64,000 nucleotides of DNA from Marinobacter sp. LA51. GTDB lineage: Bacteria > Pseudomonadota > Gammaproteobacteria > Pseudomonadales > Oleiphilaceae. The DNA lies in contig NZ_AP028070.1 of assembly GCF_030297175.1 (NCBI RefSeq), positions 1,922,001 through 1,986,000 of the forward strand, in the 5' to 3' direction. How positions within the stretch are numbered: position 1 is the first letter of the stretch; the number at the start of each line of letters is the position of its first letter. A model generated the notes under the pieces. It was not told where the DNA came from. It worked only from the letters and a program-made list of their open reading frames with translations, and did no database searches. Below are positions 1 through 64,000 of the stretch, piece by piece. The translations under genes and the position numbers were made by a program.

Positions 1-246
1 CAGTGTGGGCAGAAAATTGCTCTGCTGCTGAGCGGCCATGGCGATTTTGGCCAGCAGGCCCAGTGTGGTGCTATCGATGATCTCGGTTTCAGTGAGATCG
101 ATCACCACGGTCTTGAATTCAGGGTCCTGAGTAATGGACTCAACCAGATTGTCCAGCGTTGAACACAGGTTCAGCCGGATTTCTCCAATAAACTTCAGGA
201 CATAAATGCCCTGTTTTTCAGCTTGCAGGATCTTATAACCAGCCAT
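1..246 (-). CDS. STAS-domain anti-sigma factor antagonist (partial, C-terminus outside window)
   Basis: The first 82 codons are visible, running off the left edge. They fit a STAS domain of the SpoIIAA/HsbA type: a beta strand, then the signature I-D-S-T around residues 57-60, whose serine (about residue 59) is the usual phosphorylation site, followed by a helix with TLGLLAKIA. In this family the unphosphorylated protein binds a partner and releases another; phosphorylation by a kinase and dephosphorylation by a PP2C phosphatase set the switch. It starts 14 bp after the stop of the PP2C response regulator on the same strand, so the two are very likely co-transcribed and act together. The exact downstream partner (anti-sigma factor, FlgM or diguanylate cyclase, as for HsbA) cannot be told from this fragment. 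Confidence 0.85.
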   Translation of the reverse strand, partial: MAGYKILQAEKQGIYVLKFIGEIRLNLCSTLDNLVESITQDPEFKTVVIDLTETEIIDSTTLGLLAKIAMAAQQQSNFLPTL

Positions 247-260
247 GCTTCACACTGCCA

Positions 261-1469
261 CTATTTCGACGACCTGTTGACTGAATCCATTATGGCGTCA
301 GTTACCGAGACGATCGCTATATCATCCGGTAATTCCGTGATCTCGTCGAGATTTAGAGCCTCGCTCAAGGAGGCGATAGTGTGACGACCTCCAGACACGA
401 GTTCAAGTAGTGTCCTTTCCTTTTCATCCAGGCTTTTTGCCGGAATGACCTCTAATATTCCGTCCGAGAACAGGGTTAGCCGGAACGGTTTATCCAGGGG
501 GATTTCGTAAACCTCCCACGTTGGGGTCTCGAAAAGCCCCACTGGCAGGCCACTTCCCTCGAGAAACGCCGCTTCTCCACCCTCGAATGAAAGAATTGGC
601 ATCGGAAAATGGGCCCCCACTGCATACGTCAATGTACGCTCAGCGATGGAGATAATGCCAACAAATACGGTTACGTGTTTGCCGAGACCCGTATCGAGCA
701 GTTCTGAATTGATGCGTTCCAGAAAACGGTCGGGGTACAAAATGTCGTCGCTTGAATGCCTGCGGAGATTGCGCTGCAACCGGTTGGTCAGGTTTTTCAG
801 CAATACCGTCACGAACGCAGAACTGGCGCCATGGCCCGACACATCTGCGATGTACACCAGAACCTGATTGGGAGAAATCTGGAAATAGTCCAGAAAATCG
901 CCACTCAAGTACAGCGACGGTTTGATCAGGTGGTCGACCTTCAGGCCGGCCACGTCCTGAACGTGATCCGGGAGCATTCTTAACTGCACTTTCCGGCCAG
1001 CCCGCTGATCAGCCCGCAGTTCGGCGATGCCATTGCGCAGATCACGGTTGGCTTCTTCCAGTTCCTGGCGATACAACTGGTTGAGCCGATTCACCCGGAC
1101 CCGATCAAACAACTTTTCAATCACGTCGTCCAACGCGCCCTTATCGTTATTGCAGGGCTTGAGGACAAAGTCGGCGGCCCCGGCCCTGAGCGCGCTAACA
1201 ACGTCGGCACTGGACTCGCTGGTGGAACAGCAGACAATAGGAGCGAAAACATCCGCCTCTTCCAGCCTGGTGGCCAGATCTTTAATCGCAGCTGGCGGCA
1301 GGTCTGCAAAGATGACGTCAGGAGCATTGTCATCGAACAGGGTCTTGGCGGAGGCAAGGCTGGGAGAACCGGAAACGTAAAACCCTCTAGCTTCCAGGTA
1401 GCGAGACAGATCCGTGCGAGCCGTTTCGTCGACATCAATAATGAGTATGCGCTCGGTGCGCGAGGTCAT
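261..1469 (-). CDS. Response regulator with PP2C/SpoIIE-type serine phosphatase output (HsbR/RssB-like)
   Basis: A 402-residue fusion. Residues 1-120 form a receiver domain with the acidic pocket IIDVDE (10-15), the phospho-acceptor Asp56 in FADLPP and the conserved lysine in FVLKP near 104. A charged helical linker (about 125-165), probably a signalling coiled coil, leads to a PP2C/SpoIIE phosphatase domain with metal-binding aspartates in GDFLDY, DVSGHG and SDG. Known relatives dephosphorylate a STAS-domain partner when the receiver is activated, and a STAS gene follows directly. In Pseudomonas the equivalent pair HsbR-HsbA tunes flagella and biofilm formation. That role is by analogy; no histidine kinase lies in the window. 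The gene is divergent from the HD-domain gene across about 115 bp. Confidence 0.88.
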   Translation of the reverse strand: MTSRTERILIIDVDETARTDLSRYLEARGFYVSGSPSLASAKTLFDDNAPDVIFADLPPAAIKDLATRLEEADVFAPIVCCSTSESSADVVSALRAGAADFVLKPCNNDKGALDDVIEKLFDRVRVNRLNQLYRQELEEANRDLRNGIAELRADQRAGRKVQLRMLPDHVQDVAGLKVDHLIKPSLYLSGDFLDYFQISPNQVLVYIADVSGHGASSAFVTVLLKNLTNRLQRNLRRHSSDDILYPDRFLERINSELLDTGLGKHVTVFVGIISIAERTLTYAVGAHFPMPILSFEGGEAAFLEGSGLPVGLFETPTWEVYEIPLDKPFRLTLFSDGILEVIPAKSLDEKERTLLELVSGGRHTIASLSEALNLDEITELPDDIAIVSVTDAIMDSVNRSSK

Positions 1470-1584
1470 GGCTACTGCCCTAAGCTACCAGCGATAAAAG
1501 AAAAAATGGCGTTAATACGCCTATTCTGGCACGACCCTGTGATATAACAAGGCCAGTTTGATGAATTTGGAGGGGAATTCGGCG

Positions 1585-3078
1585 ATGAGACGAGCGGTAA
1601 ACGATTTACTTGGCGCTTATGACAAGCTGATCATGGATCCGGTTCATGGCGGAATCCCACTCTACCGGCACGAAATCCAAGTGATCGACCACCCGCTGTT
1701 CCAGCGCCTCAGGAACATCTGCCAGAACGATATCCTGAGCCTGGTCTTTCCAGGTGCCACCCATTCCCGTTTTCTGCACAGCATCGGCGTGATGCATGTG
1801 GGCAGTCGCATGTTCCGCTCGATGATTGACGCCTACCTGCGCGAGCGGCAACTCAGCGACCTCACCGATCTCAGTCTGAGCCAGCTGGATGCCATCGACT
1901 ACCTGGCGAAAACTATTCGGCTTGGCTGCCTGCTGCACGATAGCGGACACTCCAGCTTTTCCCACCAGTTTACCCAGGCCCGTCGCATTCGGGCACTGAT
2001 GTCACGCGCCGGCCGTTTTGCCGACCTCTGGACAGGTGTGGACTTTTCCGCTTACCACGGTGAGGAGCCGGCAGAACTTGAGCACGAACACTATTCGGTG
2101 CGCGTGGCCCATGACGTACTGTCCGCGGTGGACCTCGACTGCGCTGGCCTCCATGCCCGGGATGTCATCGGCATCATGGAAACCACCGACGTTAAGCCCA
2201 GCGAAACCTTTTGCCGCCATGCCCAGACCTTCTGGGCCTTCATTGCCGGTGAAGACGCGGAATCCGCCTCACTGATCGGTCGGGATGTTCCGCGGATGGT
2301 CATGGACCTGCTGAAATCGATTGTCTCTGGTGAAATTGATGCCGACCGCGCTGATTACATGCTCAGGGACGGGTTTCACTCCTCAGTCACCATCGGTGGC
2401 TTTAATCTGGACCACCTGTTAAGCAACCTGCGTTTTGGCTGGGACGTGACCGAGCCCTGGCTGGGCCTGGCGATTACCCAGAAAGGTCTGGGGGCGCTGG
2501 AGGATTTCGTTTACAGCCGGCATCAGATGTATCGCAAGGTCTACGCCCACAAGACCGCGCTGGGGTTTGACTGGCTCTTAAGGGAGGCGATCAATGAGGT
2601 GCTCGAGGACCCCGAGAATTTCGACTGGGTGGATACCTGCCTGAGCGATATGCGCTACTTCGCGGAACTGACCGATAACTTTTTCTGGGAAGCGTTCCGG
2701 AAAGTGGCCCGCAAGCATCCCAGTAGCTTTTCGTTCTGCATAGTGAACCGCATTAAGCTGGACCACCTCGATACCCGAGAAGACCTGAGCGAACGTGGCA
2801 TCGAACGCCATAGCGCCTGGCTGGCGCAGGAGCTGGGGCTCGATGCGGAGAAAGTCGTCACCTGCTCGATGCGGGCTCGCTTCTCCAATATTCAGGACAA
2901 CTTTAATGGCATTAAAGTACTGACCCGTGCCCCCATCACCCGGAAACGGTCGGTCAAGAAGATCACCGATGTCAGCGCTTTCTTCAGCAAATTCCGCGAC
3001 GGCACCATCACGCATTTCTATACCCGGCCGACGGTGACTGCCACCGACGACCGTGATCGTTCCAGCAGCGAGTTCTAG
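1585..3078 (+). CDS. HD-domain phosphohydrolase (dNTPase/SAMHD1-like superfamily)
   Basis: About 497 residues. An N-terminal HD-superfamily core carries His60 and His65 (THSRFLHS), the metal-binding HDSGH at 118-122 and the downstream Asp in DADRADYMLRD. This arrangement is typical of bacterial relatives of dGTP triphosphohydrolase and SAMHD1. The substrate is not predictable; nucleotide hydrolysis is the family expectation. I chose the ATG at 1585 because a strong GGAGGGG lies about 9 bp upstream. In-frame TTG and ATG codons at 1558 and 1561 would add 8-9 residues but lack a ribosome site. The last codons overlap the convergent FAD oxidoreductase gene by 4 bp. The long C-terminal part (about 300-497) shows no motif I recognise. 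Confidence 0.85.
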   Translation: MRRAVNDLLGAYDKLIMDPVHGGIPLYRHEIQVIDHPLFQRLRNICQNDILSLVFPGATHSRFLHSIGVMHVGSRMFRSMIDAYLRERQLSDLTDLSLSQLDAIDYLAKTIRLGCLLHDSGHSSFSHQFTQARRIRALMSRAGRFADLWTGVDFSAYHGEEPAELEHEHYSVRVAHDVLSAVDLDCAGLHARDVIGIMETTDVKPSETFCRHAQTFWAFIAGEDAESASLIGRDVPRMVMDLLKSIVSGEIDADRADYMLRDGFHSSVTIGGFNLDHLLSNLRFGWDVTEPWLGLAITQKGLGALEDFVYSRHQMYRKVYAHKTALGFDWLLREAINEVLEDPENFDWVDTCLSDMRYFAELTDNFFWEAFRKVARKHPSSFSFCIVNRIKLDHLDTREDLSERGIERHSAWLAQELGLDAEKVVTCSMRARFSNIQDNFNGIKVLTRAPITRKRSVKKITDVSAFFSKFRDGTITHFYTRPTVTATDDRDRSSSEF

Positions 3079-4094
3079 CGGTCTGCCGTCATCGCCGCGA
3101 CCAGACTGCTGGCACTGTCAAAAGCACCCTCCAATCGCCCACCGGACAACCAGTCTCCGGCGATACCTATGCGGTTATCGGCAAACCACAGGTGCCCGGG
3201 CTGATCACCATCCCGAGAGCGGGCGTACAGCCACCGATGCGTGACCAGGTTGTCCGGCTCAGCACTGAACCCGGTCAGCTCCCGGAAAGCATCGACCATC
3301 AGTGCCGCGACCCGCTCGGCAGGAGTTTCCACATGTTGCTCAGTCCACTCCGGATTGGCGTGCAGTACCCACCAGTGTCCGTCGTCATTTCGTCCCGGCT
3401 TGCTGGAGTTGTTGGCAAGCCAATAAAGCACCGGGTGTTCAACCCTCATGCCCTCGTGGTGGGGCCAGGGCGAGGTTTCGAAATGGGCTGCTACCGCCCA
3501 GCAAGGCAACACCTTCTGTACCGGCTGCTCCAGTTCCGCCACAAGGTTGGAAAGCTGACTGTTTGCCAGTAGGGTTTGGGCTTGTGCCGGGGGCGCGGTA
3601 ATGATGACCTGGTCAAAGGTACCCAAAAAATTGCCTTCGGTGTCGACCAACAGCCATTGATCGCCTGAACGTTCGAGCCGCTCGACCCGGGTTTCAGCGG
3701 TTACGTCGACATGGGCAGACAATGCTCGGGTGATTGCGGTCATTCTGGGCGCACCGACGTAGCGGGGTTCGTCCGAAAAGCTACCCCAATTACCAGATTC
3801 ATCAAGGAATCCAAACCGACCCGGCCAGATCGCGAAGCTCTGTTCGCCTGCAAATTTCCGAAGAAAGGGCAGAAACTCAGGATTCCGGGAAGTGAAGTAC
3901 TGGGCGCCAACGTCAGCGGAGCCGCCTGGCACCCGCTTGGCGGCAAGCCTGCCACCGGGACCCCGGCTTTTCTCGAACACCTTTACGTCATGTCCTTGTT
4001 GTTGCAGCCGAATTCCGGCCGTCAAACCGGACAGACCTGAACCAACGATGGCTACCCGGCGTATAACAGGCATCTGAGCTGACTGATTATTCAT
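3075..4094 (-). CDS. NAD(P)/FAD-dependent amine-oxidase-family oxidoreductase (renalase-like)
   Basis: A 339-residue flavoprotein. The N-terminal dinucleotide-binding motif GSGLSG (about 18-23) is followed by the acidic residue ending beta-2 (VFEKS) and by GPGGRLA, which is typical of renalase-like amine oxidases. The C-terminal FAD motif is near GIAGDWLSGGRLEGA. Such proteins oxidise reduced pyridine nucleotide isomers or unknown small molecules; the substrate here is open. It is convergent with the HD gene, overlapping by 4 bp, and divergent from the desaturase operon across 70 bp. Since that operon encodes a second FAD oxidoreductase, a role in the same lipid or oxidative-stress response is possible but unproven. 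A second in-frame ATG seven codons in (MPVIRRV) is an alternative start. Confidence 0.82.
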   Translation of the reverse strand: MNNQSAQMPVIRRVAIVGSGLSGLTAGIRLQQQGHDVKVFEKSRGPGGRLAAKRVPGGSADVGAQYFTSRNPEFLPFLRKFAGEQSFAIWPGRFGFLDESGNWGSFSDEPRYVGAPRMTAITRALSAHVDVTAETRVERLERSGDQWLLVDTEGNFLGTFDQVIITAPPAQAQTLLANSQLSNLVAELEQPVQKVLPCWAVAAHFETSPWPHHEGMRVEHPVLYWLANNSSKPGRNDDGHWWVLHANPEWTEQHVETPAERVAALMVDAFRELTGFSAEPDNLVTHRWLYARSRDGDQPGHLWFADNRIGIAGDWLSGGRLEGAFDSASSLVAAMTADR

Positions 4095-4164
4095 GATCTA
4101 TTGTGCATCCAAAGTAACAAGTTAGAACGTACAACCCTGCAAGCGTTTCGTTCAGCCCTATTGA

Positions 4165-5169
4165 ATGATCACGCTTTCGAGATTCATTCTAGGAAACAAA
4201 GGCAAACAGGGTATGACCCGAGTGCAAAACTGGCTTACAAACATTCTGAGGTGGTTCGACGCCTCTGCAGGTTCGGATCACATTAATACCAGCTCCCGCG
4301 CCTTCAACTTTATCCGTGTAATTCCGTTCCTGGCGCTGCATGTGGCGTGCTTTTTAGCGTTGTATACCGGAGTCAGCCCTTTCGCGGCCACGTTCGCGTT
4401 CGTGTTTTTCCTGGTACGGATGTTTGCCATCACCGGCTTCTATCACCGGTATTTCGCTCACAAAACCTTTAAAACCAGTCGACCAGCCCAGTTTATCTTT
4501 GCCCTGCTCGGCGCCAGTGCGGCTCAACGCGGGCCATTGTGGTGGGCCGCTCACCACCGGCATCACCACCAGCACTCCGACCAAGAGCAGGACCTGCACT
4601 CCCCACATCAAGGCGGGTTCTGGTGGTCTCACGTGGGCTGGTTCACTTGCGATGCAGGCTTCGCTATGGATGAGCGCCGGGTAAAGGACTGGATGAAGTT
4701 CCCGGAGCTTCGATTCATTAACCGGTTCGACGCGGTCGTTCCGGCCGTGGCTGCGGTAAGCATCTTCGGGCTCGGTGAAGCCTTGGCGCATTGGGCGCCG
4801 GGCTTGGGCACTGACGGGCTTCAGCTTCTGGTCTGGGGTTTCTTCATCTCAACCGTGGCTTTGTTCCATGCGACCGTCTCGATCAATTCGCTTTCCCATG
4901 TCTGGGGCAAGCGCCGTTTCGAGACGTCTGATGGCAGCCGCAACAACTTCTGGCTGGCACTGCTAACGCTGGGCGAAGGTTGGCATAACAACCATCATCG
5001 CTGGCCACAGACTGTACGCCAGGGCTTTCGTTGGTACGAAATCGATGTGACCTGGTATGGCCTGTGGCTGCTGTCCCGCCTCGGCATAATCTGGGAGCTA
5101 AAGCCAATTCCCAAACACATTCAGGAAGAAACCCGTCAACTGGACAAAGCGAGGAGGACACGAGCATGA
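4165..5169 (+). CDS. Membrane fatty-acid (acyl-CoA-type) desaturase
   Basis: A 334-residue integral-membrane di-iron desaturase. All three histidine boxes are present: HRYFAH (94-99), HHRHHH (130-135) and HNNHH (274-278), with hydrophobic segments around 50-90, 188-210 and 220-240. It introduces a cis double bond into acyl chains using O2 and electrons from a ferredoxin or cytochrome b5-like donor. It opens an operon of eight genes; its stop overlaps the next start (ATGA at 5166). The start is uncertain: the ATG at 4165 has no clear ribosome site, and an in-frame ATG at 4213 (MTRVQNW) gives 318 residues and is equally plausible. Confidence 0.9.
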   Translation: MITLSRFILGNKGKQGMTRVQNWLTNILRWFDASAGSDHINTSSRAFNFIRVIPFLALHVACFLALYTGVSPFAATFAFVFFLVRMFAITGFYHRYFAHKTFKTSRPAQFIFALLGASAAQRGPLWWAAHHRHHHQHSDQEQDLHSPHQGGFWWSHVGWFTCDAGFAMDERRVKDWMKFPELRFINRFDAVVPAVAAVSIFGLGEALAHWAPGLGTDGLQLLVWGFFISTVALFHATVSINSLSHVWGKRRFETSDGSRNNFWLALLTLGEGWHNNHHRWPQTVRQGFRWYEIDVTWYGLWLLSRLGIIWELKPIPKHIQEETRQLDKARRTRA

Positions 5170-5633
5170 AAACCGCCTCAGCCATAGAAGTCGGATCGCA
5201 GGATTCCGCGGTGCCAGCCACTCTGGCTCAGTTCACGCAGTTGTTCAACGAATTGGACAAGGGAAACCTGAACAAGCTGTCGGAAGTCTACAGTGAAGAT
5301 GTGCAGTTCCAGGATCCTCTGGGCGCTGTTCACGGTCTGGATCAGCTTACCCACTATTTCGCCGGGGCGTATTCCAACGTCATCAGCTGCCGTTTCGATT
5401 TCTCCGAACCAGTAACGCAGGGGGCCACCATAGCCATTCCCTGGGTTATGCACCTGCGCCACAAACGCATTAAAAGGGGCCGTGAAATCATGGTGGATGG
5501 CATCAGCCACCTACGGGTACGGGATGGCAAGGTCTGCTTCCACCGGGATTATTTCGACGCCGGTCAGTTGCTGTATGAGAATCTCCCCCTCGTTGGCCGC
5601 ATTATCCGTTTCATAAAGGGATACGCCGGATGA
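5166..5633 (+). CDS. NTF2-like/SnoaL-fold protein of the lipid-modification operon
   Basis: 155 residues from the ATG at 5166, which overlaps the desaturase stop. The sequence has the look of an NTF2/SnoaL-like cone fold: an N-terminal helix (FTQLFNELDKGNLNKL), the early YSEDVQFQDPLG strand-turn that usually lines the pocket, and a C-terminal strand with ISHLRVRDGKVCFHRDYFD. Members bind or isomerise small hydrophobic molecules or simply act as accessory subunits. It ends with the overlap ATGA at 5630, so translation is coupled to the SDR gene. Homologues recur in this position next to SDR, FAD oxidoreductase, DUF1365 and CFA-type genes in gammaproteobacteria. The specific function is unknown. 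Confidence 0.78.
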   Translation: MKTASAIEVGSQDSAVPATLAQFTQLFNELDKGNLNKLSEVYSEDVQFQDPLGAVHGLDQLTHYFAGAYSNVISCRFDFSEPVTQGATIAIPWVMHLRHKRIKRGREIMVDGISHLRVRDGKVCFHRDYFDAGQLLYENLPLVGRIIRFIKGYAG

Positions 5634-6415
5634 GTGAACGTCTGCAAAGCAAATCCAACATCTGGATTACCGGAGCGAGCTCTGGCATTGGCGAGGCCGT
5701 AACCCAGGCGCTCACCCGTGGTGGTCACAATCTGGTCATAACCGGACGTCGCCAGCAACCTCTGGAAGATCTCAGGGCCGCGGCACCGGAGAGGATCATC
5801 GCGGCCGCAGGTGACACCACCAGCAAAGAAGACCTGAAATCGATTGCCAACGTGCTCGAGGATCAGGGCGATCTGCACATGGCGATTCTGAACGCGGGTA
5901 CCTGCGAGTACCTGGACATCACCCACTACGACAGTGATGTGATCGAAAAGAACATTCACACCAATGTGATTGGCACCGCGCGCTGTGTGGACATTGCCCT
6001 GCCCGCTCTGCGCCGCACCCGCGCCAAGGGCTTGCCGGCAACACTGGTGATTGTCAGCTCCTCCGCCTGGTGGTTTCCGTTCGGACGAGCCGAAGGCTAT
6101 GGCGCCTCGAAAGCGGCATTGACCTATTTTGCCCAGGCCTTGAGAGCAGACCTGGCTAAAGAAGGTATCGACGTGGTCGTGGTATCGCCGGGCTTCGTAA
6201 AAACGCCCCTGACCGACCGTAACGACTTCCCAATGCCCTTTCTCGTGACTGCAGACGATGCTGCCGAACGGATCGTGGCCGGCCTGGCCAAGGGCAAGAA
6301 TGAAATCGCCTTTCCCAAGCGCTTTACGTGGATGCTTCGAACCCTTGGAGCATTGCCGCAGAAGGCGATTGATCGCATGGCGGCGAGCATGGCACGGAAG
6401 AGCACGAACAAATAA
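5630..6415 (+). CDS. Short-chain dehydrogenase/reductase
   Basis: A classical SDR of 261 residues. The cofactor motif TGASSGIG is at 14-21, an NAG-type motif (LNAGTCEY) in the middle, and the catalytic Ser-Tyr-Lys triad in VIVSSSAWW and YGASKAA, followed by SPGFVKTPL. The arginines after the second beta strand (TGRRQQ) suggest NADPH preference. The C-terminal segment (about 230-250) is basic and hydrophobic and may touch the membrane. It overlaps the NTF2-like gene by 4 bp and lies 15 bp before the FAD oxidoreductase gene. By context it should reduce or oxidise a lipid carbonyl or alcohol; no substrate is shown by sequence. Confidence 0.88.
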   Translation: MSERLQSKSNIWITGASSGIGEAVTQALTRGGHNLVITGRRQQPLEDLRAAAPERIIAAAGDTTSKEDLKSIANVLEDQGDLHMAILNAGTCEYLDITHYDSDVIEKNIHTNVIGTARCVDIALPALRRTRAKGLPATLVIVSSSAWWFPFGRAEGYGASKAALTYFAQALRADLAKEGIDVVVVSPGFVKTPLTDRNDFPMPFLVTADDAAERIVAGLAKGKNEIAFPKRFTWMLRTLGALPQKAIDRMAASMARKSTNK

Positions 6416-6430
6416 CTAGGAATCCTTTGA

Positions 6431-7696
6431 ATGACTAACGAACGTCAGCGTATTGCTGTCATTGGTGCCGGCGTTTCCGGCCTTACCGCAGCCTGGCAAC
6501 TGGCCGAAAAGCACGATGTTCAGCTTTTTGAGGCTGGCGATTACGCCGGCGGCCATACCAACACCGAGCAGGTGGAAGCAGGCGGCCGCACCTGGCCGGT
6601 CAATACCGGTTTCATCGTGTTTAACGACTGGACCTACCCTAACTTCATCAAGCTGATGGACCGCTTGGGCGTGGCGTCTGAAAAGAGCGACATGAGCTTC
6701 AGCGTCGATTGCAACGCCTCGGGCCTGCAATACAACGGCACCAGCCTTAATACCCTGTTTGCTCAGCGAAAGAACCTGCTGAATCTGCCGTTCCTGAAGA
6801 TGATCCGGGAAATCCTGCGGTTCAACAAGGAAACCAAGGAAGATCTGGATTCGGGTGCCATCAACGATGACGAAAGCCTGGGCGAGTATCTGAACCGTAA
6901 TGGCTATTCCCGTTACTTCCGTCGTTTCTATATCGTACCCATGGGGGCGGCCATCTGGTCCGCACCGGAGATCGTGCTCGAGCAGTTCCCCATTCGCTTC
7001 TTCCTGCAGTTTTTCAACAACCACGGTATGCTGTCCGTGGATGACCGGCCCACATGGCGAGTCATTTCAGGAGGCTCGGCCCAGTACGTTGCCAAGATGA
7101 TGGAGCGCCTGGGCGATCGCACACACCTGAACAGCCCCGTTGAACGCATTCAGCGAGACGACCACGGTGTCGACGTGACCGTGGGCGGCGAAGTGCATCG
7201 GTTCGACCAGGTGGTACTGGCGTGTCACAGCGATCAGGCCCTGGCCATGCTGGACGATGCCACCGAAAAGGAAAATGAAATCCTGGGCGCCATCGGTTTC
7301 CAGCAGAACGACGTGGTGCTGCACACTGACAGCAGCGTTCTGCCCGATACCCGGCGCGCTTGGGCCGCCTGGAATTACTACATGCCAACCCACAGTACCG
7401 AGCCGGTCTCTGTGACTTACAACATGAACATACTGCAGAACTTTGATGAGGCTCCGGAGACCTTCTGCGTGACCCTGAACCGCAGTCACGACATTGCGCC
7501 GGAAAAGATCATCAAACAGTTCAGCTATGCTCACCCGGTTTTCACCATGGGTGCCGTGGCAGCTCAATCCCGTTACGACGAAATTGGCAACCAGAACCGC
7601 ACCCATTTCTGTGGCGCCTACTGGTTCAACGGATTTCATGAGGACGGGGTACGCAGCGCTCTGCGTGTGACCAAGGCGTTCGGGCTGGAGTTGTAG
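6431..7696 (+). CDS. FAD-dependent oxidoreductase (amine oxidase/phytoene-desaturase-like) linked to lipid modification
   Basis: 421 residues. GAGVSG at 12-17 with the acidic end of beta-2 (LFEAGDYAGGH) forms the FAD Rossmann site. The family usually sits beside DUF1365 and a cyclopropane-synthase-like methyltransferase, exactly as here. It resembles the flavoproteins often annotated as NAD/FAD-binding or cyclopropane-associated. In alphaproteobacteria, clusters of this type belong to singlet-oxygen (RpoE/ChrR) regulons and include enzymes acting on phospholipid acyl chains. A role as an acyl-chain oxidoreductase is inference. The ribosome site AGGAA precedes the ATG by about 8 bp; the stop is 2 bp before the next start. 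Confidence 0.87.
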   Translation: MTNERQRIAVIGAGVSGLTAAWQLAEKHDVQLFEAGDYAGGHTNTEQVEAGGRTWPVNTGFIVFNDWTYPNFIKLMDRLGVASEKSDMSFSVDCNASGLQYNGTSLNTLFAQRKNLLNLPFLKMIREILRFNKETKEDLDSGAINDDESLGEYLNRNGYSRYFRRFYIVPMGAAIWSAPEIVLEQFPIRFFLQFFNNHGMLSVDDRPTWRVISGGSAQYVAKMMERLGDRTHLNSPVERIQRDDHGVDVTVGGEVHRFDQVVLACHSDQALAMLDDATEKENEILGAIGFQQNDVVLHTDSSVLPDTRRAWAAWNYYMPTHSTEPVSVTYNMNILQNFDEAPETFCVTLNRSHDIAPEKIIKQFSYAHPVFTMGAVAAQSRYDEIGNQNRTHFCGAYWFNGFHEDGVRSALRVTKAFGLEL

Positions 7697-7698
7697 CA

Positions 7699-8583
7699 AT
7701 GAACAGCCAATGGCTTGAGGGTACAGTTCGCCACCGTCGGAAATTTCCGGTCAGCCACGAGTTTCAGTACAGTACGGGCATGCTCGCGCTTGATCTGGAC
7801 GAATGGGACCAGGTTACGCAGACCAGCCCTCTGTTTTCACTGGAACGCTTCAACTGGTTGTCACTGCGTCGCAGCGATTATTTTCAACCGGAGGCTGGCT
7901 CACTCTCTGATGCGGTCCGAGATCAGGTTGAAACCGCCACCGGCTGGCGTCCCGACGGAGCCGTCGAGCTGGTGACCCACCCTCGATACTTTGGATACGT
8001 GTTCAATCCGGTCAGTTTCTACTTCTGTTACCGCCCCGGCGATAACCCACTGGATGGCCCGGTGCCGAAAGTCATCATGGCCCAGATCTCCAACACGCCC
8101 TGGCACGAATGCCATGTGTATTGCATGGAAACACTGCACGAAGGCGCCAATGCCCAGGGCTGGCACAGTGAACGGTTTGAGTTCAGCAAGCGTTTTCATG
8201 TATCGCCGTTCAACGGCATGGAGCAGCACTACCAGTGGACATTCAGCTTCAGAGGTCCCGACCTGCGCATTCACATGAATGTTCTGGAAGCCGAAAAAAA
8301 ACATTTTGATGCCACCTTGGTAGTCCATCGCACCCCCCTGACCCGTAAGGAAGTACATAGAAGTTTGCGAAAGTTTCCGATGGAAGCGATCAAGGTGACA
8401 GCCGGGATTTACTGGCACGCCCTGAAGCTGAAAGTGAAAGGCGCGCCCTTTTACACTCACCCGGACAAACTCCCCGCAGACAATCCCAGCCACAAACAGG
8501 GCAACAGCGATGCCGGCCTGGACGTGACCAGTGCCGAGCGCAGTAACAATAAATCTGGAAGGGTAAGTTCATGGAGAACCTGA
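7699..8583 (+). CDS. DUF1365 family protein
   Basis: 294 residues, a full-length DUF1365 protein: an N-terminal HRRKFPVSHEFQY-like segment, a central NPVSFYFCYRP stretch, the aromatic-rich FNGMEQHYQW region and a C-terminal GIYWHALKLKVKGAPFYTHP signature. The family has no assigned biochemical role but is almost always next to the FAD oxidoreductase and CFA-type methyltransferase found here, so it probably works on the same acyl chain or product. The last 20 residues are polar and low in conservation-type features. It overlaps the downstream methyltransferase start by 13 bp, implying coupled translation. Confidence 0.88.
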   Translation: MNSQWLEGTVRHRRKFPVSHEFQYSTGMLALDLDEWDQVTQTSPLFSLERFNWLSLRRSDYFQPEAGSLSDAVRDQVETATGWRPDGAVELVTHPRYFGYVFNPVSFYFCYRPGDNPLDGPVPKVIMAQISNTPWHECHVYCMETLHEGANAQGWHSERFEFSKRFHVSPFNGMEQHYQWTFSFRGPDLRIHMNVLEAEKKHFDATLVVHRTPLTRKEVHRSLRKFPMEAIKVTAGIYWHALKLKVKGAPFYTHPDKLPADNPSHKQGNSDAGLDVTSAERSNNKSGRVSSWRT

Positions 8584-9845
8584 ATACTTCAGTACAGGCC
8601 ACCGAAGAGCGGAAAACCACTAAGCCATTGGTTAGCCGAATCGCCAGAAACCTGGTCGTACAACAGCTCAATCGGCTTGAAGATGGCCTGCTGACTGTTC
8701 GGGAATCCGGCTATGAGGATCTCGTGTTCGGAGATGGCGATACCCGCCACCAACCCGCAGAACTGATCATTCATGATCACAGCACCTGGCGGGATCTTCT
8801 GACCGGCGGCAGCATTGGCGCGGCCGAGTCCTATGTGAGCGGCGACTGGTCGACGCCAGATCTGGTTGCCCTCCTGCGCTTCTTCACCCGCAATGTCGAT
8901 CGCATGAACGAATTCGAAGACCGGTACAGCTGGATCACCAAGCCTACCCTTAAGGGCCTGCACTGGCTCAACCGGAATACTCGGGAAGGCTCCAGGAAGA
9001 ACATCAGCGCCCACTACGATCTGGGCAACGACCTGTTCGAACGGTTCCTCGACCCCACCATGATGTACTCATCGGCAATTTACCCCTCCCCGGAAGCCAC
9101 CCTGGGCGAGGCGGCGGTTCATAAGCTGGACACCATTTGCCGTAAGCTGGATTTGCAGCCCGGTGACCGGGTCATCGAAATCGGCACGGGCTGGGGCGGG
9201 TTCGCGATTCATGCCGCCAAGTACTTCGGCTGTCAGGTGACCACCACCACCATTTCCCAAGAGCAGTTGGACTTGGCAAAGGCCCGGGTTGTGGAAGAAG
9301 GCCTGCAGGAGCAGATTACCCTGCTGTTTGACGATTACCGGGATCTGGAAGGCCAATTTGACAAACTGGTCTCGATTGAAATGATCGAAGCCGTTGGCCC
9401 CCAGTTCCTGGATAGCTACATTGCCCAGGTCAGTAGCTTATTGAAGCCGGACGGACTGGCACTGATTCAGGCCATCAACATGCCGGAACAGCGCTACGCG
9501 CGGGCGCTGTCCAACGTCGATTTTATCCAGCGTTTTATTTTCCCGGGCAGCTTTATACCCTCATTCGGCGCGATTTTTGAGTCCGTGCGCAACCAGAGCA
9601 ACCTGGTACTGACCCACGCCGAAGACATTGGTTTCCATTACGCGCGCACCCTGAACGACTGGTGTGTACGGTTCATGGCCCAATCCAATGAGCTGGACAG
9701 CGCCGGTTACGATCTGGCATTCCGGCGCCTGTGGCATTTCTACTTTGCCTACTGCGAGGCCGGCTTCAGCGAACGCGCCATCGGTGTGTCCCAAATCCTG
9801 CTGGCAAAGCCTGGCAACAAACGAGCGAACATTCTTAGCCTATGA
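8571..9845 (+). CDS. Cyclopropane-fatty-acyl-phospholipid synthase family SAM methyltransferase
   Basis: 424 residues. After an N-terminal lipid-facing region (about 1-140), the class I methyltransferase core shows the SAM motif VIEIGTGWGGF and the CFA-family signatures ISAHYDLGNDLF (about 144-155), MMYSSAIY and SIEMIEAVG. The family adds a methylene or methyl group from SAM to a double bond in membrane phospholipids. The operon context (desaturase, FAD oxidoreductase, DUF1365) differs from stand-alone cfa genes. It is closer to CfaA/UfaM-type methylases that make methyl-branched unsaturated or furan fatty acids, so I leave the symbol blank. The start lies inside DUF1365 with GGAAGGGT about 8 bp upstream. 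Confidence 0.92.
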   Translation: MENLNTSVQATEERKTTKPLVSRIARNLVVQQLNRLEDGLLTVRESGYEDLVFGDGDTRHQPAELIIHDHSTWRDLLTGGSIGAAESYVSGDWSTPDLVALLRFFTRNVDRMNEFEDRYSWITKPTLKGLHWLNRNTREGSRKNISAHYDLGNDLFERFLDPTMMYSSAIYPSPEATLGEAAVHKLDTICRKLDLQPGDRVIEIGTGWGGFAIHAAKYFGCQVTTTTISQEQLDLAKARVVEEGLQEQITLLFDDYRDLEGQFDKLVSIEMIEAVGPQFLDSYIAQVSSLLKPDGLALIQAINMPEQRYARALSNVDFIQRFIFPGSFIPSFGAIFESVRNQSNLVLTHAEDIGFHYARTLNDWCVRFMAQSNELDSAGYDLAFRRLWHFYFAYCEAGFSERAIGVSQILLAKPGNKRANILSL

Positions 9846-10363
9846 TCCGCTCCGAGACCGCCCGCAATGTCCTGAATTTTGTCATCTTCCAAACCGGCTG
9901 GCTGATCTGTGTCCTGTATCCGGGCCTGGCAGCGGCCGGGCTGGTGCTGGCATTTCTGGTGCTGCACTTTGTACTGGTCAGCCAAAAACGCATGAGCGAG
10001 CTTCAGTTCATTGGCCTGGGTACGGTCCTTGGGGCCGCGTTGGACTTGCTGTGGTTCCGTACCGGCATTCTGGCGAGCGTGGACGGTGAAGTGTTTTTGA
10101 CACCACCGTGGCTGGTGGCGATTTGGGCTATTTTTATGACCACCCTGAACCATTCCCTGAGCTGGATCGGCCGGAAAGCCTGGCTGCCCTTCGTGTTGGC
10201 ACCCATGGCAGGGCCGTTTGCCTACTGGTCCGCGGCCCAGCTCGGTGCGGTCACCTTACCCGCGCTGATTCCATCGCTGGTTGCTCTGGCGGTGGGCTGG
10301 CTAGTCGTGTTTCCACTGCTGCTATTCTTGAGAAACTCCCTGTACCCGGAGCTCCAGCCATGA
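9842..10363 (+). CDS. DUF2878 integral membrane protein
   Basis: 173 residues with four or five hydrophobic segments (roughly 13-45, 60-75, 85-105, 115-135 and 140-165). It fits DUF2878, small inner-membrane proteins that accompany CFA/DUF1365 clusters in Vibrio, Shewanella and relatives. It starts in the overlap with the methyltransferase stop (9842) and its own stop overlaps the next start (10360), so it is translationally embedded in the operon. The function is unknown; a role in presenting phospholipid substrates or transporting a product is only suggested by location. Confidence 0.8.
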   Translation: MIRSETARNVLNFVIFQTGWLICVLYPGLAAAGLVLAFLVLHFVLVSQKRMSELQFIGLGTVLGAALDLLWFRTGILASVDGEVFLTPPWLVAIWAIFMTTLNHSLSWIGRKAWLPFVLAPMAGPFAYWSAAQLGAVTLPALIPSLVALAVGWLVVFPLLLFLRNSLYPELQP

Positions 10364-11109
10364 ACACCCTCCCAATCAAGGCGCTGATCTGTTCGATGAT
10401 CATCACCCTGGCCGCCCTGCCTGTGCAGGCGGCCGACATGGAGTTCATCGGCACGGCAAAAACCGAAAACGGGGACATTCTCTATCAGGAGAAGCACAGG
10501 GTGTCTGGCTCTTGCCAGGAGGGGGTGTTCCGGCCCCAGGGCCATAAGATTGGGTACCACCGACCGGAAGCGGCGGAAACTTTCGCCTCAAAAAGCCTGA
10601 CCTACCCGGATTCGGTCATCCGCCCAACCGTCGAGTTTCTCCAACCTGATTTTAGCGAATCGCTATCGATTCAGTACCCCTCACCCGACACCTTGACCAT
10701 TGAGTGGCAAGATCCAGACGGAGAGCTTAAGAGCTATGATGTTGGCTACAATCAGGACGTTGTGGTAGACGGCGGTTTCGACACACTTGTGCGGCAGCAT
10801 TGGGGAGCACTAACCAATGGCGAATCGGTGGAGTTTCGTTTTTTGGCGCCGACACGAGGTGAACACTACGCGTTCATTCTTGAACCGGCGGAGAGCACCA
10901 GGGTAGTGTCTGATCACGTACTGCAAATCCGTCCCACCGGCATGGTGCTGCGTTTCCTGGTGGAGCCGATTATCCTGGGATACAACAGCGGCGGCGCCCT
11001 GACGGACTATTACGGTCTCACCAACATTCGAAAAAACCTCGACACCAACCACACCGCCCACATCCGTTATGCGGTCGCAAAATACCCGGATTGCGCACTC
11101 ACTCCCTAA
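10360..11109 (+). CDS. Secreted/periplasmic protein of unknown function, last gene of the lipid operon
   Basis: 249 residues from the ATG at 10360 (ATGA overlap with DUF2878). A clear Sec signal peptide spans 1-25 (hydrophobic ICSMIITLAALPV, then AQA-type QAAD cleavage). The mature part is beta-rich, with one early cysteine (SGSC) and one near the C-terminus (PDCALTP) that could form a disulfide. I do not recognise the family with confidence. The predicted export suggests that the operon acts across the inner membrane and periplasm. Its stop is followed by 80 bp before exonuclease III with no obvious terminator. Confidence 0.75.
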   Translation: MNTLPIKALICSMIITLAALPVQAADMEFIGTAKTENGDILYQEKHRVSGSCQEGVFRPQGHKIGYHRPEAAETFASKSLTYPDSVIRPTVEFLQPDFSESLSIQYPSPDTLTIEWQDPDGELKSYDVGYNQDVVVDGGFDTLVRQHWGALTNGESVEFRFLAPTRGEHYAFILEPAESTRVVSDHVLQIRPTGMVLRFLVEPIILGYNSGGALTDYYGLTNIRKNLDTNHTAHIRYAVAKYPDCALTP

Positions 11110-11189
11110 ACTGTCGCCTGAGCCAAGGAATACCCCGGCATTCAGTGTGTTAAACTCCGGACGGAACCAACGCCGGAGACCCAGTGCCC

Positions 11190-12002
11190 ATGATGTTCGT
11201 GTCGTTTAACGTCAACAGTATCCGCACTCGCCTGCACCAGCTTGAAGCGGTGATCGCGAGCCTGAACCCCGATTTTATCGGCCTTCAAGAGACCAAGGTT
11301 CGGGACGAGGAGTTTCCCGTGGAGGCCATCCGCGAGCTGGGCTACCACGTGCATTTCCATGGCCAGAAAACCCATTATGGCGTGGCCCTACTGTCCCGGA
11401 TGGAGCCTGACGAGGTCATCAAAGGCTATTCCTCAGACGGTGAAGACTCCCAACGGCGCCTGATCACTGGACGCTTCACCGTGAATGGTGAGCGCCTCAC
11501 CGTTATAAACGGCTACTTCCCCCAGGGCGAAAGCCGGGACCACCCGGTCAAGTTCCCGTCGAAAGAGAAGTTCTACGCCGACCTGATGGCTTTTCTGGAC
11601 GAGCTAAAACAGCAAGATGGCCACGTAGTGTTGATGGGTGACATGAACATCTCGCCAACCGACAAGGACATTGGAATCGGCGCTGACAACGCCAAGCGCT
11701 GGCTTAGAACTGGCAAGTGCAGCTTTCTGCCTGAAGAACGGGAGTGGCTGGGTCAGGTTGAGGCTCGTGGCTATACAGATGTGTTCAGGCACCTGCATCC
11801 GGATGAGGCTGACACCTTTAGCTGGTTTGATTACCGCAGCAAAGGCTTTGAGCGTGAACCTCGACGGGGGCTCCGCATCGACCTGATTATGGCCAGCGAT
11901 AGCTTGTTGCCCAAGGCAACAAAGGCTGGCGTATCCTATGACATCCGAGGAATGGAACGCCCCTCGGATCACTGCCCCATATGGGCAAGCATCGAACTCT
12001 AG
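11190..12002 (+). CDS. xthA: Exodeoxyribonuclease III
   Basis: About 270 residues, as in E. coli XthA (268). Diagnostic motifs of the exonuclease III/AP endonuclease family are present: FNVNSIRTR at the N-terminus, the metal-binding Glu in GLQETKV, GDMNISPTD, LRTGKCSFLPEEREW, TFSWFDYRS, and the catalytic SDHCPIW at the C-terminus. It cleaves at abasic sites and degrades 3' ends in base-excision repair. I use the ATG at 11190, aligning MMFVSFN with the family N-terminus. A GTG at 11184 (MPMMF) is also possible since GGAG lies 5 bp upstream of it and 11 bp from the ATG. Confidence 0.95.
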   Translation: MMFVSFNVNSIRTRLHQLEAVIASLNPDFIGLQETKVRDEEFPVEAIRELGYHVHFHGQKTHYGVALLSRMEPDEVIKGYSSDGEDSQRRLITGRFTVNGERLTVINGYFPQGESRDHPVKFPSKEKFYADLMAFLDELKQQDGHVVLMGDMNISPTDKDIGIGADNAKRWLRTGKCSFLPEEREWLGQVEARGYTDVFRHLHPDEADTFSWFDYRSKGFEREPRRGLRIDLIMASDSLLPKATKAGVSYDIRGMERPSDHCPIWASIEL

Positions 12003-12020
12003 GACCGGATTGTCCGCGAT

Positions 12021-12650
12021 ATGGCCAAAATAAAAACCCGCGATCGCATCCTCACCACTAGCCTGGCACTGTTCAACAGTGTCGGGGAGCCCAACGTGAC
12101 GACCCTGCTGATCTCCGACGAGATGGACATCAGTCCGGGCAACCTTTACTACCACTTCAAGAGTAAGGGGGACATCGTCGAGGAGTTGTTTGGTCATTTC
12201 GAGGAGGAAATGCTGGACCTGCTGGCAGTACCAGAGGACGTTGATATCAGCCTGGACCAGCAGAGCTTTTTCCTGCACCTGCTGTTCGAAGCTGTTGCTC
12301 GGTATCGTTTCATCTATCAGGATCTGGTCAATATCCTGTCCCGCTATGATCAGTTGCAGGTGCGCTTTAAACGACTTCTGAAAAAGAAAACCACTGCGTT
12401 CCGGGTGATCTGTGAAAGCTTTCGGCGTCAGGAGAAGATGGGCATTGAGGCTGAGCAACTTGACTCACTATGTGAGCAGCTGACCCTAACCGCTTGTTAC
12501 TGGGGAAGTTTCGACACCCTGTCCCACCTGGACAACAGGGATAAGGTGGATCCAGGCCGGGGCGTATACCAAATGATGCATTTGATCATTCCGTACCTGG
12601 CCCCAGACGAGCAGGCCCATGCCCGCCTGGCCAGTCGCGACTATCTATAG
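12021..12650 (+). CDS. TetR/AcrR-family transcriptional regulator
   Basis: 209 residues. The N-terminal helix-turn-helix is typical of TetR: RDRILTTSLALFNSVG then ISPGNLYYHFKSKGDIV (about 36-55). The C-terminal ligand or dimer domain (60-209) is helical with no recognisable ligand motif; it contains a run of aromatic and charged residues around 90-130. It lies 18 bp downstream of xthA on the same strand and could be its operon partner or independent. The target genes are unknown. The 3' end is unusual: the stop codon is the first of four in-frame TAG codons made by a hexamer repeat. Confidence 0.88.
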   Translation: MAKIKTRDRILTTSLALFNSVGEPNVTTLLISDEMDISPGNLYYHFKSKGDIVEELFGHFEEEMLDLLAVPEDVDISLDQQSFFLHLLFEAVARYRFIYQDLVNILSRYDQLQVRFKRLLKKKTTAFRVICESFRRQEKMGIEAEQLDSLCEQLTLTACYWGSFDTLSHLDNRDKVDPGRGVYQMMHLIIPYLAPDEQAHARLASRDYL

Positions 12651-12668
12651 CTTTAGCTATAGCTATAG
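12645..12668 (+). repeat. Four tandem CTATAG-type hexamers carrying four in-frame stop codons
   Basis: The units are CTATAG, CTTTAG, CTATAG and CTATAG. Read in the frame of the TetR gene they give Leu-stop four times, so the natural stop is backed up by three more. CTATAG is also self-complementary. This may be simple slippage; no function is claimed. Confidence 0.85.
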
Positions 12669-12689
12669 CCCAACCCTAAGCCCACTAAA

Positions 12690-13100
12690 TCACTCTTCCT
12701 CGTTGCGGTCGCCACGCAGGCGCTTCAATTCCGCCTCGAGTGCGGTAATGCGGTGTTCCAGCGCCTCAATTTCTTCACGACGGTGAATACCCAAGCGACG
12801 CAAAGCACCAGACACCCGCTCGTCGAACAGGGTCTCCAGTTTATCCCAGGTTCCTGTAGCGCGTTCGCGCACTCCGCCCACCCGGTCTTCCACCGTCTTG
12901 ATCTGCTTTTCTACGACACCGCGGGTTTTGTTCTCGAGCTGCTCGCCCTCTTGAACCAGGCGCTCAAAGAATTTACCGGTGTCTTCTTCGGCTTTGGTGT
13001 AAGCCCCGAGGCCGGCCAGCCAGATCTGGCGCGCAGAATCTTTGATCTTTGCGGCCAGTTGCGGATCGTTCTCCGGCTTTTTGTCGTTCTCGTCAGACAT
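12690..13100 (-). CDS. Phasin-family (polyhydroxyalkanoate granule-associated) protein
   Basis: 136 residues, acidic and almost entirely helical. The segment ARQIWLAGLGAYTKAEE (27-43) is the hallmark of PhaF/PhaI-type phasins, followed by a heptad-rich region and a C-terminal leucine-zipper-like helix (IEALEHRITALEAELKRL) likely to mediate oligomerisation. Phasins coat PHA granules and can act as chaperones. No PHA synthase lies in this window. It lacks the lysine/alanine-rich DNA-binding tail of PhaF, so it is closer to the short PhaI form. It is convergent with the TetR gene. Confidence 0.82.
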   Translation of the reverse strand: MSDENDKKPENDPQLAAKIKDSARQIWLAGLGAYTKAEEDTGKFFERLVQEGEQLENKTRGVVEKQIKTVEDRVGGVRERATGTWDKLETLFDERVSGALRRLGIHRREEIEALEHRITALEAELKRLRGDRNEEE

Positions 13101-13289
13101 GCTTAAACCTCAGGGGATAAAAAATTACGATGGACGCCCAGTATATTACACCCCGAACCCAATTTCAGTGCGCCTGGAAGCCGCGCCGGAACAGGCCGCA
13201 GTATAAACAGACATTCCATATGACAAAATGTTTTCAAATGAAACAGGCTGCGGCTTGAAGTGTTTAAAATATAGACAATACTTCCCTAT

Positions 13290-13381
13290 ACCGACGTCCC
13301 TGCTGACGCCGGTTTGTCTGGAAGTCTTTCATGGATACTACTCGCACGCCTCTGCCCGGCCCACACGCCGGGCTTTTTTTT
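13290..13381 (+). ncRNA. Candidate small RNA or attenuator leader upstream of the YeeE pair
   Basis: In the 345-bp gap between phasin and the first YeeE gene, no protein gene is visible, yet the plus strand has a full intrinsic terminator (13354-13381). About 80 nt earlier is a possible promoter (TTGAAG at 13255, AATACT at 13277, 16-bp spacer). The predicted transcript would begin with a hairpin at 13291-13312: CCG/CGG and CGTC/GACG arms, one mismatch, loop CCTGCT. This gives a roughly 90-nt RNA with 5' and 3' hairpins. It could be a free small RNA, or a leader whose terminator controls the downstream sulfur-transport genes. No known RNA family was recognised. Confidence 0.35.
13354..13381 (+). 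terminator. Intrinsic terminator with no upstream gene on its strand
   Basis: A perfect 7-bp stem GCCCGGC/GCCGGGC with a 6-nt loop (CCACAC) is followed directly by eight T. The nearest upstream plus-strand gene (TetR) ends about 700 bp away with a minus-strand gene between, so it should terminate an unannotated short transcript. Confidence 0.75.
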
Positions 13382-13445
13382 GCTAATATCTCCCGCCTTC
13401 ACACCTGATTTTCGAAAGTTATTTCTTACTCCCTGGAGACTCCCA

Positions 13446-13883
13446 ATGATCGAGGTTGCCTGGAGCGATTTTACGCCCTGGACGGCTCTGGCGGGCGGCC
13501 TGCTGATTGGCCTCGCTGCTGCCCTGTTCCTACTGCTGAATGGCCGAATTGCTGGTATTAGCGGCATTGTGGGCGGACTTCTCTCACCTTCTAGAGGCGA
13601 CATTGTCTGGCGGTTTGCCTTCATGGCCGGACTGATTGGTGCTCCGATAGCCTGGCTCATGGTGGCCGACCTACCGCCCATTGAGATCAATGCGGGTTAC
13701 CCCAGCCTTATCATTGCTGGCCTGTTGGTCGGCTTGGGCACCCGTTACGGCTCGGGCTGCACAAGCGGTCACGGCGTGTGTGGGCTTTCGCGCCTATCTC
13801 TTCGATCCCTGGCGGCAACGCTGAGCTTTATGGCGGCCGGTTTTATCACCGTTTACATCATTCGCCATCTACTCGGAGCCTGA
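13446..13883 (+). CDS. YeeE/YedE (DUF395) family membrane protein, first half of a two-part transporter
   Basis: 145 residues from ATG 13446, with GGAG 9 bp upstream. There are four hydrophobic segments. The conserved family features are GRIAGISGIVGG (about 33-44) and GTRYGSGCTSGHGVCGLSRLS (about 98-118), the cysteine-containing loop believed to handle thiosulfate or other reduced sulfur. Full-length YeeE proteins have two such halves; here they are two genes 4 bp apart, the PmpA/PmpB-like arrangement. It probably imports a sulfur compound passed to the DUF442 protein encoded next. Which compound cannot be told. Confidence 0.88.
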   Translation: MIEVAWSDFTPWTALAGGLLIGLAAALFLLLNGRIAGISGIVGGLLSPSRGDIVWRFAFMAGLIGAPIAWLMVADLPPIEINAGYPSLIIAGLLVGLGTRYGSGCTSGHGVCGLSRLSLRSLAATLSFMAAGFITVYIIRHLLGA

Positions 13884-13887
13884 CACC

Positions 13888-14313
13888 ATGAAATACAACC
13901 TCGCCTCGTTGTTCGCCGGGCTGATCTTCGGTTTAGGGCTGATTATTTCTGGCATGGCCAACCCGGAAAAAGTACTCGGATTCCTGGACATCGCCGGGCT
14001 TTGGGATCCATCTCTGGCCCTGGTTATGGCCGGCGCAATTATCGTCGGAGTTTTCGCGTTCGCTGTTGCGCGCCGACGGACGCTGTCTTTTCTCGGCTTT
14101 TCGATGAAAATCCCGACCAGCACCCACATCGACAAGCGTCTGATTATCGGCGGTCTCAGCTTTGGTATTGGTTGGGGAATAGCCGGCTTCTGCCCTGGAC
14201 CGGGACTGGTTGCTTTGGGCGCCGGTGAGATCAAAGCCGCGGTTTTTGTCGTATCCATGGTGGCAGGCATGGCGGTGTTTGAACTGATCGAACGACAGCG
14301 GGTAAAAACCTGA
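13888..14313 (+). CDS. YeeE/YedE (DUF395) family membrane protein, second half of a two-part transporter
   Basis: 141 residues with about four membrane segments. The motif FGLGLIISGMANPEKVLGFLD (14-34) and the cysteine loop GIGWGIAGFCPGPGL (about 91-105) match the second half of YeeE/YedE proteins. It starts 4 bp after the first-half gene and surely forms a complex with it. The pair is followed about 100 bp later by a DUF442 protein, a frequent neighbour in bacterial sulfide or thiosulfate metabolism. Confidence 0.88.
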   Translation: MKYNLASLFAGLIFGLGLIISGMANPEKVLGFLDIAGLWDPSLALVMAGAIIVGVFAFAVARRRTLSFLGFSMKIPTSTHIDKRLIIGGLSFGIGWGIAGFCPGPGLVALGAGEIKAAVFVVSMVAGMAVFELIERQRVKT

Positions 14314-14410
14314 TCAATTCTGCTAACTTGATACCCGACCGTTCTGACACCCACAGTGGTCTGTGCGATCATAGAGTTAGATCCAACAGCGTTTTCGGAG
14401 GCAGCAATCT

Positions 14411-14839
14411 ATGGATATCAGAAAGATCGATGACACCATCTCAGTGGCACCGCAAATCACTGCGAATGACGTCGCCGAGATCGCCAGGCTCGGTTACAAA
14501 ACACTGGTAGCCAATCGCCCAGATCAGGAAGAATTTGGCCAGCCGGCCATGGCCGACATTGAAGCAGCCGCACAGGAGCATGGGCTCAACTGGGTTTTTA
14601 TGCCGGTGGAATCCGGACACATTACCGATGATGACATCGACCAGTTCGCGCCGATGATCCGCGAGGCGGACAAGCCCGTATTGGCCTTTTGCCGATCGGG
14701 AACCCGGTGCACCGTGCTTTGGGCACTTAGCGCCGTGCGCGATTCGTCAGCCCAGGAGATTGTCTCCAAAGCCCGCAATGCTGGCTACGACATCAGTGGA
14801 CTGGCACCCCGTATGGCCCAGCAAGCCGGCCTGAAATAG
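14411..14839 (+). CDS. DUF442/TIGR01244 family protein (beta-lactamase-hydrolase-like, phosphatase fold)
   Basis: 142 residues. The fold is that of the dual-specificity-phosphatase-like DUF442 domain, with the P-loop CRSGTRC in place of the HCX5R motif (cysteine about residue 95). Such domains are fused to, or encoded beside, persulfide dioxygenases and rhodaneses. They are thought to take part in persulfide sulfur transfer rather than phosphate chemistry. The upstream YeeE pair supports a sulfur role. A purine-rich GGAGG stretch precedes the ATG by about 9 bp. No persulfide dioxygenase is visible nearby. Confidence 0.85.
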   Translation: MDIRKIDDTISVAPQITANDVAEIARLGYKTLVANRPDQEEFGQPAMADIEAAAQEHGLNWVFMPVESGHITDDDIDQFAPMIREADKPVLAFCRSGTRCTVLWALSAVRDSSAQEIVSKARNAGYDISGLAPRMAQQAGLK

Positions 14840-14879
14840 TCGGATCTGCCCCAGCCACACGACCAACCAGGAATTACCT

Positions 14880-15989
14880 ATGCAGTTCAAAGGTTCTGAG
14901 AGCTTCAGCCACAGTCAGCAGGAGCGGCTTGGCGTGCTTATTACTAATCTGGGCACCCCAGACGCACCGACTCCGTCCGCACTGAGGCGGTATCTGGCTG
15001 AATTCCTCTCAGATCCGCGCGTTGTTGAATTGCCCCGCCCGTTGTGGTGGCTAATTCTGCACGGTGTCATTCTGAGGATTCGGCCAAAGCGCAGTGCAAA
15101 GGCCTACGCCGGCGTATGGCAGCCAGAAGGCTCACCGCTGCTGACTCATACAGCAAAGCAGGCGGAAGGTATTCGGGAAGCACTGAGGCAGAAGTATGGC
15201 CCTAATGTAGTGGTGGGGTTTGCCATGCGCTACGGCAACCCGGCAATCTCCAAGGTTCTGGATGAAATGCAGCAACAGGGTGTGCGCAAGCTATTGGTGC
15301 TACCGCTATACCCCCAGTATTCGGCGTCAACCTCAGCTTCAACTTTTGATGCTGTTGCCAAGGATTTCGGCAAGCGCCGATGGCTGCCGGATTTCCGGTT
15401 TGTCTCGCACTACCCGGATTATCCGCCCTACATCGAAGCCATGGCGCGACACATTGAGACGCACTGGGCCAACCACGGTCGAAACGACAAGCTGGTCCTG
15501 TCCTATCATGGTGTGCCCCTGAAATACCTGTTGAAGGGCGACCCCTACCATTGCGAGTGCCATAAGACCTCACGCCTTCTCGCGGAGCGTCTCGGCTTGA
15601 GCAGTGAAGATTACCTCACCACTTTCCAGTCGCGATTTGGTCGGGAGGAGTGGCTAAAGCCCTATACCGATGAGACCCTGAAATCGCTTCCGGGTAAAGG
15701 CGTGCACTCAATCGACGTGTTCTGCCCGGGCTTCTCATCTGATTGCCTGGAAACCGTGGAAGAAATTGATGAAGAAAACCGTGAGTACTTCATGGAGAGC
15801 GGCGGCAAAGCCTTCAGCTATATTCCTGCACTGAATGCCACGCCAGGTCACATCGGGGCGCTGGTTCAGCTAATTGAGGAAAATCTGCAAGGCTGGCAAG
15901 TGCCAAAGAATGATGCTGACGAACTGCTAGAACGTCAGAGATTGGCGGACGAGCGCAAAGAAGCTACATTCCCCGGCCGAGACTTGTAA
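14880..15989 (+). CDS. hemH: Ferrochelatase
   Basis: 369 residues, longer than the 320 of E. coli because of a charged C-terminal extension (about 345-369). Family motifs are LGVLITNLGTPDAPTP near the N-terminus, YAGVWQPEGSPLL, LPLYPQYSASTSAS, the catalytic histidine in LVLSYHGVPLKYL, a cysteine-containing DPYHCECHKT segment, FQSRFGREEWLKPYTDE and the C-terminal FCPGFSSDCLETVEEI. It inserts Fe2+ into protoporphyrin IX as the last step of haem synthesis. It starts 40 bp after the DUF442 gene, so it may share its transcript. Confidence 0.95.
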   Translation: MQFKGSESFSHSQQERLGVLITNLGTPDAPTPSALRRYLAEFLSDPRVVELPRPLWWLILHGVILRIRPKRSAKAYAGVWQPEGSPLLTHTAKQAEGIREALRQKYGPNVVVGFAMRYGNPAISKVLDEMQQQGVRKLLVLPLYPQYSASTSASTFDAVAKDFGKRRWLPDFRFVSHYPDYPPYIEAMARHIETHWANHGRNDKLVLSYHGVPLKYLLKGDPYHCECHKTSRLLAERLGLSSEDYLTTFQSRFGREEWLKPYTDETLKSLPGKGVHSIDVFCPGFSSDCLETVEEIDEENREYFMESGGKAFSYIPALNATPGHIGALVQLIEENLQGWQVPKNDADELLERQRLADERKEATFPGRDL

Positions 15990-16143
15990 TCACAGGGGAG
16001 AACGTCAGCCGTACCGAGGCACAATTGCCAGCGACGTGCGGCAACGTTCGTGCTCAGCATGCGCAGCGATGCAGCCCGTGCTTCGACTGAACTTTTTTAA
16101 ATAGGGAAAGAAGAGCTTGAGGTATTCGAAGGGAGAGGAAAAA

Positions 16144-16234
16144 TGGCGGTGGGCCAGGGATTCGAACCCCGGGAAGGCTACTAACCTTCGGCGGTTTTCA
16201 AGACCGCTGCATTCAGCCACTCTGCCAGCCCACC
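16144..16234 (-). tRNA. tRNA-Ser (anticodon TGA)
   Basis: The reverse complement folds as a class II tRNA: acceptor stem GGTGGGC/GCCCACC, discriminator G, and the CCA end encoded (16144-16146). The anticodon loop CTTGAAA reads TGA, the extra arm is long and serine-like (GAAGGTTAGTAGCCTTC), and the T loop is GTTCGAATC. It stands alone in the gap between hemH and the Bax-inhibitor gene. The remaining bases of that gap (15990-16143) show no gene. No integrase or duplicated tRNA end suggests an inserted element. Confidence 0.95.
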
Positions 16235-16378
16235 GTTTTTTCCATTACTGCCTTGCGACAGCGGGGAGCATGATACCGGAATTGCCTGCGCTGTCAACGC
16301 CTCACCTGAATCCGGCTTAAATTTCCAACATTACCGGCATTTAATGAAATCCACGGAGCAGTTTCCTGTCGTAAACGA

Positions 16379-16406
16379 TTGAAAGTTGCGATTCTGACAC
16401 TATGAT
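16379..16406 (+). promoter_or_regulatory. Sigma-70-type promoter for the Bax-inhibitor-family gene
   Basis: TTGAAA (16379-16384) and TATGAT (16401-16406) are separated by 16 bp. The predicted start of transcription near 16412 lies upstream of the chosen ATG (16444) but downstream of the earlier in-frame ATG at 16402, which supports the later start. Confidence 0.55.
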
Positions 16407-16443
16407 GGAACACAGTATCCAGACGTTATCAACGGAGAAGACA

Positions 16444-17142
16444 ATGGAAGACAGACGATTCGGCGCTCAGAACAATCAGGGAGCTTATTCAGCACCCCAG
16501 ACCGAGCGCGCGACGACCGGTATCAGCGCAGAGGCCATGAATGTGTTGCGGAACACCTACATGCTCCTGGGCATGACTCTGGCGTTCTCGGCACTGACCG
16601 CATTCCTGAACATGAACGGCACCCATCCTGGTTTTCTCATCACCATCGTGGGTTACATCGGCCTGCTGTTCGCCACCTATAAGCTGAAGAACAGCCCGTG
16701 GGGCATCGTGACCACCTTCGCACTGACCGGCTTCATGGGTTATACCCTGGGTCCGATCATCGGCGCATTCGTGGCCGCTGGCGCATCCCAGATCGTTGCC
16801 CAGGCACTGGCCCTGACAGCTGTCGCTTTCGTGGGTCTGTCCGCGACGGCGATCATCACCAAGAAGGACTTCAGCTTCCTGTCCAGCTTCCTGACAGCCG
16901 GCGCGTTCGTCTTGATTGGTGCCATGCTCCTGGCCTTCTTTATGGAAAGCTCCGTGCTGCAGCTGGCAGTATCGGCCGGCTTCACCATCTTTGCCTCGAT
17001 CATGATCCTGTTTGAGACCAGCCAGATCATCAAAGGCGGTGAGCGCAACTACATCATCGCGACGGTTGGCCTGTACGTGTCGATCTACAACCTGTTTGTC
17101 AGCCTGCTGCACCTGCTGTCTGCATTCAGCGGCGACGACTGA
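16444..17142 (+). CDS. yccA: Bax inhibitor-1/YccA family inner-membrane protein
   Basis: 232 residues (E. coli YccA has 219). A polar N-terminus is followed by seven closely spaced hydrophobic helices, including NTYMLLGMTLAFSALTAF and the C-terminal VGLYVSIYNLFVSLLHLLS typical of the BI-1 family. YccA modulates the FtsH membrane protease; other members conduct calcium. The start at 16444 has GGAGAAG 6-7 bp upstream; the ATG at 16402 overlaps the -10 box. It is followed by a strong terminator and then the tus genes, the same neighbourhood as in Pseudomonas. Confidence 0.9.
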   Translation: MEDRRFGAQNNQGAYSAPQTERATTGISAEAMNVLRNTYMLLGMTLAFSALTAFLNMNGTHPGFLITIVGYIGLLFATYKLKNSPWGIVTTFALTGFMGYTLGPIIGAFVAAGASQIVAQALALTAVAFVGLSATAIITKKDFSFLSSFLTAGAFVLIGAMLLAFFMESSVLQLAVSAGFTIFASIMILFETSQIIKGGERNYIIATVGLYVSIYNLFVSLLHLLSAFSGDD

Positions 17143-17170
17143 GCTTAGGCTAAGTCCATCGCCAAGCGAA

Positions 17171-17193
17171 CCCCGGCCTTTGCCGGGGTTTTT
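17171..17193 (+). terminator. Intrinsic terminator after yccA
   Basis: CCCCGGC/GCCGGGG, 7-bp perfect stem, 4-nt loop (CTTT) and five T. It separates yccA from the tus operon. Confidence 0.85.
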
Positions 17194-17234
17194 GCTTTCT
17201 GTAAACTGAAAACTTTCTGGCCAGACTCATCACC

Positions 17235-17663
17235 ATGACCCACTCCACGCCCGATACCGAAAATCCGTCGTTTACCCTGGTTATCACCGGAGCGCCCTAT
17301 TCTTCCCAGGCGCCACAAACGGCGCTCGGCTTCGCTAGGGCCACCGTAGCGGCAGGCCACACCATTGACCGGATCTTTCTCTATGGCGATGGCGTACACC
17401 TAGCCTCAGCACTGGTAACAGCCCCGTCAGACGAGACCCACTGGCCAAAACAGTGGGCGGCGTTCCTTGAGGAGCATGAGGTTCCTGGAGTTGCCTGCAT
17501 TGCATCGGCATTGCGCCGGGGGCTCGTGGACAGCGATGAGCAAAAACGCTATCAACTCAATGCCAACAACCTGCTGACACCTTTCGCCATAGCGGGTCTG
17601 GGGGAATGGGTTGAAGGCAGCATCAAATCGACCAGGACCATCTACTTCCACGCGGGAGCCTGA
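17235..17663 (+). CDS. tusD: Sulfurtransferase complex subunit TusD
   Basis: 142 residues, DsrE-like fold. Motifs are the N-terminal FTLVITGAPYSSQ, the FLYGDGV loop and ACIASALRRGL, in which the cysteine is the sulfur-carrying residue (Cys78 in E. coli), and a C-terminal GLGEWVEG. TusD receives persulfide sulfur from TusA and passes it within the TusBCD complex to TusE for 2-thiouridine synthesis at tRNA wobble U34. It is the first gene of tusDCBE, with 2 bp before tusC. Confidence 0.94.
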   Translation: MTHSTPDTENPSFTLVITGAPYSSQAPQTALGFARATVAAGHTIDRIFLYGDGVHLASALVTAPSDETHWPKQWAAFLEEHEVPGVACIASALRRGLVDSDEQKRYQLNANNLLTPFAIAGLGEWVEGSIKSTRTIYFHAGA

Positions 17664-17665
17664 CT

Positions 17666-18016
17666 ATGGGCATGCTCATCATCATCGACCAGTCGCCCTA
17701 CGGTACCTGGGCGGGCCGTGAGGCGCTGGATATGGCGTTTGCCCTGGCCGCCTTCGATCAACCGGTCAGCCTGCTGTTCTCGGGCGCTGGCGTGAACTGG
17801 CTACGCAAAGCGCAGAACACTGCTGATATTGAACAGAAGTCCCTGGAAAAAAACCTGGCCGCCGCCCCTATTTTTGGTATTGAAGCCATTCTGGCCGATC
17901 GAACTGCCTGCCAGCGCTACAACCTCGACAGCGAGGCCATGATCGACGGAGTGCAGCTGACCAATGCCAACGCGGACTTGCTGGCCCAATACTCCCAAAC
18001 CGCATTCGCGGGATAA
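17666..18016 (+). CDS. tusC: Sulfurtransferase complex subunit TusC
   Basis: 116 residues (E. coli 119), DsrF-like. The N-terminal segment with SPYGTWAGREALDMAFALAAF and the LLFSGAGV loop match the family. The conserved cysteine position of DsrF falls in the ADRTACQRYNL segment. It forms the heterohexamer with TusB and TusD. It lies 2 bp after tusD and 34 bp before tusB. Confidence 0.92.
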   Translation: MGMLIIIDQSPYGTWAGREALDMAFALAAFDQPVSLLFSGAGVNWLRKAQNTADIEQKSLEKNLAAAPIFGIEAILADRTACQRYNLDSEAMIDGVQLTNANADLLAQYSQTAFAG

Positions 18017-18050
18017 CTTGCTTGATGAACAACTTCTCGGACAGTCAACG

Positions 18051-18335
18051 ATGAACCGATTGCATACCCTGCACATACTCAACAAAACCCCGGACCACCC
18101 GCGATTTAGCGAGTGCCTGGGCACCCTGGGCCCGGACGATGCGGTGGCATTGACGGAGAACGGCGTACTCGGGCTGGTCGCATCCAAGGCATTCAGCTCC
18201 GTACAGACCTACGCGCTTGAAGGCGACCTGAATGCGCGCGGCTTGTCCGATGACAACCTAGGCGCCGCCGCACCTATTGACTACTCCGAACTGGTCAACC
18301 TGACCCTGCAAGCAGAACGTGTCATCAGTTGGTGA
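18051..18335 (+). CDS. tusB: Sulfurtransferase complex subunit TusB
   Basis: 94 residues, the same size as E. coli TusB (95). LHTLHILNKTP at the N-terminus, DAVALTENGV in the middle, and the C-terminal APIDYSELVNLTLQAERVISW match the family closely. It is the small DsrH-like subunit of TusBCD. I chose ATG 18051 because alignment with TusB begins there; the frame is open further upstream. It is 3 bp before tusE. Confidence 0.92.
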   Translation: MNRLHTLHILNKTPDHPRFSECLGTLGPDDAVALTENGVLGLVASKAFSSVQTYALEGDLNARGLSDDNLGAAAPIDYSELVNLTLQAERVISW

Positions 18336-18338
18336 ATC

Positions 18339-18662
18339 ATGACTAGAACCACTCCCGAGAGAAACAACGAAGGCTTTCTGGAAGACGCCTGGGCCTGGGA
18401 CCCGGACGTGGCAATTGAAATTGCCGCTGAGGATGGGCTGGAACTAGATGAAAATCACTGGGAAATCATCAACTTTCTGAGAGATTTTTACAAAGAACAT
18501 GAAATTTCACCGCCCTCGAACAGACTGTTCGTTAAGGCCGTAAAAGACGCCATGGGCGAAGAGAAAGGCAACAGCATCTATCTGATGCAGCTGTTCCCCG
18601 GCACCCCTGCAAAAACGGCTTGCCGGATTGCCGGCCTGCCAAGGCCGACCAACTGCCTTTGA
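18339..18662 (+). CDS. tusE: TusE/DsrC-family sulfur carrier protein
   Basis: 107 residues (E. coli TusE 109). The C-terminal arm is intact: KTACRIAGLPRPTNCL, with the reactive penultimate cysteine and the second conserved cysteine 11 residues earlier. N-terminal EGFLEDAWAWDPDVA and the central YLMQLFPGTPA are family signatures. TusE takes sulfur from TusBCD and docks on MnmA. The stop is 3 bp from the stop of the convergent gene; no hairpin terminator fits between them. Confidence 0.94.
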   Translation: MTRTTPERNNEGFLEDAWAWDPDVAIEIAAEDGLELDENHWEIINFLRDFYKEHEISPPSNRLFVKAVKDAMGEEKGNSIYLMQLFPGTPAKTACRIAGLPRPTNCL

Positions 18663-18665
18663 TAC

Positions 18666-19040
18666 TCAGCGCTTAGAGGGCGCGTCAGGTTTCGGTTTTT
18701 CGCGATCTTGCGCGGACTCGCGCTGCAGATCCGAGGCTGTTCCGAGGAAGCTGCTCAGGCCATTCTCAAACAGCCCCGAACCAAACTTCAGGAACTGGCG
18801 AGTCGACTCCCGGACCGTGCCATCCAGCGCACTCTCGGGCAGATCTCTGACGGCCTCGGAAACGCCCATTTTAACGCCGCGAGTCACCTTTGGCTCGATG
18901 CCCTGAGTCGCCTCGATCAACTCGGCGACTTTCCGGTCGAGGTGCGGGCGGGCCACGAAGCGCCAGAATCCCGCCAAAACCAGGGTCACGGTCACTGCTA
19001 TAACGAGTACCTGTAGTGCTATGTCTGCCCAAGCTGGCAT
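18666..19040 (-). CDS. Membrane-anchored hypothetical protein
   Basis: 124 residues: one N-terminal transmembrane helix (about 8-27, LQVLVIAVTVTLVLAGFW), then a soluble, charged, mostly helical region with a basic, proline-rich end. No enzymatic motif is visible and I do not recognise a family. It lies 23 bp after the DUF445 gene on the same strand, so the two are likely one operon and both membrane-associated. Confidence 0.7.
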   Translation of the reverse strand: MPAWADIALQVLVIAVTVTLVLAGFWRFVARPHLDRKVAELIEATQGIEPKVTRGVKMGVSEAVRDLPESALDGTVRESTRQFLKFGSGLFENGLSSFLGTASDLQRESAQDREKPKPDAPSKR

Positions 19041-19063
19041 AACGTTTCTCCCGCTCTAAGACC

Positions 19064-20275
19064 CTATAGGGGTAATCGGATATTCAGCGACATCAAGGAC
19101 ACAAACTGGACCAGTCCCGCCAGCGCGCCAAAGGCACCGCCGACCAACATCAGCCGGAACTCTTCCTCACGAAAGGCCGGGCGAAGAATATCCTGAAACT
19201 CTCGTGGCCCAAGCGCCCGCATCTGCTCTGCAAGCACGCCGGCTACAATCGGCGCCCGCTCTCGGTTAAAGGCCGGATCACCGAAAACGTCCCGGGTTGC
19301 GAGTACGGCCTTCTGGTTCATCACTTTTTTCAATTCGGTGTAGCCGGTCATCCCCACCGTCACCTGGGCAGTCAGTTTCATGACTGCCGAGTTATCAAGC
19401 AAGGGTCTCAGATGCTTTTGGATAATAGCGCGGGTGCGATCGCCACGAGCCCCGTTCAGCATGGCATCGGCGACCTTCTCCACGGTAATCAGCTCTTCTG
19501 CCACCAGCTTGGCCCAGACATCGCTGATTTCCGGCTGCCGACGCAAAAACAGGCCCTGAATTTTCCAGAACAGGATTCGCCGAGACTGAAGTGGTGCAAA
19601 AATCAGGTTGATGGCCAGCCAGTTGGTGATAAAGCCAACGGCAAAGCCGCCGACTGGCAGCAACCAGGGCTCGGGATAACGGGTCCACAAGGGGATCAGT
19701 GCTGCACCCAGGATACCGCCTATAATCGCGCCGCGGTTGATCACCGATCGCAATTCAACGGCTCCCGCCCGCTGAAAGATGCGATTCATAAGGTCCGGGT
19801 GCTGGCGAAGCTCCCGGCTCAGCAAGGCCTTCAGATCAACGAGATCGTCCAGATCGTCACCGAAATCCTCGACCAGCTCTTCTATCCGCGACGGCAACTG
19901 TTCCCTTGCCCATTGATAGATACGTCTTTTTAAAAATAGCGGCAGATTGTCCCAAAGCACCGGCTGGATCTCGTACATCACCTCGTCAATGTACTCATCG
20001 AGTCGCGGCGTCACTTGCGAAATGACCTGCTCAACAATCCGCTCGGGCTCCAGTTGCTGATACACCGATTGCAGATCGCCAAACTGCTGAAGCGTGCGAT
20101 CAATGCAGATGTGCGCCATTTTCTCCGCCTTGCGGGGAATCACGCCCTGCCAGCCGAAAGAGCCAACACCGATGAACTCAACGGGATAGAAAGACATCTG
20201 GATGGCCAGCCAATTGGTAAACCAACCTACGAGGGCAGCCATTAGGGGCAGGGAAAGCAGCGTAATATCGAACAA
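19064..20275 (-). CDS. DUF445 family membrane protein
   Basis: 403 residues with the DUF445 pattern: an N-terminal hydrophobic segment with GWFTNWLAIQMSFYPVEFIG (about 16-35), a repeat of that motif in the middle (GFITNWLAINLIFAPLQ, around 225-240), and a final C-terminal membrane segment. Between them are long charged helices. The duplicated NWLAI motif is characteristic. The function is unknown; the related YheB-type proteins are sporulation-linked in Bacillus but that does not transfer here. It is likely co-transcribed with the small membrane-anchored protein downstream. Confidence 0.85.
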   Translation of the reverse strand: MFDITLLSLPLMAALVGWFTNWLAIQMSFYPVEFIGVGSFGWQGVIPRKAEKMAHICIDRTLQQFGDLQSVYQQLEPERIVEQVISQVTPRLDEYIDEVMYEIQPVLWDNLPLFLKRRIYQWAREQLPSRIEELVEDFGDDLDDLVDLKALLSRELRQHPDLMNRIFQRAGAVELRSVINRGAIIGGILGAALIPLWTRYPEPWLLPVGGFAVGFITNWLAINLIFAPLQSRRILFWKIQGLFLRRQPEISDVWAKLVAEELITVEKVADAMLNGARGDRTRAIIQKHLRPLLDNSAVMKLTAQVTVGMTGYTELKKVMNQKAVLATRDVFGDPAFNRERAPIVAGVLAEQMRALGPREFQDILRPAFREEEFRLMLVGGAFGALAGLVQFVSLMSLNIRLPL

Positions 20276-20366
20276 ATGAAACCCCGATTCCGGATGTTGC
20301 AGCCGATACTGAGGATGATGACAGCGAAGGTAGCGCTATAGCCATGTAACGACAGCCATAGCCCTA

Positions 20367-20423
20367 CAATATACCACCCCTGTCTGTACATCTCTGTGAC
20401 GTCAGTATAGGTGGTTGATATTG
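20367..20423. promoter_or_regulatory. Long interrupted inverted repeat between nfuA and the DUF445 gene
   Basis: Left arm CAATATACCACC (20367-20378), right arm GGTGGTTGATATTG (20410-20423), pairing with a 2-nt offset. There is no T-run on either side, so it is not a standard terminator. It lies about 90 bp upstream of the DUF445 start and could be an operator or an mRNA hairpin. Confidence 0.4.
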
Positions 20424-20461
20424 CAGCGCTTGAAACCGGGAGACATTGGCCGAGGAGCCAG

Positions 20462-20496
20462 AAAAAACCCGGTTATTCGGCAGCACCCCTGATCGG
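20462..20496 (-). terminator. Weak terminator-like sequence after nfuA
   Basis: On the minus strand CCCGATC... and ...ACCGGG flank a 24-nt loop and are followed by TTTTTT. The stem is short, so this is only a possible terminator for nfuA. Confidence 0.3.
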
Positions 20497-20543
20497 GCGC
20501 TGACCCGCCGCCCATCGAAGGCTAGCGGGTGCGGGCAGGACTT

Positions 20544-21131
20544 CTACTGGTAGTAAGCGTTTTCGGTGTTGGTGTGGTCGGTCACATCGCGCACAGCGGT
20601 GATTTCCGGAACCCGCTCTTTCAGCGTGGTTTCAACACCCTGCTTCAGGGTCAGGCTGACCGCTGAGCAACCCTGGCAACCGCCACCAAAGCGCAGCACC
20701 GCTACTGATTCATCAACGATTTCCACCAGGGAGACATCACCACCGTGGGCGGCCAGGTTCGGGTTGATCTCGGATGCCAGGACATAATTGACGCGATCTG
20801 GCAGCGGAGCGTCATCGGAAACGTTCGGCACCTTGGCGTTCGGAGCCTTGATCGTGAGCTGTCCGCCCATCTGATCCTTGGAGTAGTCCACAAACGCTTC
20901 TTCCAGGAAAGGAACCGAGTTGTGATCAAGGTACAGGGTGAACTTTTCGAGATCGACCTGTTCGTCGGTCGGAACAACCTCGTTGGGCGGGCAATAGGCC
21001 AGGCAGGTCTCGGCATTCTTGGTGCCAGGCTGGGTCACGAAGATACGCACGCCCATGCCTTCAACGTCCTGCTTTTCGATGAGTTGTGCAAGATAATCCC
21101 GTGCGGGATCTGTCACAGTAACCAATGCCAT
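20544..21131 (-). CDS. nfuA: Fe-S biogenesis protein NfuA
   Basis: 195 residues (E. coli 191). It combines a degenerate A-type carrier domain (1-100, with [11 protein letters not shown] retaining two cysteines) and a C-terminal Nfu domain with the cluster-binding CXXC in [10 protein letters not shown] (about 154-157). It accepts a [4Fe-4S] cluster and hands it to apo-proteins, especially under oxidative stress or iron limitation. It is divergent from metH across 240 bp. Several Fe-S or sulfur enzymes in the window (the CysI-like reductase, for example) are natural clients, but that is inference. Confidence 0.95.
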
Positions 21132-21186
21132 GTTGTAAACCCGTTTGAAAGTTTGAATTTATTTTAAGGGACTTCGTCGGAACATG

Positions 21187-21213
21187 AAAGACCAAGTAAA
21201 ACACTAGGTCTTT
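21187..21213. promoter_or_regulatory. 27-bp palindrome between nfuA and metH
   Basis: AAAGACC and GGTCTTT arms plus inner AGT/ACT pairs around an AAAAC centre, with one A/A mismatch. It lies 56 bp upstream of nfuA and about 80 bp upstream of the metH promoter. It is well placed to be an operator for either gene. It does not match an Iur, IscR or MetJ box that I can recognise. Confidence 0.45.
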
Positions 21214-21291
21214 ATGAGGCTAATGACTTCTACTTACACGAGGCCCCGGCCGCGCCCTAAAAATAGGCACTTGATAATCGCCATTCGTACT

Positions 21292-21320
21292 AAGACGGAC
21301 TTGCGCATTTTTGCTATGAT
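21292..21320 (+). promoter_or_regulatory. Candidate extended -10 promoter for metH
   Basis: TGCTATGAT (extended -10, TATGAT at 21315-21320) with a weak -35 AAGACG 17 bp upstream. It would give a leader of about 47 nt before the metH start. No riboswitch-like structure fits in so short a leader. Confidence 0.45.
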
Positions 21321-21373
21321 CCCGCGCCATTGACACAAATACTACGAAACAAACGACTTCCGGAAGTATTGAT

Positions 21374-24300
21374 ATGACCGATCGCAACACCCGCCTGGAA
21401 CAGCTCCATACCGCCCTGAAGGAACGCATCGTAGTGCTTGATGGCGGCATGGGCACCATGATCCAGAACCTGAAGCTGGACGAACAGGCGTTTCGTGGCG
21501 ATCGATTTGCAGACTACGACCGAGAGGTCCAGGGCAATAACGATCTGCTGAACCTGACCCAACCTGCCCTGCTTCGCACCATCCATGCGGACTACCTGGA
21601 TGCCGGTGCGGACATTATTGAGACCAACACCTTCAATTCCACCCAGCTCTCGCAGGCGGACTATGGCCTGGAGAGCATTGCCAAGGAATTGAACGTAGCC
21701 GCCGCAAAGCTGGCCCGTGATGTCGCTGATGAATTCACTGCCCGCAACCCGAAAAAGCCGCGTTTTGTGGCCGGAGCCGTGGGCCCAACATCGCGAACAG
21801 CGTCTATTTCGCCGGATGTGAACAACCCCGGCTACCGTAATGTTGATTTCCAGACCTTGGTCGACAACTACTATGAGGCGGTCGAGGGCCTGGTCGAAGG
21901 CGGCAGCGATCTCATCCTGATCGAAACGATCTTCGACACCCTGAACGCCAAGGCGGCCATTTACGCCACTCAGCAATATTTTGAAGACAGCGGCATTGCC
22001 CTGCCGATCATGATTTCCGGCACCATCACCGATGCCTCGGGCCGTACGCTGTCTGGCCAGACCACAGAAGCTTTCTGGAACTCTGTCGCCCACACCCAGC
22101 CGATCTCCGTAGGCCTGAACTGCGCACTTGGCGCGGATGCGCTCCGGCCATATGTGGAAGAACTTTCGGCCAAGGCCGAAACCTACGTCAGCGCCCACCC
22201 CAATGCCGGCCTGCCCAACGAATTTGGCGAATACGACCAGACTCCGGAAGAAATGGCGGAAATCATTGAAGGCTTTGCCCGCGATGGCTTCCTGAACATC
22301 ATCGGGGGTTGCTGCGGCTCCCGCCCTGAGCACATTGAGGCCATCGCCAACACGGTAGCCAAGTATCCGCCCCGGAAAATCCCGGAGCGCAAGAAAGCCT
22401 TACGCCTGTCTGGATTGGAACCGTTCACCGGTGATGAAAACACCTTGTTCATCAACGTCGGCGAGCGCACCAACGTTACCGGCTCCAAACGTTTTCTGCG
22501 CCTGATCAAAGAGGAGCAGTACGAGGAAGCCCTGAGCGTTGCTCGCGACCAGGTTGAAAACGGCGCCCAGATCATCGATATCAACATGGACGAAGGCATG
22601 CTGGAGTCAAAGGAGGTCATGGTCACCTTCCTGAATCTGGTGGCCTCCGAGCCCGACATTTCCCGGGTGCCCATCATGATCGACTCCTCCAAGTGGGAAG
22701 TTATCGAAGCCGGTCTGCGCTGCATCCAGGGCAAGGCGGTGGTGAATTCCATCAGCCTGAAAGAAGGCGAAGAAGAGTTCGTCAAGCGCGCCAGAGACTG
22801 CATGCGCTATGGTGCCGCCGTGGTCGTTATGGCCTTTGATGAACAGGGCCAGGCGGATACCTACGAGCGCAAGACCGAAATCTGCAAGCGCTCTTATGAC
22901 GTCCTGACCGGGATTGGCTTTAATCCCGGGGACATCATCTTTGACCCCAACATTTTCGCCATCGCCACCGGCATTGAAGAGCACAACAACTACGCGGTTG
23001 ATTTCATCAATGCCACGCGCTGGATTCGCGAGAACCTGCCGCACGCGTCTATCTCCGGCGGCGTCAGCAACGTGTCGTTCTCGTTCCGTGGTAACGATGT
23101 GGTTCGTGAGGCAATTCACTCCGTGTTCCTGTACCACGCCATCAAGGCCGGTATGAACATGGGTATCGTGAACCCTGGCCAGCTGGTGATTTACGATGAG
23201 ATCGAACCCGACCTCAAGGAGCGGGTTGAGGACGTGGTACTTAACCGCCGCGAGGATTCCACCGACCGGCTGCTCGAAATTGCTGAGCGCTTCAAAGGCA
23301 AAGGCGGAAAGACCCAGGAAGAAGACCTGGCCTGGCGCGAATGGCCGGTAAGAAAACGGCTTGAGCATGCTTTGGTGAAAGGCATCACCAACTACATCAT
23401 TGATGACACCGAGGAATGCCGGCTGGATTCCACTCATCCAATTGAAGTCATCGAAGGCCCCCTGATGGACGGCATGAATGTGGTCGGGGACCTGTTCGGC
23501 GACGGCAAGATGTTCCTGCCACAGGTGGTGAAAAGCGCCCGCGTCATGAAGCAGGCGGTCGCGCACCTGATCCCCTACATTGAAGCGGAAAAGACCGAAG
23601 ATCAGAAGGCCAAGGGCAAGATCCTCATGGCCACGGTCAAAGGCGATGTCCACGACATCGGCAAGAACATCGTCGGGGTGGTGCTGCAGTGCAATAACTA
23701 CGAAGTCATTGATATGGGCGTTATGGTGCCCTGCGACAAGATCCTTGAGACCGCAAGAAAGGAAAACGTCGACATCATTGGCCTGAGTGGTCTGATCACA
23801 CCGTCGCTGGATGAAATGGTTCACGTCGCCCGGGAAATGCAGCGCCTGGATTTCAACATCCCGCTGATGATCGGAGGCGCAACCACTTCCAAGGCCCACA
23901 CTGCGGTTAAGATTGAACCCCAGTACAAGAACGATATTGCGCTCTACGTATCCGACGCCTCCCGCTGCGTGAACGTGGCCTCCCAGCTACTCAGCAAATC
24001 CGCCAAAGAAGGCCTCGTCGAAGCGGCCCGCGTGGAGTATGACGAGATCCGCGAGCGCAGAAAGAACCGTGGCGACCGGACCAAGCTGGTGTCGCTTAAG
24101 GAAGCGCGTAATCGAGCACCGGAGATTACCTTCAACGATTATATCCCGCCGAAACCAGCCTTCACCGGCATCAAGGTGTTCGAGGATTATGATCTGAACG
24201 AACTGGTGAACTACATCGATTGGACACCGTTCTTCATTTCCTGGGACATGGCCGGAAAATATCCCGGTATTTTCGACGATCCGAAACGCGGGGAGGCAGC

Positions 24301-25072
24301 CCGAACCCTGTTCGATGACGCCCAGAAGATCCTGCGCCAGATGATTGATGAAAAGCGGGTGCAAGCCCGTGGCGTTATCGGATTCTGGCCAGCCAATCGT
24401 CGCGGCGACGACATCGTGGTGTACAAGGACGAAGAACGTTCCGAGGAATTGACCGTGCTGCACCATCTTCGCCAGCAGGATGAAAAAGCACCGGGCAAGC
24501 CGATGATGGCGCTGTCAGATTACATTTCGCCCGAAGGTTCAGAGACCTGTGATTACGTGGGTGGCTTTGCCGTTACCACCGGCATTGGCGCAGAAGAGTT
24601 TTCCGTTGAGTTCAAGGACAACAACGACGATTACAACGCCATCATGGTGAAAGCCCTTGCCGACCGTTTGGCGGAAGCCTTTGCCGAATGCATGCACAAG
24701 CGGGTTCGTCAGGAATTCTGGGGCTATGCCGGAGATGAGACGCTCAGCAACGAAGATCTGATTAAAGAGCGTTACCGGGGCATTCGCCCTGCCCCTGGCT
24801 ACCCGGCCTGCCCTGAGCATACCGAGAAGGCCACGCTGTTCAGCTTGCTGGAAGCCACATCAACAGCCGGTATCGAGCTGACCGAACACTTCGCCATGTA
24901 CCCGAGCGCCGCCGTCTCTGGCTGGTATTTTGCCCACCCGGAATCGAAGTACTTTGCCGTTGGGAAAATTGGCGCCGATCAGGTTGAAGACTATGCTGAA
25001 CGCAAAGGTATCTCCAAGGCGGAAGCCGAGCGCTGGCTGGCACCAAGCCTCGCCTACGACCCAGCGGAATGA
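21374..25072 (+). CDS. metH: Cobalamin-dependent methionine synthase
   Basis: 1232 residues (E. coli 1227), all four modules present. The homocysteine domain (about 1-330) has the zinc ligands GGCCGS near 313 and an upstream cysteine in VGLNCALG. The methyltetrahydrofolate-binding domain (350-620) contains [12 protein letters not shown] and FDPNIFA. The cobalamin domain has [10 protein letters not shown] with the axial His near 760. The C-terminal AdoMet reactivation domain (about 900-1232) has [18 protein letters not shown]. It transfers methyl from methyl-THF to homocysteine. The ribosome site GGAAG precedes the ATG. It closes the methionine route that the MetZ gene at 55 kb opens, and cobalamin-dependent activity implies B12 synthesis or uptake elsewhere. 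Confidence 0.98.
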
Positions 25073-25152
25073 CAGGTAACTGACACCTGGCAAACTGGAG
25101 TGCCGCCGACACAAAATCCATGCGGTGAGCGTTGCAATAAGGGAGTCCAGTT

Positions 25153-25410
25153 ATGACAGACAAAACGTCCGACAGGAATGACACCAAAGACGTCTATTCG
25201 AACGGCTCAGGCCGTCCGAGTCGCCCGGGGGTGCTTAAAATAATGCAAAGCATCCTTGCCGGCGCATTTGGTGTCCAGTCGGACAAACGTCGGCAAGAAG
25301 ATTTCGCCAGTCACAGTCCGTGGCCCTACATCATTGCCGGAGTGTTATTCACCGTGAGCTTTGTTGTAGGGCTTATCCTGATCGTTCAGGTCGTCCTCTC
25401 GGGCCAATAA
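25153..25410 (+). CDS. DUF2970 small membrane protein
   Basis: 85 residues: a polar N-terminus, a central segment LKIMQSILAGAFGVQSDKRRQEDF characteristic of DUF2970, and one C-terminal transmembrane helix (about 58-82). The function is unknown. It is 80 bp after metH, with AAGGGAG before the ATG, and convergent with a 34-residue membrane peptide gene. Confidence 0.8.
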   Translation: MTDKTSDRNDTKDVYSNGSGRPSRPGVLKIMQSILAGAFGVQSDKRRQEDFASHSPWPYIIAGVLFTVSFVVGLILIVQVVLSGQ

Positions 25411-25411
25411 C

Positions 25412-25516
25412 CTATTGCCCTGATACCCAGACCACCGCAAACGCAACCACCAGCATCACCAGCAGAACGGAAGCGACTGCATCTACCTGACTGTCTGAAC
25501 GTGCGGACTTCTTCAT
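25412..25516 (-). CDS. 34-residue single-span membrane peptide
   Basis: A short ORF: a basic start MKKSARSD, then one hydrophobic helix (about 13-31, VASVLLVMLVVAFAVVW) and a VSGQ end. GAGAGG lies 8 bp upstream of the ATG, a convincing ribosome site. Codon use and amphipathic layout look like a genuine small protein with its N-terminus in the cytoplasm. It ends 1 bp from the stop of the DUF2970 gene, whose C-terminus has the very similar ending VLSGQ. It is too short for most gene callers. The role is unknown. Confidence 0.6.
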   Translation of the reverse strand: MKKSARSDSQVDAVASVLLVMLVVAFAVVWVSGQ

Positions 25517-25684
25517 CGGGTGTACCTCTCTTGGATTCGCTACTCAGAATGTTTTTTATTGTTCACAAGGGACCGCGGTTCTACTCCGATCCTCTTTAAT
25601 TAAAGCCCTCAAACTGCCAATCGTCCAGTCTGGGCGCAGCGTCTGCTTATCGCCTGAATCGATAAACATATTTTGAAATAATCA

Positions 25685-25713
25685 TTTTAAGAATAAAAAC
25701 ACGGTGCTATCCT
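25685..25713 (+). promoter_or_regulatory. Candidate promoter for the sulfite/nitrite reductase operon
   Basis: Extended -10 TGCTATCCT (25705-25713) with a weak -35 TTTTAA 17 bp upstream, inside a notably AT-rich tract (25660-25700). Such tracts are usual for CysB activation, but no CysB site can be assigned by eye. Confidence 0.35.
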
Positions 25714-25795
25714 CGCGGGCAGATATAAGGCATACCCCCTGTGACTCCGGCTCGTGGGGCTAGCCGCAACAACGTTTTCAGGCAGGACCTTCCTT

Positions 25796-27448
25796 ATGTA
25801 CGTATACGATGAACACGATCGGCAAATCGCAGCCGAACGGGTTGCGCAATTCCGGGACCAGACCGAGCGCGCCCTGGCTGGAGAACTGGCCGAGGAAGAG
25901 TTTCTTCCCTTACGCCTTCAAAACGGCCTGTATGTGCAGCGTCTGGCGCCCATGCTTCGCATTGCCGTGCCTTACGGCATGCTGCGTGCAGACCAGCTGC
26001 GTCGACTGGCTCGCATCACTCGCGATTACGACAAGGGCTACGCCCACTTCACCACTCGTCAGAATGTGCAGCTGAACTGGCCGGCGCTCGAAGACGTGCC
26101 CGATATTCTTGCCGAACTGGCAGAGGTAGAAATGCACGCTAACCAGACCAGTGGTAACTGCATTCGTAACACCACCACCGATCAGTTCTCCGGCGTTCAG
26201 TCCGATGAAATCGCGGACCCGCGCCCGTACTGTGAAATCATTCGTCAGTGGTCCACCTTCCATCCTGAATTCGCTTTTCTACCGCGGAAATTCAAGGTGG
26301 CCGTGAACGCGTCAGAGAAGACCGACCGCGCAGCCATCCAGGTGCACGACATCGGACTGCAAATGGTACGTAACGACGCCGGCGACCTGGGTTTCCGTGT
26401 GCACGTTGGTGGCGGTCTGGGACGTACGCCGATGGTTGGCCCGGTTATCCGTGATTTCCTGCCGGAAGCGGACCTGCTGACCTACCTCGAAGCCGTACTG
26501 CGGGTATATAACCGCTATGGTCGCCGGGACAACAAGTTCAAGGCACGCATCAAGATTCTTGTGAAGGCGCTAACCCCTGAAGCCTTTGCCGAAAAAGTTG
26601 AGGCCGAGTGGTCGCACATCAAGGACTCGCCAAGCCGCTTGACCCGCGACGCCATCGATCGCATTCAGGCGTACTTTACCGAGCCGGATTACCAGAGCGT
26701 CGACAATGCCACCGAGCTGTTGGCCGAGCAGCGCTTCGAGCATCGTGGATTCGATCAGTGGTTGAGCCACAACGTCGATACTCACAAGAAGCCCGGCCAC
26801 GCGATCGTGACCTTGACCATGAAAGAAACCGGCACCCCGCCGGGCGACGTCACCGACCGGCAGCTGGAACAGATTGCCGACCTCGCCGATGAGTTCAGCT
26901 TCGGAGAAGTCCGGGTTACTCATCAACAGAACGTAGTTCTGGCCGACGTCCGTCAGGATCGCCTACTGGAGCTGTGGCAGGCCGTTGTGCCCATGGGCTT
27001 CGGCACCGCCAACCTGAACACCCTGACCGACGTTATCTGCTGCCCCGGCGGCGATTTCTGTGCCCTGGCCAACGCCAAGTCTATTCCGGTGGCAGAAGCC
27101 ATTCAGCGCCGGTTCGATGATCTGGACTTTCTGTATGACCTGGGCAACATCGACCTGAACATCTCCGGTTGCATGAACGCCTGTGGTCATCACCACGTTG
27201 GCAACATCGGTGTTCTGGGTGTCGACAAGAAAGGTCAAGAGTTCTACCAGATCAGTCTGGGCGGCTCCTCTCACCACGACGCGACCATTGGTAAGATTCT
27301 CGGGCCCTCCTTTGCCCGTGAAGACATGCCAGATGTCGTCGCCAAGATCATTGATGTTTACGTCGACAAGCGTACCGAGGAAGAAACCTTCCTGGACACC
27401 TATCGCCGCGTTGGAATTGATCCCTTCAAGGAGCGGGTTTATGCCTGA
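25796..27448 (+). CDS. cysI: Siroheme [4Fe-4S] sulfite/nitrite reductase (CysI-like hemoprotein)
   Basis: 550 residues from ATG 25796 (MYVYDEHDRQ aligns with Pseudomonas CysI; the frame is open 14 codons further upstream). It has two ferredoxin-like halves and the sulfite/nitrite reductase repeats. The siroheme/Fe-S cysteines are intact: CPGGDFC (CX5C) and SGCMNACGHH (CX3C). NCIRNTTTDQFSG and FKVAVN are family motifs. It reduces sulfite to sulfide for cysteine synthesis. No CysJ flavoprotein gene is next to it, so it probably takes electrons from ferredoxin or NADPH through another partner. The DUF934 gene overlaps its end by 8 bp. Confidence 0.93.
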   Translation: MYVYDEHDRQIAAERVAQFRDQTERALAGELAEEEFLPLRLQNGLYVQRLAPMLRIAVPYGMLRADQLRRLARITRDYDKGYAHFTTRQNVQLNWPALEDVPDILAELAEVEMHANQTSGNCIRNTTTDQFSGVQSDEIADPRPYCEIIRQWSTFHPEFAFLPRKFKVAVNASEKTDRAAIQVHDIGLQMVRNDAGDLGFRVHVGGGLGRTPMVGPVIRDFLPEADLLTYLEAVLRVYNRYGRRDNKFKARIKILVKALTPEAFAEKVEAEWSHIKDSPSRLTRDAIDRIQAYFTEPDYQSVDNATELLAEQRFEHRGFDQWLSHNVDTHKKPGHAIVTLTMKETGTPPGDVTDRQLEQIADLADEFSFGEVRVTHQQNVVLADVRQDRLLELWQAVVPMGFGTANLNTLTDVICCPGGDFCALANAKSIPVAEAIQRRFDDLDFLYDLGNIDLNISGCMNACGHHHVGNIGVLGVDKKGQEFYQISLGGSSHHDATIGKILGPSFAREDMPDVVAKIIDVYVDKRTEEETFLDTYRRVGIDPFKERVYA

Positions 27449-27947
27449 TGTAATTTCCCAGGACGGCAGCATCCGACAGGATGACTGGATCGTTGTGCCC
27501 CGCCCGGCCGAGGGCGAATCTCTCGACATTCCCGAGCAGAGCAAGGCTCTGATTCCCGCTGACCTGTGGCTGGCCGGGTATGAGCACTTTACCGGTCGTG
27601 ACGACATCGGCGTGTGGTTTGATAGCCACGATGAACCGGAAATGCTCGCCGGAAAATTCCAGGAGCTGCCTGTCATCGCGGTGAACTTCCCGAAGTTCAG
27701 CGACGGCCGCGGCTACAGCATTGCTCGTCTGCTGCGTGAGCGTTTCGGCTATGCAAACGAGCTGCGCGCGATCGGCGATGTGCTGCTGGATCAGCTCCAG
27801 TTCATGAAGCGCTGCGGCTTTGACGCCTACGTGCTGCGCGCGGACAAGGACATCAACAAGGCCGCCCGCTGCCTGAACTTCTTCAGCCAGGGCTATCAAG
27901 CGGCAACCGATACCGACCTGCCCCTGTTCCGTCGCCGGGCTTCCTGA
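27441..27947 (+). CDS. DUF934 family protein, sulfite-reductase partner
   Basis: 168 residues from ATG 27441, preceded by AAGGAG and overlapping the cysI stop. It belongs to DUF934: FPKFSDGRGYSIARLLRERFGY (about 77-98) and LRAIGDVLLDQLQFMKRCGFDAY (about 100-122) are its signatures. The family nearly always follows the hemoprotein gene and is presumed to assist sulfite reduction, perhaps as an electron-transfer or assembly partner. The biochemical role is not established. A strong bidirectional terminator follows. Confidence 0.9.
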   Translation: MPDVISQDGSIRQDDWIVVPRPAEGESLDIPEQSKALIPADLWLAGYEHFTGRDDIGVWFDSHDEPEMLAGKFQELPVIAVNFPKFSDGRGYSIARLLRERFGYANELRAIGDVLLDQLQFMKRCGFDAYVLRADKDINKAARCLNFFSQGYQAATDTDLPLFRRRAS

Positions 27948-27964
27948 GAACGCCCAGCACAAAC

Positions 27965-27995
27965 AAAAAAGCCTGCCACTCGGCAGGCTTTTTTT
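27965..27995. terminator. Bidirectional intrinsic terminator between cysI operon and YhdH-type gene
   Basis: GCCTGCC/GGCAGGC stem with an ACTC loop, flanked by six A on the left and seven T on the right, so it can stop transcripts from both convergent genes. Confidence 0.88.
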
Positions 27996-28007
27996 ATGCC
28001 GCTGGAT

Positions 28008-29006
28008 TTAGCGGCTGTGATGAAGCACTGTCTTGCCAACCGAAGCGCCGCCCAGAAATGCCTTGAGCGCCGCATCGAGTTCGGACCGACCGATATCCCG
28101 AGCCGACTGCTCAGTTTTCGGGCAGGCCCAATCACCGGAGAACTTGCCCCAGACTGCCTGCTTGTCCGCCAGCGGAATTTCCACCGAATCCACCCCAAGC
28201 AGGTTCACACCGCGAAGAATGAATGGAAGCACAGTAGTCTGCAGCTGCGGGCCCGCTACCAGGCCACAGCAGGACACAGAGCCGCCCGGCTTGATCTGCT
28301 TCAGCAACTCCGCCAGAGGCGTACCACCGACGGTGTCGATAGCATTACCGAAGACTGGCTTCAGCATCGGCTTCTTCTCTTCGGTCAGCGCATCGCGACC
28401 AACCACCTCGCTTGCTCCCAGTGCTTTAAGGTCGGCCGCGTGGTCTGCCTTGCCGCTGATCGCGACAACCTCAAAGCCCAGTTTCGCAAGCAATTCCACC
28501 GCAACACTGCCGACTGCACCACTGGCGCCGGATACGGCCACCGGGCCCTGGGCAGGTTCGGCACCCATAGTCAGGAGCTTCTGGACACACAAACCGGCAG
28601 TCAGGCCGGCGGTACCGTAGATCATGGCGGTACGAGCATCCCATCCGGACGGCATGGGCACGCACCACCCTGCCGGGACGCGAATGTATTCGCCAAAGCC
28701 ACCATCGGTATTCATACCCAGATCAAAGCCGGTGACGAGCACGGCGGTGCCCGCCGCAAGCTTGCCAGAGGCGTCTTCAACCACTTCACCAGCGGCATCA
28801 ATGCCCGGTGTGTGCGGGAAATCGCGGGTTACACCCTTGTTGCCGGATGCGGACAAGGCATCTTTATAGTTCAGGGACGAATGGGAAACCCGGATCAAAA
28901 CCTCACCTTCCGGGAGGTCGGCGGTGTTCAAGGTCTGTTCGCTGCCTACGTAGCTGCCGTCTTGTTCTTCGACGCGCCAAGCCTTGAAATCGGTGTTCGT
29001 TGTCAT
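28008..29006 (-). CDS. YhdH/AcuI-type NADPH-dependent acryloyl-CoA/quinone reductase (MDR family)
   Basis: 332 residues of the medium-chain dehydrogenase superfamily, without catalytic zinc ligands. SSLNYKDALSASG near 43-55 and HTPGIDAAGEV are typical of the YhdH/YhfP/AcuI branch. The nucleotide site is VSGASGAVGSVA (about 159-170). AcuI reduces toxic acryloyl-CoA to propionyl-CoA, important in marine DMSP users; YhdH in E. coli does the same. The DMSP link is only a possibility because no DMSP gene is nearby. It is divergent from nothing and lies 23 bp after sohB on the same strand. Confidence 0.87.
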   Translation of the reverse strand: MTTNTDFKAWRVEEQDGSYVGSEQTLNTADLPEGEVLIRVSHSSLNYKDALSASGNKGVTRDFPHTPGIDAAGEVVEDASGKLAAGTAVLVTGFDLGMNTDGGFGEYIRVPAGWCVPMPSGWDARTAMIYGTAGLTAGLCVQKLLTMGAEPAQGPVAVSGASGAVGSVAVELLAKLGFEVVAISGKADHAADLKALGASEVVGRDALTEEKKPMLKPVFGNAIDTVGGTPLAELLKQIKPGGSVSCCGLVAGPQLQTTVLPFILRGVNLLGVDSVEIPLADKQAVWGKFSGDWACPKTEQSARDIGRSELDAALKAFLGGASVGKTVLHHSR

Positions 29007-29029
29007 CGTTGTATCCCACCCTTCATGAA

Positions 29030-30094
29030 CTATTGAATTTTCTGGTTCCGGAAGGCACTCAAAACCCGCCAGACTGTGTGTTCCAGCGCTGCACTGGTCG
29101 CCAGACCAAGCTTTTCCGGAAGCGTGCGTTTTCGCTGGTACGCTACCGAGACTACGTCTGCCCGATCACAGGCCTCAATAAGATATTCGTCGGAGGTCTT
29201 GATCTCATCGATCAGCTGAACGTCCAGAGCCCGCTTGCCAAACCAGATGTCACCATTGGCAACCGCACTGATATCAACGGCCGGACGTCGCTCACCCACG
29301 TATTCCTTGAATAGAACATGGGTGTCTTCCAGGTCTTCCAGAAACTTCTGCCGGCCCTTATCGGTATTTTCGCCAAAGACCGTCATGGTGCGCTTGTGCT
29401 CCCCCGCGGTCAGCACCTCAAAGTCCACGTCATTTTTCTTCAGGAAACGATGGAAATTCGGAAGCTGGGCGACCACACCGATTGACCCGAGAATGGCAAA
29501 AGGCGAAGCAATGATGCGATCCGCCACGCAGGCCATCATATAGCCACCACTTGCTGCGACCTTGTCGACACAGGCGGTCAACGGCACACCCTTGCTGCGA
29601 ATACGGTCAAGTTGCGCCGCTGCCAGGCCATAGGAATGCACCAGTCCCCCGCCGCTTTCCAGCCGAACCACGACCTCATCCCGCTCCGGATCAGCCACGC
29701 TGAGGACAGCGGTGATGGATCTGCGCAGTGGATCTGTATCACTGGCCTTGATGTCGCCGTCGAAATCGAGCACGAACACGCGCGGTTGGCGCTCCGGTTC
29801 CGTGGTCACCTCTTTGTGCTTGGCCTTTTCGGCCTTTTTCTTAGCCTTTTGCTCTTTTTTCTGACGCTTCTCGAATGCCTTGCGCTCAGCATCGGACATC
29901 AGCCGGGCCTGGATGGATTCCCGGAGTTTGTCGTACTTTTCATTGAGCTTGCGAATCTTCAACTCGCCGTCGCCGCCATGGTCTTCCCGCTCTTTTTGTG
30001 CCGACGCAATGATCACTGCGACCACAACGATCGCGGCCACGGCAAAGGTGACGACCTTCGCCAGGAATAAACCATACTCAGTCAGGAACTCCAA
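29030..30094 (-). CDS. sohB: Inner-membrane protease SohB (S49 signal-peptide-peptidase family)
   Basis: 354 residues (E. coli 349). An N-terminal transmembrane helix (about 8-30), then a lysine/glutamate-rich linker (about 50-100, RQKKEQKAKKKAEKAK), then the S49 domain: GGGLVHSYG, the catalytic serine region ASGGYMMACVADRIIASPFAILGSIG, and the general-base lysine in GEHKRTMTVFG. It digests signal peptides or small membrane fragments at the inner membrane. It lies 23 bp upstream of the YhdH-type gene, a neighbourhood shared with Pseudomonas. Confidence 0.92.
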   Translation of the reverse strand: MEFLTEYGLFLAKVVTFAVAAIVVVAVIIASAQKEREDHGGDGELKIRKLNEKYDKLRESIQARLMSDAERKAFEKRQKKEQKAKKKAEKAKHKEVTTEPERQPRVFVLDFDGDIKASDTDPLRRSITAVLSVADPERDEVVVRLESGGGLVHSYGLAAAQLDRIRSKGVPLTACVDKVAASGGYMMACVADRIIASPFAILGSIGVVAQLPNFHRFLKKNDVDFEVLTAGEHKRTMTVFGENTDKGRQKFLEDLEDTHVLFKEYVGERRPAVDISAVANGDIWFGKRALDVQLIDEIKTSDEYLIEACDRADVVSVAYQRKRTLPEKLGLATSAALEHTVWRVLSAFRNQKIQ

Positions 30095-30189
30095 AGTGCT
30101 TCTCCGTGTGATTAAAACGTGAATGTGTAACTTACCGAATTTGTGGTAATAAGCAGAGTAAAATAATTAAAACAAGCGTTCGATCGAGC

Positions 30190-30218
30190 TTGACACAACC
30201 TGACACTCACCATAAAGT
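30190..30218 (+). promoter_or_regulatory. Sigma-70 promoter for the SCP2 gene
   Basis: A consensus -35 TTGACA (30190-30195) and TAAAGT (30213-30218) separated by 17 bp. Predicted transcription starts about 100 nt before the SCP2 ATG. Confidence 0.5.
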
Positions 30219-30321
30219 CGCATAGCGAGGTCGGCTCCAGACGGATTCCCGCTCAGGCTCAAACAGCACGGGACATCGACGCCGTCACCATGACAAGACA
30301 ACCACCATTAAGGGTATAAAA

Positions 30322-30636
30322 ATGTCGGTAGCTCAGGTATTTGAACAACTCGAACAGAACTTCAACGCAGACGCAGCGCAAGGCCTGGACCTGGTATTCC
30401 AGTTCAACATCGAGGACGACAAGAACTATCACCTGGTCATCAACGATGGCACCTGCCAGGCGCACGAAGGCGAACACGACGATCCTTCCGTTACCCTGAT
30501 TATGAGCTCTGAAACCCTGCACGGCATCGTTTCCGGCGAAACAGACGGCATGCAGGCCTTCATGGCCGGCCAGCTGCGCGCTGAAGGCGACATGATGCTT
30601 GCCACCAAGCTCGGCGAGCTGTTCAAGATGGGCTGA
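30322..30636 (+). CDS. SCP2 sterol-binding domain protein
   Basis: 104 residues forming a stand-alone SCP2 fold: an N-terminal helix (VAQVFEQLEQNFN), alternating strands (LVFQFNIEDDKNYHLVINDG, VTLIMSSETLHGIVSGE) and the conserved C-terminal AFMAGQLRAEGDMMLATKLGELFK. The family binds hydrophobic ligands such as fatty acyl chains in a tunnel. Bacterial roles are poorly known. It has its own promoter and terminator and is therefore a single-gene transcript. Confidence 0.9.
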   Translation: MSVAQVFEQLEQNFNADAAQGLDLVFQFNIEDDKNYHLVINDGTCQAHEGEHDDPSVTLIMSSETLHGIVSGETDGMQAFMAGQLRAEGDMMLATKLGELFKMG

Positions 30637-30654
30637 TAGCCCTCGCGAACGGTG

Positions 30655-30685
30655 AAAAAAAACCTGCGCTACGCGCAGGTTTTTT
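30655..30685. terminator. Bidirectional intrinsic terminator after SCP2 gene
   Basis: AACCTGCGC/GCGCAGGTT, a 9-bp perfect stem with a 3-nt loop, flanked by A and T runs. It can serve both the SCP2 gene and the convergent hypothetical gene. Confidence 0.88.
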
Positions 30686-30702
30686 ATTGGGCGAACAAAA
30701 CG

Positions 30703-31350
30703 CTATTCATCCCACAGCTGGATCGCTTCCCTGGCCTGCTCATTCACCGGAACCGCCACTAAACCCGAGGCCGACAAGCGAATATCAAACATCGCGCCAT
30801 CACGCATCGGCATGAAGGTGGCGTTGCCATAAACACCTTCCACGAACGGCATGTTGAAGGTTTGGTCCAACTCCCACAGGTCCGGCCAGGATGCCTCGCC
30901 CAAACCTATCACCGACCGAGGTCCAGAGCGCTCCTGCTCAAGCGACGTATAGCGCCCGCTCAGTCGTTCAAGCCGGTACCCCGGAGCGACTCCAAGCCAC
31001 CGCAGCGGCCCGGAGAACCGAATAATACGAGCGTCCACCTGCCATTGATCACCGGTCAACGTCTCAGCTACGGTGTTTTTTCCCGGCGCCTGCAGTCTCA
31101 CGTACCAACGCTGCTCAGCCTGACGCTGGGTGGATACAGTTGCAACGGTCTGCATGCCTTCAAGCGATTGGTAGCCGGCAACGTTGATGGCAATGGCAAG
31201 GGTGTAGACACCTACCAGTATCAAACCGAACACCGCCATACCTTTTAGCCATGCCAACAACCATCTCGGTCGCAGGAAGAACAGCAGACCTGCAATGACC
31301 AGAAGCGCGCCAAATACGGTCAGCACTGCGGTTGCTAGTTCATGAGACAC
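30703..31350 (-). CDS. Conserved two-helix membrane protein of unknown function
   Basis: 215 residues: two N-terminal transmembrane helices (about 6-26 and 34-57), then a periplasmic beta-rich domain of about 150 residues with RWYVRLQAPG, WQVDARIIRFSGPLRWLG and FNMPFVEGVYGNATFMP. Homologues in Pseudomonas are often labelled multidrug or cation efflux, but nothing here resembles a transporter. It sits 3 bp after fimL on the same strand and is probably co-transcribed, which hints at a role in envelope or pilus physiology. Confidence 0.75.
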   Translation of the reverse strand: MSHELATAVLTVFGALLVIAGLLFFLRPRWLLAWLKGMAVFGLILVGVYTLAIAINVAGYQSLEGMQTVATVSTQRQAEQRWYVRLQAPGKNTVAETLTGDQWQVDARIIRFSGPLRWLGVAPGYRLERLSGRYTSLEQERSGPRSVIGLGEASWPDLWELDQTFNMPFVEGVYGNATFMPMRDGAMFDIRLSASGLVAVPVNEQAREAIQLWDE

Positions 31351-31353
31351 GGC

Positions 31354-33060
31354 TTAAAGACCTACATCGTCCAGAGACGTTTGAGCCAGCTTGAGGAGAT
31401 CGGGATTACGCTCTTCGCGCCGGCCGATACTTTCAATGTAATACTCAAGCGACGTCAAGGCGTCTGCCAGTGCTTCCAGCACCTGCATAGGCGGTGCCTC
31501 TCGCGCATCCAAGAGTCGCTCCTGAATGGATGCAGCTACCCTCTCCAGCACGGATGCCGCCGCAGGATCATTGACCATGTGCAGTCCTCCCCAGATGCTG
31601 TGCAGTGTAGCGGGGAGATTGGCCAGGTGCAGCTTGTCGTAGTCGGACTCCATGAACGCCGTGATAGCCCGCTTCGCCAGCGTCAGTGCGCCCCGCGCTT
31701 CGTCGGCTACCACAAACAGCGCCTCACTCAGGTACACCGACTCATCCCGACCGCGATGACCCCGGGCCAGGGCATCGGTTTCCGAGGTAATTCCACGGGT
31801 GACGATTTGCATCACGGCATCTTCAATACTCAATACCGAGTCAGCCAGACCGTACAGCTCGTCATCATCAGGCAGCCGTGATTCAGCTTCCCAGCCACGC
31901 AACCGCGAGGCTTCTTCCTGGGCTACGGTTGCCAGCTTGTTCAGATCCAGCATGATCAGAGTGTTGGCAAGACGCTCAAGAGCACCAGAAATAGACGACA
32001 GCTCCGCCAGGTCCGGCTCAATACCGCGCTCAATGATATCGAGCTTGTCCTTAAGCTGGTTCAGTTCGTCCTGAAGAGCTTCTGCCAGAGATCGGAGCAC
32101 ATCGCTGCCGGGACCGTACAGTCGACGGGCATGGGCTTCGAGCATGGCATCGGGGTAGTCAGCGGGAGTGAGCTGATAAGCCGACAGCACCTGGGTTACT
32201 TCGGGATTGGCGGAACCACTGCGATATAGCAGGTAAACCAAATCACGCACCAGGGAATCAGGCGCATCTTTAGCGGTAGCGACCTTGCCGATGTACACGA
32301 CTTCACGGGCGTACTTTTCAATACGCATGAACATTCGCTTGCGGGCCTTGGTAAAGGGCATTACACGGTCAAGCATGGTGTCAGCCACAATCGAGACCAA
32401 ACACCACAACTGCCCCATCGGCGCGCCCTGGCAAAGCCGAGCCAAACCACGGGAAGACCGGGCAACAAGTTTTTTGCTAACCACGTCGTTGCGATCACGG
32501 AGGATGCTGAGGAGTGCCACCTGGAAAGTCAGGCGCATCCGTCGCGCCATTACTTCAAACTCCGCGTTATCACCTTCAAATATCTGGACCTGAAGGCTGG
32601 CACAGAAATCCGGCCGCTCTTTCACATCGACATCAAAGAAACAGGATTCCGGGTAAGGCTTTTCCCGGCGGGCCTCACGCAGATCGTTGATGACCGGGAG
32701 TAACAGCTCCGGATGGTCTTCACGCTGCTGGTGATAGTACTCAACGTATCGGCGGAGGATGAACAGCGCACTGTTCAGGGTGGTGAGCAGGATGTTTTTA
32801 TCGTCGTTGGCACCAACAGGAACATCGTTGGCCATGCTGACCGCTTCCTGACATAGCAAGGTGCCACCACGAAGCTCGACAAGAATGAAGATACCGCGAA
32901 GCTGATTGATGAAGTCGACACAGTTCTGAAGATCTTCACCACTTTCACGGTTTTCCTGAAAGCGTTCAAGGCTGGATTCTGCCTGTTTGATGGTTTGTTC
33001 GATTTCACTCTTAACCAGATCAAACGACTGCGATTTCGTCGCCAGAGACGATTGAACCAT
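31354..33060 (-). CDS. fimL: FimL-like protein (twitching motility/cAMP regulation)
   Basis: 568 residues, mostly helical, matching FimL of P. aeruginosa in length and in its N-terminal segment with ELRGGTLLCQEAVSMANDVPVGA and LLLPVINDLREAR. FimL resembles the N-terminal Hpt part of the chemotaxis-like kinase ChpA but lacks kinase and receiver domains. It supports type IV pilus assembly and raises cAMP through CyaB and FimV. No histidine in a canonical Hpt motif was found by eye. Position between the SohB/SCP2 genes and dnaQ matches Pseudomonas. No other pil or chp genes are in the window. Confidence 0.85.
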   Translation of the reverse strand: MVQSSLATKSQSFDLVKSEIEQTIKQAESSLERFQENRESGEDLQNCVDFINQLRGIFILVELRGGTLLCQEAVSMANDVPVGANDDKNILLTTLNSALFILRRYVEYYHQQREDHPELLLPVINDLREARREKPYPESCFFDVDVKERPDFCASLQVQIFEGDNAEFEVMARRMRLTFQVALLSILRDRNDVVSKKLVARSSRGLARLCQGAPMGQLWCLVSIVADTMLDRVMPFTKARKRMFMRIEKYAREVVYIGKVATAKDAPDSLVRDLVYLLYRSGSANPEVTQVLSAYQLTPADYPDAMLEAHARRLYGPGSDVLRSLAEALQDELNQLKDKLDIIERGIEPDLAELSSISGALERLANTLIMLDLNKLATVAQEEASRLRGWEAESRLPDDDELYGLADSVLSIEDAVMQIVTRGITSETDALARGHRGRDESVYLSEALFVVADEARGALTLAKRAITAFMESDYDKLHLANLPATLHSIWGGLHMVNDPAAASVLERVAASIQERLLDAREAPPMQVLEALADALTSLEYYIESIGRREERNPDLLKLAQTSLDDVGL

Positions 33061-33175
33061 AAACGCTTCCTGTTAATTTGCGGAGACTACCGCTCCCTGA
33101 TACGACTGCGCCCGTCAGGTGGAACGACCGGTGTTATTGTTAGAAGCCAGCTCAACCCTCGCTGGCCTGCACACG

Positions 33176-33222
33176 CAAAAAGTAACCAATTGTTCGCGAA
33201 AACTGGCGAACTAACCATTACT
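33176..33222 (-). terminator. Candidate terminator after dnaQ (two-step dyad plus T-run)
   Basis: On the minus strand, AGTAA and GTTCGC pair with GCGAAC and TTACT across symmetric 6-nt internal gaps and an 8-nt loop, then TTTTT follows. It lies about 70 bp after the dnaQ stop. The interrupted stem makes it less certain; it could instead be an operator 120 bp upstream of fimL. Confidence 0.45.
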
Positions 33223-33288
33223 TATAACACAAAACTCAAGTACCTCAAGAAAGGCAGAATGTAACATTTGGTACAAAAGAGAGCGACT

Positions 33289-33999
33289 TCACTCACTTGG
33301 TTGGAGCTTGCCCCACACCGTTTCACCGGCCTTCTTCTCCAGCATCGCCATGAACTCTTCGTGGGCGCCGCTCTCATCATCAGAAGCCCGAACAACCTTC
33401 AGCGCCGGACGCTCGGCCGGCAACCGCCGAATACCGGTGCCGGAGCCTCCTTCTTCCGCGCCGGCATCCAACGACAACGCGGTCTGGCCACCGGTCAGCA
33501 GCAGGTAAACGTCGGCCAGGATCTCGGCGTCGAGCAAGGCGCCGTGGAGATCCCGGTTGCTGTTGTCCACACCGTAGCGCTTACAAAGCGCATCGAGGTT
33601 GTTCTTCTGGCCAGGATGTTTCTTACGGGCAATCGCCAGGGTATCCACAATCCCGCAGTGGTCCGCGGTTTTCCGGACCGGCTTCATCCGGGCAAATTCA
33701 GCATCCATGAAGCCAACGTCAAACGCCGCGTTGTGAATGACCAGTTCGGCTCCCTTAATGAACTCAAAGAAGTCGTTGGCAACCTCGGCGAACTTGGGCT
33801 TGTCTTCCAGGAATTCATTGGTGATGCCGTGGACAGTAATAGCCTCGGCTTCTACCTCACGCTCTGGATTGATATAGACGTGGTAATTCCGCCCCGTCAG
33901 TTGGCGCTCGACGAGTTCCACGCAACCAATTTCGATGATCCGATGGCCATCGTTTGGATCAATACCCGTAGTTTCTGTATCCAGTACAATCTGTCTCAT
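33289..33999 (-). CDS. dnaQ: DNA polymerase III epsilon subunit (3'-5' proofreading exonuclease)
   Basis: 236 residues (E. coli 243). DEDDh exonuclease motifs are complete: ExoI VLDTETTG (Asp and Glu), ExoII VIHNAAFDVGF, ExoIII HGALLDAEILADVY with catalytic His and Asp. The C-terminal tail binds the alpha subunit and contains a clamp-binding-like stretch (QTALSLD). It lies 26 bp after rnhA on the same strand, the conserved rnhA-dnaQ order, although in E. coli the two are divergent. Confidence 0.95.
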   Translation of the reverse strand: MRQIVLDTETTGIDPNDGHRIIEIGCVELVERQLTGRNYHVYINPEREVEAEAITVHGITNEFLEDKPKFAEVANDFFEFIKGAELVIHNAAFDVGFMDAEFARMKPVRKTADHCGIVDTLAIARKKHPGQKNNLDALCKRYGVDNSNRDLHGALLDAEILADVYLLLTGGQTALSLDAGAEEGGSGTGIRRLPAERPALKVVRASDDESGAHEEFMAMLEKKAGETVWGKLQPSE

Positions 34000-34025
34000 G
34001 ATTTACTCAATTCAATAGGTCGTGC

Positions 34026-34469
34026 TCAGGCGCGAGCCAATTCTGCTACGCCTCGATTGGCCAGTTCGTCGGCCAGTTCGTTATCGGGGATACCGGCGTG
34101 GCCTTTGACCCAATGCCAGTTAACTTCGTGCCGGGCCACCTCGGTATCCAGCTCACGCCAGAGGTCCTCGTTCTTGACCGGTTTCTTGGCAGCGGTTTTC
34201 CAGCCATTGCGTTTCCAGCCGGCCATCCACTCGGTAATGCCCTTGCGCACGTACTGGGAATCGGTATAGAGCTCCACCGCGCAAGACCGCTTTAGCGCAG
34301 CCAACCCACGAATCGCAGCCATTAACTCCATCCGGTTATTAGTGGTGTTGGCTTCGCCGCCATTCATCGTTTTGCAGGTTTCACCATAACGCAGGACAAC
34401 GCCCCAGCCTCCAGGCCCGGGATTTCCCTTGCAGGCCCCGTCGGTATACAGAATCACCTTGCCTGACAT
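34026..34469 (-). CDS. rnhA: Ribonuclease HI
   Basis: 147 residues from the ATG at 34469, where GGGAG lies 6 bp upstream; an in-frame ATG four codons earlier contains that ribosome site and is less likely. The catalytic acidic residues are in [31 protein letters not shown] and DNELADELA. It removes RNA from RNA-DNA hybrids. It sits between a methyltransferase gene (15 bp) and dnaQ in a three-gene minus-strand unit. Confidence 0.95.
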
Positions 34470-34484
34470 CTTTTCTCCCATTAA

Positions 34485-35279
34485 TTAAACACTTTTCTCG
34501 GGTACGCATTGCCCCCGGGAACAGCCTCTGGACGCACCGACTGTTCTGGTTCCAGACAGAGATATAACCTTGGCCTGGCGCCAGGCTGGTCTTCGGGGAA
34601 TCTGGGCATAAACGCGTTTTTTGGCAAGGATACAGTAATACGCACCCACCGGCAGGATTCTGTTGCCACCGAGCCGCTCATCGATCCGGCTCCTCGCATT
34701 GCGACCACTGCGTTGCAGCGGCAAACGCAGGAAGCGTGTCATCGACGCCTCGACATTAAAGCCCAGCAGATGCAACCAGTCTTCCATTCGTCCCCGCATC
34801 AGGAAGCGGCCACCCCAGGGTCCATCGCTATGCCGGGAAATCAGGCGGCGAATACCCCAAAGACTCAATGGGTTAAATCCGATCAAGGCCAGGGAGCCTT
34901 CACCCCGCAACACTCTGGCCGCTTCCCGAATCACTTCGTGTGGATAGCGACTGAAATCAGCACTGTGGTGGAGAATAACCAGATCCATGGAATCGGCGCT
35001 GAAGGGCAGCTCATGGGCATCGCAAACCGCAACCTGATCGGGTATTTCAGGATACCAACGCGGCGTGGTCATGATGCGCTGAACAAAGTCTGTACCGGTG
35101 GCGAGCGGCAGTCGATGACTCACGCCTACCTGCAGTTGTCGTGCGCCAGTAAAACGACTGAGTTCCCGGTCCAGCATCTCTCGCTGGTCCGCCAACAGAG
35201 CCCGACCGAGCGGTGTCCCGAACCAGCGCTCGAAACTCTCGTGACGTGCAGGAAAATTAATCGCCCCCGACTCATTCAC
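34485..35279 (-). CDS. Class I SAM-dependent methyltransferase next to rnhA-dnaQ
   Basis: 264 residues. The N-terminus (about 1-60) shows [25 protein letters not shown]; the Rossmann core includes LQVGVSHRL (motif I, atypical), [23 protein letters not shown] (motifs II-III) and the [11 protein letters not shown] strand. Motif I lacks the usual second glycine (VGVSHR), yet homologues encoded at this position in Pseudomonas share this form. The substrate is unknown. It is divergent from gloB across 94 bp and heads the rnhA-dnaQ unit. Confidence 0.83.
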
Positions 35280-35310
35280 GCTGTGTTACTCCCGAAAACA
35301 GAACCCGCTG

Positions 35311-35339
35311 TTGGGGCCGTTGCTGTATTGCTCTATCAT
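35311..35339 (+). promoter_or_regulatory. Sigma-70 promoter for gloB
   Basis: TTGGGG (35311-35316) and TATCAT (35334-35339) with a 17-bp spacer; transcription would begin around 35346, 28 nt before the chosen gloB ATG. This argues against upstream start codons. Confidence 0.5.
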
Positions 35340-35373
35340 ATCAGTCACACTCGTTTTGCACATGTGGGGCTTT

Positions 35374-36168
35374 ATGTTGACCATCTCTGCCATCCCGGCC
35401 TTCAGCGACAACTATATCTGGTGTCTGTCGAACTCCGATAACCGCAAGGCCCTGATTGTAGATCCAGGCCAGGCAGAGCCGGTTCTGCAACACCTGGCCC
35501 ACCAGGATCTGGTTCTCGACACCATACTGATCACCCATCAGCACCCCGATCACGTAGGTGGTGTCAGCGAATTGATGAAGGCCTTCCCGGACTGCGAGGT
35601 AATCGGTCCAGCCGAGTCGCCTTTTAAAGGTTGTACCAGCAAGGTTCAGCCGGCCGATGAGGTGCAGTGGGAAAGCATGACTTTTCAGGTGCTGGGCGTT
35701 CCTGGTCATACCCTTGACCACATCGCTTACTTCTCAGATTCCGAGGTAGATGGCCGCCCTGTTCTGTTTTGCGGCGACACCCTGTTCGTGTGCGGCTGCG
35801 GTCGTCTGTTCGAAGGCAAGCCAGAACAGATGCGCCACTCCCTGCAGACGTTGCGGGCACTGCCTGACCGGACTGCGGTCTATTGTGCCCACGAGTACAC
35901 CCTGGCAAACCTCAAGTTCGCCCGCAGCTGGCTGCCCCAGGATGAGGGCCTGCAAGCCTTCGAGGAACGCTGCATTCAGCGCCGTGATCAAGGAAAACCC
36001 ACGGTGCCCTCAGTGCTGGCCGAAGAAAGACAGCTGAACCCTTTCCTGCGTTGGGATGATCCGATGGTGGTAGATGCAGCCCGTAACTACTGCGCCCAGA
36101 ACGGTTTACCGGCAGATTCGGACAACGCCATCTTTGCCGCCATTCGCCACGGCAAAGACAACTTTTGA
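35374..36168 (+). CDS. gloB: Hydroxyacylglutathione hydrolase (glyoxalase II)
   Basis: 264 residues from ATG 35374 ([16 protein letters not shown] aligns with the family start). The metallo-beta-lactamase metal motif is [11 protein letters not shown] (THXHXDH), with further ligands in [24 protein letters not shown] and YCAHEYT. The C-terminal glutathione-binding region is present. It hydrolyses S-lactoylglutathione to lactate and glutathione, the second step of methylglyoxal removal. Confidence 0.95.
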
Positions 36169-36325
36169 TCGGTTAACAAATCCTCTCACAGACGTAACGA
36201 GGGTGTTCTTGACCACGTGAAATGGGCTCCCATAGAATCGTCCCAACTTTGCGCCTGTAACTCTTTAAACCTACCGGATTTTCCAAATGGGTAATCCGGT
36301 TCAAACCGTGAGCCGGAAGTATTCT

Positions 36326-38065
36326 ATGTCGGTCAAACGATTGTCTTTGCTCTTTTTCACCGGTGCTCTGGCCTCTGGCTGCAGCCTGTCTGACACGCCG
36401 GATAATAGCTGGGCCAGCCCCACTGCCTGGTTCAGCGACAGCGAAACCAATCCCCTTGAAACCGAACAGGTAACCGTGGCCACCGGCGACGAAGACCTGA
36501 AACAGTCGGTCGAATCCGGAAATGGTGAAAACGCTACAGCGGACGCTGCGCTCGACGACGCCATCGCGCCCGAGCTCAGACCTACAGCCCGCGAAGCCCG
36601 CGAGAAACTGGACGACCCCGAGCAGAAGATTGTTAAGGAAGCACCACAACCCAGCGACCTGTGGAACCGCCTTAGAGCTGGCTTCGCCCTGAATCACGAT
36701 GTCGATAACAAGCGCGTCCAGGACCAGCTGAACTGGTATGCCAGCCACCCAGGCTACATCGACCGGGTAGTAGAACGCGGAAGCCGCTATCTGCATTACA
36801 TCATCAATGAAACCGAGAAACGCGGGCTGCCAGCAGAATTTGCCCTGCTGCCGGTAGTGGAAAGCGCCTTCGATCCCTTTGCCTATTCCCACGGACGAGC
36901 AGCCGGTCTGTGGCAGTTTATCCCATCGACCGGCAAATACTTCGGCCTGACCCAGAGCTGGTGGCACGATGACCGTCGTGATGTGGTGGAAGCAACGGGC
37001 GCGGCCCTGACTTACCTGGATAAGCTCGCCAACCGCTTTGATGGCGATTACACCCTGGCCCTGGCCGCTTACAACAGTGGCGGTGGCACGGTTTCCAGCG
37101 CGATGCGAAAAAACCGGAAGAAAAACGAGCCCCAGGATTTCTGGTCCCTGGATCTGCCCCGGGAAACCCGGCATTACGTGCCCAAGCTGATCGCACTGGC
37201 CAAAATTTTCGACAAGCCTGAAGACTACGGCATTGAGCTTCCGGCCCTGGAAGACAAGCCCTACTTCGAAATTGTCGATACCGGCTCGCAGATGGATCTG
37301 GCCCAGGCCGCTGAGCTGGCCAAGGTTGACGTAGATGAGATTTACCTGCTCAACCCCACATACAACCGCTGGGCCACCAATCCGGATGGCCCCCATCGGC
37401 TGCTGGTACCGACTGAAAACGCCGATACGTTCCGGGCCGCCCTGTCAGAGATTCCGCGCAGTGAACGGGTGTCCTGGCGGAATTACAAGGTAGAATCTGG
37501 TGACAGCCTGAACACCATTGCCCGAAAGTTCTCGACGACTCCAGCCGTTATCCAACAGGTGAACAAGCTCAATTCCGATCTCATCCGGGTCGGACAGCGG
37601 TTGATGATACCGTCCGCCAGCAAGGGTTCAGACACTTATGCGCTCAGCGCTTCCCAGCGCCTGGAACGGAAACAGGATCGCAAACGCGACGGCAACAAGG
37701 TCCGCTACACCGTTCGCCGTGGTGACACTTTCTGGGATATTGCCCGGGAGCACCGGGTATCGGTACGCCAGGTGGCTGCCTGGAACGGCATGGCGCCCGG
37801 TGATCCGCTGATTCCCGGCAAAGAACTGGTGATCTGGTCCAAGACCTCTCAGCCCACTGTAGTTGCCACCAACAATGCCCGCGGCAAAGCCATGGTTCGT
37901 AAAGTCGGCTATCGGGTGCGCAAGGGCGATTCGCTGTCCACCATCGCCAACCGTTTCTCGGTGAATGTGCGGGACATCGCAAGCTGGAATGATCTGAACA
38001 CGTCACGTTATCTGCAACCGGGACAAAGTCTGGTACTCTACGTCGATATTCGGAACAGTCCCTGA
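36326..38065 (+). CDS. mltD: Membrane-bound lytic murein transglycosylase D with three LysM domains
   Basis: 579 residues from ATG 36326. A lipoprotein signal peptide ends in the lipobox LASGC (Cys about 19). After a variable acidic spacer comes the SLT domain (about 130-300) with the catalytic glutamate in VVESAFDPFA and GLWQFIPSTGKYFGL, ALAAYNSGGG. Three LysM modules follow (about 390-435, 465-510 and 530-575), one more than the two in E. coli MltD. It cleaves glycan strands from the outer-membrane side. GGAAG precedes the ATG by 7 bp. Confidence 0.95.
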   Translation: MSVKRLSLLFFTGALASGCSLSDTPDNSWASPTAWFSDSETNPLETEQVTVATGDEDLKQSVESGNGENATADAALDDAIAPELRPTAREAREKLDDPEQKIVKEAPQPSDLWNRLRAGFALNHDVDNKRVQDQLNWYASHPGYIDRVVERGSRYLHYIINETEKRGLPAEFALLPVVESAFDPFAYSHGRAAGLWQFIPSTGKYFGLTQSWWHDDRRDVVEATGAALTYLDKLANRFDGDYTLALAAYNSGGGTVSSAMRKNRKKNEPQDFWSLDLPRETRHYVPKLIALAKIFDKPEDYGIELPALEDKPYFEIVDTGSQMDLAQAAELAKVDVDEIYLLNPTYNRWATNPDGPHRLLVPTENADTFRAALSEIPRSERVSWRNYKVESGDSLNTIARKFSTTPAVIQQVNKLNSDLIRVGQRLMIPSASKGSDTYALSASQRLERKQDRKRDGNKVRYTVRRGDTFWDIAREHRVSVRQVAAWNGMAPGDPLIPGKELVIWSKTSQPTVVATNNARGKAMVRKVGYRVRKGDSLSTIANRFSVNVRDIASWNDLNTSRYLQPGQSLVLYVDIRNSP

Positions 38066-38191
38066 TCAGCTTGATCGCAGGTTCAGGAACTTTCCCTAAC
38101 TACAAGAATCATAACGGTTCGATCAGGAGCCATGGGTGCGCCGACCTGGCAGACGGTGCACCCGCCTAACCCTCCGGAACGTGCGAGACCT

Positions 38192-40021
38192 ATGACCAGC
38201 AAACGGACAGCCTCATACCTTACGTCGCTCCTCTCCTCTTTCGCATTCATGGCATTCACCGCCCCGGCACTTGCCGCTGCTGACAACACCGGCTCAGTCG
38301 AAGCCCGTCATGGCATTGCCATGCACGGCACGCCCAAGTACCCGCAGGGGTTTGCCCACTTCGATTACGTGAATCCGGAAGCACCGAAAGGCGGCACACT
38401 GAAAATGGCGGTGGTGGCCAACGGTTTCGATTCCTTCAACCCGTTTGATATCCGGGGTGTTGCGGCGGCCGGGATCAGCACCTATCTGTACGACACCCTG
38501 ATGGTGTCATCAGACGATGAGCCCTTCTCTGCCTATGGCCTGATTGCCAAGTCAATTGAGACACCGGAAGACCGCAGCTACGTTGTATTCAACCTCCGGG
38601 AGCAGGCTCGCTTCCACGACGGTGAGCCAATTACTGCCGAAGACGTGAAGTTTTCCTTCCAGATCCTAACCACGGAAGGCCATCCTTTTTTCCGCAATTA
38701 CTACGCCGATGTGGCCAAGATAACGGTGGAAAATCCGAAACGTATACGCTTTGACTTTAAAGCAACCACTAATCGCGAATTACCGCTGATTCTGGGGCAG
38801 ATGCCGATCCTGCCGGCCCACTACTGGGCGGAGCACGAGTTTGGTGACAATGGCCTGACACCGCCACTAGGTAGCGGCCCCTACCGGGTCGGCAAATTTG
38901 AGGCTGGTCGTTCGATCGCCTACGAACGCGTAAAAGACTACTGGGCCGAAGATCTGCCCGTACGCCGGGGTCGGTTCAATTTCGACCGCATCCGCTACGA
39001 CTACTACACCGACGATACCGTGGCACTCGAAGCGTTCAAGGCTGGCAGCTTCGATTTTCGGGTTGAGACCTCGGCCAAGAACTGGGCCACAGCCTACTCC
39101 GGCGATAAATTTGAGAATGGCAAGATCATTGCCGAAGCAGTGGATCATCAGCGTCCGACCGGGATGCAGGGATTTGTCTTCAATACCCGCCGTGAGGTGT
39201 TCAGCGATCCGCGGGTCCGGGAAGCCCTCGCCTACGGGTTCGATTTTGAATGGGCCAACAAGAACCTGTTCTATGGCCAGTACACCCGAACCGACAGTTA
39301 TTTCGAGAACAGTGAGCTGGCCTCTTCGGGCCTGCCCCAAGGCCGGGAGCTGGAGCTCCTGGAACTGTTTCGTGATGAGCTGCCCACGGACGTCTTTTCC
39401 GAAGTGTACCAGCCGCCTGCAACCAACGGTCAGAAAGGGGTAAGAGCCAACCTGCGTGCGGCTCTGGAGCTGCTACGTGATGCAGGCTACGACATTGAGG
39501 ATGGCACCCTGGTGCATCAGGAGACTGGCGAACCCCTGGCGTTCGAAATCCTGCTATTCCAGAAGAGCTTCGAGCGGGTGGTTCTGCCCTTCAAGAACAA
39601 CCTCGCGAAACTCGGCATTGAAGTGACTGTGAGGCTGGTCGACAGCAACCAGTATGTTCAGCGAGTCCGCGAATTCGACTTCGACATGATCACCCAAGTG
39701 CTGCCACAGTCGGATTCGCCTGGCAATGAGCAGCGGGAGTACTGGCACTCTGACAACGTTGAAGCCATCGGCTCCCGCAACTACATGGGGGTGGGCCATC
39801 CGGTGATCGATCAACTGGTCAGCCAGGTCATTCAGGCGCCAGACCGAAACGAGCTGGTGCATCGGACCCGGGCCCTGGATCGAGTGCTCCTGCACGGTCA
39901 CTATGTGATTCCGCATTGGCACCTGGCCAAGGATCGGGTCGCCTACTGGAGCCATCTGCAACGCCCGGCAGAAACACCCAAGAACGGGGTTGATCTGGAT
40001 AACTGGTGGGTGAAGCCCTGA
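38192..40021 (+). CDS. yejA: Periplasmic peptide-binding protein of a Yej-type ABC importer
   Basis: 609 residues from ATG 38192, with a Sec signal peptide (about 1-31, ending APALAAAD). It is a cluster C (SBP_bac_5) solute-binding protein: GGTLKMAVVANGFDSFNPFDIRG near the mature start, the conserved FHDGEPITAEDVKFSFQ and DPRVREALAYGFDFEW. It fits the YejA branch by the downstream order permease, permease, double ATPase. The importer takes up oligopeptides, including antimicrobial peptides, in other bacteria. Only one binding-protein gene is present here, whereas Pseudomonas has two in tandem. Confidence 0.9.
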   Translation: MTSKRTASYLTSLLSSFAFMAFTAPALAAADNTGSVEARHGIAMHGTPKYPQGFAHFDYVNPEAPKGGTLKMAVVANGFDSFNPFDIRGVAAAGISTYLYDTLMVSSDDEPFSAYGLIAKSIETPEDRSYVVFNLREQARFHDGEPITAEDVKFSFQILTTEGHPFFRNYYADVAKITVENPKRIRFDFKATTNRELPLILGQMPILPAHYWAEHEFGDNGLTPPLGSGPYRVGKFEAGRSIAYERVKDYWAEDLPVRRGRFNFDRIRYDYYTDDTVALEAFKAGSFDFRVETSAKNWATAYSGDKFENGKIIAEAVDHQRPTGMQGFVFNTRREVFSDPRVREALAYGFDFEWANKNLFYGQYTRTDSYFENSELASSGLPQGRELELLELFRDELPTDVFSEVYQPPATNGQKGVRANLRAALELLRDAGYDIEDGTLVHQETGEPLAFEILLFQKSFERVVLPFKNNLAKLGIEVTVRLVDSNQYVQRVREFDFDMITQVLPQSDSPGNEQREYWHSDNVEAIGSRNYMGVGHPVIDQLVSQVIQAPDRNELVHRTRALDRVLLHGHYVIPHWHLAKDRVAYWSHLQRPAETPKNGVDLDNWWVKP

Positions 40022-40050
40022 GCATGGAATTCTAACCCTCGCTGTAATGG

Positions 40051-40110
40051 AAGGAACTCTCTTCAAAGGAATTCTCTTCCAAGGGACTCTCTGCTAAGGA
40101 ATTCTGCACT
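40051..40110 (+). repeat. Four tandem 15-bp imperfect repeats abutting the yejB start
   Basis: Units begin at 40051, 40066, 40081 and 40096, each starting AAGGA or AAGGG and continuing with (C/A)-(T/C)TCT-type bases; they fill 60 of the 91 bp between yejA and yejB. Each unit offers a Shine-Dalgarno-like AAGGA, and the last one lies 13-17 bp before the ATG. The exact 15-bp period argues for tandem duplication. Confidence 0.8.
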
Positions 40111-40112
40111 AA

Positions 40113-41198
40113 ATGGGCATATACATACTTCGAAGGCTGGCGCTGATTATCCCGACGCTGATCGGGATAATGCTGTTGAACTTCGTGATTGTTCAGGCTG
40201 CCCCCGGAGGCCCGGTTGAACAGCTGATCGCCGAAATGGAAGGCCACGGCGGAAGCGCACTGGCCAGGGCATCCGGCGGCGATTCCGGTGCTGAGGTGTC
40301 CAGCGCCTCGGGTGACAGTCGCGGCTCTCGTGGCATTCCCGAGGAACTGCTAAAAGAGATCGAAGTCATGTACGGCTTCGACAAGCCCGCCCATGAACGC
40401 TTCCTGAAAATGCTGGGCGACTACGCCACCTTCAATTTCGGTGACTCCTTTTTCCGGGAGAAGAGCGTCACAGAGCTGATCCTCGACAAGATGCCGGTGT
40501 CTATCTCCCTGGGGCTCTGGTCGACACTGATCATCTACATCATTTCCATTCCCCTGGGCATCCGCAAGGCCGTCACGGATGGATCGCGATTCGATGTCTG
40601 GAGCAGCTCCGCCATCGTCATTGGCTATGCCATTCCCGGCTTCCTATTCGCGATCCTGCTGATTGTCCTGTTTGCCGGTGGCAGCTACTTCGACTTCTTC
40701 CCGTTACGCGGGCTGACCTCGTCCAACTTCGACGAACTCACTTTGCTGCAGAAGATCGGGGACTACTTCTGGCACCTGGCCCTGCCAGTAACGGCCAATG
40801 TCATTGGTGGTTTCGCGACCCTCACTCTGCTTACCAAGAACTCGTTTCTGGACGAAATCAGCAAACAGTACGTGGTGACGGCCCGTGCGAAAGGCCTGGA
40901 CAACAAACAGGTGCTGTACGGCCATGTGTTCCGCAATGCCATGCTGATCGTGATTGCGAGCCTGCCGGGCGTGCTGGTGTCCCTGTTCTTCACCGGGTCC
41001 CTGCTCATTGAGGTGATCTTCTCATTGGACGGGCTTGGCCTGCTCGGCTTCGAGGCGGCCCTGAACCGGGATTACCCGGTGATATTCGGCACGCTGTACA
41101 TCTTCACTCTCATGGGACTCATCCTGAAGCTGATCAGCGACATCACCTATGTGCTGGTTGACCCTCGTATCGACTTTGAAAGCCGGGAGGGAGCATGA
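40113..41198 (+). CDS. yejB: Peptide ABC transporter permease YejB
   Basis: 361 residues, BPD_transp_1 family. The N-terminal anchor helix [29 protein letters not shown] is typical of DppB/YejB; a long periplasmic loop with a glycine/serine-rich insert (about 45-75) is followed by five more helices and the EAA-type cytoplasmic loop [25 protein letters not shown]. It overlaps yejE by 4 bp. It is separated from yejA by four tandem 15-bp repeats. Confidence 0.93.
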
Positions 41199-42223
41199 GC
41201 AAGCTCTCTCTAACTCCCATCCAACAGCGCCGGCTACGTAACTTCCAGGCCAATCGGCGTGGGTTCTGGTCACTGTGGGTGTTTCTGGCGCTGTTTAGCC
41301 TGTCACTGGCGGCGGAGCTAATTGCCAATGACGCGCCACTGGTAGTCTCCTATCAGGACACGCTCTATTTTCCGGTGGTGGAGTCGGTTCCCGAAGAAAC
41401 CTTTGGTGGCTTTCTACCCACTGAAGCCGATTACCGCGATCCTTTCATTGCCGACTCGATCGAAGCGGATGGCTGGATTGTGTGGCCACCCATCCGGTTC
41501 AGTTACGACACCATCAATTACGATCTGGAGGTGCCCTCTCCGGCGCCACCCAGCCTGGAGAACTGGTTGGGAACCGACGACCAGGGCCGCGATGTGGCTG
41601 CCCGGGTGATCTACGGCTTTCGCATCTCAGTGCTATTCGGTCTCACCCTGACCATAGCCAGCTGTATCGTCGGCGTAGCGATCGGTGCAATTCAGGGTTA
41701 TTACGGGGGCAAAACCGATCTGCTCGGCCAACGCTTTATTGAGGTCTGGTCCGGATTACCGGTCCTGTACCTGCTGATCATCCTGTCGAGTATCGTGCAG
41801 CCGAACTTCTGGTGGCTGCTGGGCATCATGCTGCTGTTCAGTTGGATGGGGCTGGTCGACGTGGTGCGCGCGGAATTCCTGCGAGCGCGGAACTTTGAGT
41901 ACGTGAAAGCAGCCCGGGCGTTGGGCTTGGACAACCGCAAGATCATGTTTCGGCACATCTTGCCCAACGCCATGGTCGCCACCCTGACCTTCCTGCCGTT
42001 CATCCTTACTGGCGCGATAACCGGACTGACCTCCCTGGATTTCCTGGGATTTGGCCTGCCATCAGGCTCACCCTCCCTGGGTGAACTCATCGCTCAGGGC
42101 AAGGCCAACTTGCATGCACCCTGGCTGGGCATGTCTGCGTTTGTTTCGCTTTCCGTCATGCTGACCTTATTAGTGTTCGTCGGTGAAGCCGTGCGCGATG
42201 CTTTTGATCCGAGAAAGAGCTGA
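41195..42223 (+). CDS. yejE: Peptide ABC transporter permease YejE
   Basis: 342 residues. An N-terminal cytoplasmic segment and TM1 (about 27-47) are followed by the large periplasmic part and a DppC-like core with [25 protein letters not shown] and the EAA loop [25 protein letters not shown]. The long loop with YYPV-like [13 protein letters not shown] is typical of the YejE branch. It starts in the ATGA overlap with yejB and ends 1 bp before the ATPase gene. Confidence 0.93.
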
Positions 42224-42224
42224 T

Positions 42225-43829
42225 ATGAAGGACCTGCTGCGTATCTCTAATCTGTCTATCTGCTTTGACCAGGGGCCACCGGTGGTCGATTCCCTGTCAC
42301 TGGCCATTCGCGCGGGCCAGACATTAGCCCTGGTGGGCGAAAGCGGCTCAGGTAAGTCCATCTCTGCCCTGTCAGTGCTGCGCCTTCTGGATGAGCGCCA
42401 CGTCCGGTACCCCACGGGCGAGATTCACTTTCAGGGCGAAGACATCCTGAAGGTCAGCGAAAAACGCCTGCGCCAGATCCGCGGTCGGAAGATAAGCATG
42501 ATTTTTCAGGAGCCGATGACGTCCCTGAACCCTCTGCACACGGTGGAAAAGCAGATTGGAGAAACCCTGGCGCTGCACAAGGGCCTGCGCAACTCAGCGG
42601 CCAGGAAGCGCTGCATCGAACTTCTGGAACTGGTTGGAATCCGGGATCCCGAAAGCCGGCTTTCGAGCTATCCCCATCAGTTGTCCGGTGGCCAAAAACA
42701 GCGGGTGATGATTGCGATGGCCCTCGCCAACGAGCCGGACCTGCTGATTGCCGATGAGCCCACCACGGCCCTCGACGTGACGGTCCAGAAGCAGGTCCTG
42801 GAATTACTCCGGGACCTGCAGGCCAAGCTCGGCATGGCGATCCTGATGATCACCCACGATCTCACCATTGTCCGTCGCTACGCGGACGAAGTGGCGGTGA
42901 TGGAACAGGGCAAGCTGGTGGAGCATGCCGACACCGAAACGCTGTTTGCCAACCCCCAGCATCCATACACCTGCAAACTCCTGGATGCCGAGCCACCCGA
43001 CGCGCCCCTGGCAATCTCGGGGACCTCCGAGCCCTTGCTGAAGGTGTCGGATCTGGATGTTCGCTTCACCACCCAAAAATCCCTGTTTGGCAAAGTGAAA
43101 GATTCTTTTCACGCGGTCAAATCCACCAACTTCAGCCTGGATCGAGGTGAGACCCTCGGGATCGTGGGTGAAAGCGGCAGTGGCAAAACCACCATCGGCC
43201 ATGCCCTGCTAAAGCTGACCTCCAGTTCTGGCGGCATACAACTAGCTGGCGAAGAGCTGGGCTCGTTGACCCAGAAACAATTCCGGCCCTGGCGTAAGCG
43301 CATTCAGATCGTTTTTCAGGATCCTTTCGGCAGCCTGAGCCCACGCATGTCGATTGCCGAGATTGTTCGGGAAGGCCTGGAAATCCACGATCCAGATACC
43401 ACCGAGGCCCACGAGCAACGGGTGATCCGCGCACTCCAGGACGTTGGCCTGGATCCCAATGCCCGTCATCGCTACCCTCATGAGTTTTCGGGTGGTCAGC
43501 GCCAGCGAATTGCCATAGCCCGGGCCCTGGTTTTGCAACCAGACCTGATCATTCTGGACGAGCCTACTTCGGCGCTCGACCGCACTGTCCAGAAGCAGGT
43601 TATTGAGTTGCTGCGGGATCTTCAGAGCCGCTATGGTCTAAGCTATATCTTTATCAGTCACGATCTGGCCGTGGTTCGGGCACTCAGTCACAAACTGTTG
43701 GTACTGCATCATGGTGAGATCGTAGAGTATGGCAGCGCTGAGGACATATTCCGGTCGCCGACCCAGCCCTATACTCAGGAACTTCTGAGTGCTGCCTTCT
43801 TTTACCAGCAAACTTCTACGACCAATTGA
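42225..43829 (+). CDS. yejF: Peptide ABC transporter double-ATPase YejF
   Basis: 534 residues with two complete nucleotide-binding domains. The first (about 1-260) has GESGSGKS, the signature LSGGQKQRV and DEPTTALD; the second (about 285-534) has [18 protein letters not shown] and DEPTSALD. The start at 42225 follows the yejE stop by 1 bp; [12 protein letters not shown] aligns with YejF. It powers the YejABE importer. The gene is followed by fabI, as in Pseudomonas. Confidence 0.95.
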
Positions 43830-43832
43830 GTG

Positions 43833-43862
43833 TTACCCGGAGCCATTGTGTTCAGGGATAAT
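43833..43862 (+). promoter_or_regulatory. Weak promoter candidate for fabI
   Basis: GATAAT (43857-43862) with a poor -35 TTACCC about 18 bp upstream, immediately after the yejF stop. It would allow fabI, an essential gene, to be expressed apart from the transporter. Confidence 0.3.
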
Positions 43863-43895
43863 GCCTCGAAATCAGGAATACAGGGAGATTTACCC

Positions 43896-44681
43896 ATGGG
43901 AATACTCAGTGGCAAGAAAGCACTGATCGTTGGCGTTGCCAGTAAGCTGTCGATTGCCTACGGCATTGCCGAAGCGTTTGCCCGGGAAGGTGCCGAGCTG
44001 GCATTCACCTACCAGAACGAAAAGCTGCAACCTCGGGTGGAGAAGTTCGCCGAGCAATGGGGCAGCAAGCTGACTTTCCCCTGTGATGTCGCCAGTGACG
44101 AGGAAATCGAGCAGGTCTTTACCGAGCTCAACAAGCATTGGGACCACATCGACATCATCGTTCACGCCGTTGGCTTCGCGCCGGGGCACGAACTGGACGG
44201 CAACTACGTTGATGTAACTACCCGTGAGGGCTTCCGTATTGCCCACGACATCAGCTCCTACAGCTTTGTCGCCCTGGCAAAAGGCGCGCGCGGCATGATG
44301 CACGAAGGCAGCTCACTAATTACCCTGAGCTACCTGGGTGCCGAGCGGGTACTGCAGAACTACAACGTGATGGGACTGGCCAAAGCCTCTCTCGAGGCTA
44401 ACGTGCGCTACATGGCCGCCAGCCTTGGCCGCGACGGCATCCGGGTGAACGGCATTTCCGCTGGCCCGATCAAGACGCTGGCAGCATCCGGCATCAAGAG
44501 CTTCCGCAAGATGCTGGCCGAGAACGCCAAGCGGGCGCCATTGCGCCGCAACGTTACCATCGATGAGGTGGGTAATTCTGCGGCCTTCCTGGGCTCGGAT
44601 ATGTCCAGCGGTATCACCGGTGAGATCATGTACGTGGATGCCGGCTTCAATATTACCGGAATGGCAGAAATGGAAGACTGA
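43896..44681 (+). CDS. fabI: Enoyl-[acyl-carrier-protein] reductase (NADH), FabI type
   Basis: 261 residues from ATG 43896 with AGGGAGA about 8 bp upstream; E. coli FabI has 262. The atypical SDR motif [16 protein letters not shown] and the catalytic pair Tyr-X6-Lys in [19 protein letters not shown] are present, as is [15 protein letters not shown]. It performs the last reduction in each cycle of fatty-acid elongation and is the target of triclosan. A strong terminator follows. Confidence 0.96.
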
Positions 44682-44705
44682 CGTCAGATCAGATCGACGC
44701 TCACG

Positions 44706-44733
44706 AAAAAGCCGGCTCCTTGCCGGCTTTTTT
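44706..44733. terminator. Intrinsic terminator after fabI
   Basis: AAGCCGGC/GCCGGCTT stem with a short loop and T6; five A on the left let it also serve the convergent PilZ gene. Confidence 0.85.
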
Positions 44734-44740
44734 GTTGGTG

Positions 44741-45154
44741 CTAGTCGGCCGCCATCGCAATCGCCACCGCCTCGACCCACTCCACGTAGGCGGTTTCGTC
44801 CGACTGCAGGATCTGGGCGCCAACCAGGAACTCAGACTCATAGGGGCGGCACCAAACCACTTCCAGCATCAACGAGAACTCCTGATCTGTTTCACCCAAG
44901 CCAACCCAAGCAGGTAACAGCGCACCCAGGGACACCGGCTCCTTTGAGAACAACGACATTCCCCGGGCCGATATATCGCGGATTCGACACGCCAACTGTC
45001 GCCCACCGGAACCCTCCCCTTCGGCCGAACCGGGCAGAGCAGACTCAAGCTCCAGAGTAGCATGGGCGGTTGCGGTGAGGCGGTAGTCCGCACGATTGTC
45101 GGGCACCTGTGTGCCCTGCCCAGGATTGCCAAATTCGTAGTCTGCATCGGTCAT
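44741..45154 (-). CDS. PilZ-domain protein (probable c-di-GMP receptor)
   Basis: 137 residues. RADYRL near 21-26 supplies the RXXXR-like arginine motif and DISARGMSLF (about 60-69) the D/NXSXXG motif that together bind cyclic di-GMP. Strands continue with GLGETDQEFSLMLEVVW. Single PilZ domains act as effectors for motility or exopolysaccharide control. It is 18 bp after the DUF1631 gene on the same strand, suggesting a shared operon and function. Confidence 0.83.
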   Translation of the reverse strand: MTDADYEFGNPGQGTQVPDNRADYRLTATAHATLELESALPGSAEGEGSGGRQLACRIRDISARGMSLFSKEPVSLGALLPAWVGLGETDQEFSLMLEVVWCRPYESEFLVGAQILQSDETAYVEWVEAVAIAMAAD

Positions 45155-45172
45155 TATTGTTATACCTTCCTA

Positions 45173-46996
45173 TTAGTTTCGGCCGACCCGGATTCGACCC
45201 ACGACGCGACTCAGTGTGTCATCAAATTCTGCCGCACTACCTAATACCCGGATTTTGCCAGATACGATACCTTCCACCAGTTGATTCTCGATGTACTCCC
45301 GGCGATTAAGACCAAGCCTATCGACGAAAACGAGTTTTCGAGAGGCATTGATCCGCACCGCAAGTTTCAGCCGAATCGGGTCCTCGTCGGCCTGGTCCGG
45401 AGTGACGACGATCCAACCACCCAACTTAATCCCGTCCACCTGAGCCTGAGCCAAGAGTGTCTGCTCGCGCTTCAGACGCTCCTGCTCGGCACGTTCGTCC
45501 TCGAGCCGCTGCTGCTCCGCCAACTCACGCTGGCGACGCAACTCTGCCTCTCTGGCCGCCTCTTCGACCATCCGCGCCTGCTCGGCGGCTTCCCGCTCGC
45601 GCTTGAAAGCTTCGGCACGCTCCCTTGCGTCTTGGGCCGCTTGCTCACGTTGCTCTCGCTGTTTCGCGCATACGGTCGCCAGCACGGTCACAGTATCGGT
45701 CAATACCTGACCAAAGGGAGTCAACGTCGGTAGCGGTCGAAGGTCGCTTTGAGTTCGAGCGGATTCAAATTCTGCCCAGGGTTGCAGGCCAAGTTTTACC
45801 CCGGCGCCATTGGTCCAGAGGATTTCAGCGGTATCTTCCAGCAACGCAAAGAAGAACCGTCGCTGCTCCCGGCGACCTTCGCCTTCAACAAACCAGCCTC
45901 CTTCAAGGCCCCCGGCACTGCCGGGCTGAACCCCGGAAAATCCCAGCCAACTACTGTCCCAGGGAAAAGCCTGTGGCTTGGGCAGCGCCTCTGCCAGCTC
46001 CGGTGTTTCTCCCCGAAGCCTGGAAACCATGACGTTCTCGATGCCTGCCAACGCTTTTGCTTCAAGGGCCTGACCGAAGGTTCGGCTCCAGACATCCATC
46101 AGTCGATCGCCAATCTGCTCACCAACGGTGTAGAGCCGATTGCGGTCCTTATCAGACAGCGACGGATCGCCGACCCAGACCAGCCACTCAAGTAGCTTCG
46201 AGCCATGGCGACAGCCCTCACCTTCGACTCCCGATGCCCAGATCGCCTGTTTCAGAAGCCGATACCAGTAATCCAGGATAAACGCTGTAATTGCCGGTGG
46301 CAGCATACGGCCCTGCAGAGCTCGCCCGATCAAGGCCCGGGCAGTCTGATCAGCACGGCGCTGACGGGCGGCCCCCTGTTCGGTCTCCAGCAACCGCCGC
46401 CTCAATTTTCCGGTTTGGGCATTCCGCTTTTCGGCATCCTGCTGCCACTGTCGGCAGAACTCCTCGACAGGCGCAGCCTCGCCCGACTCGAAACTGCTGG
46501 AAACGGCGATGACCAGGGCATCCAGCTGATCAAGCAGCACGCGACTCGAGCGCCCGCCGGAATCACTCCAACCCCGCCACTCTTGCAGGCTGTCGAGCCA
46601 GTCGGTGAGCGTGTCACTAAAGGCATCCGCCCCTTCAAGATTCATCCTCCAGGCCAAATAGAAACGCAATCGGGCAACGCGACGGGCAAGTTCAGGATGC
46701 AGTCCACTGGTTTTCAGGAACACGTCCATGATGCGATCAGCAACATAGGCGGCGTTGATCTGCATGGACGACCAGTCGAGATGAACGGAGCGGATGACAT
46801 GAGTAACGCGCTCATCGCGCTGCTCAACCCAGCATGATGACAACAGTGGGCGCCAATCGCTAACGGATTCCGGTGCGACCTTGCCGACCGGGTATGGCAG
46901 ATCCGGGACACGAATGCCGGAAAGCACGTCTCCAATTTGTCCGGAAACCGCCTTGCGACTCGCACTACCCTGCGGTTTTTGCCGGTTCTGTGACAT
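45173..46996 (-). CDS. DUF1631 family protein
   Basis: 607 residues. The C-terminal segment (about 540-607: IRLKLAVRINASRKLVFVDRLGLNRREYIEN..., then a short conserved tail) matches DUF1631. A long Arg/Glu/Gln/Ala-rich coiled coil (about 445-515) precedes it, and the N-terminal 400 residues are helical with no known motif. No signal peptide or membrane span is seen, so the protein should be cytoplasmic. The function of the family is unknown. A PilZ gene directly downstream hints at involvement in c-di-GMP-controlled surface behaviour; this is inference. Confidence 0.78.
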   Translation of the reverse strand: MSQNRQKPQGSASRKAVSGQIGDVLSGIRVPDLPYPVGKVAPESVSDWRPLLSSCWVEQRDERVTHVIRSVHLDWSSMQINAAYVADRIMDVFLKTSGLHPELARRVARLRFYLAWRMNLEGADAFSDTLTDWLDSLQEWRGWSDSGGRSSRVLLDQLDALVIAVSSSFESGEAAPVEEFCRQWQQDAEKRNAQTGKLRRRLLETEQGAARQRRADQTARALIGRALQGRMLPPAITAFILDYWYRLLKQAIWASGVEGEGCRHGSKLLEWLVWVGDPSLSDKDRNRLYTVGEQIGDRLMDVWSRTFGQALEAKALAGIENVMVSRLRGETPELAEALPKPQAFPWDSSWLGFSGVQPGSAGGLEGGWFVEGEGRREQRRFFFALLEDTAEILWTNGAGVKLGLQPWAEFESARTQSDLRPLPTLTPFGQVLTDTVTVLATVCAKQREQREQAAQDARERAEAFKREREAAEQARMVEEAAREAELRRQRELAEQQRLEDERAEQERLKREQTLLAQAQVDGIKLGGWIVVTPDQADEDPIRLKLAVRINASRKLVFVDRLGLNRREYIENQLVEGIVSGKIRVLGSAAEFDDTLSRVVGRIRVGRN

Positions 46997-47168
46997 CCGT
47001 TCCCCATTCGTAAGAAGCGTTGAAAAGGCCTACCAAATAACGCAGTATAACCACCTCCCTGGGGTTATTCACACCGGATTCCCGGGGCTTTGGCACCAAT
47101 CTGCAACTTCGTTGGCATTTGTTCGTCCAATGGAGATGCAACGATCAGAATCGGGGATAAAGAACAAC

Positions 47169-48245
47169 ATGTCGGGCAATAAACTAGAGAACCTGAACGT
47201 GGCCAGCCAGGAACCACTTATCACTCCTGAAGCACTCAAGCAGGAGATGCCACTCTCCGACGCCGCAGCCGAAACCGTGGCCAAGGGCCGCCAAGCCATC
47301 TACGACATCATGGATGGCAAAGACCATCGTCTGTTCGTCGTCATTGGCCCCTGCTCCATCCACGATGTGGAAGCCGCGCGTGATTACGCCCAGCGCCTGA
47401 AAAAACTGGCGGACGAAGTCAGTGACACCCTTCTGATCGTGATGCGCGTCTATTTTGAAAAACCTCGGACAACCGTCGGCTGGAAGGGTCTGATCAACGA
47501 CCCGCACCTGAACGACACCTTCGACATTGAACAGGGGCTCCACATTGGCCGCCGCCTGTTGCTGGACATCAACGAGCTAGGTCTGCCGGCCGCGACTGAA
47601 GCGCTGGATCCGATTTCGCCCCAGTATCTCCAGGACACCATTGCCTGGTCAGCCATTGGCGCCCGGACCACTGAATCCCAGACGCACCGGGAAATGAGTA
47701 GTGGGCTTTCTATGGCTATCGGTTTCAAAAACGGCACCGACGGCAGCCTGGATGTCGTTGTAAACGCCATGAAATCGGTATCGCACCCGCACAACTTCCT
47801 TGGCATTGACCAGCAGGGCAAGGCTGCCATTATCCGCACCAAGGGCAACAACTTTGGTCATGCGGTTCTGCGTGGCGGTGGTGGTAAGCCCAACTACGAT
47901 TCTGTCAGCGTCGCGCTGTGCGAACAGGCTCTGGAAAAAGCGAAGCTGCGTAAATCGATCATGGTGGACTGCAGCCACGCCAACTCCAATAAGGATCCTG
48001 GCCTGCAACCGTTGGTGATGCAGGACGTTACCCACCAGATTCTGGAAGGCAACAGCTCCATCCAGAGCCTGATGATTGAAAGCAACATTAACTGGGGCAG
48101 CCAGTCCATTCCTGACAATCTGGACGACCTGAAATACGGCGTATCAGTAACCGACGCCTGCATCGACTGGCCGACCACCGAGAAGGCCATCCGGGAAATG
48201 CGGGACAAGCTGAAAGATGTCCTGCCTGGCCGCAAGATCGGCTAA
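47169..48245 (+). CDS. 3-deoxy-7-phosphoheptulonate synthase (class I DAHP synthase)
   Basis: 358 residues from ATG 47169 (family 350-356). Signature stretches are VVIGPCSIHD, MRVYFEKPRTTVGWKGLINDP, IGARTTESQTHRE and GFKNGTDGS, covering PEP, erythrose-4-phosphate and metal sites. It starts the shikimate pathway to aromatic amino acids. Which allosteric isoform (Phe, Tyr or Trp sensitive) cannot be told by eye, so no symbol is given. The frame is open far upstream, but GGGGATAAAG before this ATG and family alignment support it. Confidence 0.94.
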   Translation: MSGNKLENLNVASQEPLITPEALKQEMPLSDAAAETVAKGRQAIYDIMDGKDHRLFVVIGPCSIHDVEAARDYAQRLKKLADEVSDTLLIVMRVYFEKPRTTVGWKGLINDPHLNDTFDIEQGLHIGRRLLLDINELGLPAATEALDPISPQYLQDTIAWSAIGARTTESQTHREMSSGLSMAIGFKNGTDGSLDVVVNAMKSVSHPHNFLGIDQQGKAAIIRTKGNNFGHAVLRGGGGKPNYDSVSVALCEQALEKAKLRKSIMVDCSHANSNKDPGLQPLVMQDVTHQILEGNSSIQSLMIESNINWGSQSIPDNLDDLKYGVSVTDACIDWPTTEKAIREMRDKLKDVLPGRKIG

Positions 48246-48262
48246 CCGGACATTCGAAACAT

Positions 48263-48296
48263 AAAAAAGGGGAGCCAATCGGGGCTCCCCTTTTTT
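48263..48296. terminator. Strong bidirectional terminator between DAHP synthase and cobA
   Basis: GGGGAGCC/GGCTCCCC 8-bp stem, 6-nt loop, six A on one side and six T on the other; serves both convergent genes. Confidence 0.9.
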
Positions 48297-48342
48297 GTTT
48301 ATGGCTGCCGATACTGATCCAACCCTACCCCCAACCCGCGAT

Positions 48343-50516
<2,174 letters not shown>

Positions 50517-50557
50517 TTATACCTGCACTGAGGCTCGTGGCTACCTCGCCGCCAGGC

Positions 50558-51895
50558 TCAGGAGTAGCGCTTTCGGGTGCTTTCGGCATTGCGCTGGTTC
50601 AGGCGCTCGCGCTTTTCCGCCAGTTTGATTTCGAGCCCGCGATTTACCGGCTGGTAGTACCGACGCTGATGAATCGCTTCGGGCAGATAGGATTCGCCGG
50701 CAGCAAAGGCCTCCGGCTCGTCGTGGGCGTAGCGATAGGATTCGCCGTGCCCCATGGACTTGAGAAGTTTGGTGGGTGCGTTACGAAGGTGCACAGGCAC
50801 TTCGTAATCCGGGTCCTGCCGAATGTCCGCCATACAGCGGTTAAAGGCGCTGTACACGGCGTTGCTCTTGGGACACATGGCCAGATAGGTAACCGCCTGG
50901 GCAAGGGCCAACTCGCCTTCAGGCGACCCCAGACGCTCCTGGGCGTCCCAGGCATCCATACTTAGCTGGAGAGCCCTCGGATCGGCGTTTCCGATGTCCT
51001 CACTGGCAATCCGTACCAGCCGTCTTGCTGCGTATAACGGGTCGCAGCCCCCATCAAGCATCCGGCACAGCCAGTACAGTGCTCCGTCCGGGTCCGAGCC
51101 GCGCACCGATTTGTGCAGCGCAGAGATCTGATCGTAAAAGACATCCCCACCCTTATCGAAACGACGCAGGCTGGTTTGCATGACCTGCTCGAGCTGGGCC
51201 TCCGAGACGGTGTCGCGGCCCTGCTCATCCGGTTCCGCCAGGTCTGCGGCCACCTCAAGGATATTCAGCGCCCGACGGGCATCGCCGCCGGCAGCCGTAG
51301 CCATCATCTCCAACACTTCTTGAGGCACCGTCAGGCGCCCGGCAAAGCCGGTGTCTGACTCCAGGGCGCGTTGGAGCAATCGAAGGATCTCGTCGTCCTC
51401 AAGATTCTTGAGCACGTAGACTCGGGTTCGGGATAACAGCGCGCTGTTCAGCTCAAACGACGGATTCTCGGTGGTGGCGCCAACAAAGATGAAAGTGCCA
51501 TCTTCGATATGCGGCAGAAAAGCATCCTGCTGGCTCTTGTTAAAACGATGGACTTCGTCCACGAACAGCAGAGTATCCCGGCCTTCCGAGCTCTTACGGT
51601 GACGGGCGCGGTCGACAACTGCGCGGATCTCTTTGACCCCGCTGAGCACCGCCGAAATGGTTTCAAAACTGAGGTCACTGAGGTTTGCGAGCAGCTGGGC
51701 GAAGGTGGTTTTACCGACCCCCGGCGGCCCCCAGAGAATCATGGAGTGCAGCTGGCCCTGCTCTACCGCCCGGCGTAACGGCTTGCCAGGGCCAACCAGA
51801 TGCAACTGGCCGACGTATTCATCCAGTGAGGCTGGGCGCATGCGCGCCGCGAGCGGTCGGAATCCGGTCTGTTCTTCGAACAGGCTGTCCTGCAT
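50558..51895 (-). CDS. rarA: Replication-associated recombination ATPase RarA (MgsA)
   Basis: 445 residues (E. coli 447). AAA+ clamp-loader-like: Walker A GPPGVGKT at 56-63, Walker [12 protein letters not shown], sensor 1 [11 protein letters not shown], then the C-terminal tetramerisation domain with [25 protein letters not shown]. It acts at stalled replication forks. Its ATG shares one base with the lolA stop, so it is co-translated with lolA. Confidence 0.95.
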
Positions 51896-52554
51896 CAGGC
51901 CCCTTCCCGGATGATGTCCACGCCTTCCGGGTAGTCCAGGGAAAAGGCGCTATCGTCCACGCTCTGGTTCAGTCGAATGTCGTCGAAGCTCAGGATGCTG
52001 AGCTGGGCCAGGGAATCCTGCATGCGCATTTCCTGCAGTTCGCCCTTGAAGAAGGTCAGGCGAAGGGACACAAACAGGGAATCCGGGTTCCGGGGCTCTA
52101 ATGTATATTCCCGAGTGTTGTCGCCAATCGCCTTCAGGGACACCCTGTAAGTCTCATCCAGATTGCCGACCTCACCACTGAGCAGCAGTGCTGGAGTGGT
52201 TTGCACCCGTTCATCCAGCTTGTGGACAGTTACCTGTTCAAGGTCCGGGTCATAGACTTCAACGGTCTCACCATTGCTGACAATGAACTGAGACAGGGGC
52301 GCACTGGTCTCCCAGTAAAACAATCCGGGGCGTTTTGCCTTCAGGGCACCGCGGGTTTCCTGTACCCGATTGCCGTTCTCATTGACCACGATCTGAATAA
52401 AGCTCGCCTGGTACGACTCGTAACTCTTGAGCGCCGAGGCCAGTTTTCCGGCAGCATCGCGAGAATTGGCCGAATCATCAGCGGCGTTTGCTGACAGCGC
52501 AAAGAGAGCGACCAACGCCAGGGCAATAAGTTTAAAAAATGGGTGCTGTTGCAT
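51895..52554 (-). CDS. lolA: Outer-membrane lipoprotein carrier LolA
   Basis: 219 residues with a Sec signal peptide (1-25, [21 protein letters not shown]). The LolA fold is visible in [40 protein letters not shown] strands (about 50-85) and in [16 protein letters not shown]. It shuttles lipoproteins (such as the MltD lipoprotein encoded at 36 kb) through the periplasm to LolB. It lies 12 bp after ftsK, the conserved ftsK-lolA-rarA-serS order. Confidence 0.94.
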
Positions 52555-52566
52555 AGCGAACCGCTC

Positions 52567-55167
52567 CTAATCTCTTGGGGGTGGTGGTGCCAGCACTTCC
52601 CGGGCGCCATTGTGCCCGGCTGAGCTGACCACGCCAGATGCTTCCATGGCATCAACCAGGTTTGCCGCCCGGTTATACCCTATCTTGAATTTGCGCTGGA
52701 CCGACGAAATGGACACCCGCCGGCCCTCGGTAACAAAGGCGACCGCCTCATCGAACAGGGCATCGCCCTCGCTGTCTCCGCCACCCTCTGTCAGAGTCGG
52801 AACGCCGGGCAGGTTTTCACCTTCCGCGCCGTTGAGGACATCGTCGACATAGACAGGCTCACCACGGGCCTTCCAGGCGCTGACCACGCGATGGACTTCA
52901 TCGTCGTCCACAAAGGCGCCATGGACCCGCACCGGCAAGCCGGAGCCCGGCGGCAGGTACAGCATGTCACCGTGACCGAGCAACTGCTCCGCACCGCCCT
53001 GGTCGAGCACGGTACGTGAGTCGATCTTGGACGACACCTGGAACGACATCCGGGTCGGAATGTTGGCCTTGATCAGGCCAGTGATCACGTCCACCGAAGG
53101 CCGCTGCGTAGCGAGAACCAAGTGAATACCAGCGGCACGGGCTTTCTGGGCAATCCGGGCGATCAACTCTTCCACTTTCTTGCCAACGATCATCATCATG
53201 TCGGCGAATTCGTCGATGACCACCACAATGAACGGCAGGGTCTCCAGCTCCGGTCGCTCCTGCTCGTCGTTCGCCAGATATTCATCCGGCTTCCAGAGCG
53301 GGTCGAGCAATGGCTCACCGGCATCCCTGGCGTCTTTCACCTTCCGGTTGTAACCGGCGATGTTCCGGACACCCAGATTGGCCATCAGCCTGTAGCGGCG
53401 CTCCATCTCGGCCACACACCAGCGCAATGCGTTGGCGGCCTCTTTCATGTCGGTGACCACAGGCGCCAGCAGATGCGGGATACCGTCGTAGATGCTCAGT
53501 TCCAGCATCTTGGGGTCAACCATGATGAAGCGAACCTCATCCGGTGTCGCCTTGAGCAACATGCTCAACAGCATGGCGTTTACGCCAACGGACTTACCGG
53601 AACCCGTGGTACCCGCCACCAGCAAATGTGGCATCTTGGCCAGGTTAGCGACCATGGGGTTGCCGCCGATGTCATTACCCAATGCCATGGTGATGGGCGA
53701 TGCGGACTCTGCGAAAACCCGCGCGCCAAGTACTTCGCTCAGGCGAACGATTTCCCGTTCCTCGTTGGGGATTTCGATACCCACAACAGACTTACCGGGA
53801 ATGACCTCAACGACACGAACGCTTAGAACGGCCAGCGAACGAGCCAAATCCTTGGCGAGGTTAGAGATCTTGCTGACCTTGACCCCGGCCGCCGGCTTGA
53901 TTTCGAAGCGGGTGATAACCGGCCCCGGATTGACCTCGACCACTTCCACGGAAACGCCGAAGTCGGCCAGCTTCTCCTCAAGCATCCGGGACATGTGTTC
54001 CAGGGACTCTTCGGAGTAGCCTCTCTCTTTGTGCTCCTCCGGAGGATCGAGCAAGCTCAGCGGTGGTATCGGGCTCTCGACGTCTTCCAATAGAGACGCC
54101 TGTTTGTCGTTTGTCTTCCCCTGTGCCGGTGGCTGTTCGTTCTTCTTGAACGGGGAAATCTTCAGTGATCGCCCAGCGGGCTGCTGCGCCTGCTCTGCGG
54201 ACTTAGCCTTGGGCGATGGCTGAGGCTCCGCCGCCGACGCACTGTCATCACGTGAACTGAAGCTCTCAAGCCTGGCCGGCTCGGAATCGATATCGGCCGA
54301 CAAGCCCTCAAGACCCGGTTCCTTGCGTTCTTTCAGAGCCTCGCCTGTGGGTTTTGCTTTCGCTTTGCCCGGACCGAAACCGGGAATGCGATGCCACCAT
54401 CTCGGCCCCTGCTTGTCCTTTTTCTCAGCCTTGGGAGCTGGAACCCGGTCTTTAACAACGGGTGGCTCTGCCGATTTTTCCGGCGCCTTGGTGGGCTCTG
54501 GCTTGGCCTTCTTTTTATCAGGATCCGGGCTAAACATGTCTTTCAGGGCAAGGCCGAACCTGAGCGTCAGCCCACCGATCTGATCCATCAGCCAGAACCA
54601 GGAAAGCCCGGTGGTAACCGTAAGGGCGAACAGGAAAATGGCAATCAACAGAAGTGTGGTGGCAGGCAAATTGAAGAAGCGCACCATCGCCTCAGATACG
54701 GCAGTGCCCATGACGCCACCGGAGGACACACCGAGGCCAAACACCGAGTAAAGCGACAGCAGGCTGGTGGCAGAAAGCAGAATCAACAGGAAACCGCCAA
54801 ACCGCATCATAAACAGCGGCCAGTGCAGATCCATGGAATCGTTGCGGCGCCGGATCAGCATGATCGCGTAGCCCGCGATCATCACCGGGAACAGATAGGC
54901 TACCTGCCCGAAGAAGTCCATGAACAGACTGGCCAGCCAGGCACCGGTGCGCCCGGCATAGTTCTGTACGCTGGTGTCGTGACCAATACTGGCCCAGCCG
55001 GGATCTGAGGGGCTGAACGTCACCAGTGCCATCGCGAAGTAGATGCACAGGGCAATCAACGCAATCACTGCACCCTCACGGGCGCCCTGTGCCGCCAAAT
55101 GGCGGAAGCGTTGCTGTTTTTCGGTCAGCTCCTGCGGTGCTTTCTTCGCTTTAGCGGATTCGGCCAT
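52567..55167 (-). CDS. ftsK: DNA translocase FtsK
   Basis: 866 residues, short-linker type as in Pseudomonas (E. coli 1329). Four to five N-terminal transmembrane helices (about 25-200) anchor it at the septum; a Lys/Pro/Glu-rich linker (about 220-380) follows. The motor has Walker A GTTGSGKS near 518-525 and Walker [15 protein letters not shown]. The C-terminal gamma domain (about 800-855), a winged helix ending in [16 protein letters not shown], reads KOPS sequences. It pumps DNA and activates XerCD at dif during division. Confidence 0.96.
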
Positions 55168-55173
55168 GAATAC

Positions 55174-56415
55174 TCAAACGTTTCCATTGCTTGGGTTCTG
55201 AAGTGCCTGAAAGCCGCGAGCAAGATCGGTTTTCAGGTCTTCGACTGCTTCTATCCCTACGGAGATCCTTACCAGATTCTCGGTGATCCCCGCGGCATGC
55301 TTGTCTTCAGGCGACAGGCGACCGTGAGTTGTGGTGGCCGGATGAGTGATCGTGGATTTGACGTCACCCAGGTTGGCAGTGATCGAAATCATGCGCGTGG
55401 CATCGATAAACTGCCAGGCTTCTGTCCGATCGCCCTTCAGCCGGAACGAGAGAACACCCCCGAACCCGGATTGCTGCTGTTTCGCCAACTCGTGTTGCGG
55501 GTGACTCTCAAGACCCGCATAAAACACTTCCTCCACGGAAGGCTGTTCTTCCAGCCACAGCGCCAACTGTAGCGCATTGTCGCAGTGAGCACGCATACGA
55601 ATTGGTAAGGTTTCCAGGCCTTTCAGGAACACCCAGGCGTTAAAGGGGCTCATGGTTGGCCCTGCGGAACGGAGGAAGCCGTACACTTCGTCCATCAAGG
55701 CGTTTGGCCCGACCACAACGCCACCAACACAGCGGCCTTGGCCGTCCAGGTACTTGGTCGCCGAGTGAATGATGATATCGGCACCATGCTCCAGTGGTCG
55801 CTGCAGGACAGGCGTACAGAAGCAATTGTCGACCACGAACAGGGCATCATTGTCGTGAGCCAGAGTCGCCAGTGCTTTCATATCCGCTACTTCACACAGC
55901 GGATTAGACGGTGTCTCGATGAACAGCATCCGAGTCTCGGGCCGCACCGCCTGTGTCCATTCATCCATGTTGGTGAGGCTGACGAACGACGTCTCGACGC
56001 CAAACTTTGCCATGTATTTCTGGAACAACACGTTAGTAGTGCCGAATACGCCTCGGGAGCAGACGACATGATCGCCAGCCTTCAACAATGCCATGCAGGT
56101 GCTCAGAATAGCGGCCATACCGGACGCCGTCGCTACCGCACGTTCACCGCCTTCCATCGCGGCAATCCGGCCTTCGAAAGCCTGGACTGTCGGGTTAGTA
56201 AAACGGGAATAGATATTACCGGGCTCTTCGCCACCAAAGCGGGCAGCGGCCTGGGCGGCACTGCCATAAACAAAACTCGAAGTCGGGAAAATCGGATCAC
56301 TGTGCTCCAGCTCACCGGTACGAATCTGCCCTGCCCTCACCGCCAGGGTGTCCACGGACATACCTTCAAGATCCGATTCCGGAATCCAGACATTCTCTTC
56401 ACGACGTAACGTCAT
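55174..56415 (-). CDS. metZ: O-succinylhomoserine sulfhydrylase
   Basis: 413 residues of the Cys/Met-metabolism PLP family. TLAVRAGQIRTGELEHSDPIFPTSSFVYGSAAQAA at the N-terminus is typical of MetZ; the PLP lysine is in HSATKYLDGQGR. It makes homocysteine directly from O-succinylhomoserine and sulfide, bypassing cystathionine. MetH then methylates the product, and sulfide can come from the CysI-like reductase. The MetB/MetC alternative is less likely from context: metZ next to purF is the Pseudomonas order. Confidence 0.92.
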   Translation of the reverse strand: MTLRREENVWIPESDLEGMSVDTLAVRAGQIRTGELEHSDPIFPTSSFVYGSAAQAAARFGGEEPGNIYSRFTNPTVQAFEGRIAAMEGGERAVATASGMAAILSTCMALLKAGDHVVCSRGVFGTTNVLFQKYMAKFGVETSFVSLTNMDEWTQAVRPETRMLFIETPSNPLCEVADMKALATLAHDNDALFVVDNCFCTPVLQRPLEHGADIIIHSATKYLDGQGRCVGGVVVGPNALMDEVYGFLRSAGPTMSPFNAWVFLKGLETLPIRMRAHCDNALQLALWLEEQPSVEEVFYAGLESHPQHELAKQQQSGFGGVLSFRLKGDRTEAWQFIDATRMISITANLGDVKSTITHPATTTHGRLSPEDKHAAGITENLVRISVGIEAVEDLKTDLARGFQALQNPSNGNV

Positions 56416-56445
56416 GAGCTACTCCTGATTGCACGCACCGCGTGG

Positions 56446-57972
56446 TTAATCTTCGTCATTGTGCAGGTCGATGATGCCATTATCACCAGAATCTCCGCCC
56501 TGTTGCTTGGAGCGGCTGTCATCGTTGCGCGCATCTTCCAGGCGGTCCAGGTAGGCTTTGTCGACATCGCCGGTCACGTACTGCCCAGTGAAGACAGAAC
56601 ACTCCCAGCCCTCAATGTCCTCGTTGACGTCATTGACGCAGGTGATGAGGTCGTCCAGATCCTGGTATAGCAGCCAGTCTGCGCCAATCAGGTCCCGAAT
56701 CTCTTCAACTGTGCGGTCATGGGCGATCAGCTCGCTGGCCGACGGCATGTCAATCCCGTAGACATTTGGGTAACGCACAGGGGGCGCGGCCGAGGCAAAA
56801 TACACGTTGCGCGCGCCAGCATCCCGGGCCATCTGAACAATTTCCTTGCAGGTTGTGCCGCGAACAATGGAGTCGTCAACCAGCATGACGTTCTTGCCCC
56901 GGAACTCAAGATCAATCGGGTTCAGCTTCTGGCGTACCGATTTTTTCCGCATCTTCTGACCGGGCATGATAAAGGTACGGCCAATGTAGCGGTTCTTGAT
57001 AAAGCCTTCTCGGAACTTCACTCCCAACCGGTGCGCCAACTGCATCGCAGAGGTACGGCTGGTATCGGGTATAGGCATCACCACGTCAATATCGTGATCG
57101 GGCCGCTCACGCAGCACTTTGTCTGCAAGGGTTTCGCCCATTCGAAGACGCGCCTTGTAAACCGATACCTTATCGATAATGGAGTCCGGTCGAGCGAAAT
57201 ACACGTGTTCAAAGATGCACGGGAACAGATGCGGGTCCTCTGCACACTGCTGGGTGTAAAGGGTGCCATCAGTTTCAATATACACGGCTTCACCCGGTGC
57301 GATATCCCTTACCAGGGTAAAGCCCGCTGCATTCATGGCCACGCTTTCCGATGCGATCATGTATTCCTTGTTCCCGTTGTCGTCCTCGCGAACGCCGTAG
57401 CAGGCCGGGCGAATTCCATTCGGGTCCCGGAAACCGACAATGCCATAGCCGGTGATCATCGCAATGACGCCATAGGCACCACGACATCTTTTATGCACGG
57501 CTCGCACAGCGGCAAAGATGTCGTCTTTGGTCGGATTCAGCTTGCCTAGCTTCTGCAACTCATGAGCAAAAACGTTCAGCAGAACTTCGGAATCAGAATT
57601 GGTATTGATGTGCCGAAGATCGGTCCGAAACAAATCCTCGCTCAGATCGTCGGCGTTGGTGAGGTTGCCGTTGTGGGCCAGCGTGATGCCGTAAGGGCTG
57701 TTGACATAAAACGGCTGCGCCTCGGCTGAACTGGAACTGCCGGCCGTGGGGTAGCGAACGTGGCCGATGCCGACATTGCCGACCAGACGACGCATGTGGC
57801 GGGTATGGAAGACATCCCGAACCAATCCGTTGTCCTTGCGGAGGTAAAAGCGCTCATCCTGAAAGGTAACAATGCCCGCTGCGTCCTGGCCCCGGTGCTG
57901 AAGTACAGTCAGTGCATCATAGAGCGACTGATTGACGTTGGAAGTGCTGACGATGCCGACAATGCCACACAT
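56446..57972 (-). CDS. purF: Amidophosphoribosyltransferase
   Basis: 508 residues (E. coli 505). The N-terminal Cys2 (MCGIVGIV) is the glutaminase nucleophile after methionine removal; the second domain has the PRPP motif [13 protein letters not shown]. It performs the first committed step of purine synthesis. It lies 34 bp after cvpA, the classic cvpA-purF order, and 30 bp before metZ. Confidence 0.96.
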
Positions 57973-58006
57973 GGATAAGGTGTTCTCCGAGTGTTAAAAC
58001 TGAATG

Positions 58007-58576
58007 TTAGCTAGAGGTGGATGCAGGTGCCACGCCTTGCTGAAGTTGACTGCTGTCTGATTCCCGGTAGCTGTCCGAAGCCGGCCCGAGGAAACGGGCG
58101 AATTCATCGCCCAGTGTGCGCCGTGACCAGTCCTCGACCACCGCAAGCTTGTTGATCATGATCGACTCACGCCACCAGGTATCCTGTGCCAGCGGTGTGT
58201 AGCGGGTAAAGGCAATGGCGACGATGACAACCACGAGCCCGCGCAAGAGTCCGAAACCCATTCCCAGGACGCGATCCGTCGGGGACAGTCCGGTAGCCCG
58301 AACAAGATGGCCAATCATGTTATTGATGATGGCGCCCACAATGAGCGTGCCGAAAAAGAGAATCGCAAAGGCGGCAATCAAGCGCACCAACGGCGTTTCA
58401 ACCGTGCTCTCCAGAAGGGTTTGCATTTGCGGGTGGAAGGTTCTGGCGAGTATAAACGCGCCTACCCACGTCACCAGAGACAAGGCCTCTCTCACGAAAC
58501 CCCGCTTCAGACTGATGAGCGTAGACACTGTAATCAGGGCAATGATGACCCAGTCAATCCAGATCAGCGCTTCCAT
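58007..58576 (-). CDS. cvpA: CvpA family inner-membrane protein
   Basis: 189 residues from the ATG at 58576 (MEALIWIDWVII); a TTG ten codons earlier is possible but less likely. Four transmembrane helices (about 5-25, 30-50, 65-90 and 100-125) are followed by a cytoplasmic or periplasmic tail of 60 residues. CvpA is needed for colicin V export and for bile-salt and envelope-stress resistance in enterobacteria; the molecular role is unclear. An 8-bp inverted repeat surrounds the start codon. It is co-transcribed with purF. Confidence 0.9.
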   Translation of the reverse strand: MEALIWIDWVIIALITVSTLISLKRGFVREALSLVTWVGAFILARTFHPQMQTLLESTVETPLVRLIAAFAILFFGTLIVGAIINNMIGHLVRATGLSPTDRVLGMGFGLLRGLVVVIVAIAFTRYTPLAQDTWWRESIMINKLAVVEDWSRRTLGDEFARFLGPASDSYRESDSSQLQQGVAPASTSS

Positions 58577-58604
58577 GTAAAACCCGGTGGAAAAAAGGAA
58601 GCGC
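58567..58604 (-). promoter_or_regulatory. Inverted repeat that could hide the cvpA start codon
   Basis: GCGCTTCC (58567-58574 on the plus strand) and GGAAGCGC (58597-58604) are perfect 8-bp complements. In the mRNA the hairpin would enclose the region before the ATG and pair directly across its last base and the next codons. It could limit cvpA initiation. Confidence 0.35.
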
Positions 58605-58668
58605 AAATTCTATCAGGAATCGGCCCGCCACCAAACTGCCTGAGCCTTGGAAACTCAAGAAAAGAGGC

Positions 58669-59370
58669 TCATTTATCTCCGGTGGTCACCAGGCTGTTGA
58701 GACTGAAGGATTCGTCCAGGTCGCGCTTTGCAGCTTCGGCATCGGATTTACTGCTAAACGGACCGCTGAACACACGGGTCAGCGTAGTGTCGCCCCGCTC
58801 AACTTTCTGAAGATGAGAACCATAGCCTTTGTCACGCACCTGGTCCCGCAAGCGGCGAGCATTATCGGCATTGCCAAAACTACCTAACTGCACCACATAA
58901 GCACCGTCCAGTGACCGGGTAAATTCCGCGGACTCTGATTCTTTGCTTTGGCTGCCAGTGCTGTGCTCCGCCGCGGGTTCGGGCTCGGTAGCGACCTGCT
59001 CTGCGGGTTCATCGCGCGGGGCCGGGGCATTACTCATCGCAGCCTCGGATTCCTGAGCAACTTCTGACTCCGGCGCGCCTGAGAAAGGTTCAGCCTCCTC
59101 TTCCACCAGTCGGTAGTCTGGTGCCTCTCCTGAGTCATCCGATACCACCGATGGCTGTTCGGCGTTGTCAGGACGGGGCTCAGAATACGCCGGTGGCTCT
59201 TCGCGGTCAGATTCAGGAGCCGTCACTTCAGGAAACGGAGGCTCCTCCGGAATCTTAATGGTTGTCGAAGTTCGCTCGGAATGCGGCTCATCAAACAGCA
59301 TCGGAACAAAGATAACCGCCAGGGATACAAGTACCAGCGCCCCGATTATCCTTTGTTTCAGTCCATCCAC
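58669..59370 (-). CDS. SPOR-domain cell-division protein (DedD-like)
   Basis: 233 residues from the GTG at 59370 (VDGLKQRIIGAL), chosen because GGGAG lies about 9 bp upstream and relatives begin with a short peptide before GLKQR. An ATG at 59406 is the alternative. There is one transmembrane helix (about 8-25, IIGALVLVSLAVIFVPMLF), then a long Glu/Pro/Ser-rich linker, then a C-terminal SPOR domain (about 155-230: AYVVQLGSFGNADNARRL, VERGDTTLTRVFSGPF). SPOR domains bind denuded peptidoglycan at the septum. It lies between folC and cvpA as dedD does in E. coli. Confidence 0.88.
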   Translation of the reverse strand: MDGLKQRIIGALVLVSLAVIFVPMLFDEPHSERTSTTIKIPEEPPFPEVTAPESDREEPPAYSEPRPDNAEQPSVVSDDSGEAPDYRLVEEEAEPFSGAPESEVAQESEAAMSNAPAPRDEPAEQVATEPEPAAEHSTGSQSKESESAEFTRSLDGAYVVQLGSFGNADNARRLRDQVRDKGYGSHLQKVERGDTTLTRVFSGPFSSKSDAEAAKRDLDESFSLNSLVTTGDK

Positions 59371-59477
59371 GATTCCAGGCTCCCGTTGGTTAGCGACGTA
59401 CCACATTGGCGATAGCAGCAGATACTAACCGCCATCCTGACAGAACTCAAAGCAGCAGCGCCGGCCATGGAGAAAGT

Positions 59478-61484
59478 TTAAGACGCATCCGGCACACCCT
59501 GCCCTGCGAATTTGGCCAGAATATGGGCGATACGCTCGCGCATTTGGTGCCGATCAAGAACCATATCCACCGCACCTTTCTCGAGCAGGAACTGACTGCC
59601 CTGAAATCCTTCCGGCAATGTCTCCAACTCAACCTGTTCAATTAGTTCGGACCGGGCGTAGCCAGCCCGAGCATCTGGCTCGGCAATATTCAGGTCACCC
59701 AGCATCGCCAGACTGGCCGATACTTCGCCTGAAACCTGCTCGGTCATTACCGAGATGTACGGAAGACCTTCTTGCCTCATCCGCTCAAGAACCGCCGCCG
59801 CTTTCGCCATTTGCAATAACGCGCTAAGCCCCTCCTGAATCCGGGCGCCACCACTGGAAGAAAAACAGACCAGGGGGATTCTCCGCTCGATGGCTGCGGT
59901 TGCCGCTTGTACGAATTTGTCGCCAACCACCTCACCCATAGTGCCAGACAGGAAACTGGCCTCGAACGCGCAGGCAACAAGGGGCACGCCCAATGTGGTT
60001 CCCGTCATTACCAATAAGGCATCGTATTCCCCGGACGTCTGGTGCGCCGCATCGAGCTCATCCTGGTATCGGGCGGCACTCTCGAAGTTCAGCCGATCGG
60101 TCGACACCAGAGCGGGCGAAAGCTCCTCACGTCCCTCCTTATCAAGAAAGGAATCCAGCCGTTCTCGCGCGCTAATCCTTGCCAGCCGCCGACGGGCCTC
60201 CGCCACCGTAAAAAAGGACCCGAACACGATGATCAGGTCCTGTGGGCGTGCAATGGCCCGGGCCGCTGAAATCGCCTGCGAGACGGTTTCAGAACACTCA
60301 CAATGAGTAAGCGCCGCGCTCTGAGCCCTCTCGCTAAGAACCTGGGCCGACAATCCTCGGGGCACGGAGAGTCCAGCCAGCCACCAATGATCCACGATGG
60401 GCTTCATGGCTTCCAGCACACCATTAACGTCTTTGTCGCCGAGAGCCGCGTAGACCGCAAAAACGCGGCGGCCGGGACTCTTCTCAGCTCCCACGCGACC
60501 CGCCAACCAGCGGGCAGCATGGGGATTGTGCCCAACATCAACAAAGACATCGGGCTGCACTGACATCCGCTCAAAACGACCCGGCACCCGGAGTTGCTGG
60601 AGCGCACGTTCCATGAGAACGGTATCCAGACCGGGCTCAAGGGTGTGCATCGCTACAACCGCCGCGGCAACGCTGGAGACCGGTAAAGGCCCGGAAGGCA
60701 GCGTAACGTCCCGTCCCCGATGAGTCAGCACCAGTCGAGCTGGCCTGTCATCCTGATCGGACTCTACCGGTTGCACCTGATAGTCCCGCCCTGCAAGCGC
60801 CAGATCCACCTTCTGCGCGGCCGCCTGTTGAAGCACCGAGCGTGGCGGCTCATCGTCGGCGCATACGGCGGGTATCCGGGGGCGCAGAACGCCAGCCTTT
60901 TCAAACCCGATGACTTCGCGGTTGTCACCGAGAAACGCCACATGGTCAATGTCCACGGAGGTAATAATGGCCAGGTCCGGATCCATGACATTGACGGCAT
61001 CCAATCGACCGCCTAAGCCTACCTCGAGTAGCCAGTCGTCTACCCCCGCCTCCGCGAGCGCCACAAAAGCCGCCAGGGTTCCAAACTCAAAGTAAGTCAG
61101 GGAGACGCCCCGGCGGGCCGCTTCCACACGCTCAAAGACGGAGACCAGCGAAGCATCGTCGATATTTCGACCGTTCAGGCGAATTCGCTCGTTGTAGACT
61201 TCAAGGTGTGGCGAAGTATAGGCCCCGGTCGTTCGGCCCGCGGCCTGCAGCAACGCCTCCAGAGAGGCGACTGCGCTGCCTTTGCCATTGGTACCGGCGA
61301 CGGTAATGATTCGGCCAGAGGGTTTACGGGGAAACAGTCGTCGCAAAACGACAAGCACTCGATCCAGGCCAAGATCAATTTCGGTGGGATGGAGTGCTTC
61401 GAGATAGGACAGCCACTGATCGACAGTGGCGCCAGCCCCCGGAGCAACCGGGGACTGGACGTTATTATTGCTCGGCGGGGGCAT
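59478..61484 (-). CDS. folC: FolC (dihydrofolate/folylpolyglutamate synthase) fused to a second, degenerate AccD carboxyltransferase domain
   Basis: 668 residues; ordinary FolC proteins have about 420-430. Residues 1-436 are a complete FolC: the ATP loop [10 protein letters not shown] (62-71), YTSPHL (89-94), the ring of Mur-ligase residues in DVGHNPHA (316-323) and the C-terminal end [14 protein letters not shown]. From residue 438 to the stop (plus-strand 59478-60173) the protein aligns without gaps to residues 60-285 of the neighbouring AccD, about two-thirds identical by eye. The AccD zinc ribbon is missing, and active-site motifs are changed: [11 protein letters not shown] became [11 protein letters not shown], and [11 protein letters not shown] became [11 protein letters not shown]. 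The FolC half should be active; the AccD half is probably not catalytic. The start overlaps accD by 20 bp. Confidence 0.93.
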
Positions 61485-62394
61485 CAGCTTCCGGTTTTTC
61501 CGTTACTTCGAACTCGATGGGCGCCTCAGTTCCAGGGCGCTCATGACCGGTGAACTTGGCCAGCACATGGGCAATGCGTTCGCGCATTTGATGGCGGTGC
61601 AAGATCATGTCGATGGCACCGTGCTCAAGCAGGAACTCGCTGCGTTGGAAGCCTTCCGGCAATTTCTCACGCACGGTCTGCTCAATCACTCGCGGACCCG
61701 CGAAACCAATCAGGGCATTCGGCTCTGCAATATTGAGATCCCCCAGCATCGCCAAACTCGCGGAAACGCCGCCAAAAACAGGGTCAGTCATCACAGAGAT
61801 GTAAGGAATGCCCTCCTGCTTCATGCGCTCAAGCACCGCGGCCGTTTTGGACATCTGCATTAAAGACAGTATCGCTTCCTGCATCCGGGCGCCGCCACTG
61901 GCGGAGAAGCAGACCAAAGGAATCCGTTCGGCCAGTGCGACATTGGCAGCCTGAACGAATTTCTCGCCCACAACCTGCCCCATTGAGCCACCCAGGAAGT
62001 TGAACTCGAAAGCGCAGGCTACCAAGGGGACCCCGAGCGTGGTGCCCTTCATGGCGACCAGGGCATCCTTCTCGCCAGTTGTTTTCTGGGCGTGTGACAG
62101 CCGGTCTTTGTAGCGTTTGCTGTCTTTGAACTTCAGGCGATCCCATGGCTCCAGATCGGCTGCAATTTCATGCCGATCTTCAGGATCCAGGAAAACATCA
62201 AGTCGACGGCGGGCGTGGACCCGAAGATGATGATTACACTTGGGGCAGACGTCGAGATTCTTCTCAAGCTCTGGCTTGTACAAAAATGCACCGCACTTGG
62301 GGCACTTCTTCCATAGGCCTTCCGGCACACCGGTTCGTTGCTTGGATTCCGAGCGAATCTTGCTCGGCATAATCTTGTCCAGCCAGTTACTCAT
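61465..62394 (-). CDS. accD: Acetyl-CoA carboxylase carboxyltransferase subunit beta
   Basis: 309 residues (E. coli 304). The N-terminal zinc ribbon is intact (Cys31, 34, 50 and 53: CPKC and CPKC). The crotonase-like core carries [39 protein letters not shown] and [12 protein letters not shown], all as in active enzymes. It pairs with AccA to move carboxyl from biotin to acetyl-CoA, making malonyl-CoA for the FabI pathway. The C-terminal 25 residues are acidic and variable. It lies 44 bp after trpA and its last 20 bp are shared with the start of the folC fusion. Confidence 0.97.
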
Positions 62395-62438
62395 GATTTC
62401 ATCCTGTCCTTTGATGCCAGTTGGCCTGTCCCTGTCAC

Positions 62439-63251
62439 TCAGGAGCTCAGGCCATCCAAAGCCTCACGCATCGGGTGGAGCAGATCCGTCAGCGCTCGCT
62501 TAAGCTGGTCGGTATCTGCCTGGTTTCTAGCTATTGTATCTACCAGGACGCTACCAACAATTACACCATCGGATACCCGCCCCACCGCAGCAGCTGTGTG
62601 AGCATCCCGAATACCAAAACCTACCGCTACCGGAAGCGCCGTAAGTTTATGGATATGATCCACGCGACTAGCGACTTCGTCGACGTTGATTTTCGCGGCC
62701 CCAGTTACACCATTGAATGAAACATAGTACACATAGCCGGATGAGTGCTCGCTGATCGCACGAATACGGTCGTCGGTGGTGGTTGGCGACAGCAGGAAAA
62801 TGGCATCCAGGTTGCGCTCAGTAAACAGCGGTGCCACGTCGTCCGCTTCCTCGGGCGGTAGATCCACCGTCAGGACTCCGTCGACACCAGCATCAACCGC
62901 AGCGTCGGCAAAGGCTTCATAACCCATCGCTTCCATCGGGTTGAGATAGCCCATCAGAACGATCGGCGTTTCGCTGTCTCTGGTACGGAATTCCTTGACC
63001 ATGGCAATGACCTGGCGCAGCGACGTCCCATGTTTCAGGGCACGCTCACAGGCCAGCTGGATAACCGGACCGTCGGCCATGGGATCGGAAAACGGCACGC
63101 CCAACTCGATGATGTCGGCACCTGCAGCCACCAGGGTGTGCATCAGCCCTACCGTTGCATCGGGATGCGGGTCACCGGCGGTGATGTAGGGAATAAGTGC
63201 CTTGCGACCTTGTCCTTTCAGGGCCTCGAGGGTCCTTTCAATTCGGCTCAT
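62439..63251 (-). CDS. trpA: Tryptophan synthase alpha chain
   Basis: 270 residues from the ATG at 63251 with AGGAG 6 bp upstream ([11 protein letters not shown]); E. coli has 268. The catalytic glutamate is in [20 protein letters not shown] and the aspartate in [19 protein letters not shown] and VGFGIRD are also conserved. It cleaves indole-3-glycerol phosphate and channels indole to TrpB, whose gene ends 19 bp upstream of this start. Confidence 0.97.
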
Positions 63252-63270
63252 GCCTGCTCCTGTAACTTCT

Positions 63271-64000
63271 TCAGATCTCGATGCCTTCAAGCTTGGCAAC
63301 CGTGTTGATGTCTTTATCGCCCCGACCGGACACGTTGATCACGACGGTTTGATCTTTGTCCATAGTAGCCGCAAGTTTGATGGCATAGGCCACCGCATGG
63401 GCTGTTTCCAGTGCCGGCATGATCCCTTCTACACGGGTCAGTTTACGGAACCCTTCCATAGCCTCATCGTCGGTGACGGACACATAATTGGCACGACCGA
63501 TGTCTTTCAACCAGCTGTGCTCAGGTCCCACACCCGGGTAGTCAAGACCGGCACTAACGGAATGGGTGCCAGCGATCTGGCCATTCTCATCTTCCATCAA
63601 GTAAGTGCGGTTGCCATGAAGGACACCGGGGCGGCCCGCGCACAGGGGAGCAGCGTGCTTGCCGGTTTCAATGCCCAGACCACCGGCCTCAACACCGTAC
63701 AACTGAACAGATTCGTCAGACAGGAATGGGTAGAACATACCGATAGCGTTCGAACCACCACCTACACACGCCACCAGGGCGTCCGGAAGTTTACCGGTTT
63801 TCTCCAGCGCCTGGCGGCGAGTTTCACGGCCAATGACCGACTGGAAATCACGAACCAGCATCGGATACGGGTGCGGACCGGCGACCGTGCCAATGATGTA
63901 GAAGGTTTCGTCTACGTAGGATACCCAGTCGCGCATGGCCTCGTTCATCGCATCTTTCAACGTGCGAGTGCCACTTTCAACCGCGTGCACTTCGGCGCCC
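63271..64000 (-). CDS. trpB: Tryptophan synthase beta chain (partial, N-terminus outside window)
   Basis: The C-terminal 242 residues are visible; the frame runs off the right edge. The PLP-phosphate loop [36 protein letters not shown], and the C-terminal [12 protein letters not shown] are standard TrpB features. It condenses indole with serine. The gene pair trpBA followed by accD and folC is a known arrangement in gammaproteobacteria. Confidence 0.97.

Follow-up and report, generated by a model that had tools for sequence, protein, structure and literature searches.

The carboxyltransferase of acetyl-CoA carboxylase is described as an alpha2beta2 complex which dissociates via an alpha-beta unit (PMC4009401), with an active site at the alpha-beta interface and a beta subunit that binds acetyl-CoA (PMC11077971). 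The zinc finger of AccD has been reviewed as being required for catalysis and as binding the accA and accD mRNAs (PMC3896788). For the related malonate decarboxylase, the main-chain amide of MdcD Gly162 is reported to lie in the oxyanion hole and CoA to be bound mainly by MdcD (PMC5534430). A duplicated accD has also been described before; this is AdmT, which gives self-resistance to andrimid producers (PMC13151354). The adjacency of trpA, accD and folC is likewise already known (PMC2395257).

In this work we analyzed a FolC-AccD fusion gene encoded in a 64,000 nucleotide stretch of Marinobacter sp. LA51 DNA (the window, to which all positions refer). The original prediction held that no such fusion was known, and our searches of open-access literature likewise turned up no description of one, nor of a FolC carrying an extra, degenerate AccD. 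The fusion is a new architecture made from known parts.

Results

The fusion gene occupies 59478..61484 on the minus strand, exactly as originally placed, and the proposed in-frame joining of FolC to AccD was borne out, since both domains lie in one open frame and the arrangement recurs in other genomes. The frame runs for 2007 nt from ATG to TAA, its sole stop codon being the terminal one, and encodes a protein of 668 aa which contains the Pfam domains Mur_ligase_M, Mur_ligase_C and Carboxyl_trans; the NCBIfam profiles match FolC at residues 14-432 and AccD at residues 435-660. FolC was correctly called complete and an AccD-like part does follow it, the boundary lying near residue 435/436 instead of 437/438. 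We therefore assign residues 1-435 to the FolC part (60180..61484, minus strand) and residues 436-668 plus the stop codon to the AccD-like domain, here termed AccD' (59478..60179, minus strand; PF01039 match), which corresponds to AccD from residue 58 onwards. Comparison of AccD' with the neighbouring AccD gave 65.65% identity over 230 residues (AccD 58-287) without gaps and with equal lengths on both sides, close to the roughly two-thirds identity over about 225 ungapped residues estimated earlier, and the shared C-terminal (V/I)LAKF ending is present in both.

The intact accD lies at 61465..62394 on the minus strand and represents the parent-type copy. It encodes 309 aa with the GG motif and with a zinc ribbon at residues 28-53 (62236..62313, minus strand; PF17848), which is missing in the fusion, and with 420.5 bits it exceeds the TIGR00515 cut-off of 317.45. 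By frame coordinates the end of accD overlaps the start of the fusion by 20 nt (61465..61484, minus strand), and the sequence GGAAG stands 4-8 nt before the fusion ATG; because of these two features the translation of accD and of the fusion is probably coupled. The overlap is not peculiar to the fusion, as the plain FolC of the two close relatives G054 and G098 begins in the same way. A conserved stretch, cTTAAA(C/G)TTTGTCCAT(A/G)GC, is located between folC and the next gene (59464-59482, minus strand), and a loose pattern of it is present in 41 of 47 loci (L001-L047); in the genome of the window (G000) and in G043 (reading TTTCTCC) the TAA of its cTTAAA part is the fusion stop codon.

The neighbouring frames within 57000-64000 are of housekeeping type, and we take them to include trpA, accD, a SPOR-type gene and cvpA-like and purF-like genes. 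No biosynthesis cluster for an inhibitor was found within the same 57000-64000 interval. These surroundings bear on the idea that AccD' is an antibiotic decoy or resistance copy: AccD' shares with AdmT its nature as a duplicated accD, but AdmT, an AccD analogue, is part of an antibiotic cluster and confers resistance (PMC13151354), whereas AccD' is degenerate, fused to FolC and set among ordinary genes, and a role of this kind is extremely improbable.

The spread of the fusion and the constancy of its length had been raised as points to check. A whole-query match was obtained in eight of 124 Marinobacter genomes (G000, G043, G101, G016, G142, G122, G011, and G156). No inner stop was present in these eight genomic copies, although broken copies could have escaped being counted as fusions. 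A match of some kind was given by 122 of the 124 genomes, the two others being 62% and 58% complete, and a small number of FolC loci that are broken or incomplete (e.g., G035 and G134) fall outside the presence/absence call. In a search of about 5.8 billion proteins, the best 120 of 575 and the best 120 of 182 matches included at least 10 protein clusters with the fusion architecture, of 664-681 aa. The clusters which carry NCBI names, P0005 (Marinobacter sp. F4206), P0006 (Marinobacter sp. F4218), P0121 (M. salinisoli) and P0122 (M. suaedae), are all labelled plain FolC. An assembly or sequencing error, with a stop or frameshift in reality, has a negligible chance of explaining the gene: eight genomes and ten clusters share the architecture without an inner stop in the genomic copies, and dN/dS is low, and on these grounds we excluded it.

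When the search was extended to 390 genomes from the order, which included 16 Marinobacter genomes, G000 was the only one among the matches listed to align over the entire query, and four long FolC frames from outside the genus all lack an AccD tail. Searching AccD' against plasmids returned 90 records, all below 60% identity; among the 10 listed, eight are annotated accD and two have no feature. The close relatives G054 and G098 encode a plain FolC without AccD'. Three metagenome proteins, P0068, P0103, and P0167, carry AccD and FolC in order in one frame (with an apparent frameshift inside FolC in P0103 and P0167), and a fourth, P0170, carries TrpA and AccD in one frame of 560 residues. Like the Marinobacter fusion these join products of the trpA-accD-folC neighbourhood, but they consist of single copies in genomic order with the GG motif kept, whereas in the Marinobacter fusion the order is inverted and the AccD copy is an additional one. 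Another protein, P0004, was rejected as an odd fusion candidate; it is a 433-aa AccD in which the zinc ribbon and the first part of the core are repeated, perhaps an assembly duplicate.

The FolC part passes the TIGR01499 cut-off (298 bits against 162.65), being the only FolC over the cut-off in the genome, and lies just under that of the narrower equivalog NF008101 (357.1 against 360). Its best solved relative is E. coli FolC 1w78 (E 1.3e-88), with residues 15-430 of the fusion aligning with 7-410 of the E. coli protein, to which the fusion adds a C-terminal domain of 233 residues. The motif GTNGKG, presumably the FolC P-loop, is invariant in 15 fused rows and occurs in 1w78 as well. No second FolC over the cut-off was found in the 10 genomes searched, which have one each and include all eight fused genomes. 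Because the fused FolC is thus the only one over the cut-off in each fused genome, FolC activity (DHFS and FPGS) is to be expected, and the FolC of the fusion should work if folate synthesis is needed.

The carboxyltransferase core of AccD' can be aligned with that of E. coli AccD over 230 residues without a gap, the structures 8uxz and 2f9y being its best solved relatives. Unlike E. coli AccD, however, it has no zinc ribbon, reads GE in place of GG, has lost the GFAGPR loop and fails the AccD equivalog profile TIGR00515, with 253.8 bits against a cut-off of 317.45. The ribbon is cleanly missing: AccD' begins at AccD residue 58, right after the last zinc cysteine (residue 53), the fusion gives no PF17848 match, and the four zinc-ribbon cysteine columns are gaps in all 13 fused rows. 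Alignment of these 13 rows with 41 AccD rows showed that the second Gly of the AccD motif GGVSAS is replaced by Glu587 (59724..59726, minus strand) in 13/13 fused rows, while Gly is found in at least 95% of the AccD rows. The reading GEV recurs in 10/10 fused protein clusters, and GG in all 161 motif-matching non-fused database proteins of a set of 165. We take the GG motif to be the oxyanion hole of AccD, with the caveat that Glu too has a main-chain amide. A true MdcD, sought in order to map Gly162 onto AccD, was over the cut-off in none of 58 genomes.

Further changes affect the site of the AccD loop GFAGPRV (codons 608-614; 59643..59663, minus strand), where the loop is lost and the sequence varies among the fused proteins, as does the first Gly of SGGAR. 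In the core, 108 positions are conserved in AccD; AccD' retains 49 of them, with 57 relaxed and two switched. The basic AccD residues K93, R98, R235, R242, and R251 are gone from all fused rows and R58 and K88 from most; R440, R442, R548, K561, R645, and R649 of the fusion belong to the 49 positions retained. Residues new to AccD' and found family-wide include Glu587 (13/13) and Ala555 (12/13). The missing zinc ribbon, the change of GG to GE and the loss of the GFAGPR loop and of conserved Arg and Lys residues make it likely that carboxyltransferase activity has been lost, and we predict that AccD' would fail to complement accD.

Two alternatives are affected by these changes. If the protein were a bifunctional enzyme, in which AccD' serves as a further, active beta subunit of the carboxyltransferase and brings malonyl-CoA synthesis to FolC, this would fit the identity of AccD' to AccD, the 49 core positions kept, with the six basic residues named above among them, and the purifying selection described below. 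The absent ribbon, the Glu in every fused row, the degenerate loop, the lost basic residues and the score under the equivalog cut-off all speak against such an enzyme, which we consider very unlikely. Quite unlikely, too, is a regulatory domain which senses acyl-CoA or another metabolite and exerts allosteric control over FolC. That the parent beta subunit binds acetyl-CoA (PMC11077971) and the relative MdcD binds CoA (PMC5534430) would suit a domain of this type, but the loss of conserved basic residues and of the GG and GFAGPR motifs is contrary to CoA binding.

The origin of AccD' was addressed with a tree of 23 AccD from the 47 loci of the FolC tree, 18 AccD from 80 named loci and 13 AccD', from which P0005, P0006, and P0008 were omitted as near copies of G142, G016, and G122; the AccD of G054, which is in two frames, was left out of the AccD counts. 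All 13 AccD' rows form one clade (99/94) nested in the Marinobacteraceae AccD, inside a branch (95/98) which also comprises 26 AccD from Marinobacter and one from Tamilnaduibacter and which leaves Mangrovitalea outside. The position of the clade within the Marinobacter AccDs is an open fork with long branches, and a grouping of AccD' with Marinobacter AccD to the exclusion of Tamilnaduibacter is not rejected (p 0.422). The tree supports a single duplication of accD inside the lineage, in line with the local duplication originally proposed; gain from a distant donor is not favoured, as AccD' nests with the Marinobacteraceae AccD. Judging from the similarity of the 23 Marinobacter AccDs (at least 86.7%, mean 92.1%) and the identity among the 13 AccD' copies (43-97%), evolution has been much faster in AccD' than in its parent, and the AccD' of G011 and G156 share only about 45% identity with the AccD of the same genome.

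The FolC tree was built from 47 loci drawn from the 122 matching genomes. In it the fused FolCs group with G054 and G098 (SH-aLRT 84) beside G126/G129; G000 and G054 form a pair, G098 branches outside G043, and three changes of the fusion label are required. The RpoB tree (27 of 29 genomes used; G088 had no RpoB match and G084 a partial one) joins G043, G000, G054, and G098 in one clade (99/100), with G000, G054, and G098 grouped within it (98/93). G011/G156 are separated from the remaining fused genomes in this tree, a placement that is weakly supported, and four state changes are required. One gain followed by one or two losses in the G054 and G098 lines would be the plainest history, and it is possible that the locus passed from one species to another.

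Sequence downstream of folC in G054 may hold a trace of AccD', as 16 of 24 bases are in register with the end of the G000 AccD', just before the shared cTTAAAC motif; this is weak evidence. For the same 24 bases the best of 33 unfused loci reached 11 in register and 14 with shifts of up to 4, and the local alignment score of the G054 segment was equalled in 8 of 2000 shuffles. G098 gave no clear signal (13/24 at a shift of 2; 481 of 2000 shuffles reach its score). The likeness in G054 may be a feature of the species group and not a remnant of AccD', since the fused G101, G016, and G142 are also unlike G000 at this site (8-9/24). The accD of G054 (L004:592-1520) is split into two overlapping frames of 124 and 226 aa, perhaps by a sequencing error; the assembly is a single contig with 6% contamination.

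Selection was assessed by dN/dS (Nei-Gojobori). The closest pair, G000 and G043, gave 0.134 for FolC, 0.144 for AccD' and 0 for AccD. Over the five closest within-group pairs the values range from 0.050 to 0.167 for AccD' and from 0.070 to 0.134 for FolC; the other four of these (G101-G016, G101-G142, G016-G142, and G011-G156) span 0.050-0.167 and 0.070-0.092, respectively, the AccD' value of G011-G156 (0.167) being well over that of its FolC (0.070). Remoter pairs, which are near or at saturation, reach up to 0.263 for AccD' (G016-G011), with dN above that of FolC. The AccD' sequences of G000 and G043 show 82 differences in 699 bases, of which 55 fall on third codon positions, and 24 residues are changed as a result; random placement of 82 differences (n = 1000) changed 54.5 residues on average and never fewer than 42, and 9.4% of these placements were without a stop. 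Invariant columns over 15 rows number 76/227 in AccD' and 215/435 in FolC. These comparisons make purifying selection on AccD' clear; its strength is similar to that on FolC for the closest pair and falls below it over longer time spans. The low dN/dS argues that AccD' has been retained.

An accidental, (nearly) neutral tail, on which selection acts against misfolding alone, would account for the patchy occurrence in eight of 124 genomes, for the absence of AccD' from G054 and G098, which are nested with fused species in the FolC and RpoB trees, for a constraint far under that of AccD, for the divergent copies of G011 and G156, and for the 57 relaxed core positions. We nevertheless regard such a passenger as unlikely, because for the closest pair dN/dS is as low as in FolC and the other close pairs give low values too, the eight genomic copies are free of inner stops (broken ones possibly being uncounted), and the new residues Glu587 and Ala555 are common across the family.

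Discussion

The reading we prefer, with moderate confidence, is that of a working FolC which keeps a pseudo-AccD module serving contact or control. Probably once, in a subclade of Marinobacter, FolC would have gained a C-terminal domain derived from the carboxyltransferase core of an accD duplicate. AccD' would then be a pseudoenzyme domain, without carboxyltransferase activity and with its crotonase-type fold presumably retained, which acts as a non-catalytic module, most likely by protein contacts. Its partner could be AccA/AccD of acetyl-CoA carboxylase or a second AccD' copy, and through these contacts AccD' may localise, oligomerise or tune FolC; it might perhaps also set the available amount of AccA. 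Provided that AccD' is such a module, contact with AccA/AccD on the one hand and self-contact or stabilisation of FolC on the other each have somewhat less than an even chance, another partner or ligand being a fairly unlikely third course.

The dissociation of the carboxyltransferase via an alpha-beta unit, together with the gene overlap, makes contact with AccA/AccD an appealing idea. No column of AccA separated the eight fused genomes from 10 unfused ones, nor did any column of AccD separate the eight from 14 unfused ones, and AccA and AccD thus give no sign of co-adaptation with the fusion. A second AccA over the cut-off was absent from all 20 genomes searched. A specific form of this contact, which we put forward only tentatively and hold to be doubtful, is that AccD' enters the carboxyltransferase as a pseudo-beta subunit, replacing AccD or beside it, with the result that FolC sits on the carboxylase. 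If true, the amount or state of one enzyme would limit the other, and folate and fatty-acid synthesis would be linked covalently via a dead subunit.

It had been proposed that the fusion physically joins folate metabolism to fatty-acid synthesis. As the joining of two enzymes this is unsupported, since AccD' has no zinc ribbon, has GE in place of GG and has lost the GFAGPR loop; a physical link is possible, via a domain which is probably non-catalytic.

The fusion also has a practical side, in that the four fused clusters with an NCBI name are labelled simply as FolC and the second domain is overlooked, a warning for annotation. More generally, at this locus a housekeeping enzyme has naturally captured the duplicated subunit of another pathway, with the catalytic motifs lost and selection kept. 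Since the gene and its parent-type copy are available along with species that have AccD' and species that lack it, the fate of the captured domain is directly testable. If AccD' binds AccA, folate and fatty-acid synthesis would be directly connected through a protein.
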